Assembly (NCBI GenBank): GCA_903834705.1
Contig: CAILKF010000070.1
Span: forward strand, 1 to 46,706
Reading direction: 5' to 3'
Length of the DNA stretch: 46,706 nucleotides
From: an uncultured Actinomycetes bacterium
GTDB lineage: Bacteria > Actinomycetota > Actinomycetes > Nanopelagicales > Nanopelagicaceae
A program made the position numbers and the translations under genes. Numbering within the stretch: position 1 is the first letter of the stretch; every line of letters begins with the position of its first letter. This document shows, piece after piece, positions 1-46,706 of this stretch. Below the pieces are notes generated by a model, which was not told the origin of the DNA, did not search any database, and was given only the letters and a program-made list of their open reading frames with translations.

Positions 1-693
1 CGCGTGACCGTCGCCAGTGCCTTCCCAAGAGTTAGAAGTAATTTTGAAGGTTTTTCCAACTCCTCCTGTAGCGATGATCACAGCAGGTGCTTCGAATAAA
101 ACTTCAGAACCACTTTCGCGCCAATATCCGTATGCGCCTGATACTTTCCCGTCTTCTTTCAATATTTCAGTAATAGTTAATTCTGCAAAAACTTTGATGT
201 GGCTTTCAGCATTTCCAGATTCTTTTGCATCTTTTTGTTGTAGCGCGACGATTCTTTGTTGCATTGTGCGAATAAGTTCAAGGCCTGTTCGATCACCTAC
301 GTGAGCAAGTCGTGGATATTCGTGACCGCCGAAGTTACGTTGTGAAATCTTGCCTTCTTTTGTTCGGTCAAAAAGAGCGCCCCATACTTCAAGTTCATAA
401 ATTCTCTCTGGTGATTCTTTGGCGTGTAGTTCGGCCATCCGGAAATGATTGAGGAACTTGCCGCCTCGCATAGTGTCGCGAAAGTGCACCATCCAGTTAT
501 CGCCACTATTGACGTTTCCCATTGAAGCTGCAGCGCCACCTTCGGCCATAACGGTGTGGGCTTTACCAAAGAGGGATTTGCAAATAATTGCAACGCTTAA
601 TCCTGCTTCTCTTGCTTCAACTGCAGCGCGCAGACCGGCGCCACCCGCACCAATAACCAGTACGTCGTATTTGTATCGCTCTAAAGTGCTCAT
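1..693 (-). CDS. sdhA: succinate dehydrogenase/fumarate reductase flavoprotein subunit, N-terminal part (truncated by window edge)
   Basis: Reverse-strand reading from ATG at 693 gives MSTLERYKYDVLVIGAGGAGLRAAVEAREAGLSVAIICKSLFGKAHTVMAEGGAAASMGN..., an FAD-binding GxGGAGLRAA motif; open to the window edge, so absent from the ORF track; SD GGGAG upstream. Confidence 0.9.
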   Translation of the reverse strand, partial: MSTLERYKYDVLVIGAGGAGLRAAVEAREAGLSVAIICKSLFGKAHTVMAEGGAAASMGNVNSGDNWMVHFRDTMRGGKFLNHFRMAELHAKESPERIYELEVWGALFDRTKEGKISQRNFGGHEYPRLAHVGDRTGLELIRTMQQRIVALQQKDAKESGNAESHIKVFAELTITEILKEDGKVSGAYGYWRESGSEVLFEAPAVIIATGGVGKTFKITSNSWEGTGDGHA

Positions 694-712
694 GGTTTTC
701 TCCCGTTACCCT

Positions 713-1513
713 TTAAAAGAAATAGAGGTTCGAAATCGAACCAGATGAGACGGCACGGACATAAATATCACTCAATGCAACACCAATTAAAGAGATCCAA
801 GCAAACGTTGGATGCTTGTGGTTGAGAATGGACACCCATGTCCACAATTTGTATCTCAAAGGATGCTTGGAGAAATGCTTGAGTCGACCACCAATTGTGT
901 GACGACACGTGTGACAAGAAGCTGAGTAAAGCCAAAGAAGGGTTGCATTAGTTACGAGCACGAGTGTGCCGATGCTCATGTGGCCCCATTGGCCTTCTGA
1001 ATTTCGAAATGCTAGTACGGCGTCAATTGTGAGCAGAACGTTGAAAACTAATCCTGCGAGGAAAAACCAACGGTGCCCATTTTGTAAAATGAGTGGCGCT
1101 TTTGTTTCGCCCGTATATTTCTTGTGTGGCTCTGCAACCGCACATGCTGGCGGAGATTGCCAGAAAGATCTGTAATAGGCCTTGCGATAGTAATAACACG
1201 TCATACGAAAACCAAGTGGAAATATCAAAATAAATAGTGCCGGCGAAATTGCCATACCAAAAATTGCGACAGTTCCTAGAGGTTGTCCAAGAAGTGACCC
1301 ATTAGTTGGGCACGTAGCAGTTAAACAAGGAGAATAGAAAGGTGAGATTAAAGGCTCAGCAAAATAAAACTTTGCTTCAAACGCACGAATTGTTGAGTAA
1401 ATAATAAATGAAACTAAAACCGCAACAGTTATGGCTGGTTGTAACCACCAACGATCAGTACGCAATGTGCGAACAGCAATTTTTGCCCTCGATGGCGAGA
1501 AAACACCTGACAT
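713..1513 (-). CDS. succinate dehydrogenase cytochrome b/membrane anchor-like subunit
   Basis: 266 aa multi-TM protein directly upstream of the sdhA-like gene on the same strand; SD GGGAG before ATG. Confidence 0.75.
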   Translation of the reverse strand: MSGVFSPSRAKIAVRTLRTDRWWLQPAITVAVLVSFIIYSTIRAFEAKFYFAEPLISPFYSPCLTATCPTNGSLLGQPLGTVAIFGMAISPALFILIFPLGFRMTCYYYRKAYYRSFWQSPPACAVAEPHKKYTGETKAPLILQNGHRWFFLAGLVFNVLLTIDAVLAFRNSEGQWGHMSIGTLVLVTNATLLWLYSASCHTCRHTIGGRLKHFSKHPLRYKLWTWVSILNHKHPTFAWISLIGVALSDIYVRAVSSGSISNLYFF

Positions 1514-1572
1514 AAAATCACTCCCTTGTGACGGCTCAGAAAAAGCCTATGGAGAAGTTTCCTGCTAATCCA

Positions 1573-1587
1573 ACCTAGTTACTAGGT
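1573..1587. promoter_or_regulatory. perfect inverted repeat ACCTAG-TTA-CTAGGT upstream of the sdh operon (candidate operator)
   Basis: Seen directly; 60 bp upstream of the 1513 start codon. Confidence 0.4.
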
Positions 1588-1667
1588 AGGTGTAGGCGTA
1601 TGTGGCTATGAATTGAACCACACGCGTTTTTGTATTTCTTTTACGCTTTTTTTAGCGAAAAAAAGAG

Positions 1668-1750
1668 CGGAGGGCGAGGGATTTGAACCCTCGAAGGTTT
1701 CCCTTGCCGGTTTTCAAGACCGGTGCACTCGGCCGCTATGCGAGCCCTCC
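1668..1750 (-). tRNA. tRNA-Ser (anticodon TGA)
   Basis: Reverse strand GGAGGGCTCGCATAGCGGCCGAGTGCACCGGTCTTGAAAACCGG...GGTTCAAATCCCTCGCCCTCCG; 7-bp acceptor stem, T-loop GGTTCAAATC, TGA anticodon, class II variable arm. Confidence 0.95.
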
Positions 1751-1775
1751 GTCGCGTAATGTACCCGATGGGCGC

Positions 1776-2588
1776 TCACTCAGGAAGTTGAAGTAATTCC
1801 TCCAGTATTTGTGCGACGCCATCATCCATATGTGGCGGTGCGATCGACTTTGAATACTTTTTGGCCTCTGGATGACCATCCTCCATCGCGTAGGAACGTC
1901 CGCACCATTCAAGCATCGAAAAATCATTTGGATTATCGCCAAACGAGACACAATCTTTTGAACTAATTCCTAATCGCCCGGCCATAATTGCAAGAGTTGC
2001 GCCTTTTGATACTCCTAAAGCAGATATTTCCAAAAGTGAGTCGTGTGGATTCGAGTGAGTGACAGTCACTAGTTCTGTAAGTTCTTTCAATGCTATTTCC
2101 AACATTTCATCTGAAGAGAGTTCTTGGTTTGAACACCTAGCTAAAATTTTCAAAGCTGGTGCGTTCATGATTTCTTCTATTTTATCTACACCAACGTTAT
2201 CCATTCCCACATCCCAACGAGGGATATAGGACTTTTCTCTATGAAAATAACTGTTGCTTTCAACAGCAAAAGAAATCTCAGGAATGGCTATTCGTAAACG
2301 TTTAACAGATTCTATTTGTGCATCAAGAGGTATTAACCATTCTTCTAATACGGTTCCGGTTGGCAAGTCATACAACATTGCCCCGTTTCCACAAATTGCA
2401 GAACCAACACCAAATGCTTCTTGTATCTCGGGCATCCAGCGTGGAGGACGGCCTGTTACAAAAAAGATTGGGATTCCCATGCTATGTGCACTGCGAAAAA
2501 CATTTATTGTGCGCTGAGAAATATCTCCATAGTTAGCAACTATGGTGCCGTCTAAATCACTTGCTATTAATTTTGGTCGAAAACTCAC
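1776..2588 (-). CDS. HAD-superfamily hydrolase (Cof-like)
   Basis: 270 aa; [14 protein letters not shown] motif I and [12 protein letters not shown] motif IV; stop overlaps nothing downstream, start overlaps serS 3' end. Confidence 0.88.
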
Positions 2589-3853
2589 ACAAGCTCAAAT
2601 CTTTTCATTCCTAAGAAAGGTTGAAGTGCAAGCGGGACGTTAACTGTTCCGTCTGGGTTCTGGTGATTTTCCAATATCGCAACAATCATTCGAGGGATTG
2701 CTACAAGTGTTCCATTTAAGGTTGCGACAGGCTTTGTGTTTTGTCCATCTTTCATGCGGATATTAAGTCTTCTTGCTTGGAACTCAAGACAGTTAGATGT
2801 ACTCGTTACTTCACGATAGGCATTTTGTGTCGGTATCCACGCTTCACAGTCAAACTTACGTGTTGCGCTCGAGCCAAGATCGCCAGAGGCTACATCGATT
2901 ACGCGGTATGGGATCTCCATCGCGTTGAGAAAATCCTTTTCCCATTGCAATAATCGTTGATGTTCAGCTTCAGCTTCTTCTGGTTTACAGAAAGTAAACA
3001 TTTCAACTTTATCAAATTGATGAACGCGAATTATTCCTCGAGTATCCTTGCCATAACTTCCAGCTTCGCGTCGAAAACATGTTGAATATCCTGCATAACG
3101 TAAAGGAAGTTTTTCACTATTTAGGATTTCATCCATATGGAAAGCTGCTAAAGGCACTTCACTAGTTCCCACAAGATAGAAGTCATCTTCTTCTAAGTGA
3201 AAGACATTTTCGGCGGCTTGACCAAGGAAACCAGTGCCTTCCATTGCGGGCGGTTTAACAAGTACTGGTGGAATGACTGGGATAAATCCCGATTTCATCG
3301 CGCTTGAAATTGCATAGTTAACGAGTGCAAACTCCAACAACGCACCAACGCCAGTTAGATAATAGAAGCGGGCTCCAGAAACTTTTGCTCCGCGTTCTGT
3401 GTCAATTGCACCTAATAACTTACCTATCTCCACGTGATCTTTAGGAGTAAATGCATCTTTAGAAAAATCGCGGGGAGTTCCGACGTGTTCTAAGACTTTA
3501 AAATCAGCTTCGCCACCAATAGGTGCTGCGGGATCAAGAATATTTGAAAGTTGCAATAAGAGTTCATTGGCTTCAGCATCGGCTTGTGTCTTACTTTGTT
3601 CCGCTTGCTTGACCGTCAGGGAGAGTTTCTTTCCTTCTTCTAATAACGCTGTTTTCTCTTCACCTTTTGCGGACCCTACTGATTTTGAAAAAATATTTTG
3701 TTCGGCTCTTAACGCCTCAAATTTAACTATTGCTTCTCTGCGATTTTCATCTGCTTTGAGTACGCGGTCAACAAGTTTTGGATCTTCTCCCCGTCCTTTT
3801 TGAGACTCGCGAATTACGTCGGGGTTCTCGCGCAAAAACTTAATATCGATCAC
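2585..3853 (-). CDS. serS: seryl-tRNA synthetase
   Basis: Core starts at [22 protein letters not shown] (GTG at 3853); class II motifs ([25 protein letters not shown]); GTGA overlap with the pheA stop indicates coupling. The ORF track start (3904) is probably too long. Confidence 0.95.
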
Positions 3854-4680
3854 TGCGCGTTTCCTTGTCGTGGATAGGATCCGAGGAAACGTATATCTTC
3901 GCAAATCAAGCGAAGTCCTGCTAACGCCTCACTCACTGGAGTGTCATTGATGTGTCCTTCGGCATCAATTATGAAATGGTAGTGGCCAAGCTCTAAGCCG
4001 GTGGGACGTGACTGGATAAAAGTAAGGTTTACGTTTCTTTTCGCGAATTCTGTCAAAATTTCTAGTAAAGCACCTGCGTGATCAATTCCAATAAATACCG
4101 CTAAAGATGTCCGGTCATTGCCTGTGGGTTTTGGGAGTTGTCCTGGTTTTGTCACTAAAACAAATCGCGTGACTGCTCCATTATTGTCGCCGATGTTATT
4201 GGCAATAATCTTTAAGCCGTAATGCTCTGCAGCAACAGCAGATGCAATAGCTGCGTCGAACTCACCCTGCTTAAGCGATTGAGCTGCCGCCGCAGTTGAT
4301 GCGGTTGAAATAATCTCTGCCGTTGGGTAGGTCTTTGCTAAATATGAACGACATTGCGCTTCGGCATGTGGGTGTGTTGCAATTCTTAAAATTGTTTTTG
4401 TCTCAGGCAACGCCATTAACGCAAACGAAACCGGAAGAGTTACTTCACCGGCGATTACAAGTGGTTCGCCAGTCGCTAACTCATCAAGAGTTCGGGCAAC
4501 AACTCCTTCTACTGAGTTCTCAATAGGGACTAAAGCAAAGTCTGCTTTGCCTTCTCTCACGGCATTCAACGTTGCAGTGACATTGACATAAGGAATGAGT
4601 TGGTCAGAGCTTTGTGTGATTTTCTTAAGAGCCTCTTGGGTAAAAGTGCCGACAGGCCCCAAGTAGGCATAAGTGCTCAT
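3850..4680 (-). CDS. pheA: prephenate dehydratase with ACT domain
   Basis: [20 protein letters not shown]... and C-terminal ACT domain ([24 protein letters not shown]); start reassigned to ATG 4680. Confidence 0.93.
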
Positions 4681-4686
4681 TGCGCA

Positions 4687-4692
4687 AGGATA
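4687..4692 (-). promoter_or_regulatory. -10 hexamer TATCCT, 6 nt before pheA ATG (leaderless promoter candidate)
   Basis: Reverse strand TATCCT-TGCGCA-ATG. Confidence 0.5.
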
Positions 4693-4799
4693 GCCGAGCG
4701 TCTTGTATCCGCGTTCGCGCCTTTGGCTCAGGCCGTAATATGGAAGCAGGTTTAGCACCGTTACTCTGAGCCCTAGAGATTTTTGATGGAGGAGTTGAA

Positions 4800-5597
4800 G
4801 TGAGCGCACAAGATCTGCCAAGTTTTGTGTTCTCAGCGCGCTCGGTAATTGGTTTAGTTCGTACCGGCAATGAAGATTCCGCTCTACTCCATTCACGATT
4901 ACTTGCAGTTGCTGATGGAATGGGTGGTCATGCGGGTGGGGAAGTTGCTTCATCTCTTGCAATAAAAACTTTATCTCACTCATTAAATTATTTTGAAAAT
5001 CCAGATTTTGCTTCGGATTCAATTGAAGATCTTTTTCTCAACTCAATTTATGACATAGATGCTGAAATTGGTCGTGTGGCTAAGGAAGATGACCAACTTT
5101 CAGGTATGGGTACAACCCTAAGTTCCCTGGCGCTTTATGTTATCGATGGGCAAAATACTGTGGCGTTGCTACATATCGGTGATTCTCGTTGCTACCGATT
5201 ACGCAAGAACTCTTTGAAACAATTAAGTAAAGATCACACTATTTTACAAGAGTTATTAGATAAAGGCGCGATTACTCCGGCTGAAGCATTAGATCATCCA
5301 CAACGATCCTTCCTCACACAAGCGCTCATGGGTGAAGGTGTGCTGACTCCTTTTCTCACAGTTTTCGACGTTGAACCGCATGACCGTTTCTTACTATGCA
5401 GCGACGGATTATCAGGTGTGCTTGATGAGAAAGAAATAAAGGATGCTCTCCAGATTTCAGATTTGGATGAAGTTGTTACTCGCTTGATTGATGGTGCATA
5501 TGCCGGTGGTGCACCCGACAATGTCACCGTCATAGTTGCCGATATTTCGCAATCCCAGACAAGTGGCGAGAAAAAGTTCCTAGGAGCAGCACAATGA
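4800..5597 (+). CDS. PP2C-family Ser/Thr protein phosphatase (PstP-like, soluble)
   Basis: 265 aa; VADGMGGHAGGEVAS and DGLSGVL/GAPDNVTVIV motifs; SD GGAGGAG; ATGA overlap with pknB. Confidence 0.92.
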   Translation: MSAQDLPSFVFSARSVIGLVRTGNEDSALLHSRLLAVADGMGGHAGGEVASSLAIKTLSHSLNYFENPDFASDSIEDLFLNSIYDIDAEIGRVAKEDDQLSGMGTTLSSLALYVIDGQNTVALLHIGDSRCYRLRKNSLKQLSKDHTILQELLDKGAITPAEALDHPQRSFLTQALMGEGVLTPFLTVFDVEPHDRFLLCSDGLSGVLDEKEIKDALQISDLDEVVTRLIDGAYAGGAPDNVTVIVADISQSQTSGEKKFLGAAQ

Positions 5598-7138
5598 AAG
5601 ATTTATTGGGTGCTCGATACAAGCTAGGTGAAATGATTGGCACTGGCGGAATGGCTGATGTTTATATCGCTCAAGATCAGCGCCTTTCTAGGCAAGTTGC
5701 CATAAAAGTTCTTCGAAGTGATTTAGCTAAGGACCCACAATTTGTCGCTCGTTTTCGCAAGGAGGCACTTGCTGCCGCTGCTTTAAATCACCCAGGTGTT
5801 GTTGCTGTTTACGATTCAGGCGAAGTTCCAGCTCCATACATAGTGATGGAATTGGTTTCTGGTAACACCTTGCGCGAAATTATTCATCAAGGAGAACGAC
5901 TTCCTCTAAATAGAGCGTTGGAAATTGGTGAGGGAATTCTTGTAGCCCTTGAATATTCACATGAAAAGGGAATTGTTCATAGAGATATAAAGCCAGCTAA
6001 CGTCATGATTACCGATCAAGGTGATGTGAAAGTGATGGACTTTGGAATTGCTAGAGCACTTGATGATGTTGGAGCGACCCTTACAAGTACGTGGAATGTT
6101 GTTGGAACAGCGCAATATCTTTCACCAGAACAAGCTCTGGGTGAAAGCGCTGATTACCGCAGTGATATCTACTCTGCTGGTTGTTTACTTTATGAAGTAT
6201 TGACCGGTCGCCCTCCATACATTGGTGACACTCCAGTATCTATAGCGTTCCAACATGTTTCAGGCGAGTTGATCAAACCTCGTTCACTTAACCAGAATCT
6301 TCCAGAAGGTTTGGACATAATTTTGACAGTTGCATTAGCTAAAAAACCAGAAGATCGATATCAAAGCGCTAAAGATATGTTGGCTGATATCCGCAAACTG
6401 CGCGCTGGGCAAATTGTCACAACAAAGGTTGCCCGCAAGCCAATCAAGTGGCGTTCAATTCTCGTTGCCGCAATGGCTGCAATCATCGCAGGTGGATTAA
6501 TCACTTATGGTGTATTAAATTCTTCTACCACCATAAGTAGTTCACTCATAGAAATACCTAACGTAGTTGGATTAACACAACCACAAGCAGAAGATTTACT
6601 AGGTGATTTTGTGGTGACTGTTCAACGTGCTCACGATGGTCGTGTACCTAAAGATCGAGTGGCTTCTCAAGTTCCGTTACCAACATCAAAAGTTAAAAAA
6701 GGTAGCGGTGTAATTTTGACTCTTTCTGATGGCCCTGGAGATGCAATTATTCCCACTGATTTAGTTGGAATGTCACTTGCTGATGCAAGAGTGTCGTTAG
6801 CTGCAGCTGGTTTAGTTATTGCTCGCACTGACCCAGTGTCATCTGATCAACCACAAGGAACAATCTTGCAAGTTACCCCTGATGCTGGTTCAACTATTCC
6901 CGCTGGTAGTGGAGTGGTGTTGCAAATTGCAAGCGGTGATATTGAAGTGCCTTCATTGGTTGGCATTGATGGCATACAAGCGTTAACTGTTCTGACTCAG
7001 GCAGGATTTTTAGTTAACCAAATTCAAGCATACGATGCCAATCAGCCGATCGGTATTGTTTTAGCTCAAGCGCCAGAACCTGGTTCCACACACACCATTG
7101 GTTCTTCCGTCACAATAACTATTAATCGCACTCCGTAA
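5594..7138 (+). CDS. pknB: Ser/Thr protein kinase with one TM helix and three PASTA-like repeats
   Basis: HRDIKPANVMI, DFGIARA motifs; TM SILVAAMAAIIAGGLITYGVL; repeated (I/V)P(N/S)(V/L)VG... PASTA units. Confidence 0.93.
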   Translation: MKDLLGARYKLGEMIGTGGMADVYIAQDQRLSRQVAIKVLRSDLAKDPQFVARFRKEALAAAALNHPGVVAVYDSGEVPAPYIVMELVSGNTLREIIHQGERLPLNRALEIGEGILVALEYSHEKGIVHRDIKPANVMITDQGDVKVMDFGIARALDDVGATLTSTWNVVGTAQYLSPEQALGESADYRSDIYSAGCLLYEVLTGRPPYIGDTPVSIAFQHVSGELIKPRSLNQNLPEGLDIILTVALAKKPEDRYQSAKDMLADIRKLRAGQIVTTKVARKPIKWRSILVAAMAAIIAGGLITYGVLNSSTTISSSLIEIPNVVGLTQPQAEDLLGDFVVTVQRAHDGRVPKDRVASQVPLPTSKVKKGSGVILTLSDGPGDAIIPTDLVGMSLADARVSLAAAGLVIARTDPVSSDQPQGTILQVTPDAGSTIPAGSGVVLQIASGDIEVPSLVGIDGIQALTVLTQAGFLVNQIQAYDANQPIGIVLAQAPEPGSTHTIGSSVTITINRTP

Positions 7139-7139
7139 A

Positions 7140-7772
7140 TTATTTTTTGCCTACGACAGGTGAAAGACCTACTGCTTTTTTGCGTGCATGTGTATCTCCG
7201 CACTGCTCTAACCAGTTAGCTAACATCGCATGTCCGTGCTCAGTTAAAACGGATTCTGGATGAAACTGCACTCCTTCAATAGGAAGTTCTTTATGTCTCA
7301 TCGCCATAACTACGCCGGTTTCGGTTTCTCCAGTTACTTCAATAAAATTTGGAATAGTATTTTTCTCTACCGCGAGCGAGTGATAACGCGTTGCGCTAAA
7401 TGGAGTTGGCAACTCTTTAAAAACTCCTTGACCTTGATGGTGCACCATAGAAGTTTTTCCGTGTAACAATTCAGGCGCTTGTGAAACAACCGCGCCGAAT
7501 GCAACTCCTATTGCTTGATGGCCGAGGCACACTCCAAAAACTGGAATCTTTTTTGTTGCGCAATAATGAACCATGTCAACGCTGATACCCGCCCGCTCTG
7601 GAGTTCCAGGGCCTGGAGAAATAAGCACCCCGTCGTAATTATCTGCATCGGTAACTTTAAGTTCGTCGTTTCTTACAACGGTGCATTCGGCGCCAAGTTG
7701 AGCTAGGTATTGAACGAGGTTAAATACGAAAGAATCGTAATTATCAATAACGAGGATCTTCTTTGACGGCAT
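7140..7772 (-). CDS. pabA: aminodeoxychorismate/anthranilate synthase component II (class I glutamine amidotransferase)
   Basis: ILVIDNYDSFVFNLVQYL, SPGPGTPERAG, GVCLGHQAIG, GVQFHPES motifs. pabA versus trpG cannot be decided from sequence alone. Confidence 0.9.
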   Translation of the reverse strand: MPSKKILVIDNYDSFVFNLVQYLAQLGAECTVVRNDELKVTDADNYDGVLISPGPGTPERAGISVDMVHYCATKKIPVFGVCLGHQAIGVAFGAVVSQAPELLHGKTSMVHHQGQGVFKELPTPFSATRYHSLAVEKNTIPNFIEVTGETETGVVMAMRHKELPIEGVQFHPESVLTEHGHAMLANWLEQCGDTHARKKAVGLSPVVGKK

Positions 7773-7842
7773 AGGGATAATTCTCTCTCATATGGCTCAC
7801 TTCATGCGTTTACAGGCTTGCCATAGGTATGGGCCTGCGTGT

Positions 7843-7848
7843 TACTCT
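7843..7848 (+). promoter_or_regulatory. -10 hexamer TACTCT, 6 nt before crgA ATG (leaderless promoter candidate)
   Basis: TACTCT-GCCACC-ATG. Confidence 0.5.
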
Positions 7849-7854
7849 GCCACC

Positions 7855-8118
7855 ATGCCTAAATCAAAGTTACGCAAGAAGGTTAAAGACTCTGCAAGCC
7901 ACCACGAGCAGGTAGTGAGTCACGAACCAGCGCCTTTAGATAGCCCAAGCTGGCTCGCCCCCACAATGGTTGGAGCTTTCTTAATTGGATTAATTTGGAT
8001 CGTTGTTTTTTATATAACCCAAACTAGCTACCCAATTCCTGGCATTGGTGCGTGGAATATGGTCGTTGGTTTCGCTTTCATTGGAGTTGGGTTTTCACTA
8101 GCCACAAAGTGGCGTTAA
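7855..8118 (+). CDS. crgA: cell division protein CrgA
   Basis: 87 aa MPKSKLRKKVKDSASHHEQ... with two TM segments; MPKSK start and genomic position match CrgA. ORF track start 7792 is probably too long. Confidence 0.85.
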   Translation: MPKSKLRKKVKDSASHHEQVVSHEPAPLDSPSWLAPTMVGAFLIGLIWIVVFYITQTSYPIPGIGAWNMVVGFAFIGVGFSLATKWR

Positions 8119-8166
8119 ATAACAACCATGTAATTCTCCACACGGTGGAAAACCTCTGTGGATAAC

Positions 8167-8721
8167 TTATTTCCGTTTTCTTAGTAATACAAAAGCGCTG
8201 AGCCCTCCGCCGATAAGCCCACCCAGATGTGCATGCCAATCAATCCCGGGCAATATAAATCCGATAGCAAAGTTAATTACGAGAATTACCGCGATGCTTT
8301 TTACCTCTACGCCAATTCGTCGACCGACAACTGCCATTGCTCCGAATAATCCAAATAACGCACCCGATGCACCAACAGAGGGTGAGTTGGTTGGATTTAG
8401 CCATAAAGAAGTCAGGGATCCCGTAATCAATGCGATGGTAAAAACTGCTAGAAATTTTGATTTTCCAAAAGCTTTCTCCAGTGGATTACCTAATACTAAA
8501 AGTGCATACATATTAAACGCTAGGTGCATAAGACCACCATGAACCAGAGCCACTGTGAGAACTCTGTACCACTCTCCGGCTCCAACGCCGTGAATTAAAC
8601 CGTCACTCAAAATTGCTTTGTTTATAAGAAAAAGTTTTTGTTCTATATCTGGGTTAACTAATTGCAGGAGATAAAACCCGCAAATTACTGTTATTAAAGA
8701 AGTTGTGGCTGTGCGTTTCAC
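8167..8721 (-). CDS. rhomboid-family intramembrane serine protease
   Basis: 184 aa; HLAFNMYALLVLG, VGASGALFGLFGA (GxSG) and HLGGLIGG motifs. Confidence 0.9.
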   Translation of the reverse strand: MKRTATTSLITVICGFYLLQLVNPDIEQKLFLINKAILSDGLIHGVGAGEWYRVLTVALVHGGLMHLAFNMYALLVLGNPLEKAFGKSKFLAVFTIALITGSLTSLWLNPTNSPSVGASGALFGLFGAMAVVGRRIGVEVKSIAVILVINFAIGFILPGIDWHAHLGGLIGGGLSAFVLLRKRK

Positions 8722-9236
8722 GCGACCGTGACTGAAGTGATCGTCACTGGGGTGTTTGGGCGATCTTGTGCATCAGTTTTTGTTTTCCCGATTGTGTCTA
8801 CAACCCCTTGACTAGCAACATCTTTTACTTCACCGAAAATTGTGTGTTTACGATTAAGCCATGTTGTTGGGGCTAAAGTAATGAAAAATTGTGAGCCATT
8901 GGTGCCTGGTCCAGAGTTGGCCATTGCCAATATGTATGGGCGATCGAAAACTAACTCTCCGTGAAATTCATCGGCAAAACGATAACCAGGTCCGCCAGTT
9001 CCACGACCTAGTGGGTCTCCACCTTGAATCATAAAACCTTCAATGATGCGATGAAAAATAGTTCCATCAAATAAATGTGCAGTTGTTTTCTTTCCGTCGC
9101 GAGGATCTGTCCATTCACGTGCACCTGTTGCTAGTTCAATAAAGTTGGCAACAGTTTTTGGTGCATGGTTTGGAAAAAGTTCAACGACGATGTCGCCCAT
9201 TGACGTGTGAAGGGTTGCTTGTGTTTGTTGTGTCAT
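8718..9236 (-). CDS. ppiA: cyclophilin-type peptidyl-prolyl cis-trans isomerase
   Basis: FHRIIEGFMIQGGDPLGRGTGGPGYRFADEF, NGSQFFITLAPTTWLNRKHTIFGEV. Confidence 0.93.
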   Translation of the reverse strand: MTQQTQATLHTSMGDIVVELFPNHAPKTVANFIELATGAREWTDPRDGKKTTAHLFDGTIFHRIIEGFMIQGGDPLGRGTGGPGYRFADEFHGELVFDRPYILAMANSGPGTNGSQFFITLAPTTWLNRKHTIFGEVKDVASQGVVDTIGKTKTDAQDRPNTPVTITSVTVA

Positions 9237-9237
9237 G

Positions 9238-9310
9238 TGGAGACCAGGGGAATCGAACCCCTAACCCCCGCCTTGCAAAGGCGGTGCTCTACCAATTGAG
9301 CTAGGTCCCC
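9238..9310 (-). tRNA. tRNA-Ala (anticodon TGC)
   Basis: Reverse strand GGGGACCTAGCTCAATTGGTAGAGCACCGCCTTTGCAAGGCGG...GGTTCGATTCCCCTGGTCTCCA; G3-U70 wobble in the acceptor stem, the Ala identity element. Confidence 0.97.
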
Positions 9311-9313
9311 CAA

Positions 9314-9331
9314 TTGATCACGAGTGATCAA
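9314..9331. repeat. perfect inverted repeat TTGATCAC-GA-GTGATCAA between tRNA-Ile and tRNA-Ala
   Basis: Direct reading; 3 bp from the mature 5' end of tRNA-Ala. Confidence 0.7.
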
Positions 9332-9346
9332 CAGGCGGTTAACGAG

Positions 9347-9421
9347 TGGGCCTGGGAGGACTTGAACCTCCGACCTCTTCCTTATCAGGGAAGCGCTCTA
9401 ACCAGGCTGAGCTACAGGCCC
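9347..9421 (-). tRNA. tRNA-Ile (anticodon GAT)
   Basis: Reverse strand GGGCCTGTAGCTCAGCCTGGTTAGAGCGCTTCCCTGATAAGGAAGAGGTCGGAGGTTCAAGTCCTCCCAGGCCCA. Confidence 0.97.
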
Positions 9422-9489
9422 GAAAACCTCGGTAAGGCTACAGGCAAGTAGAGGTAGGTCCAAAACCGCCAGAATTCTTACGCTTATTT

Positions 9490-11952
9490 TCAGTTCTCTG
9501 CGCTCTTGGTTACAGAAACCACGTGTACACCATCAGCGAGATTTACTAAACGTACTCCCATTGAATCACGCCCGGTTTGACGTACTTCAGCTGCTGGAGT
9601 GCGCATAACTGTACCAGCAGAAGTAATCGCAAGCACCTCATCTTCATCACGTAAGACGAGTGCGCTTACAAGAACCCCTCTGGAATCCTCATCGATCTTT
9701 GCTGCTTTTATTCCAATTCCCCCGCGGCCTTGAAGGCGATATTCATCGATTGGGGTTTTCTTGCCATAACCGCCATCGGTTGCGGTGAATACTAACAAAT
9801 TTGAATCTTGTGAATTAATCCTGGCCATTGTGAGAAGTTCATCTCCAGCTCTGAATTTCATTCCTATAACACCACTTGTTGAACGGCCCATTGGTCGCAG
9901 CGTTTCATCATCTGCTGTGAATCTCATTGCCATTCCTTTTTTGGAAACTAGCAAGAGTTCATCACTTCCATCAACCAGCGATGCACTAACAACTTCATCG
10001 TTGTTTTTAAGTGAGATGGCGATTAAACCGCCAGCACGAGGTGAGTCATATTCGATGAGTGGAGTTTTCTTAACTAATCCGCTTTTTGTTGAAATCACTA
10101 AGTAGGGAGCAACCTCATAGTTTTTAACTGACAAAACTTGAGCGATAGTTTCGTTTGTTTTAAACGCCATAAGGTTAGCAACATGTTGTCCGCGTGCATC
10201 CCGACCTGCGTCTGGAAGTTCGTGCACTTTCGCACGATACACACGGCCTTGATTTGTGAAAAACAAAAGCCAATCATGGGTTGATGCAACAAAGAAATGA
10301 TCAACCACATCATCTTGTTTTAGCGCTGCGCCTTTGACGCCTTTTCCTCCGCGTTTTTGCGAGCGATATAAGTCAGCATTTGTACGCTTGGCATAACCAC
10401 TATGTGTGATGGTTACAACAGCATCTTGATCTGGAATCAAATCCTCAGCCGAGAAGTCTCCTTCATTAGCAACAATTTGTGTGCGTCTTTCGTCGCCATA
10501 TTTTGCAACTACTTCAGAGAGCTCTGTTTTAATGATTTCGCGCTGTTTATCAGTGCTGGCAAGAATTGCTGTTAATTCAACGATGTCGGCCATAAGACCG
10601 TCGTATTCGTCATTGATTTTTTGGCGTTCTAAAGCAGCAATTCTTCGAAGTTGCATATCCAAAATTGCGTTAGCTTGAATCTCGTCAACTTCAAGTAATT
10701 TCATTAAACCAGTGCGTGCTTCTTCTGGCGTTGTGCTTGCCCTGATCAGCGCAATAACAGCATCGAGAGCATCTAGTGCTTTTAGGTATCCTTTAAGGAT
10801 GTGTGCTCGTTTTTCTTTTTCTGCCAAGCGATATTTGGTTCTGCGAACAATAACTTCGACTTGATGTTCGATGTAATAGCGAACGAATTCATCTAGTCGA
10901 AGTGTTCTTGGCACGCCATCAACTAGTGCCAACATATTGGCTCCGAATGTGTCTTGAAGTTGTGTTTGCTTGTATAGGTTATTAAGCACAACTTTTGGAA
11001 TTGCATCATTTCGAAGCACAACAACAAGGCGTTGTCCTAGGCGTTCATTGCCCTCGTCGCGAACATCTGCAATCCCTTTGATTTTCCCTTCTTTAACAAG
11101 TTCTGCAATTTTCAACGCTAAGTTGTCTGGGTTGACTTGATACGGTAATTCAGTAACAACTAGACATGTGCGTTTATTGATTTCTTCAATTAAAACCACT
11201 GCGCGCATTGTGATCGACCCTCGACCAGTTCGGTATGCGCTTTCAATTCCAGTGCGACCAACAATAAGAGCTTTTGTTGGAAAGTCTGGTCCTTTAACTA
11301 CTTTCAGTAAATGAGCAAGGAGTTCGTCTGATTTTGCTTCTGGGTGTTCTAACGCCCAGAAAACGCCTTCTGAAATCTCTCGTAAATTATGTGGGGGGAT
11401 GTTTGTTGCCATTCCAACAGCAATTCCTGCACTGCCATTAACGAGCAAGTTAGGAAAACGGCTTGGTAATACATCTGGTTCTTCTGAGCGACCGTCGTAA
11501 TTTGGCGAAAAATTCACTGTGTCTTCATCAATATCGCGCATCATTTCCATCGCAATTGGTGAAAGGCGAGCTTCGGTGTAACGCATTGCAGCTGCTGGAT
11601 CGTTACCAGGTGAGCCAAAATTACCGTTTCCATCAACTAATGGATAACGCAGTGACCATGTTTGTGCTAAACGAACAACGGTGTCGTAAATCGCTCCATC
11701 ACCATGTGGGTGATAGTTACCCATTACATCTCCGACAATGCGAGATGATTTGTAATAACCCTTATCTGGGCGATAACCACCGTCATACATTGCATAAAGA
11801 ACTCGGCGGTGAACTGGTTTTAATCCGTCGCGAACGTCAGGCAGTGCGCGTCCGACAATAACGCTCATTGCATAATCGAGATAAGAGCGCGCCATCTCCA
11901 CTTGGAGATCAACTATCTCTACCCGATCAAAATCTTTACTGAGCTCGTCCAT
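9490..11952 (-). CDS. gyrA: DNA gyrase subunit A
   Basis: 820 aa; [29 protein letters not shown], catalytic [11 protein letters not shown], GyrA-box QKRGGKG. Confidence 0.98.
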
Positions 11953-11975
11953 TGCCTGCCTTTTTTGTTAGTGGG

Positions 11976-13967
<1,992 letters not shown>

Positions 13968-14122
13968 CTATAAGCCGCTGAGGGCAGTTATCCCTCAATT
14001 AACCCTTTTATCCTATCGTTAAATTCAGATCTCTGTAGCGCAGATAAGCCTTGGGGGTGGGTTTAGGGGCACGAACTCCGCCTTGTTGAGGGTTCCTATT
14101 GGGTTAGGCGATATTTCAGGTT

Positions 14123-14575
14123 TTAACCGTAGGTATCGCGAGGGCCTTTAGCGCCTCGGATAGTGCGAAGACCTTTTTTCCATGATGGTCCTTGAGGGCC
14201 GGTAAAAACTAGCGTTTCCACAAGAACGCCTGGTGCACTTTTTTGCACAGTTTCTAAAATTGCTGGGCTCACAAGTTTTAATTGGGTGGCCCACGCTGTT
14301 GAAGAAGTTTGAAGTGTTAAAACTCCATCGATTAGTGAGATTGGTGTGGAGTGTTGAGAGATTTCCTGGCCGACGATTTTTTCCCACGATGAAAATAAAT
14401 TTCCTTCAGCTAGTGGGTTTTCCCATTCGCGGTCGCGGATTATATTTGAGAAAAGTTCCGATAAAAGTTGAGGGTCTGAAGCTTTATTTTGACTTTCTTT
14501 TACGATTTTTTTTCGAGTTCGTTTGCCGGTTTGAAAAGATCGAAATATTTCCAGCGCTAAATCTTTTTTTGTCAC
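14123..14575 (-). CDS. DUF721 (DciA-like) protein
   Basis: 150 aa; W..IVG..I..H..P......G.L.....S..WA.QL motif; position between recF and gyrB. Confidence 0.8.
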   Translation of the reverse strand: MTKKDLALEIFRSFQTGKRTRKKIVKESQNKASDPQLLSELFSNIIRDREWENPLAEGNLFSSWEKIVGQEISQHSTPISLIDGVLTLQTSSTAWATQLKLVSPAILETVQKSAPGVLVETLVFTGPQGPSWKKGLRTIRGAKGPRDTYG

Positions 14576-15669
14576 TGGGTTTTCCGTTCTGTCACTCGTC
14601 CTGGCTCAATGTACTTGCGTACTGTATTTAAGCCTTCTGGAAGATCTTCTTCAACAGCTGCTGTAATGATGGTTTGCTCTGCTACTTGTGTTGCTTCCAT
14701 AAGATGTGCGCGGCGAGTGGAATCAAGTTCAGCAAACACGTCGTCTAAAATCAAAATTGGTTCTGACCCTTCTTTTCTTAGTAGAGAAAACGCACCAAGT
14801 TTAAGTGAGATTGCCATAGACCAGGATTCACCGTGGCTTGCATACCCTTTTGCTGGGAATTGCCCAATTTGTAAATTGAGGTCGTCTCTGTGTGGGCCAA
14901 TAAGGGTTGTTCCCCTTTCGATCTCTTGGTACTGAAGTTCTTGAACGCTTTCTTTGTAAATATTTACGTTATTTTCTATATCTGAGGTTAAATTATTTAT
15001 AGAAGATTTATAAGATATTTCAGCCGGTTTAACTTCATTTAAAGTTTTATAGTTCTCGTACACAAAGGGATTTAAAACCTCACATAAATTAATCCTTTGC
15101 GCCGTTAAATTTGCCCCTATTGATATAAGTTGTTCGTTCCATGGGTTGAGAGCGCTTTGTGGCGCTCTCGTTTTTAATAGTACGTTGCGTTGTTTTACAA
15201 CTCTGTCATAGTCACTAATAACGCCCGCTAGACGGGGCGCTCGGGTTATAAGCAATTGGTCCATAAACGTGCGTCTTTGTGATGGGTCGCCTCGAACAAG
15301 ATCTAAGTCTTCTGGCGAGAAATAAACACTTTGGCATGCTCCTAGTATTTCTCTTTGGCTTCGGACTGGATTGCCGTTTATTTGAGCTCGGTTACTTTTT
15401 TTGGCGTTAATTTCTAAATCAATTTCTAAGATTCTATTTTCTTTTTTTATTATGGTTTTAATGATCGCTTGTTCTGCTCCGAGGTGAATTAATGGTTGGT
15501 TGGTTGATACTCGGTGGGATGAAAGTTGTGAAAGATAGATGATGGCTTCAGCGATATTTGTTTTACCTGAACCATTGTCGCCAATTAGCGTGGTTGTGCC
15601 AGGTTCCAATTCGAGATCTAAGTTTTGGTATGACCTAAAGTTGGAAAGAGTTAACCTTTTTAAGTGCAT
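14572..15669 (-). CDS. recF: DNA replication and repair protein RecF
   Basis: 365 aa; LTLSNFRSYQNLDLELEPGTTTLIGDNGSGKTNIAEAI, LLDDVFAELD-like ILDDVFAELDSTRR. Confidence 0.96.
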   Translation of the reverse strand: MHLKRLTLSNFRSYQNLDLELEPGTTTLIGDNGSGKTNIAEAIIYLSQLSSHRVSTNQPLIHLGAEQAIIKTIIKKENRILEIDLEINAKKSNRAQINGNPVRSQREILGACQSVYFSPEDLDLVRGDPSQRRTFMDQLLITRAPRLAGVISDYDRVVKQRNVLLKTRAPQSALNPWNEQLISIGANLTAQRINLCEVLNPFVYENYKTLNEVKPAEISYKSSINNLTSDIENNVNIYKESVQELQYQEIERGTTLIGPHRDDLNLQIGQFPAKGYASHGESWSMAISLKLGAFSLLRKEGSEPILILDDVFAELDSTRRAHLMEATQVAEQTIITAAVEEDLPEGLNTVRKYIEPGRVTERKTQ

Positions 15670-16806
15670 TCATTTACGGGGTAAAAGAGTCGGCATTAAA
15701 ATGTATTTGTAGTTATCTATTTCTTTACCATCGGCTGTGGGGATTCCAGTTAAGACTGCAGCTTTTGTTGCGGTTGTGAATGCAATTTTTACAAATGGAG
15801 TGCCTACTGCGTTTAAACCTTCCATTAAAAACTCTGGATTAAACGCGATAGTGATTGGTTCACCGTTTAAGATAATATTTAAACCTTCTTCTCCGATGCC
15901 TTTTCCGTCAGCGGAACCAGCTTCGAGTTCTAACCTATTTGGTGTGAAGGTTAAACGGAGCGGGATTGTTTTATCTGTTACTAAAGCTACTCGGCGAACA
16001 GAATCTAATAATGGTGCTACTTCGATTATCGCTGTAGATGTAAATTCTGTTGGGATAACTTTTGAGTATTCCGGGTAAGAATCGTTTAACATTCTTGATG
16101 TTAAAGATTTTCCGTCGATAACAAAACCGGCCAAGTGTTCTTTCGCTGTGTTGGGTGTTAAGTAGATTGAAACATTTTTTGATGTTGTAAGTGATTTAGC
16201 TGCATCTTCTAACGTCCGCGCTCGAAGCAGTGCAGTGAGTTCTAAGTTTGGGTGTGTTGCCTCCCATTGAACTTCACAAATCGCTAAACGGTATTTATCT
16301 GTGGCTGTTAAGGTGATTGTGTCGTTTTTGATTTGAACAAATACACCTGTGTATTTTTGTAAAGATTCGTCTTTGCTTGCAGCAGTTGCAACTTGCAGAA
16401 CAGCTTTAGCGAAAACGTTGGAAGCGATAACGCCAGTTATTTCTGGGATTTCAGGCAATGTTGGGTAAGTCTCAGCATCTGTTGTTGGAAGTGTAAATTT
16501 CGCGCTTCCGGCGGTAACAAGAACTCGAGCGCCATCTAATTGGACCGTTACTGGTTTATTGGGCAGTGATCGAGAAATTTCGTTTAGTAAATGACCTGAA
16601 ACTAATACTTTTCCATTTTCGGTTACATCTGCAGAGAAATCTGCTTTGCTTGATTTTTCTTGGTTAGATGCAGAGAGGTGAACTTTGTTGTTGTCAACCT
16701 CAATAACAATCCCGTGCAAAGCTGGGTTAATAGGGCGGGTGGGTAAGCTTTTTGAAACCCAACTTACGGCGTCAGCTAAAGCGTGTTGATCAACAACGAA
16801 TTTCAC
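15670..16806 (-). CDS. dnaN: DNA polymerase III subunit beta (sliding clamp)
   Basis: Starts VKFVVDQHALADAVSWVSKSLPTRP; GTG at 16806 preceded by AAAGGGGGC SD; ends YILMPTLLPRK. ORF track start 16851 is probably too long. Confidence 0.96.
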   Translation of the reverse strand: MKFVVDQHALADAVSWVSKSLPTRPINPALHGIVIEVDNNKVHLSASNQEKSSKADFSADVTENGKVLVSGHLLNEISRSLPNKPVTVQLDGARVLVTAGSAKFTLPTTDAETYPTLPEIPEITGVIASNVFAKAVLQVATAASKDESLQKYTGVFVQIKNDTITLTATDKYRLAICEVQWEATHPNLELTALLRARTLEDAAKSLTTSKNVSIYLTPNTAKEHLAGFVIDGKSLTSRMLNDSYPEYSKVIPTEFTSTAIIEVAPLLDSVRRVALVTDKTIPLRLTFTPNRLELEAGSADGKGIGEEGLNIILNGEPITIAFNPEFLMEGLNAVGTPFVKIAFTTATKAAVLTGIPTADGKEIDNYKYILMPTLLPRK

Positions 16807-17157
16807 AAACGCCCCCTTTAGGTAGTTCCTTAACTCTCCTTGATGGTTCACACCTTTTCAAGTCTTGCTTTCTTTGTTCTCCACACAGGTTGATGTAATA
16901 GATATAAGTAGTAGTAGTAACCACACCACTTTTTTGTGGAAAAACCACAAAAACGCTGGTCAGCACCTTTTATTAAGTTTTTACACTGTTAATAAACATA
17001 GGATTTCTGTGAGGAACCAACCTTTGAGCAAGAACCAACCTTTTTAAAAAAGTTAGAAACAGAACAAAAGAAACTTTTACCCACAAAAACCCTTCCTTTA
17101 TCCACAGTTATCCACACCTTTCCCCCAGGCTGGGGGCAAAAGTCTTAAAACGGACAT
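16807..17157. other. oriC: putative oriC (dnaN-dnaA intergenic region)
   Basis: DnaA boxes TTACCCACA (17077-17085), TTATCCACA (17098-17106), TTATCCACA (17108-17116); near-box TGTGGAAAA (16935-16943); (GTA)4 tract 16908-16919; AT-rich flanks; gene orientation diverges here. Confidence 0.85.
17098..17116 (+). promoter_or_regulatory. tandem perfect DnaA boxes TTATCCACA-G-TTATCCACA
   Basis: Direct match to the bacterial DnaA-box consensus. Confidence 0.9.
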
Positions 17158-18564
17158 TTAACTACTTTTCGCCTGCTGTTTAATTCTATTGGTTAGCTCT
17201 GTCACTTGGTTATAGATAGATCGACGCTCGGCCATTAACTGGCGAATTTTTCTATCGGCGTGCATCACTGTCGTGTGGTCTCTACCCCCAAACATTTGCC
17301 CAATTTTAGGCAAAGAGAGCTCTGTGAGCTCGCGACATAAATACATCGCTATTTGACGGGCGTTGACCAACACCCGGGAGCGAGAGGTTCCGCAAAGGTC
17401 ATCCAGCGTAAGGCTGAAATAAGCAGCAGTTTGAGCCATGATCGTGGCCCCGGTTATTTGAGGGTTAGATTCATTAGGTATTAAATCTTTAAGAACTATT
17501 TCAGCAAGGCTTAAATCAACCCCTTGGCGATTCAAGCTAGCGAAAGCAGTAACGCGAATTAAAGCTCCTTCTAATTCGCGAATATTTGTTGAAATTTTGC
17601 TCGCTATATATTCCAAAACATCATCAGGAGCATTTAATTTATCTTGCGCGGCTTTCTTACGCAAAATCGCAATACGTGTTTCCAGTTCAGGTGGTTGAAT
17701 ATCGGTAATTAAACCCCACTCAAAGCGACTTCTTAAACGATCTTCCAATGTAGTTAATTGCTTCGGAGGGCGATCGCTTGAAATAACAATTTGTTTGTTC
17801 GCGTTATACAAAGTATTAAAAGTATGGAAGAACTCTTCTTGAGTACGTTCTTTATTTTCTAAAAACTGGATGTCGTCAACGAGTAGCACATCAAGATCCC
17901 TATAACGTCTTTGGAAAACAGATGCTTTGTCATCTCGGATTGAGTTAATAAAGTCATTTGTAAACTCTTCACTCGAAACATAGCGAACACGAACACTGCC
18001 GTATAACTCTTTCGCATAAGCGCCAATAGCATGTAATAAGTGGGTTTTCCCAAGTCCGGACTCACCGTAGATAAACAAAGGGTTATAAGCTTTAGCAGGA
18101 GCTTCTGCAACAGCAACAGCAGCAGCGTGAGCAAAACGATTTGAAGCTCCGATAACAAACGTTTCAAAAATATATCGTGGGTTAAGTTGAGAAACCTCTG
18201 TGTTTTTTCCTGAAGTGTTTTCAACCCTCCCAGAACTTAAACGAGGTGGAACAAACTCAATTTCAACTTCCGGTAAAGGTGAGTCAATAATCTCTAAGTT
18301 CTCATCAATAGTGACAGCGATATTAGTTTTCTCACCAAGCTCCCTTGATAGGACATCACTAACAATGCTACGAAGGCGAGTTTCTAATACGTCTTTAGCG
18401 AAAGCGTTTGGGGCAGCTACAAGAAAATTAGTCGCTCCGTTACCTTTTAATAAACCCAACGGTTTTGTAAGGGATAAAAAAGCTCTGTGTTGAGGGGTGT
18501 CGATCTCGACATCGGAAATAACACGAGACCACAAAAGGGCTAGGTCGGTTTCTAATACATCCAC
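17158..18564 (-). CDS. dnaA: chromosomal replication initiator protein DnaA
   Basis: Walker [40 protein letters not shown], DnaA signature [14 protein letters not shown] start at 18564 has an SD (GAGGG); the ATG at 18597 in the ORF track has none. Confidence 0.96.
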
Positions 18565-18599
18565 AGCGCCCTCATCTCGTCCTACCGGTATCCACATGT

Positions 18600-18608
18600 T
18601 TATCCACA
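18600..18608 (+). promoter_or_regulatory. DnaA box TTATCCACA upstream of dnaA
   Basis: Perfect consensus match. Confidence 0.8.
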
Positions 18609-18692
18609 GGCTGTGGTCTAAACCCTAACTTGAGCCCTGGAGCCCTGTGGAAGAAGCGAAAAGTAGAGCGGTTTGGCCTAAAAAGCAAGTAG

Positions 18693-18701
18693 TTATCCAC
18701 A
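18693..18701 (+). promoter_or_regulatory. DnaA box TTATCCACA between dnaA and rpmH
   Basis: Perfect consensus match. Confidence 0.8.
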
Positions 18702-18837
18702 CCAATCAAAAAAGAGGGCAAGGGAGAGTCTGCCAAGGCAGGATAAGCGCTCAGTTTGACCCCTTTATCCCCAACCCTCTACCGTTACCTTCTCATTTGT
18801 CTCATTCGATCTTTCAACGCATTTTCTAGGAGTTCTC

Positions 18838-18975
18838 ATGACTAAGCGCACTTTCCAGCCGAATGTCCGTCGGCGCGCAAAGAAACACGGTTTCCGCGCT
18901 CGTATGGCTAGCCGTGCAGGACGAGCTGTACTTTCTGCTCGCCGCGCAAAAGGTCGCCTTCGAATTTCTGCGTAG
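18838..18975 (+). CDS. rpmH: 50S ribosomal protein L34 (bL34)
   Basis: 45 aa [45 protein letters not shown]; below the ORF-track length cutoff; SD AGGAG. Confidence 0.98.
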
Positions 18976-18984
18976 TTAATTCTC

Positions 18985-19329
18985 GTGTTACCGCGTAACG
19001 CACGTCTTACCTCACCTGAAGAGTTTGCACGCACAACCAAAAGTGGTTTCCGCCAATCAAGCACTTCTCTTGTTGCTTACCTCTACCTCACGGAAAAAAC
19101 TGAACCAGCACGCTGTGGACTCATTGTTTCTAAAAATGTAGGCGGATCTGTAGTCCGTCACAGAATTGCCCGTCAACTTCGCCACGGACTTTTAGAACAC
19201 ATCACGCAACTTCCTACAGGAGCGTTGATAGTGATTCGAGCTCTACCAACAGCTACAGCTAAAGAAGTACGTCAGGAACTTGATTTAGCTTTACCGAAAC
19301 TCATAACGAAATCGCTGGCGAAAAAATGA
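18985..19329 (+). CDS. rnpA: ribonuclease P protein component
   Basis: MLPRNARLTSPEEF...; CGLIVSKNVGGSVVRHRIARQLRH; follows rpmH. Confidence 0.95.
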   Translation: MLPRNARLTSPEEFARTTKSGFRQSSTSLVAYLYLTEKTEPARCGLIVSKNVGGSVVRHRIARQLRHGLLEHITQLPTGALIVIRALPTATAKEVRQELDLALPKLITKSLAKK

Positions 19330-19577
19330 AATTTATTCTCACCGCACCATTATTGGCCTACCAAAAATGGATCTCACCAGCTTTTGCCCCGCGCTGTAAA
19401 TATTATCCATCTTGCTCAAGTTATGCGATTACAGCGATTACAACGTACGGAATAAAAGGAATCGCAATGTCGGCTTGGAGGCTAGTTCGTTGTAACCCTT
19501 GGTCCCATGGTGGTGTTGATTACGTTCCCGAAAAAAATAGAGGTTTTTCCAACACAACAAGCGAGGTAGTGGCCTAA
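19326..19577 (+). CDS. yidD: membrane protein insertion efficiency factor YidD
   Basis: 83 aa; YQKWISPAFAPRCKYYPSCSSYAITAI...GIKGIAMSAWRLVRCNPWSHGGVDYVP. Confidence 0.96.
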   Translation: MKFILTAPLLAYQKWISPAFAPRCKYYPSCSSYAITAITTYGIKGIAMSAWRLVRCNPWSHGGVDYVPEKNRGFSNTTSEVVA

Positions 19578-20512
19578 TGAACACCATCCTAAACCCCATA
19601 TATATAGGCGTTTCTTGGGTAATTGTGTCAATTCACAAACTACTCTCCCCTATATTTTCTGCAAACAGCGGTGTTTCTTGGAGTCTTTCAATTATTGGAC
19701 TTGTAATTTTAATCCGCATCGCTCTCATTCCATTGTTTGTGAAGCAGATCAAAAGTCAACGTGCATTAACTGCTCTACAACCACATATGAAAGCAATTCA
19801 AACTAAATTTAAAGACGATCGCCAAAAACAATCAGAAGAAATGATGAAGCTTTATAAAGAGCACAAAACTAATCCTTTAGCATCCTGTTTCCCCATCCTT
19901 GCCCAAGCGCCAATATTTTTTGGTTTATTTACCGTTCTTAACGGAATTGGAAAAAACCCACCAGTTGCACATGGCGTATTGACAGAAGCAGATGTTGTTA
20001 GTGCAGCACAAGCAACAATATTTGGAGCTCCAATTTCTGCGACATTCCTTGGATCTTCAAACATGACAGTGAAGGTTGTAACTGTAGTACTCATCGCTTT
20101 TATGTCGATCACCACTTTCACTACACAGCGCCAATTAATGCTTAAAGGAATGCCAAAAATGGATTCCTCTAACAACATGATGTTGCAACAGCAGAAAATT
20201 ATGTTGTACGCGTTCCCCTTAATATTTGCAGTATCTGGTGTTAACTTTCCCATCGGAGTTTTAATTTATTGGTCAACAACAAACCTTTGGACGTGGGGAC
20301 AACAGTTTTACGTTATTAAACGAAATCCAACACCAGGATCTCCTGCATATTTAGAACTACAAACTAAAAAAGAAAAAAAGAATCCGCCATTAAATGCCGG
20401 CGACACTAAAGTTGATGAAAACAACCAACCAGAGAACACAAACGAGGTTAAAGGCCAACGCCAGCAACCCAACCGGAAAAAACCTCGGAAAAGAAATAAA
20501 ACGGACAAATAG
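19577..20512 (+). CDS. yidC: membrane protein insertase YidC/Oxa1
   Basis: 311 aa; YidC/Oxa1 core TM region (PLFVKQIKSQRALTALQPHMKAIQTKFKDDRQKQSEEMMKLYKEHKTNPLASCFPILAQAPIFFGLF) and basic C-tail. Confidence 0.96.
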   Translation: MNTILNPIYIGVSWVIVSIHKLLSPIFSANSGVSWSLSIIGLVILIRIALIPLFVKQIKSQRALTALQPHMKAIQTKFKDDRQKQSEEMMKLYKEHKTNPLASCFPILAQAPIFFGLFTVLNGIGKNPPVAHGVLTEADVVSAAQATIFGAPISATFLGSSNMTVKVVTVVLIAFMSITTFTTQRQLMLKGMPKMDSSNNMMLQQQKIMLYAFPLIFAVSGVNFPIGVLIYWSTTNLWTWGQQFYVIKRNPTPGSPAYLELQTKKEKKNPPLNAGDTKVDENNQPENTNEVKGQRQQPNRKKPRKRNKTDK

Positions 20513-20557
20513 GTCTAAATCACCCAAACCCGATGCTCGGGTATAAAGGAGTTCATA

Positions 20558-21067
20558 ATGAGCACAGTTGAAAACCAGACAGAGGTAGAAGAGAAGGCGC
20601 CCGTATCACTTATTGCCAAATTGGAAGAAGAAGGCGATATTGCCGCCGACTACCTTGAGGGCCTTCTTGATATTACCGATTTAGATGGCGATATCGATAT
20701 TGATGTGGAAAATGATCGAGCCGCACTAGCAATCGTTGGCGGAAAACTTCGCCATTTAGTCGGGTCTGATGGAGAAGTTCTAGACGCACTCCAAGAACTC
20801 ACCCGCCTAGCCGTACAAACCGCTACAGGTGACCGCAGTCGACTCATGCTTGATATTGATGGCTACCGAGCAGGCCGAAAGAGCGAGCTGAAGAAGCTAG
20901 CCGAGGATTCTGCAAAAGAGGTTACTGAATCAAAGAGCTCTCTCAAACTGGCTCCAATGAATGCCTTTGAGCGGAAAATAATTCACGACACTATTCAAAC
21001 TCTTGGTTTAACAAGTGAATCCGAAGGCGAAGACCCAGATCGTTGCGTCATTATCTTCCCAGCCTAA
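20558..21067 (+). CDS. jag: Jag/KhpB-like KH-R3H RNA-binding protein
   Basis: 169 aa; GKLRHLVGSDGEVLDALQELTRLAV KH region and R3H region (APMNAFERKIIHDTIQTL); follows yidC. Confidence 0.92.
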   Translation: MSTVENQTEVEEKAPVSLIAKLEEEGDIAADYLEGLLDITDLDGDIDIDVENDRAALAIVGGKLRHLVGSDGEVLDALQELTRLAVQTATGDRSRLMLDIDGYRAGRKSELKKLAEDSAKEVTESKSSLKLAPMNAFERKIIHDTIQTLGLTSESEGEDPDRCVIIFPA

Positions 21068-21103
21068 ACAACGACCTCTAAACCGAGAAAAGAACCTCTG
21101 CTA

Positions 21104-21685
21104 GTGCTGGTTTCACGTGAAACCCTTATAGAGACTTACTTTCCTGAAAAAAAGGAAGAGATTCTTCGTTATGCAGAATTTCTTACCACCGCAGGAATTG
21201 AAAGAGGGGTTATCGGCCCTAAAGAGGGTGAAATCATCTGGGAACGCCACATTTTCAACTCCTTACCCGTCATTTCACTTCTCCCCCTTGGGGCATCACT
21301 AGTCGATATCGGGTCCGGAGCAGGTTTGCCAGGGATTCCAATTGCCCTAGCTCGCCCAGATCTTGAGGTAACACTCGTAGAGCCCCTTCTAAGAAGGTAT
21401 GAGTTTTTGGTTGAAGCCGTTGAAGGCCTAGGAATCACCGTCTTTCATGGGAGAGCAGAAGATTTCACAAACAAAACCTCCTTTGTAACCGCTCGAGCCG
21501 TTGCTCCTTTAGAGAAATTGGTGGCCATGAACCGTCACCTCATTAATAAAGGAGCCACCCTTTTAGCAATTAAAGGAGAAAACGCCGGGGAAGAGGCGAA
21601 AAAAGTCCCAGGAGCGCAACTTCATGAGATTTCTTTAGAGTCGCTCCCACTCGGGCGGGTAATTAGTGTCGCTAAGCGTGCTTAA
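21104..21685 (+). CDS. rsmG: 16S rRNA (guanine(527)-N(7))-methyltransferase
   Basis: WERHIFNSLPVISLL, LVDIGSGAGLPGIPIALARPDLEVTLVEP. Confidence 0.94.
   Translation: MLVSRETLIETYFPEKKEEILRYAEFLTTAGIERGVIGPKEGEIIWERHIFNSLPVISLLPLGASLVDIGSGAGLPGIPIALARPDLEVTLVEPLLRRYEFLVEAVEGLGITVFHGRAEDFTNKTSFVTARAVAPLEKLVAMNRHLINKGATLLAIKGENAGEEAKKVPGAQLHEISLESLPLGRVISVAKRA
21109..21124. promoter_or_regulatory. parS: parS site GGTTTCACGTGAAACC
   Basis: Perfect 16-bp palindrome matching the ParB consensus core TTTCACGTGAAA; lies in the first codons of rsmG. Confidence 0.93.
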
Positions 21686-21688
21686 CTT
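21683..21688 (+). promoter_or_regulatory. -10 hexamer TAACTT, 6 nt before parA ATG (leaderless promoter candidate)
   Basis: TAACTT-GCCCTC-ATG. Confidence 0.5.
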
Positions 21689-21694
21689 GCCCTC

Positions 21695-22615
21695 ATGATG
21701 GATTCACGTGAAACCACGAACCAAAACAAGAGCGTAATTGGCACACGTCGACTCAAAGAACCAATGGCCAAACCAGCCCACCTTCGAATTTTTACTGTTG
21801 CTAACCAAAAAGGTGGAGTAGGAAAAACCACAAGCACGGTCAATATTGGCGCAGCACTAGCTATGGGTGGGCTCCGCACTTTAATTATTGACCTTGATCC
21901 ACAAGGAAATGCCAGCACAGCCCTTGGGGTTGAACATCAAAACAATGAAGGTATTTATGAAGTGTTAATGGGTAATGCTTCTATTGAAAACGTTGTACAA
22001 AAAGTTGCTGGATTTCCTCACCTTGAATGCATTTCCTCTAACACAGCGCTAGCACAAGCTGAAATTAATTTAGTGTCGATGGTTGCGCGCGAACTACGAC
22101 TCAAAGAAGCGCTCAATGAATTAGTGATTGCACGAGAAAAATTAGGAACACCGTACGACTATATATTTATTGACTGCCCACCAAGCTTAGGTTTATTAAC
22201 TGTTAATGCACTTGCAGCCGCCCAAGAATTATTAATTCCTATTCAATGCGAATACTACGCACTCGAAGGCTTAACTCAATTACTTGAAACGTATTCTGTT
22301 GTAAAAAAACGATTAAACACAGAGTTAAAACTCTCAACAATCATTCTTACAATGTTTGATGGACGTACACGTTTAGCAAACGATGTAGCAGCTAGCGTCC
22401 GAACACATTTCCCAACAGAGTTGATTGATATTCCTATCCCACGTGCTGTGCGAATCTCTGAAGCGCCTTCATATAACCAAACTGTCATGACTTACGATCC
22501 ACTATCTCCAGGTGCATTGGCATATATGCAAGTCGCACGTGAAATAGCAGAACGAGGAAAACCATTTGATTCAAATGTTGTCAGCATTAATTACAAGAAG
22601 GAAGACATTGCGTGA
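21695..22615 (+). CDS. parA: chromosome partitioning ATPase ParA
   Basis: FTVANQKGGVGKTTSTVNIGAALA deviant Walker A; DLDPQGNASTALG. An alternative internal ATG lies at 21764. Confidence 0.95.
   Translation: MMDSRETTNQNKSVIGTRRLKEPMAKPAHLRIFTVANQKGGVGKTTSTVNIGAALAMGGLRTLIIDLDPQGNASTALGVEHQNNEGIYEVLMGNASIENVVQKVAGFPHLECISSNTALAQAEINLVSMVARELRLKEALNELVIAREKLGTPYDYIFIDCPPSLGLLTVNALAAAQELLIPIQCEYYALEGLTQLLETYSVVKKRLNTELKLSTIILTMFDGRTRLANDVAASVRTHFPTELIDIPIPRAVRISEAPSYNQTVMTYDPLSPGALAYMQVAREIAERGKPFDSNVVSINYKKEDIA
21700..21715. promoter_or_regulatory. parS: parS-like site GGATTCACGTGAAACC
   Basis: One mismatch from the 21109 site. Confidence 0.85.
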
Positions 22616-23478
22616 GTGTTAAACGTGGGGGATTAGGTACCAATCTAGATGCGTTAATTCCAACTTCACTTTCAATTTCCGGAGTTGAAGTTGGGCAACA
22701 AAATGAAGTCCCTATAAGTGCAATTGCTCCTAACCCCCGCCAACCAAGAACTGTTTTCGACGAAGACGCTCTTAATGAATTAACACAATCAATAAAAGAA
22801 GTTGGATTACTACAACCACCAGTTGTTCGTGAAGTTTCACCCGGCCGATATGAATTAATTATGGGAGAGAGACGTTTTCGTGCTGCTAAAAATGCCGGTT
22901 TAAAAACAATTCCCGTAATAATAAGAGCAACTGCAGATAATGATTTATTGAGAGATGCTCTCATTGAAAATATTCACCGCAGCCAACTAAACGCTCTTGA
23001 AGAAGGGGCTGCGTACAGCCAATTACTCAACGACTTCGGTTGCACACACGAAGTTTTAGCAACACGACTAGGTAAATCAAGACCGCACATCTCTAACACG
23101 ATGCGCTTATTGAATTTACCGGCATCAGTGCAAAGGAAAGTAGCGGCGGGAGTTCTTTCAGCCGGACACGCCCGCGCACTTTTAGGTTTAACTGATGAAG
23201 CAGAGATTGAACGTTTAGCTTCCAAAATTGTCTCCGAAGGATTAAGCGTTCGTGCGATTGAAGAGATTATTGCTGCAGGAATTAAGCCAACAAAAACAAA
23301 GAATATGAAAACTAAAACACACTCACCTAAACTTGCGCAAATCGCAGAGCAATTATCGGATCATTTCGATACACGGGTCAGTGTGCAAAGCGGAAAAGCA
23401 AAAGGAAAAATAACTATTGAATTTTCAGGTGGGGAAGATCTAGATCGTATTGTTGAAATTCTTAAAAAGAAGAACTAA
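22612..23478 (+). CDS. parB: chromosome partitioning protein ParB
   Basis: 288 aa; IAPNPRQPRTVFDE, GERRFRAAKNAG, ENIHRSQLNALEEGAAY; GTGA overlap with the parA stop. Confidence 0.96.
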   Translation: MSVKRGGLGTNLDALIPTSLSISGVEVGQQNEVPISAIAPNPRQPRTVFDEDALNELTQSIKEVGLLQPPVVREVSPGRYELIMGERRFRAAKNAGLKTIPVIIRATADNDLLRDALIENIHRSQLNALEEGAAYSQLLNDFGCTHEVLATRLGKSRPHISNTMRLLNLPASVQRKVAAGVLSAGHARALLGLTDEAEIERLASKIVSEGLSVRAIEEIIAAGIKPTKTKNMKTKTHSPKLAQIAEQLSDHFDTRVSVQSGKAKGKITIEFSGGEDLDRIVEILKKKN

Positions 23479-24743
23479 CTCTTTAACTCAAAATTGCCAT
23501 TTCGTCGGGCAATTTCAGTTTTAACAACCCCAGCCAAAGCTTTAACACCTTCTCTAATTCGCTCTGGCGTTGGATGGCAATATGACAAACGCATCGCCCA
23601 AGTACCAAAACCATCTGCGTAAAAAGCGGTTCCAGGGACGTAAGCCACTTTGGCCACAATCGCCTTAGGCATCATTGCTTTTGTATCGATTTCTGGTGGC
23701 AAATTAACCCACACATAAAATCCCCCACCTGGTTTAGTCCATGTGGCAGAAGCAGGAAAATGCGTTTCAAGAGATTCAAGCATTGCATCTCGACGAACTT
23801 TATATAAACCACAAAAAGTTGCGATTTGATCTCGCCATGGCTGATCAGCCAAGTAATTAGAAATTGTCATTTGTGTGAAATTAGACGGGCAGAGAATTGA
23901 AGATTCACTAGCAATCACTATTTTTTCTTTGAGCGATGAAGGAACAAGAGCCCAACCTACGCGCAAACCTGGGGCAATTGTTTTAGAAAAGGAGCCCAGG
24001 TAAATAACATTTTCACTATCTTCAGAACGCATCGCGTTTGGCGATGGTACATCGAAACCTAATAAGCCATAAGGGTTATCTTCAACAACAAAAATGCTCT
24101 CACTTCGACATATTTCAAGGATTTCAGTTCTTCTATCAGCTGACAAAAGAACACCAGAGGGATTTTGATAGTTAGGTATTAAATACAAAAATTTGATTTT
24201 TCGACCACTCGAGCGCACAGATTTAATTGCTTGACGAAGTGCCTCAGGTACCAAACCTTGGTTATCAAGTTCAACATGTACAACTTGTGCCTCATATTGT
24301 TTAAAAGTTCCGAGAGCTCCAACATAAGAAGGGGCTTCAACTAAAACAACGTCACCTGGATCAATAAAAATTCGAGAAATAAGATCAAGAGCTTGTTGGG
24401 ATCCAGTTGTAACAATAATGTCATCAGCGTTGGCATGAATTCCCTCAAGTGCCATCACTTCGCAAATTTGTTCACGCAATTTAGGCAAACCTTGACCATT
24501 GCCATACTGCAACGCTTCAGCCCCATTGCGTGAAATAAGATCATGAACAAGTGATGCCATAACATCCATCGGAAGAGCGGAAAGATTTGGCATTCCGCCT
24601 GCAAGTGAAACAATTTCAGGGCGAGAAGCTACTGCAAAAAGTGAGCGAATTTCACTTGCTTGCATACCACCAGCGCGCGAAGCGAAACGCTCCTCAAGTC
24701 TTAAAGGAGCGCCAGCATGTAGGCGAGGGGTCAGGTCAGACAC
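23475..24743 (-). CDS. PLP-dependent aminotransferase (class I/II, LysN/2-aminoadipate-like)
   Basis: 422 aa; SLAGGMPN, TTGSQQALDLISRIFIDPGD, YLGSFSKTIAPGLRVGW. Confidence 0.88.
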   Translation of the reverse strand: MSDLTPRLHAGAPLRLEERFASRAGGMQASEIRSLFAVASRPEIVSLAGGMPNLSALPMDVMASLVHDLISRNGAEALQYGNGQGLPKLREQICEVMALEGIHANADDIIVTTGSQQALDLISRIFIDPGDVVLVEAPSYVGALGTFKQYEAQVVHVELDNQGLVPEALRQAIKSVRSSGRKIKFLYLIPNYQNPSGVLLSADRRTEILEICRSESIFVVEDNPYGLLGFDVPSPNAMRSEDSENVIYLGSFSKTIAPGLRVGWALVPSSLKEKIVIASESSILCPSNFTQMTISNYLADQPWRDQIATFCGLYKVRRDAMLESLETHFPASATWTKPGGGFYVWVNLPPEIDTKAMMPKAIVAKVAYVPGTAFYADGFGTWAMRLSYCHPTPERIREGVKALAGVVKTEIARRNGNFELKS

Positions 24744-24781
24744 TCTTCAAGTCTGCCACATTGAAGGGCTTCGACGTAAAT

Positions 24782-25915
24782 CTATTTACGTATTCCAGCC
24801 TTTCGAAGGTCTTCAATTTTCAAAGTACCTGTTTTCGCGTCATCTTCTGAGGCAAGGTAAAGGCGTTGAATTGCTATCACAAGGGATTCGGCGATGACAT
24901 CTCGAAAATCTCCTCGCCCTAATCGATCAGCATCGTGGCGATTGGTTAAATAGCCAAGATCTACTCGGACTGTTGGTGCTGTTGTTAGCCGCAATAAATC
25001 CCAGGTTTTGGCATGAGTTCTGCAATTGAGTAGATCAGTTCTGGCACAGATTTCTCTTTGCACAAGGGATGCGAATCTGTCACCAACTACGGAATGAATT
25101 CCATGTGTTTGGCTTCCGTAAAAATAGGTTGAAACGCCTTCTGCTTTTTCATTGGGATAAGAGTCAGCATGAAAAGAAACCATCAGGTCAGCTTTCGTTT
25201 CATTTGAAAAAGAGATTCTCTCTAACTCGGTAGGAGAGTTATTGCTACCTCGAGTTAAAAAAACACTCACACCAAGTGCAAGTAATCTACCTTCAAGGCG
25301 TTGTGCTAAATCATAAACAATTTCAGATTCATCAACACCGTGTGCGCTAATACCTTTATTCTCACCACCACAACTTGGATCCAAAACAATTATTTTATTT
25401 GCAAGTGCCGGCCCGCGGTTTTTCTGCACCGCGCTCTCTCGCAATAACGAAGGAACACCTCCGGAAATAGTTTTTGTTAACCGTAAGAGCGCTGTGATTG
25501 TTGCGGGTCCGCATTGCCCGTCAATATTTGCTCCTGCCGATTTTTGAAATTCCTTCACTGCCGTCTCGGTTCGAAGACCAAAAACACCATCAACTCGGCC
25601 GCAATCAAAACCCATTTCAGTTAAACGTGACTGTAGTAACGCAATGTCGTCACCACGCATTAATGGGAGCTCTTTTAAATAAAGAGAACGATCGCCTAGT
25701 TTCCAGCGAGCCTCATCTAATGCGCGAAGCGTGACAGCATTAACAACACCAGTGACCGTTAGACCTCGTGATTGTTGAAACGCGCGCACTGAATTTTCAA
25801 CTTCGTCATCAAATAAGGTTTTTTGAGAATTAAGCAAACCTATTTTATTCAGAAATGAAATAACGCGCGTCGCTACATCGGAACTATCACCTTTTCCGAC
25901 CGAGAGATCATCCAT
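24782..25915 (-). CDS. N-acetylmuramoyl-L-alanine amidase-fold protein with two peptidoglycan-binding domains (CwlM-like)
   Basis: 377 aa; PG_binding_1-like repeats (VRAFQQSRGLTVTGVVN; VKEFQKSAGANIDGQCG) and Amidase_3 region (IVLDPSCGG, SFHADSYPN); located next to trxA/trxB and parB as in other actinobacteria. Confidence 0.87.
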   Translation of the reverse strand: MDDLSVGKGDSSDVATRVISFLNKIGLLNSQKTLFDDEVENSVRAFQQSRGLTVTGVVNAVTLRALDEARWKLGDRSLYLKELPLMRGDDIALLQSRLTEMGFDCGRVDGVFGLRTETAVKEFQKSAGANIDGQCGPATITALLRLTKTISGGVPSLLRESAVQKNRGPALANKIIVLDPSCGGENKGISAHGVDESEIVYDLAQRLEGRLLALGVSVFLTRGSNNSPTELERISFSNETKADLMVSFHADSYPNEKAEGVSTYFYGSQTHGIHSVVGDRFASLVQREICARTDLLNCRTHAKTWDLLRLTTAPTVRVDLGYLTNRHDADRLGRGDFRDVIAESLVIAIQRLYLASEDDAKTGTLKIEDLRKAGIRK

Positions 25916-25936
25916 GACGCCACCTAAATCATCGAA

Positions 25937-26260
25937 TTAAATAAAAGTTTCTAGATCCTTTAGTAGCGCTGGTTTTGGCTTGGCTCCAACGATTGATTTC
26001 ACAACCTCGCCATTAACAAAAACATGAAGGGTAGGAATTGAGACAATTCCATACTTCATGGCAATTGCTGACTCTTCATCGGTATTGAGTTTGACTATCT
26101 TGAGTTTGTCGCCATGCTCATTAGCAATTTCTTCAAGGATTGGTCCGACAGCGCGACAAGGTCCACACCACTCAGCCCAAAAATCTACTAAAACAGGGAT
26201 GGTGCTCTTAAGAACCACTTCATCAAAAGTGGAAGTTGTTACCGCTTGTGTTGAACCCAT
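25937..26260 (-). CDS. trxA: thioredoxin
   Basis: 107 aa; VDFWAEWCGPCRAVGPILEEIA. Confidence 0.96.
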   Translation of the reverse strand: MGSTQAVTTSTFDEVVLKSTIPVLVDFWAEWCGPCRAVGPILEEIANEHGDKLKIVKLNTDEESAIAMKYGIVSIPTLHVFVNGEVVKSIVGAKPKPALLKDLETFI

Positions 26261-26335
26261 CTTCTGCTCCTTTTATAGTGTGAACTTGCCTTACGTTGAA
26301 ATTTCAAGTCGTAGCGTTAATTACCTATTGTTAGT

Positions 26336-27274
26336 TTAGTGGTGGGCCAGGAATCGTTCAGTATCTAGCGCTGCTTGGCAACCAGATCCAGCAGCGGTAA
26401 TTGCTTGACGATATGTGTGATCTACGAGATCTCCGCAGGCGAAGACACCTTTTATATTTGTGGCAGTTGTACGCCCAACAACCTCCACGTAGCCCTCAGC
26501 ATCTATTGCCACTTGGCCAACAACTAACTCACTTCTTGGTAAATGTCCGATAGCTACGAAAAGGCCTGTTAAATCTTGGGTGGATTCAATTCCTGTAACC
26601 GTATTGCGAACGCGCAAACCAGAAACTTTCTCCTCGCCCAGCACGTCGATAACTTCGTGATTCCATAAAAACTCAATTTTTGGATTTGCATGAGCTCGGT
26701 CAGCCATAATTTTGGAAGCTCGAAGTGAATCTCGGCGATGAATCAAAATCACTTTACTAGCAAAACGCGTTAAAAAGTTCGCTTCTTCAATAGCAGAATC
26801 TCCACCACCTACTACGGCAACCACTTGATCACGAAAGAAAAACCCATCGCAAGTGGCGCACCAAGATACGCCACGTCCTGTCAATCTCTTTTCGTTCTCT
26901 AATCCGATTTCTTTATATGCCGAACCCATCGCAAGAATGACAGATTTAGCTTTAATTACATTCCCATTTCCATCTTTCAAAACTTTTTCGTCGCCCATTA
27001 AATTCATTTCAGTAATATCATCAGTAATAATCTTTGTTCCAAAACGTAACGCTTGCTTTCGCATTGAGTCCATAAGATCTGGCCCCATAACTCCATCAGT
27101 AAAACCAGGAAAATTTTCTACCTCTGTTGTATTCATTAACGCGCCACCAGCAGTAACGGATCCTTCATACAAAATTGGCTGGAGTTGCGCTCGCGCGGCA
27201 TAAATAGCTGCGGTATACCCGGCTGGTCCAGAACCAACGATTGCTACCTGGTGGATTTCCTCTTGAGCGCTCAT
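26336..27274 (-). CDS. trxB: thioredoxin reductase
   Basis: [26 protein letters not shown] active site ([11 protein letters not shown]), [23 protein letters not shown]. Start set at ATG 27274, supported by the adjacent -10. Confidence 0.95.
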
Positions 27275-27280
27275 ATATTT

Positions 27281-27286
27281 ACCATA
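27281..27286 (-). promoter_or_regulatory. -10 hexamer TATGGT, 6 nt before trxB ATG (leaderless promoter candidate)
   Basis: Reverse strand TATGGT-AAATAT-ATG. Confidence 0.5.
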
Positions 27287-27304
27287 ACCCAATCCTAGGT
27301 CTGG

Positions 27305-28969
27305 TTATTCCCCACCCTTGTTAGGTTGCTTACGTCTGGAGCCTGTGGCGCGAGCGAACTGAATCTTCACTAATTGAGCTGTAATTGAAATCTCATCAAC
27401 ATTCATTTTCTTGGCAATTAAGAAATAAGCAACAGGAGTTGCAAAAAGGACTAGTCCAAGTTCGGCTAAACGAGTAATTAGTGTTGAATCACTTGCTACC
27501 CATCCTGCGTACTGAGAGAGAAGAAAAACAGGCAACATTGCTAAGAAAGAGGAGATGTAGAGCTTGGCATGCTGCCCAAAAAAATCATAGATCGAAATCT
27601 TTCCTGTATGTCTAGTGAGTAAACCTAAAGTGACAAATAAACCAACGATGTAACTGACAGAAAAAGCAAAACCTAAACCAACTGTAATCCATTCATTTTG
27701 AAGTGTATTGAGGAAAAGATATGAGAGAGCAACGGAAATCAAGTTTATAACAAGAATAGAAAGTACTTGTGTTCTAGTATCTTCAAAGGCGTTAAAACCG
27801 CGGATAAGTATTAAGTTAATACTGAAAGTTACCAAGCCAATTCCGAGTGCTGAAAGAACATATCCAATATACGTTGAATCTTTATAATCAATTCCAACGA
27901 ATAGAACTTTAGTAATGATTGGCCCAAAAAGAATAAAAGCAACACTGCTCGGAACGGTGACCACGCCCACCATTTTGATTGCTCGAATCAATTGGTCACG
28001 AACTTCACTTGACTTCTTTTCAATTGCAAGTTTAGAAAGGTGAGGAAGCAAAGCAGTGATGATTGAAATAGTGATAATCGAATAAGGCAACATCATGATG
28101 AGATAAGCATTGCTAAAAGGGGTATAACCAACACCAGTAGATAATCCCTCTTGAGAACTCCTTACCGCTGCACTAGTGGAAACATTTACCGTCACTAAAT
28201 ATCCCAATTGGGATATGAGAACATAAACCAGAGTCCAGCCAGCTAGAGAGAAAGATTTTCCTAGACCTTGCCAACCAAATTTAAGGCGCAGCGAGATTCC
28301 AGTTCTCTTAACAACAGGTATTAAAATTAAGGCTTGAATTACCACCCCAAGCGTGGTGCCCCACCCCAACACCTGTGTTTGCGCAGATGAAATGCTCCCT
28401 AAAGCAAGGTCGGGCGCTGTGATCAATACAAGAGTGAAAATCACGATAACAACCAAATTATTGGCGATAGGTGCCCACATTAAAGGTGCAAAAGATCCTC
28501 GCGAGTTGGCAACTTGGCCCAACATAGTAAAAAGCCCCAAGAAAAATATTTGAGGCAAACAATATCGAGTAAACGCAATCGCTAATCGAAATTCGGTTTC
28601 AAACCCGGTTGTTGAAAACTCAGGTGCGTAAATACGAACCAGAGTAGGCGCAAAAATTACGCCGATTGCTACAAGGAGTAACAAGATGGCGCTAATTGTT
28701 GTAACTAAGCGGGAAGCAAATGCCCGCCCGCCATCTTCATCATTAAATGAACGAATTAATTGCGGAACAAAAATGGCAGTCAACGCTCCACCAACAAGCA
28801 AGTTGTATAAAATATAAGGCAGGGTGTTGGCGACATTGTAAGTATCAGCCAACAACGCAGTGCCTAAAACTGCTACAGCAAGAATGCTTCTAATGAAACC
28901 CGTGATTCGAGAGAATATTGTTCCAAGCGCCATAACACTCGAAGCATGGAATAACTCAGCTGGTTTCAC
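27305..28969 (-). CDS. murJ: lipid II flippase MurJ/MviN family protein
   Basis: 554 aa multi-TM; SSVMALGTIFSRITGFIRSIL; NTLPYILYNLLVGGALTAIFVPQL. Confidence 0.93.
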   Translation of the reverse strand: MKPAELFHASSVMALGTIFSRITGFIRSILAVAVLGTALLADTYNVANTLPYILYNLLVGGALTAIFVPQLIRSFNDEDGGRAFASRLVTTISAILLLLVAIGVIFAPTLVRIYAPEFSTTGFETEFRLAIAFTRYCLPQIFFLGLFTMLGQVANSRGSFAPLMWAPIANNLVVIVIFTLVLITAPDLALGSISSAQTQVLGWGTTLGVVIQALILIPVVKRTGISLRLKFGWQGLGKSFSLAGWTLVYVLISQLGYLVTVNVSTSAAVRSSQEGLSTGVGYTPFSNAYLIMMLPYSIITISIITALLPHLSKLAIEKKSSEVRDQLIRAIKMVGVVTVPSSVAFILFGPIITKVLFVGIDYKDSTYIGYVLSALGIGLVTFSINLILIRGFNAFEDTRTQVLSILVINLISVALSYLFLNTLQNEWITVGLGFAFSVSYIVGLFVTLGLLTRHTGKISIYDFFGQHAKLYISSFLAMLPVFLLSQYAGWVASDSTLITRLAELGLVLFATPVAYFLIAKKMNVDEISITAQLVKIQFARATGSRRKQPNKGGE

Positions 28970-30060
28970 TTGCGCGATCTCCTAATACGCCGAACACTTT
29001 GAATGAGAGCACCTAAAAACAACAGTATTGCAGAGCCGGTTGTAAACCACGCAACTGCAGGACTTATTACAGAAACATTTAATGAAAGGATTGCTGACTC
29101 ACCTATACCCACAGCTTTAGAATTGGTTAATTGAGCGAAAAGAGTAGTTGGCCCTGTGGCAATTGAAGTAATTGGGATACTGAGTTGTTTCTTTGAGCTT
29201 GGCTCCAAAATAATATCTCTCACTCCAGCAATTTGAACACGCGAGTTCTTGGGAATGATTTGTAGATTGACTAGCACTGATGTGTTGAAATCATTAACTA
29301 ACGTAATAGGAAGCTTCTCTTTTTCAGAAGTCAGCCGGTACTTCCCCACGACCACACGTAATTTATGTTTTTGCCTGTTTATTGCTTCATCCGCGTTGGC
29401 GGCAAGTTTTACTGCGCTCTCTTTCGAGTACCCAGGAGCTAAAAGTGTAGATAACCTCAATCGCACACCATAAAGTTCAGAGGCTGGAATAACGGTTGCT
29501 AATAAGGCAATTGCACGCCTATTGAGCGTATAGGCAAGCACTCTATCTGCTTGAATAGTTTCTACTAATTTTGATCCAGATAATTTCTTATCAACGAAAA
29601 TTTCTCTACCAAGAAAACTTTGAAGACGCTCTTTGCTAGTCGAGAAATAATATGAAAGCTCTGTAGGGGCCAACCGTTTAGCAAGGGCTAAATTGGGATG
29701 ACCGTAAGCAAGCGCAAAAACATCATCATTTGAGGTGACATATTTTAATTGAGCAAGCCAATTTTTTGCCGCCACATTTTCAAGGGGCATTGCTAAAACA
29801 TCATCCAATAAAGAAGCATCAATCAACCACGTTCGGGGTTTGGAAGGTGGCGAGAAAACTAAAGACCCAAGTGTTCCAGTTGGTAGCAGTGATGTGGAGA
29901 GTTCGTCGTCAATAAAATCTCCACCGATATTCCTATGCGGAAGATCAACAATCGAGATAATATCTTTAGAGGAAGCATGTGAAGTTTGCGGAATTACAAC
30001 ATTTATTGAAAGAAGTAAAAAAATTACACTTGCGCGCAAGAATCTTCTTGAAATTTTCAT
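28966..30060 (-). CDS. DUF6049-like secreted/membrane-anchored protein
   Basis: 364 aa; N-terminal signal-like segment, C-terminal TM (AWFTTGSAILLFLGALIQSVRRIRRS); conserved position between NUDIX and murJ. Confidence 0.6.
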   Translation of the reverse strand: MKISRRFLRASVIFLLLSINVVIPQTSHASSKDIISIVDLPHRNIGGDFIDDELSTSLLPTGTLGSLVFSPPSKPRTWLIDASLLDDVLAMPLENVAAKNWLAQLKYVTSNDDVFALAYGHPNLALAKRLAPTELSYYFSTSKERLQSFLGREIFVDKKLSGSKLVETIQADRVLAYTLNRRAIALLATVIPASELYGVRLRLSTLLAPGYSKESAVKLAANADEAINRQKHKLRVVVGKYRLTSEKEKLPITLVNDFNTSVLVNLQIIPKNSRVQIAGVRDIILEPSSKKQLSIPITSIATGPTTLFAQLTNSKAVGIGESAILSLNVSVISPAVAWFTTGSAILLFLGALIQSVRRIRRSRK

Positions 30061-30635
30061 AACTGCAATTCACCACTGCGTGCTATTAGTTTCTTTTCAT
30101 CTGGGTATGCGAGCTGGTCAATGATTTGCTCTAAAGGAAACCAAGCAACTTCATCAACTTCACTTATTTGAGGCGCGAGCGTTCCGCCAGTTTCACGGAA
30201 AAGAAAGTGATGGACAGTTTTATGGATACGTTTTCCACCAGCCATAAACCAGAAATCAATGGCGCCCAGAGATTTAGAAATCTCACTTTCAATTCCAGTC
30301 TCTTCTAAAACTTCACGCAAAGCAGCTTGCTCGGGAGTTTCACCTTCTTCGATATGTCCTTTAGGTAGCGACCACAACAACCGTTCTTTTGTGGCATCTT
30401 TGAGATCAATACGTCCAATGAGTAAGCCACGCGTTCCAGTAACGTCGATAACGAGTCCACCTGCGCTGACTTCATCTACGCGTTTAGCGTAAGGACGAGC
30501 AGGCTTAGACGGTTTTTTCTGCACGCTCTTTTGCGGAGCGTTTGGATCTTGTGGTTGTAGGGCGCGATGAGCGGGCCGTCTGCGCCGCTTCTTTTTCTTG
30601 GTTCCTTCGCTGCCCGCACCAGGTGCCGGGTTCAT
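30057..30635 (-). CDS. NUDIX hydrolase with basic N-terminal tail
   Basis: Nudix box GHIEEGETPEQAALREVLEETGIE; start reassigned to ATG 30635 (MNPAPGAGSEGTKKKKRRRRPAHR...), supported by the leaderless -10; ORF track start (30953) overlaps cca. Confidence 0.88.
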   Translation of the reverse strand: MNPAPGAGSEGTKKKKRRRRPAHRALQPQDPNAPQKSVQKKPSKPARPYAKRVDEVSAGGLVIDVTGTRGLLIGRIDLKDATKERLLWSLPKGHIEEGETPEQAALREVLEETGIESEISKSLGAIDFWFMAGGKRIHKTVHHFLFRETGGTLAPQISEVDEVAWFPLEQIIDQLAYPDEKKLIARSGELQL

Positions 30636-30641
30636 GAAGTA

Positions 30642-30647
30642 AGGGTA
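30642..30647 (-). promoter_or_regulatory. -10 hexamer TACCCT, 6 nt before NUDIX ATG (leaderless promoter candidate)
   Basis: Reverse strand TACCCT-TACTTC-ATG. Confidence 0.5.
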
Positions 30648-30653
30648 CTGCCC

Positions 30654-30659
30654 TAACCT
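30654..30659 (+). promoter_or_regulatory. -10 hexamer TAACCT, 7 nt before cca GTG (leaderless promoter candidate)
   Basis: TAACCT-TGCCTTT-GTG. Confidence 0.5.
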
Positions 30660-30666
30660 TGCCTTT

Positions 30667-32106
30667 GTGACGAGCGCATTAGGAGCCGCAGGCGAACTCG
30701 CCATTCGGTCGCTGATTGAAAAAGCGCCAATGGCAAGTTCTCTCGCCGACGCATTTAAAAGTGCGGGATATCGATTAGCCCTCGTCGGAGGCCCTGTCCG
30801 AGATGCAATTTTAGGACGCCTTGGCAACGATTTAGATTTCACAACTAACGCCCTCCCGCACGAAACGAAAAAGATTTTGCAATCTTGGGCAGAAAGTGTC
30901 TGGGAAACAGGAATTGTTTTTGGAACAGTTGCTGGAAAACGAGGCGACACCACTGTCGAAGTGACAACCTATCGAACAGATAGTTATGGAGAAGAAAGTC
31001 GTAAACCCGCAGTTGAATTTGGAGATTCAATTGAGGTCGATCTAAGCCGGAGAGATTTCACGATCAATGCGATGGCGCTTGAATTAACACAAGGTGCACC
31101 TGTATTTATTGATCCACACAATGGATTATCTGATCTAGCAAAGAAAATAATTCGCACACCAAGCACTCCGGAAGATTCTTTTTCAGACGACCCACTAAGA
31201 ATTATGCGAGCTGCACGTTTTGCGAGCCAATTAGATTTCGCGATCGCCGATGAAGTTTTATTAGCGATGAAAAACATGAGCGGGCGAATTTCCATTATCT
31301 CTGCCGAGAGAGTTCGAGATGAATTAACTAAAATAGTTATGTCACCGAAGCCGCGAACGGGAATTACAATCCTGGTTGAAACGGGCGTTGCCGCACTAAT
31401 CCTTCCTGAGATTCCTAAATTGCAACTTGAAATCGATGAGCATCACCACCATAAAGATGTTTACGAACACACTCTGACTGTTCTTGAACAAGCGATTGCT
31501 CACGAAAACCGTTTAGGTGGGGAAAACCTAGTTATTCGTCTCGCCGCACTTATGCACGATGTTGGAAAGCCTAAAACTCGTGCACTTATTGCTGGTGGAG
31601 GTGTTTCTTTTCACCACCACGAAGTTGTTGGAGCACGTTTAACAAAAGAGCGTTTAAAGGCTCTACGTTTCGATGGAAACACAATTGATGACGTAAGCAC
31701 GCTTGTGGCACTGCATCTAAGGTTTCACGGGTATGGGGATGGTGAATGGACAGATTCTGCTGTGCGCCGATATGTAAGAGACGCGGGTGAATTACTGACA
31801 CACCTGCATGTTCTCACTCGCGCTGATTGCACTACGAGAAACAAACGCAAAGCTGACGCCTTGGCGCGAACTTATCTATCTTTGGAAGAGCGAATTGAAG
31901 TATTAATGGAGCAAGAAGAACTCTCAAAAATTCGTCCAGATCTTGATGGAGAAGAGGTAATGCGTTTACTCCAACTCAAACCTTCGCGCGCAGTGGGGGA
32001 CGCAATGGATTTTCTTCTAGAACTTCGACTTGAAAACGGGCCAATGGGAGCCGAGAAAGCTGAGGCTGAATTGCTGAAATGGTGGGCAGCTAGGAAACAA
32101 AACTAA
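30667..32106 (+). CDS. cca: CCA tRNA nucleotidyltransferase with HD domain
   Basis: LVGGPVRDAILGRLGNDLDFTTNA; RRDFTINAMAL; HD motif LAALMHDVGKPKT. Confidence 0.93.
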   Translation: MTSALGAAGELAIRSLIEKAPMASSLADAFKSAGYRLALVGGPVRDAILGRLGNDLDFTTNALPHETKKILQSWAESVWETGIVFGTVAGKRGDTTVEVTTYRTDSYGEESRKPAVEFGDSIEVDLSRRDFTINAMALELTQGAPVFIDPHNGLSDLAKKIIRTPSTPEDSFSDDPLRIMRAARFASQLDFAIADEVLLAMKNMSGRISIISAERVRDELTKIVMSPKPRTGITILVETGVAALILPEIPKLQLEIDEHHHHKDVYEHTLTVLEQAIAHENRLGGENLVIRLAALMHDVGKPKTRALIAGGGVSFHHHEVVGARLTKERLKALRFDGNTIDDVSTLVALHLRFHGYGDGEWTDSAVRRYVRDAGELLTHLHVLTRADCTTRNKRKADALARTYLSLEERIEVLMEQEELSKIRPDLDGEEVMRLLQLKPSRAVGDAMDFLLELRLENGPMGAEKAEAELLKWWAARKQN

Positions 32107-33370
32107 ATTTTGATTTCCTTAACAATCGCGCGCCTGTAATCAAGCTGAATAGAGAAACAATAATAGGAAGCACAATCGACTTTCCAGATGCCGGCAAAAT
32201 GAGAGAGGCAATGAGTGCGCCACTAACAATCGCGCCGTTGACAACAACATCATAAACAGCGAATACGCGCCCTCTAAAGTAATCATCAATTTTCGATTGC
32301 ACGAGCGCATCATTTGTCACTTTAAGACTTTGTCCAAAAACACTTCCGAAGAATGCCGTTAAATAAAGAGGGATAGGCTGCTGTGAAAGCGCTAACAAAA
32401 GAGGCGGAAAAACATTAAGAAAAATCATAAGCCGAATCCACCGGTGCCGACCTAAGCGTGAAACACCAAATGGAGCAATTAACGCACCGCATGTAATCCC
32501 AACACCGGCGATGGAAAGCGCAAGAGCTAAACCCGAAAGACCTGCATCAGGGTTATCTGGCGAATTGAAAGTATTTCTCTCAAGCAATAACGCAACAAGC
32601 AAAAGGGCTGTTAAGGATCCACGCTGCACCGCTGTTGCAAGAATTCCTCGTGCCGCATCGACATGACGATTAAGAAAAGCGAACCCATCTCGCATCTCAA
32701 TAAACCCCTGAGTAAAACTCGCTGACTTTCTTTCGTGTTCCAGCGGACCAATTTCATTTCTTTTTAGTCTTAATACGAGAATTGACGAGAGAAAATAACC
32801 CCCGGAGGCGACAAAGACAATGAGTGCGTCAGAATGATTAGCGTTGCCAAAAAATTCAAGGAATTTACGAATTCCGAATCCAAGACCGCCACCTAGAACG
32901 ACACATATTGAACCGCCAGTTACGGCCATTGCGTTAGCGCTTATCAGTGAAGGTTGATCCGTTAACAGTGGCAAACCAGCAGACAAACCAGCAAGAATGA
33001 GTCGGTTTATGCCAAAGGCCACAAGCACCACAACAGTTAATTCAATTCCAGTCTTTCCCTGAAATATAAAAAAAGAAATTACCAATAAATCTATTCCGCG
33101 GATGAGGTTAGAGAAAAATATCGCTTTCTGTCTTGAAACTCGGTCAAGGATTGTTCCTATAAACGGACCTACAATTGAGTAAGGTAACAAAACAATTGTA
33201 AAAGCTAAGGCAGCGCTGAGGGCATCTGTTTGTCTTTCAGGAGAAAAAAGTAAAAACGAGGCAAGGGCGCTTTGAAAAACCCCATCTGTGACTTGCCCAG
33301 TCCACCGCGCAGCAAACAAGCGAGAAAGTCTTGGGTGGCGCAAAAGTCCCAGGAAATTCAAACTTTGCAT
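32090..33370 (-). CDS. MFS transporter
   Basis: 426 aa, about 12 hydrophobic segments; RLFAARWTGQVTDGVFQSAL; LDRVSRQKAIFFSNLIRG loop motif. Confidence 0.82.
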   Translation of the reverse strand: MQSLNFLGLLRHPRLSRLFAARWTGQVTDGVFQSALASFLLFSPERQTDALSAALAFTIVLLPYSIVGPFIGTILDRVSRQKAIFFSNLIRGIDLLVISFFIFQGKTGIELTVVVLVAFGINRLILAGLSAGLPLLTDQPSLISANAMAVTGGSICVVLGGGLGFGIRKFLEFFGNANHSDALIVFVASGGYFLSSILVLRLKRNEIGPLEHERKSASFTQGFIEMRDGFAFLNRHVDAARGILATAVQRGSLTALLLVALLLERNTFNSPDNPDAGLSGLALALSIAGVGITCGALIAPFGVSRLGRHRWIRLMIFLNVFPPLLLALSQQPIPLYLTAFFGSVFGQSLKVTNDALVQSKIDDYFRGRVFAVYDVVVNGAIVSGALIASLILPASGKSIVLPIIVSLFSLITGARLLRKSKFSFVS

Positions 33371-33376
33371 AACCTT

Positions 33377-33382
33377 AGAATA
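33377..33382 (-). promoter_or_regulatory. -10 hexamer TATTCT, 6 nt before MFS ATG (leaderless promoter candidate)
   Basis: Reverse strand TATTCT-AAGGTT-ATG. Confidence 0.5.
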
Positions 33383-33407
33383 GTTTCTTTATTCGAATAC
33401 GGCTCGT

Positions 33408-33413
33408 TATTCT
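33408..33413 (+). promoter_or_regulatory. -10 hexamer TATTCT, 7 nt before DUF5318 ATG (leaderless promoter candidate)
   Basis: TATTCT-TATCTTT-ATG. Confidence 0.5.
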
Positions 33414-33420
33414 TATCTTT

Positions 33421-33834
33421 ATGAATTCTCAGCGCGCCTATATCGACTACACCCTTGATAAAAGGGCGACACTGAGCGCGCTCTTTCGGGGAATCGTAAA
33501 TGCCTGCGATGCAGACCCCTACCTACTACTTGCTGCGAAATTTCATGGAGTTCGCGTCGAACGTTCATGTCCTGTTTGCAAAAAGAAGTCACTTGTCGAA
33601 CTCAGATATACATATGGCGATCAACTCGGGCAATTCTCAGGTCGAATCAAATCAGTAGATGAGTTAGCGGAGATGGAAAAAGAATTTGGTGAATTTCGAG
33701 TGTATGTAGTTGAAGTGTGCAGAGAATGCTCATGGAACCATTTGTGCGCATCTTTCCTTCTAGGGGACGGGGAGTTTAGAAAACCTCCCAGGAAGCAACG
33801 AACACTTGAAGATGATGATTGGGTTAAGAGGTAA
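33421..33834 (+). CDS. DUF5318-like protein
   Basis: 137 aa with CPVCKKK...CRECSW cysteine pairs; position directly upstream of ponA as in other actinobacteria. Confidence 0.7.
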   Translation: MNSQRAYIDYTLDKRATLSALFRGIVNACDADPYLLLAAKFHGVRVERSCPVCKKKSLVELRYTYGDQLGQFSGRIKSVDELAEMEKEFGEFRVYVVEVCRECSWNHLCASFLLGDGEFRKPPRKQRTLEDDDWVKR

Positions 33835-33837
33835 CCT
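33832..33837 (+). promoter_or_regulatory. -10 hexamer TAACCT, 6 nt before ponA ATG; begins with the DUF5318 stop codon
   Basis: TAACCT-TCAGTC-ATG. Confidence 0.5.
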
Positions 33838-33843
33838 TCAGTC

Positions 33844-35772
33844 ATGGTCCGCAAGGTGTTATTTCGAACTGCCATATTTGGCGGCGGTATCGCCTTCATT
33901 GTTGGGGCAATAGCATTTGCTTTTGCGTATTTCACAGTCAATATTCCAAACCCAAACGACTATGTAAATAGCCAAGCAACAATAATTCAATATTCTAATG
34001 GCGCTGAAATTGGCAGAATTGGCGCGCAAAATCGAACAATCGTTCCACTGGCCAAAATTCCACTTAATGTTCGCCATGCTGTTCAAGCGGCAGAGGATAG
34101 AAGTTTTTACACAAATCGCGCCTTCAGTGTCACTGGAATTTTGAGAGCTGTTGTTAACAATTTGCGAGGCGGAGCACTACAAGGCGGCTCGACAATTACT
34201 CAACAATACGCAAAGACAGCGTTTCTAACGCCAGAAAGAAGTATTCAGCGAAAAATCAAGGAACTTGTTATTGCAATAAAACTAGAAAACCAACTTTCAA
34301 AAGATCAAATTTTTGAAAACTATCTCAACACCATCTACTTTGGTCGTGGCTCTTACGGAGTTGAGACAGCTGCTCAGCAATATTTCAATAGGAATGTCAA
34401 TCATCTAACACTGGCGCAATCTGCAGTTTTAGCAAGCATTTTACGATCCCCTGGATATTACGATCCCTCTTATTCAAAAGAGAATGTTGACAGATTGAAT
34501 GCTCGCTTCCACTATGTAATTAACGGAATGCTCGACGCTAAGTGGATTACGAAGAAAGAGGCAGATGCAATAAAGTTTCCATTAGTTCGAGACAGAGTTA
34601 CTTCAGGTTCACTCTCGGGCCCCAAGGGCCACATCATTGCTTTGGCTCAAAAAGATCTTAACGCTTTAGGGTTTAGCGACGATCAATTAATGATTGGTGG
34701 ATTGATTGTAAGAACAACTCTTGATCAAAAAGCACAGCAATCTGCAGTAGACGCCGTTGATAAACAAACTCCAACTAAGGCCCCAGAAGATCTACATATT
34801 GGACTTGTTGCAGTTAGACCAGGTAGTGGCGAAATCATTGCTTTATATGGTGGAAAAGATTATTTGGTGCGCCAACTCAGTGACGCAACCCAAGCAATCG
34901 CTCTAGCGGGTTCCACCTTCAAACCATTTGCACTCATCGCAGCTCTAGAGCAAGGAATCCCACTAACTTCAGTATGGGATGGAAATTCTCCGCAAGTTTT
35001 TGATGATTTAGGTAAACCATATCCAGTTTCCAACTATGGAGATGAACAATGGGGACAAGTCGGTTTACTTAAAGCAACAGCGCACTCAGTAAATACGGTT
35101 TATGTTCCCTTAGGAATTAAAGTTGGACCAGATAAAGTTGTTGATGTCGCAAGACGGGCAGGAATTCCACAAAGTGTTGCGCTTATGCCAACGCCGTCCG
35201 TAGTTCTTGGACCAGCAAGCCCACATGTCATTGACATTGCGGCTGCCTATGCAACCTTTGCAGCACAAGGAATTTATGCGAAGCCTTATTTAATCAGCCA
35301 AGTACAGGGACCCAACAAAGGTGTTCTTTACGAAGCTAAACCACAAGGACAAGAAGTGTTTTCTAAAGATGTAATGGCTGACCTTACCTACGCATTAGCT
35401 GAAGTTGTTCGCAATGGAACTGCTACATACGGAACTTCTGGATTAGGCAGACCCGCTGCAGGAAAGACAGGAACAAGCGAGCAGAACGCCTCTGCATGGT
35501 TTAGTGGATATACCCCGCAACTTGCCGCCTCTGTAGCATTTTTTAAAGACAACGCCTCTATGACACTCAATGGAATTGGAGGACTTACTTCAGTAACAGG
35601 TGGAACTTTCCCCGCAAAAGTGTGGACTGCATTTATGAAAGGCGCCCTTAAAGGCGAACCAAAAATGTATTTCCCAAAACCCGTAAATATTGGTGGAACA
35701 GATCCGATTGTGATGACAACACCATCCCCAACAACTGAGCTAACCAGCCCTACTCCAAACCAAACACCTTAA
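33844..35772 (+). CDS. ponA: bifunctional class A penicillin-binding protein
   Basis: 642 aa; TM, AAEDRSFYTNRAFSVTGILRA, GGSTITQQYAKTAF, AGSTFKPFALIAAL (SxxK), AGKTGTSE (KTG). Confidence 0.94.
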   Translation: MVRKVLFRTAIFGGGIAFIVGAIAFAFAYFTVNIPNPNDYVNSQATIIQYSNGAEIGRIGAQNRTIVPLAKIPLNVRHAVQAAEDRSFYTNRAFSVTGILRAVVNNLRGGALQGGSTITQQYAKTAFLTPERSIQRKIKELVIAIKLENQLSKDQIFENYLNTIYFGRGSYGVETAAQQYFNRNVNHLTLAQSAVLASILRSPGYYDPSYSKENVDRLNARFHYVINGMLDAKWITKKEADAIKFPLVRDRVTSGSLSGPKGHIIALAQKDLNALGFSDDQLMIGGLIVRTTLDQKAQQSAVDAVDKQTPTKAPEDLHIGLVAVRPGSGEIIALYGGKDYLVRQLSDATQAIALAGSTFKPFALIAALEQGIPLTSVWDGNSPQVFDDLGKPYPVSNYGDEQWGQVGLLKATAHSVNTVYVPLGIKVGPDKVVDVARRAGIPQSVALMPTPSVVLGPASPHVIDIAAAYATFAAQGIYAKPYLISQVQGPNKGVLYEAKPQGQEVFSKDVMADLTYALAEVVRNGTATYGTSGLGRPAAGKTGTSEQNASAWFSGYTPQLAASVAFFKDNASMTLNGIGGLTSVTGGTFPAKVWTAFMKGALKGEPKMYFPKPVNIGGTDPIVMTTPSPTTELTSPTPNQTP

Positions 35773-35782
35773 GGAAGGTGCG

Positions 35783-37024
35783 ATGCGCACTGCCTTTAGA
35801 TGGAGTCCTTTAGTTTTCATACTCGTTGGCTTGAGCATTTTTGCATCCGTACTCTCCTTTATTAAGTCAGAACATTGCCGGGGCAATCTTTGGTCATCAC
35901 CTGATGTTGTAATTCACGCTTGTTATTCAGACATTCCGGCTTTATTTACCAGTCATCATCTAGATGAGCACCAGTGGTCATACCAAGGCGGTTCCACTTC
36001 TGTCGAATACCCCACTTTGATGGGTGTCGTAATGTGGGCGACAGCGTGGCTAGTCCCTAGCGGAGAGAATTCACCGCGAACCTATTTCGATATCAATATT
36101 TTCTTTATCGCATTACTTTTAATTGTCAGCGTCTTAATCATAGGAAAGATTCGCCCCCAGTTTGCATACCTTGTTCCATTATCGCCAGCACTTATCGCAT
36201 CTCTCTATATAAACTGGGACCTTTGGGGTATTGCAACAATGCTCTTAGCAATTCATTTATTTGATAGACAGAAATACTCATTAAGTGCAATTTCCTTAGC
36301 AATTTCCATTGCAACCAAATTCTTTTCGATCTTACTTATATTGCCGGCGATTTTTATTCTTTGGCGTAGAAACGAAATACGTGAAGCAGCAAGATATTTA
36401 GTTGTTACAACAAGTGTTTGGCTAATTATAAATTTACCTGTCATTTTAACTACTCCTAAGGGATGGTGGACTTTTTACCAATTAAATCTTTCAAGGAAAT
36501 CAGAGTGGGGATCTATCTGGTACGCATTTTCATTACTCGGCTTTGATGTAAAGAATTTAAATTACATTTCAATCCTGATTTTATTTGCAATTTTTCTTGC
36601 TATGGCTATCTATTTATTTGAACTATCTACCACCCCAACCCTTGCACAGGTAAGTTTTATCTTGATGGCAAGTGTTTTGTGTGTTGGAAAGGTTTACTCG
36701 CCACAATATGTTCTCTGGTTAGTGCCTTTAGCAGCGATTGCAATAACAAATAAGAAAGCGCTACCTGCTTTCTGGATATGGCAAATAGGTGAGGGGATTT
36801 ATCACATCGCTATTTGGGAACATTTAGCCAGCGGCGCCGGTGGCCACCATTTTGGACTTCCTGCCGGCGGTTATGCCATTGCCGCCCTCCTTCGGGCAGG
36901 CACTTGCGCTTACTTCATAGGCACATTGGTGGCTTTAAGCCTTAAAAACAGCTCCCCACAGCTAAAAGATGGGCACAGACCAGTTCTCGATTTTCTATTC
37001 GGCTCCTCCTCGAGTTACCCTTAA
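35783..37024 (+). CDS. membrane glycosyltransferase (GT87/DUF2029-like)
   Basis: 413 aa polytopic protein immediately after ponA, the same arrangement as in other actinobacteria; SD AAGGAAGG. Confidence 0.7.
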   Translation: MRTAFRWSPLVFILVGLSIFASVLSFIKSEHCRGNLWSSPDVVIHACYSDIPALFTSHHLDEHQWSYQGGSTSVEYPTLMGVVMWATAWLVPSGENSPRTYFDINIFFIALLLIVSVLIIGKIRPQFAYLVPLSPALIASLYINWDLWGIATMLLAIHLFDRQKYSLSAISLAISIATKFFSILLILPAIFILWRRNEIREAARYLVVTTSVWLIINLPVILTTPKGWWTFYQLNLSRKSEWGSIWYAFSLLGFDVKNLNYISILILFAIFLAMAIYLFELSTTPTLAQVSFILMASVLCVGKVYSPQYVLWLVPLAAIAITNKKALPAFWIWQIGEGIYHIAIWEHLASGAGGHHFGLPAGGYAIAALLRAGTCAYFIGTLVALSLKNSSPQLKDGHRPVLDFLFGSSSSYP

Positions 37025-37139
37025 CCCCCTTGCCAGGCAGGTGAATCTTTTGAAGATTTACCTTATTGGTTAGGAGCAATAACTCTCCTGTCACGGAAAT
37101 ACCGTGGCCGCTTTAGTCCAGAGGAGGTCGGGTTAACGC

Positions 37140-37424
37140 ATGCGTCACTATGAATTAATGGTCATCCTTGATCCAGAGTTAGAAGAAAGAACTGTCACAC
37201 CAAGCCTTGAGACATATCTCAAGATCATCAAAGAATCCGGCGGTCGCGTCGACAAGCTCGATGTTTGGGGCAAGCGTCGTATGTCATTTGAGATCCAAAA
37301 GAAATCTGAAGGAATCTACGCAGTTGTCGATATGCACTGCGAGCCAGCTGCGATAAAAGAGTTGGATCGTCAACTCAATTTAAATGAAGCAGTTCTGCGC
37401 ACCAAAGTAATGCGTCCAGAATAA
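37140..37424 (+). CDS. rpsF: 30S ribosomal protein S6 (bS6)
   Basis: [19 protein letters not shown]...; [20 protein letters not shown]. Confidence 0.97.
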
Positions 37425-37479
37425 ATTCGAAACGCAACTTTAATCAGCATTAGAGTCAAGTAGATACGAGGAAACTAAG

Positions 37480-37986
37480 ATGGCAGCAGGAGACACCAAC
37501 ATCACTCTCATTGGTAACTTAACCGATGATCCAGAACTTCGCTTCACACCTTCTGGTTATGCAGTTGCAAATTTTACTGTTGCATCGACACCTCGAAACT
37601 ATGACAAGGCAACAAACACATGGAAAGACGGAGAAACACTTTTTCTTCGTTGCTCAATCTGGCGTGAAGCTGCAGAGAGCGTTGCTGAATCACTATCTAA
37701 AGGAACTCGCGTTATTGTCTCCGGCCGTTTGAAACAGCGTTCGTATGACACCAAAGAAGGAGAGAAGCGCACAGTCTTTGAATTAGAAGTTGACGAAATT
37801 GGTCCATCATTGCGTTACGCAACGGCAAAGGTCACTCGCACCCAACGCCAAGGCGGAGCCGCAACAGGTGGATTCTCTGCAACATCAGGTGATGTCGTTA
37901 ACGAAGATCCATGGGCTGCAGCATCAACACCTTCAACCGGAGGCGGATGGGCAAGTTCCACCGCTGACGATCAACCACCCTTTTAA
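37480..37986 (+). CDS. ssb: single-stranded DNA-binding protein
   Basis: 168 aa OB-fold ([29 protein letters not shown]) and C-terminal DDQPPF tip. Confidence 0.97.
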
Positions 37987-38043
37987 TCCACCCACTATCC
38001 ATCCATTCCTGCCTAGGTAGGGCACCCGAAAAGGAGCACCACA

Positions 38044-38331
38044 ATGGGAGCACGTAATAACAGAGCGCTGAAAGAGCCGAAGAATAAATCAGCTAAGGCC
38101 GCAGCGCTTAATAAGAAGTTCAAGAAGAAGCCATGCAGTTTCTGTCGCGACAAGGTGACGTATATCGATTACAAAGATATTGCCACATTGCGTAAGTACA
38201 TCTCTGATCGCGGAAAAATTCGCGCTCGTCGAGTTACAGGCGCCTGCACACAACACCAACGCTCGGTTGCAACAGCTGTTAAGAACAGTCGTGAAGTTGC
38301 ACTCTTGCCCTACACATCTACAGCGAGATAA
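38044..38331 (+). CDS. rpsR: 30S ribosomal protein S18 (bS18), cysteine-containing form
   Basis: [47 protein letters not shown]. Confidence 0.97.
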
Positions 38332-38344
38332 GGGGATATAGAAA

Positions 38345-38794
38345 ATGAAACTCATCCTTACTCGTGAGGTATCAGGTTTAGGTCGCGCTGGCGATGTCGT
38401 AACCGTTAAAGACGGATTCGCACGTAACTACTTACTACCTCGTGGCAATGCAATTGCATGGTCACTTGGTGGAGAAAAGCAGATTGACGGAATTCGTCGC
38501 GCTCGCGCATCTCGCGAAATTCGCGACATTGATCATGCTAAAGAAGTAAAGTCACTTCTAGAGGGTGCAACAATTACAGTTTCTGTAAAAGTTGGTACTG
38601 CTGGACGTCTCTTTGGTTCTGTAACAGATAAAGATGTTGCAGCAGCTATCAAAGCCTCTACAGGTCAAGATATTGATCGTCATTCAATCAAAACTGCCGG
38701 ACACATCAAGAAGACCGGTGAGCACAACGTTAAGGTTTCACTTCCGCACCACATTGTTGCGAGTGTTACCGTGAAAGTTGTTGCTCTGGCATAA
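38345..38794 (+). CDS. rplI: 50S ribosomal protein L9 (bL9)
   Basis: MKLILTREVSGLGRAGDVVTVKDGFARNYLLPRGNAI. Confidence 0.97.
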   Translation: MKLILTREVSGLGRAGDVVTVKDGFARNYLLPRGNAIAWSLGGEKQIDGIRRARASREIRDIDHAKEVKSLLEGATITVSVKVGTAGRLFGSVTDKDVAAAIKASTGQDIDRHSIKTAGHIKKTGEHNVKVSLPHHIVASVTVKVVALA

Positions 38795-38810
38795 GCACGA
38801 AAAACTCTTA

Positions 38811-38846
38811 ACGGACTCGCTGATTACAGCGGGTCCGTTTTGGTTT
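38811..38846 (+). terminator. Rho-independent terminator after rplI
   Basis: ACGGACTCGCTG-ATTA-CAGCGGGTCCGT (12-bp stem, one G-U) followed by TTTGGTTTT. Confidence 0.85.
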
Positions 38847-39005
38847 TCAGGCAATTCTCATATCGTGAGACTTAAGGAATTATCTTTCTCCACACCTTTA
38901 CCTAGAGCTTGAACGGCTTTGACCTGCGCTTTTATCGCTAAAACCTCTTATAAATCAAAGTTACCCACAATTGATACACAGGGATTCCCACAGAGATAAC
39001 CCCTC

Positions 39006-39014
39006 TTATCCACA
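39006..39014 (+). promoter_or_regulatory. DnaA box TTATCCACA upstream of dnaB
   Basis: Perfect consensus; TTACCCACA at 38961-38969 and TGATACACA at 38972-38980 nearby. Confidence 0.7.
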
Positions 39015-39119
39015 TCAACCCACACCTTCACCCACATCCAGATCTGCGCTATCTCGCTTCTGCTCACCCGAATACATAACCTTCACCCACCAGGGCAGTA
39101 CATGCCCTTTAAGCAATAA

Positions 39120-40547
39120 ATGTCAGTGCCTTTTGAGAGGGTGGTGAGCGTGAGCATCGCAGAACTACCTAATCGCACTGGCCGAAACGAGCCAGAATTC
39201 GAACGCACCCCACCTCAAGATCTCATTGCTGAGCAAAGTGTTTTGGGCGGAATGTTGCTCAGTAAAGATGCAATTGCAGATGTTGTTGAAGTGTTGCGTG
39301 AACGTGATTTTTATCGACCAGCACACGAAATTATTTACGACACAATTTTAGATTTATATGGCAGAGGCGAACCTGCTGATGCAGTTACAGTTTCTGCAGA
39401 GTTAACAAAACGCGGAGACATTGCACGCGCAGGTGGTGCGCCATATTTACATACACTTATTTCATCCGTTCCAACAGCTGCCAATGCTGGCTACTACGCA
39501 AAAATTGTTCGCGAACGCGCAATTATGCGACGACTCGTTGAAGCAGGAACAAAGATTGTTCAATTGGGTTATTCAGCCGAAGGCGATGTCGATGATTCGG
39601 TAGATCAAGCACAAGCCGAGGTCTATTCCGTAACTGAACGTCGCGCTAATGAAGATTACGTGCAACTGAGTACATTGTTACCACAGGCGCTAGATGAAAT
39701 CGAAGCAATCTCTAAAGGTGTTGGTGCAGAAGGAGTTAAGACTGGTTTCAAAGATTTAGACTCACTCACAAATGGATTACATCCCGGAAACATGATTGTT
39801 CTTGCTGCAAGACCTGCTGTGGGTAAATCAACACTCGGTTTAGATATTGCGCGCCATGCGTCTATTACAGACGGCAATACATCAGTAATTTTCTCGCTGG
39901 AAATGAGTCGTTCAGAAATCACAATGCGTATGTTGTCAGCAGAGGCACGTGTTGGTCTTAATAACATTCGCGCAGGAAATCTCAGCGACGATGAATGGTC
40001 TCGTATGGCTCGACGCATGGGAGAGATTTCTGCAGCACCTCTCTTTATTGATGATTCGCCAAACCTTTCACTCATGGAGATACGGGCAAAAGCGCGTCGT
40101 CTTAAGCAACGCCACAACCTTAAATTGATTGTGATCGACTATTTGCAGTTGATGACGAGCGGAAAACGCGTAGAGAGTCGCCAACAAGAAGTATCGGAGT
40201 TCTCTCGCCAGTTAAAGCTCCTAGCTAAAGAGCTAGATGTGCCTGTAATCGCCATTTCACAGCTCAACCGTTCTCCAGAACAACGTACAGATAAGAAGCC
40301 AATGCTTTCAGACTTACGTGAATCCGGTTCGATCGAGCAGGATGCCGACGTTGTAATCCTTCTTCATCGCGATGATATGTACGACAATCAAAACCGAACT
40401 GGTGAGGCAGATTTAATTATTGCAAAACACAGAAACGGACCAACGCGCACAATTACAGTGTCAGCACAACTTCACTTTGCTCGCTTTGTAGATATGCCTC
40501 AAAACAATACTCCACAGGATTACACGCAACAACGAAACGAAGATTAG
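39120..40547 (+). CDS. dnaB: replicative DNA helicase DnaB
   Basis: PPQDLIAEQSVLGGMLLS; LAARPAVGKSTLGLDIARH Walker A; no intein. GTG at 39150 with GAGAGG SD is an alternative start. Confidence 0.96.
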   Translation: MSVPFERVVSVSIAELPNRTGRNEPEFERTPPQDLIAEQSVLGGMLLSKDAIADVVEVLRERDFYRPAHEIIYDTILDLYGRGEPADAVTVSAELTKRGDIARAGGAPYLHTLISSVPTAANAGYYAKIVRERAIMRRLVEAGTKIVQLGYSAEGDVDDSVDQAQAEVYSVTERRANEDYVQLSTLLPQALDEIEAISKGVGAEGVKTGFKDLDSLTNGLHPGNMIVLAARPAVGKSTLGLDIARHASITDGNTSVIFSLEMSRSEITMRMLSAEARVGLNNIRAGNLSDDEWSRMARRMGEISAAPLFIDDSPNLSLMEIRAKARRLKQRHNLKLIVIDYLQLMTSGKRVESRQQEVSEFSRQLKLLAKELDVPVIAISQLNRSPEQRTDKKPMLSDLRESGSIEQDADVVILLHRDDMYDNQNRTGEADLIIAKHRNGPTRTITVSAQLHFARFVDMPQNNTPQDYTQQRNED

Positions 40548-41464
40548 CGAGTAGACCTTCTTGCCCGCTCTGCGGCAATAATTCCCATAAATACAAAGAC
40601 GCCACCGACTAATTGAACTGGTTTCAAAGTTTCACTAAGCCAAACCCACGCTATTCCGCCTGCAACTACAGGTTCGATCATAGTAATAACACTACTTGTG
40701 GCAGCTGCCAATTCTTTTATGCCATGGAGAATAAGAATGTAAGGAAGGATGGTTCCCATTACAACAATCCATAGGAATAGCACCCAGCCTGGAAGGTTGT
40801 AATGACTAAAAATTCCTAACAGATTTATGTTTTCGGAAAAAACACCGAATGGGAAACTCCAAATTGGAGTAATGATTAACCAAACGATTGTTGCAAAGCC
40901 AAACCCCCACACAGTTAGCGATTCTGTACTTCGCTTTGCTCCGAGCTTTTCTCCCAGCAAAAAATATCCAGCTAATGCAAAAGCATCAAGAAATGCTGCG
41001 ATAACACCAATTCCATCAAGGGTTAGTCCTTGCCACACCCGAGCAACCAAAAATAGGCCACCGAATCCCAAGGCTATGGAAAACCACATCAATTTAGGGA
41101 CGAATTTTTTCTTAACAAATCGAATATAAAGGACAATCCAAATGGGCGCGGTAAATTCAATAATAAGTGAAATACTCACCGGCATTCTCGAAATTGCAAT
41201 GAAGTACCCAACCTGAACGGCGGCCATTCCAATCGCACCGTAGGCAGCCAGCGCCGCTATTTCCCCTTTCTTAACGCGCAATGATTGTCGATTTCGAAGA
41301 AGGACATAGAAGGCAATAATGATAAAAGCACCAGTACATCGCACCTGAGTTAGGCGCCATGCAGATAATCCGCTTGTAAGAACTAACTTCGCAACTATTC
41401 CGTTGAAAGCAAAGAGACATGCGCCGAGGATGAGAAAAAGTTCAGCGCGAAATTTTCTGAGCAT
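40544..41464 (-). CDS. EamA/DMT-superfamily transporter
   Basis: 306 aa, about 10 TM segments in two EamA-like halves. Confidence 0.85.
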   Translation of the reverse strand: MLRKFRAELFLILGACLFAFNGIVAKLVLTSGLSAWRLTQVRCTGAFIIIAFYVLLRNRQSLRVKKGEIAALAAYGAIGMAAVQVGYFIAISRMPVSISLIIEFTAPIWIVLYIRFVKKKFVPKLMWFSIALGFGGLFLVARVWQGLTLDGIGVIAAFLDAFALAGYFLLGEKLGAKRSTESLTVWGFGFATIVWLIITPIWSFPFGVFSENINLLGIFSHYNLPGWVLFLWIVVMGTILPYILILHGIKELAAATSSVITMIEPVVAGGIAWVWLSETLKPVQLVGGVFVFMGIIAAERARRSTR

Positions 41465-41470
41465 CCTGCG

Positions 41471-41476
41471 AGTATA
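41471..41476 (-). promoter_or_regulatory. -10 hexamer TATACT, 6 nt before EamA ATG (leaderless promoter candidate)
   Basis: Reverse strand TATACT-CGCAGG-ATG. Confidence 0.55.
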
Positions 41477-41478
41477 CT

Positions 41479-43314
41479 TTAGAAAGCTTGCTCAGAGATC
41501 TCCATAATCGCACTATCGGTAGATTCAACGATCATTCTGTCAGCAGTGATATGTGGCAAATAATTAAGCACAAAGAATTTAGCGCTGGCGACCTTGCCTA
41601 GATAGAACTGAGACTCTTTCTCAGTGATTCCAGGAACTTTTGACTTGGCAATTGATATTTCAGCGCTACGCAGTAGTAACCACGCGGTAATTACATCTCC
41701 AACAGCCATTAACGCGCGAGAGGTATTGAGACCAACTTTGTAGATTTCATCGGATTTCTCTTGAGAAGCCATCGCGTGGCCAACAAGAACTCCAATAATT
41801 CCGTTGAGATCTCCGAGAGCCTTCAATAGCGCGTTCTTCTCATCAGCCAAATCTCCACCTGATTGTGCGAAGGCTGTAATTTCCTTACCAAGCAAACCAA
41901 GAGCACGTCCGCCATCTTTAACCACTTTACGGAAAAAGAAATCCAACCCTTGAATTGCAGTTGTTCCTTCATACAAAGTATCGATCTTTGCATCGCGAAC
42001 ATATTGTTCTAATGGCCAATCTTGAGTGAATCCAGAACCACCAAATGTTTGAAGAGATTCAGTACCCAATAACGTCCAAGATTTTTCACTTCCAAAACCT
42101 TTGACAACTGGTAGTAGTAAATCATTGAGGGCTTCAAGATCATCTAACTTATCTTTATCTCCCCCGTCAGCCCGAGCCATTGCAACCGCATCTTGTATAG
42201 ATGCTGTGTAAAGAACAAGTGCGCGCATTCCTTCGGAGTACGCCTTTTGAACCATGAGAGAGCGGCGGACGTCTGGATGGTTAATGATGGGTACGCGGGG
42301 GCTGGCTTTATCATTCATGACTTTCATATCGCCACCCTGGATTCGAGTCTTGGCATATGCAAGCGCATGTTGGTAGCCGGTAGAAAGCGTTGCTATTGCT
42401 TTCGTTCCAACCATCATTCGAGCGAATTCAATAATCTTAAACATCTGAGAGATACCTTCGTGGACATCTCCAAGTAAGTACCCAACAGCGGGCTCTTTTT
42501 CTCCCAAATTCATTTCACAAGTGGCTGAAACATTAAGGCCCATTTTGTGTTCAACTTTTGTTACATAGACGCCATTGCGTTTTCCTAATGCGCCAGTTTC
42601 AAAATCAAACATCAACTTTGGTACAAGGAAAAGGCTTAAACCTTTTGTACCTGGACCTCCGCCTTCGCGGCGCGCTAAAACATAATGAATGATATTTTCA
42701 TTGAGATCACTATCACCAGATGTAATAAATCTTTTCGTGCCCGTAACGTGCCAAGTGCCATCGCTTTGCACAACGGCCTTTGCGCGACCTGCGCCAACAT
42801 CACTACCGGCATCAGGTTCAGTTAACATCATGGTTGCTCCCCAGTCGTTATCGACCATGAGCTTCGCCATTTTCTTTTGTTGATCGTTACCCAACATATA
42901 TGCAACATGAGCAAAGGCGGTGCCCGAGGCATAAATGTGAATCGATGGATTTGACCCTAAAATCATTTCAGCAATTGCCCAACGCACTGATGCGGGAATA
43001 ATTGTTCCGCCAATTTCAACCGGGGCATCTATCCGCCACCATTCACCGTCTATATATGAGCGATACGATTTTTTAAATGAAGGTGGAACTTTTATATCGC
43101 CCGTTGTGGCATTGAATTCAACGCCAAGACGATCTCCTTCAATAAAGGATGCTGCCAAATCATTTTCGGAGAGACGTTTAACTTCCTCGAGCATTCCCAT
43201 GACTGTTTCGCGATCAAGTTCTGAGTAAATTGATTTTCCGAGAACACTTCCGCGATCTAATAGATCAAAGAGTGCGAATTCAATATCGCGCAGATTTGAG
43301 ATGTAGTGACCCAT
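41479..43314 (-). CDS. acyl-CoA dehydrogenase
   Basis: 611 aa; MMLTEPDAGSDVGAGRAKAV, LQTFGGSGFTQDWPLEQYVRDAKIDTLYEGTTAIQGLDFF; SD AAGGAG. Confidence 0.92.
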   Translation of the reverse strand: MGHYISNLRDIEFALFDLLDRGSVLGKSIYSELDRETVMGMLEEVKRLSENDLAASFIEGDRLGVEFNATTGDIKVPPSFKKSYRSYIDGEWWRIDAPVEIGGTIIPASVRWAIAEMILGSNPSIHIYASGTAFAHVAYMLGNDQQKKMAKLMVDNDWGATMMLTEPDAGSDVGAGRAKAVVQSDGTWHVTGTKRFITSGDSDLNENIIHYVLARREGGGPGTKGLSLFLVPKLMFDFETGALGKRNGVYVTKVEHKMGLNVSATCEMNLGEKEPAVGYLLGDVHEGISQMFKIIEFARMMVGTKAIATLSTGYQHALAYAKTRIQGGDMKVMNDKASPRVPIINHPDVRRSLMVQKAYSEGMRALVLYTASIQDAVAMARADGGDKDKLDDLEALNDLLLPVVKGFGSEKSWTLLGTESLQTFGGSGFTQDWPLEQYVRDAKIDTLYEGTTAIQGLDFFFRKVVKDGGRALGLLGKEITAFAQSGGDLADEKNALLKALGDLNGIIGVLVGHAMASQEKSDEIYKVGLNTSRALMAVGDVITAWLLLRSAEISIAKSKVPGITEKESQFYLGKVASAKFFVLNYLPHITADRMIVESTDSAIMEISEQAF

Positions 43315-43374
43315 GAGAAAAAGACTCCTTATGCGCTCAAGGCGAGCCCTCGAGTGCTACTGACCTAAGGATGC

Positions 43375-43386
43375 TACCGGTCGGTA
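43375..43386. promoter_or_regulatory. inverted repeat TACCG-GT-CGGTA between acyl-CoA dehydrogenase and dcd (TetR-type operator candidate)
   Basis: Direct reading, 61 bp upstream of the acyl-CoA dehydrogenase start. Confidence 0.4.
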
Positions 43387-43464
43387 ACTTATGCAAGTAT
43401 CCGGCCTTGTCCGGTGAATTTGAGTGCGCCCAAAGGGTCGTTAAGAGAGGTAAAGTCGCCAACT

Positions 43465-44043
43465 ATGTTGCTTAGTGATCGCGATATCGCCAAAGAAATT
43501 CAAGCCGGCCGAGTCAAAGTTGAGCCATTTGAACAGGCAATGATTCAACCGTCGAGTGTGGATGTGCGCCTGGATAGATTCTTTCGAGTTTTTGAAAACC
43601 ATAAATATTCAGTAATTGATCCTTCGATTGAGCAAGGCGAGCTCACGCGAGAAGTTGCAGTGGCCCATGATGAGTTTTTCATTCTTCACCCAGGTGAATT
43701 TGTACTAGCAAGCACGTATGAAGTCATTTCACTACCCGATGACATTGCAGGACGCCTTGAAGGAAAATCTTCACTAGGACGTTTAGGTTTACTCACTCAC
43801 TCAACTGCTGGTTTCATTGACCCCGGATTTTCTGGTCACATCACACTTGAACTTTCCAATGTTGCCAACTTACCCGTCAAACTCTTTCCCGGAATGAAAA
43901 TTGGGCAACTCTGTCTCATCAAACTCTCATCTCCAGCAGAGCATCCTTATGGATCAGCACTTTACGGTTCCCGATATCAAGGCCAACGTGGACCTACACA
44001 GAGCCGGTCGTGGATGAATTTTTACCAAAGTAAAGTGGAATAA
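43465..44043 (+). CDS. dcd: dCTP deaminase
   Basis: [23 protein letters not shown]...[49 protein letters not shown]. Start moved to ATG 43465. Confidence 0.95.
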
Positions 44044-44074
44044 AAATTCACTGTGCCCTCGGGTAAAAAAAGAG

Positions 44075-44080
44075 TAGATT
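44075..44080 (+). promoter_or_regulatory. -10 hexamer TAGATT, 6 nt before lemA ATG (leaderless promoter candidate)
   Basis: TAGATT-AGTGAC-ATG. Confidence 0.5.
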
Positions 44081-44086
44081 AGTGAC

Positions 44087-44641
44087 ATGTCAAACTTATT
44101 GATCGTATTAGCGGTAATAGTAGTACTCGTTCTCATCCTCGTAACTTTCTATAATCGCCTTATCCGCCTTAACGTTTCAGTCGATGAAGCATTTGCGCAA
44201 ATAGAAGTTCAACTTAAACGTAGATCTGACTTGATTCCGAATTTAGTTGAAACTGTCAAAGGTTATGCATCACACGAGAGCGCAACTTTTGAAAAAGTTA
44301 TCAGCGCTCGCGCTAAGGCAACCACAGCAACAACAGTTGCCGACGTTGCAAAAGCGGATGGGGCGATTACACAAGCGCTACGCGGATTATTAGCTGTAGC
44401 CGAGGCTTATCCAGACCTAAAAGCTTCCACTAATTTTCTTTCGTTACAAGAAGAACTCTCAACAACTGAAAATAAGGTTTCATTCGCACGCCAGTTTTAT
44501 AATGACAATGTTCGCTCCCTCAATACAGCGGTTAAAACTATCCCCACGTCATTTTTCGCGCCGATGGCAAAGGTAAGTGCACGTGAGTTTTATGAAGTAG
44601 AAGACTCGCAATCACGCCAAGCACCGAACGTTAAGTTTTAA
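44087..44641 (+). CDS. lemA: LemA family protein
   Basis: 184 aa; N-terminal TM, YNRLIRLNVSVDEAFAQIEVQLKRRSDLIPNLVETVKGYA. Confidence 0.94.
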   Translation: MSNLLIVLAVIVVLVLILVTFYNRLIRLNVSVDEAFAQIEVQLKRRSDLIPNLVETVKGYASHESATFEKVISARAKATTATTVADVAKADGAITQALRGLLAVAEAYPDLKASTNFLSLQEELSTTENKVSFARQFYNDNVRSLNTAVKTIPTSFFAPMAKVSAREFYEVEDSQSRQAPNVKF

Positions 44642-44647
44642 TCCTTA

Positions 44648-45562
44648 ATGGATGGCGTTTCTTTCCGAGGTATGGAATCGGCTAATCGCCGAAAAACGTA
44701 TCTCTTGCTTGCCGGAATGGGAGCCCTTGTTTGGGTTGTTGTTTATGCCGCACTTACTTATTTTGGCCAAAGCACTGTCGGAATAGTTCCTATTGCAGTG
44801 GGCATTGCTTTAGTTTCAGTGTGGGGCTCTTACTACGCGTCCGATTCAATAGTTCTAAAAATGACCGGAGCGAGGCTGCTAGAAGAAAGTGATAACCCAA
44901 AGTTATTTAATGTTATTCACGAAGTTGTTATTGCTAGCGGTCTTCCCATGCCCAAAGTTGCCGTTGTAGAAGATTCCGCGCCGAATGCATTTGCCACGGG
45001 CCGAAATCCCGAGCATGCAGTGATTGCCTTTACAACAGGAATTCTCGATGTAATGGATCGCGATCAACTTCAAGGCGTGATTGCTCACGAAATGTCACAC
45101 GTTGCAAATCGAGACACACTTGTTTCTGCAGTTGCTGCAACGACTGCGGGTGCAATTGCGTTGCTCAGCGACATGCTTACTCGCATGATGTGGTTTGGTG
45201 GCCGCAGAGATAGCCGTGAAAACAACGGCAATCCAATAGCTTTAGTACTTTCACTTCTTGTCCTCATTCTTGCCCCACTGGCGGCTCTTCTTTTGAAATC
45301 TGCTGTATCTCGCCGACGCGAAGCACTCGCCGACGCCACTGCAGTGTCATTTACTCGAAACCCTGCAGGGTTGCGTTCAGCACTTGAAGTTCTTGCTAGG
45401 GATTCAACTGTTGTGCATCAACGCTCAACTGCTGTGGCACATATATGGATTGAATCTCCATTGGATGGGCGCAGTGTTTCAAAGTTGTTTGCAACTCATC
45501 CACCCATTGAGGAACGCATCGCGACACTAAAGGCAATGGAGAACTTGGGACCTTCGAGATAG
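44648..45562 (+). CDS. htpX: M48-family membrane metalloprotease (HtpX-like)
   Basis: HExxH in GVIAHEMSHVANRD; NAFATGRNPEHAVIAFTTGIL; TM segments. Confidence 0.92.
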   Translation: MDGVSFRGMESANRRKTYLLLAGMGALVWVVVYAALTYFGQSTVGIVPIAVGIALVSVWGSYYASDSIVLKMTGARLLEESDNPKLFNVIHEVVIASGLPMPKVAVVEDSAPNAFATGRNPEHAVIAFTTGILDVMDRDQLQGVIAHEMSHVANRDTLVSAVAATTAGAIALLSDMLTRMMWFGGRRDSRENNGNPIALVLSLLVLILAPLAALLLKSAVSRRREALADATAVSFTRNPAGLRSALEVLARDSTVVHQRSTAVAHIWIESPLDGRSVSKLFATHPPIEERIATLKAMENLGPSR

Positions 45563-45570
45563 TTCTGGAT

Positions 45571-46706
45571 TTAAATAACTACTGGAAAAAATAGAGTGAA
45601 GGTTGCTCCCTCGCCGAGCTTAGAAGTCACGCTGACGCGACCTCCATGTGCACGCATCACCGCATCAACAATAGATAAACCAAGGCCACTTCCCTCATCT
45701 GTAGTTCGCGTCCGTGAGGGATCTGCTCGGAAGAAACGTTCAAAGATTCTTTCCTGGTCTTGATTAGATAAACCAGGTCCCTTATCTGTCACTGAAATTG
45801 AAGTTCCGTTATCGTCTTGAGTAACCACCACCGATATTGAAGTACCTACTGGTGTATGAGTTCTGGCATTTGCAAGTAAATTCGCAATCACTTGATGGAC
45901 TCTATTGCCATCACCCAAAATATAGATATCTCCATCTGGGATAGAAATAGATATCGGATGCTCAGGCCCTGCTGCACGTGCCGATGCAACGACTTCTTCA
46001 ACAGCACTTCGAATATTTACTGGATTCTTTTCTAATTCGCGAGATTGATCAAGTCGGGCAAGAAGTAAAAGGTCTTCAACAAGAGCGCCCATGCGCATCG
46101 ACTCTTTTTCAATTCGAACAATGAGTTCATTTGTGGCTTCCTTACCTTGCACCGCACCTTGCCTATTCAACTCAGCAAAACCGCGAATCGCAGTTAGGGG
46201 GGTACGCAATTCATGACTTGCGTCGGCGACAAATCGGCGCAAACGATTTTCACTCTCTGTTTGCGCAGAGAATGCGCCTTCAATCCGAGTTAACATTTGG
46301 TTCAACGAAGAAACAAGCCGACCAACTTCTGTATCTGGCTTTGCATCCGGAAGGCGAGCCGAAAGATTTCCACCAGCAATTGATTCGGCAGTAGTTTCAA
46401 CTTCTGCGAGTGGCTTCAAACCAATGTCAATCACTTTACGTGATGCAAGCCCAATCAAAAGTAGTGCCACCAAGCCAATAAAGATAAACAAAATTTGCAA
46501 CTGATGAATAGTGTTGTCTACATTGTCTAAAGATTGCGCAACTACAACACTTCCTAATTCTGAGGGAAGAACTCGAGCAAGAACTCTAAAATCAGCGCCA
46601 GGTGCTGAAATCGTAAATGGTTTATCTCCGCACAGTTCGACGTCATGAATGGTAAGACCATTGACGTAGTTGCCAATTTCTTGAGTGTTTAAATCTCCGC
46701 CAATAA
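45571..46706 (-). CDS. sensor histidine kinase (truncated by window edge)
   Basis: HAMP region, H-box VADASHELRTPLTAIRGFAEL, N-box NLLANARTHTPVGT, GSGLGLSIVDAVMRAHGG; frame stays open from 46500 to the edge, so the ORF-track start is not the true start. Confidence 0.92.
   Translation of the reverse strand, partial: IGGDLNTQEIGNYVNGLTIHDVELCGDKPFTISAPGADFRVLARVLPSELGSVVVAQSLDNVDNTIHQLQILFIFIGLVALLLIGLASRKVIDIGLKPLAEVETTAESIAGGNLSARLPDAKPDTEVGRLVSSLNQMLTRIEGAFSAQTESENRLRRFVADASHELRTPLTAIRGFAELNRQGAVQGKEATNELIVRIEKESMRMGALVEDLLLLARLDQSRELEKNPVNIRSAVEEVVASARAAGPEHPISISIPDGDIYILGDGNRVHQVIANLLANARTHTPVGTSISVVVTQDDNGTSISVTDKGPGLSNQDQERIFERFFRADPSRTRTTDEGSGLGLSIVDAVMRAHGGRVSVTSKLGEGATFTLFFPVVI

Follow-up and report, generated by a model that had tools for sequence, protein, structure and literature searches.

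The gap between dnaA and dnaN contains what we consider, at a probability of roughly 93%, to be the basal unwinding system (BUS) of this genome's replication origin (oriC), and judging by its sequence the chromosome very probably first opens for copying at this site. The BUS is a known kind of module, represented here by a single-box variant. The window referred to below is the whole 46,706-nucleotide stretch of DNA that was analysed, which is one contig (C70) of a 124-contig assembly.

Genomic setting and sequence order

The block sits between dnaA (17158-18597, − strand) and the dnaN open reading frame (15670-16851, − strand), flanked by rnpA, yidC, rsmG, parA and parB on one side and by recF, gyrB and gyrA on the other (gene names other than dnaA were read from translations), which is the usual neighbourhood of a bacterial origin. 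On the reverse (dnaA-coding) strand the order is TGACCAGC at 16962-16955, 11 nt, the DnaA-box TTTTCCACA at 16943-16935, 14 nt, and the DnaA-trios TTA CTA CTA CTA CTT ATA at 16920-16903, followed by TCTATTA. The spacer ends in GTGGTGTGGT (16929-16920, reverse strand), and the (TAC)4 tract at 16919-16908 is followed by TTATATCTATTA. The + strand at 16920-16903 thus reads 3'-AAT GAT GAT GAT GAA TAT-5', six trios that all have a middle adenine. Re-reading the sequence returned exactly the bases and positions of the box, the spacer and the (GTA)4 tract at 16908-16919 given in the original prediction, which had interpreted the block as a DnaA-trio unwinding element. That interpretation agrees in order, strand and direction toward dnaN with the BUS of PMC8287927 and PMC10721633, and the succession of box, spacer, trios and AT-rich DNA is also that of the Bacillus-group loci compared. 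The features of the region are the following.

16955-16962, − strand: TGACCAGC, a copy of TGAVCWGS lying 11 bp ahead of the DnaA-box
16935-16943, − strand: DnaA-box TTTTCCACA, conserved position in the family, CCACA almost invariant
16921-16934, − strand: 14-nt spacer before the first trio, conserved in length, free in sequence
16903-16920, + strand: DnaA-trios, recognised by sequence, uniqueness in the assembly and family conservation
16893-16919, unstranded: trio tract with the adjoining AT-rich DNA, lowest 27-bp stability in the gap
16877-16885, + strand: reverse-oriented box-like TTCTCCACA, past the AT-rich segment, genus conservation 0.87
17098-17106, + strand: consensus DnaA-box TTATCCACA, paired with the box at 17108-17116
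17108-17116, + strand: consensus DnaA-box TTATCCACA, genus conservation 0.84-0.91
17077-17085, + strand: DnaA-box variant TTACCCACA, from the box scan
17158-18597, − strand: dnaA, 479 aa, base-capture residues mostly kept
15670-16851, − strand: dnaN open reading frame as listed, probable true start GTG 16806 after AAAGGGGGCG

The search rule of PMC8287927 places a DnaA-box within 16 bp of the trios; here TTTTCCACA, one mismatch away from TTATCCACA, lies at 14 nt and is the only box kept beside the trios, the counterpart of B. subtilis DnaA-box #6. A BUS has at least three successive 3'-NAN-5' trios, of which 3'-GAT-5' is the commonest, and the window has six in a row. The gap carries further boxes, as befits an oriC, and AT-rich DNA follows the trios where the helix is weakest: by nearest-neighbour stability no 27-bp segment of the gap is weaker than 16893-16919, which falls in about the lowest 0.1% of the window and is likely the unwinding element. 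Tandem DnaA-boxes, which the window lacks, are the commonest BUS form (57%) and are not required, single-box modules being counted as BUS (PMC8287927). Points against the assignment are the mismatch of TTTTCCACA to the consensus, the absence of one of the two boxes found in B. subtilis, a 14-nt spacer that is slightly outside the reported peak of 10-13 nt, the replacement of two DnaA residues that contact the trios in B. subtilis, a GC skew that lends no support, and 20 of 115 family loci that deviate from the single-box form. Allowing up to one mismatch, 0.05 copies of the 12-mer TACTACTACTAC would be expected in the window, and the perfect (TAC)4 occurs as a single copy in the 1.35-Mb assembly, located at the trio site; the block is not due to chance.

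Two further observations concern the ends of the gap. A dnaN start at GTG 16806 yields a protein beginning KFVVDQ after the start residue and is likelier than the listed start at 16851. Just after dnaA, at 17122-17136, lies a perfect 15-bp palindrome, CCCCCAGGCTGGGGG, of which many relatives retain only one half, as TTTACCCCCAG next to the box pair, so the hairpin is not the conserved part.

Conservation in the family

The family set comprised the intergenic regions of 115 loci, the window included. Many genomes of this family are single contigs of 1.2-1.5 Mb, and the closest named matches to the DnaA of the window genome are from metagenome-assembled actinobacteria; the family is presumably Nanopelagicaceae, the freshwater acI group. 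A scan for the box-spacer-trio pattern was positive in 92 of the 115 loci, a count that describes conservation because the scan patterns were picked after viewing the relatives; in the controls the pattern was found in none of these loci over 30 dinucleotide-shuffled rounds and in none on the opposite strand. Box and TAC are 15 nt apart in 83 loci and 14 nt apart in 13, with the trio phase fixed, which bears out the original prediction of a conserved phase and box spacing. The 20 loci without the 14-15 nt single-box form include tandem-box genera and truncated or misanchored loci.

Within the family the spacer measures 13-14 nt, compared with 13 nt (a 9-bp box plus 4) in tandem-box Actinomycetes. 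Its length is constant while its sequence drifts, apart from a short ..GGT/..AGT kept ahead of the trios, as expected if a protein bridges box and trios. The G-rich spacer previously proposed is present here as GTGGTGTGG but is particular to this genome, and is not a conserved property of the family. Mean column conservation in the genus is 0.92 for the trios, 0.89 for the box and 0.86 for the AT-rich block after the trios, against 0.64 for the spacer and 0.68 for the whole gap.

An inverted repeat, TTTTTGTGG-AAAAA-CCACAAAAA (16931-16953), surrounds the DnaA-box. Readings of it as a hairpin or as two head-to-head boxes were set aside: the nearest relatives lack the repeat, and it was therefore treated as incidental. 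Further toward dnaN, GTGGAGAAC (16876-16885 on the dnaA-coding strand, TTCTCCACA on the other) is strongly conserved in the genus. Read on the dnaA-coding strand, TTCTCCACA includes GTGGAGAA, and the site may be a reverse DnaA-box or a piece of the dnaN leader.

Alternative readings and strand skew

A promoter that overlaps the trios alongside origin function is possible. It is highly improbable that the trio and AT-rich block is a dnaN promoter or leader instead of an origin element. The block does precede the likely dnaN start by about 100 bp, the adjoining AT-rich DNA could act as a -10 region, and GTGGAGAAC further down is conserved; yet no sigma-70-like site was found in 16780-17200, the spacer at the expected -35 position drifts in sequence while keeping its length, and the RNA fold of the block reaches only -0.85 kcal/mol with no covarying pair. 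The promoter and terminator scans found none, and an Rfam scan of the window returned three tRNAs only. Such a promoter or leader would moreover leave the three-base pattern and the fixed distance to the DnaA-box unexplained. Slippage can produce perfect trinucleotide repeats and the segment 16968-16996 is almost as unstable as 16893-16919, but we give very little credence to (TAC)4 as a chance microsatellite beside ordinary DnaA-boxes, with opening elsewhere (for example at 16968-16996), given that the family preserves both the number of units and their phase, that one unit is repeatedly altered with the length unchanged, and that the area around 16968-16996 is less conserved in the genus (0.56-0.70).

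The GC-skew switch sought at 17 kb is absent from the window, a result that says nothing either way, as GC skew is not usable in this family: in a complete relative sampled at 20 places it is close to zero over most of the chromosome with no origin-centred switch, and AT skew changes sign only locally, at dnaA. The cumulative A-minus-T minimum of the window falls at 16-17 kb, which is partly a gene-strand effect.

Number of DnaA-boxes

In Streptomyces, Nocardia and many other Actinomycetes a pair of abutting boxes is followed, after 4 nt, by CTACTAC or a related row of trios. Within the window's own family, genera g4 (L166 and L168) and g8 (L115, L119, L120 and L147) also have two abutting boxes plus 4 nt, and this is presumed to be the ancestral form. 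In the DnaA tree these genera are placed near the base of the family, and a single box is found in the large crown group to which the window belongs; support at the deepest forks is 87/79 and 90/68, which leaves the number of box losses unfixed. The spacer of the window corresponds to the position of the second box plus 4 nt in tandem-box relatives, and the sequence comparison suggests that the family lost its trio-proximal box after it arose. In B. subtilis the upstream box alone is required for strand separation, and single-box modules occur (PMC8287927), so loss of the second box is compatible with function.

Middle base of the trios

To describe the trios independently of their own sequence, 90 Actinomycetes loci (two from the window's family) were aligned by their tandem boxes alone, with the trios ignored. 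Five consecutive C[T/G]A units with a 3-nt period follow the tandem boxes, and counts of the middle base, read on the trio strand, are 216 for A, 157 for C, 56 for G and 21 for T. A or C thus accounts for 83% of middle bases versus 45% in the downstream background (p = 1.9e-53), and C exceeds G by 157 to 56 versus 693 to 830 in the background (p = 5.6e-15); both p-values count the loci as independent when they are in fact related, and wrong box anchors at some loci dilute the signal.

For the third trio in the window's family, 45 loci have a middle A, 50 have C, and none has G or T. On the DnaA tree this pattern requires 11 changes between A and C, at least seven of them forced by well-supported branches, so shared ancestry alone is insufficient to account for it. 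A to C is a transversion, and A to G, usually the commoner mutation, is absent at this position. In B. subtilis cytosine may substitute for the middle adenine, its amino group contacting Asn187, and the same study raised the possibility that homologues differ in the sequences they accept (PMC10721633); deviant trios without a middle adenine have been suspected as well (PMC8287927). Switching confined to A and C, as seen at the third trio of the family, fits the amino-group rule measured in B. subtilis. In the portions of the open-access literature covered by our search, we found no mention of C-type trios occurring naturally in Actinomycetota.

An upstream element, TGAVCWGS

An 8-bp element, TGAVCWGS, stands about 11 bp ahead of the DnaA-box across Actinomycetota, the copy in the window being at 16955-16962 (− strand). 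Of 95 single-box family loci, 83 have a match at seven or eight of the eight positions 10-12 bp ahead of the box. Of 90 tandem-box Actinomycetes loci, 54 carry the element no more than 26 bp ahead of the box and 52 of these 54 have it at 10-12 bp, compared with 7.9% of random windows from those gaps, an enrichment that is somewhat flattered since the motif was defined partly after viewing the sequences scored. The narrow peak in distance at 11 bp is the stronger point. In other classes of the phylum, five of 20 anchored loci have a full match; the element was not seen in 12 loci outside Actinomycetes (11 Bacillota and one Acidimicrobiales), where the best match was six of eight positions.

It is possible that TGAVCWGS is a contact for a further DnaA subunit or a site for another origin-binding protein. 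We found no description of it: a search for literature on TGACCTGCG together with oriC gave nothing relevant among the matches listed, and a search on conserved sequences of Streptomyces oriC likewise gave no description of the element.

DnaA residues and a model of opening

The DnaA of the window was aligned to B. subtilis DnaA in 8btg and 10 residues were checked, with roles taken from PMC10721633. Eight are identical, namely (B. subtilis to window) Glu183 to Glu210, Asn187 to Asn214, Ile190 to Ile217, Ile193 to Ile220, Lys222 to Lys249, Glu223 to Glu250, Glu228 to Glu255 and Arg264 to Arg291, so that the base-capture, phosphate-contact and arginine-finger residues of this single-strand capture and oligomerisation set are retained except for Arg202, replaced by Gln229, and Asn196, replaced by Asp223. 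In B. subtilis the trio guanine is contacted by Arg202 and Glu228 and the third base by Asn196 (PMC10721633).

By analogy with B. subtilis and other species, DnaA-ATP would load on TTTTCCACA (16943-16935) through domain IV, and the AAA+ domains would then build a filament toward dnaN that grips the + strand trios at 16920-16903, three bases per subunit. At each step the first two trio bases would be drawn from the duplex into a pocket between adjacent subunits, and the weak AT-rich segment at 16893-16907 would open and receive the helicase.

Comparison with known origins

The oriC BUS of B. subtilis (PMC6669920, PMC8287927, PMC10721633) shares with the window a DnaA-box, a fixed gap, trios of the 3'-GAT-5' type, their strand relative to dnaA, AT-rich DNA, the location between dnaA and dnaN, and most base-capture residues. 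It differs in having two boxes where the window has one and a 14-nt spacer without a second box, in lacking TGAVCWGS (absent from the 11 Bacillota loci checked), and in its Arg202 and Asn196, which are Gln and Asp in the window. The tandem-box origins of Streptomyces, Nocardia and other Actinomycetes (among L020-L061) have the same succession of a TGACCTGC-like element, 10-11 bp, a DnaA-box, 13 nt and C[T/G]A trios. Unlike the window they keep the second, trio-proximal box, and many high-G+C members have 3'-GCT-5' trios.

Implications

The analysis identifies a very probable origin-opening site for a family of genome-reduced, freshwater-type actinobacteria (presumably Nanopelagicaceae), which is an expected result, and the comparative results on trio bases and TGAVCWGS are more useful than the single site. 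Swaps between A and C at the middle base in many lineages, seldom to G or T, provide natural evidence for the amino-group rule. Search rules that demand a middle adenine (PMC8287927) can consequently miss or misplace trios in high-G+C Actinomycetota, and TGAVCWGS offers a concrete target for finding other factors that act at actinobacterial origins.
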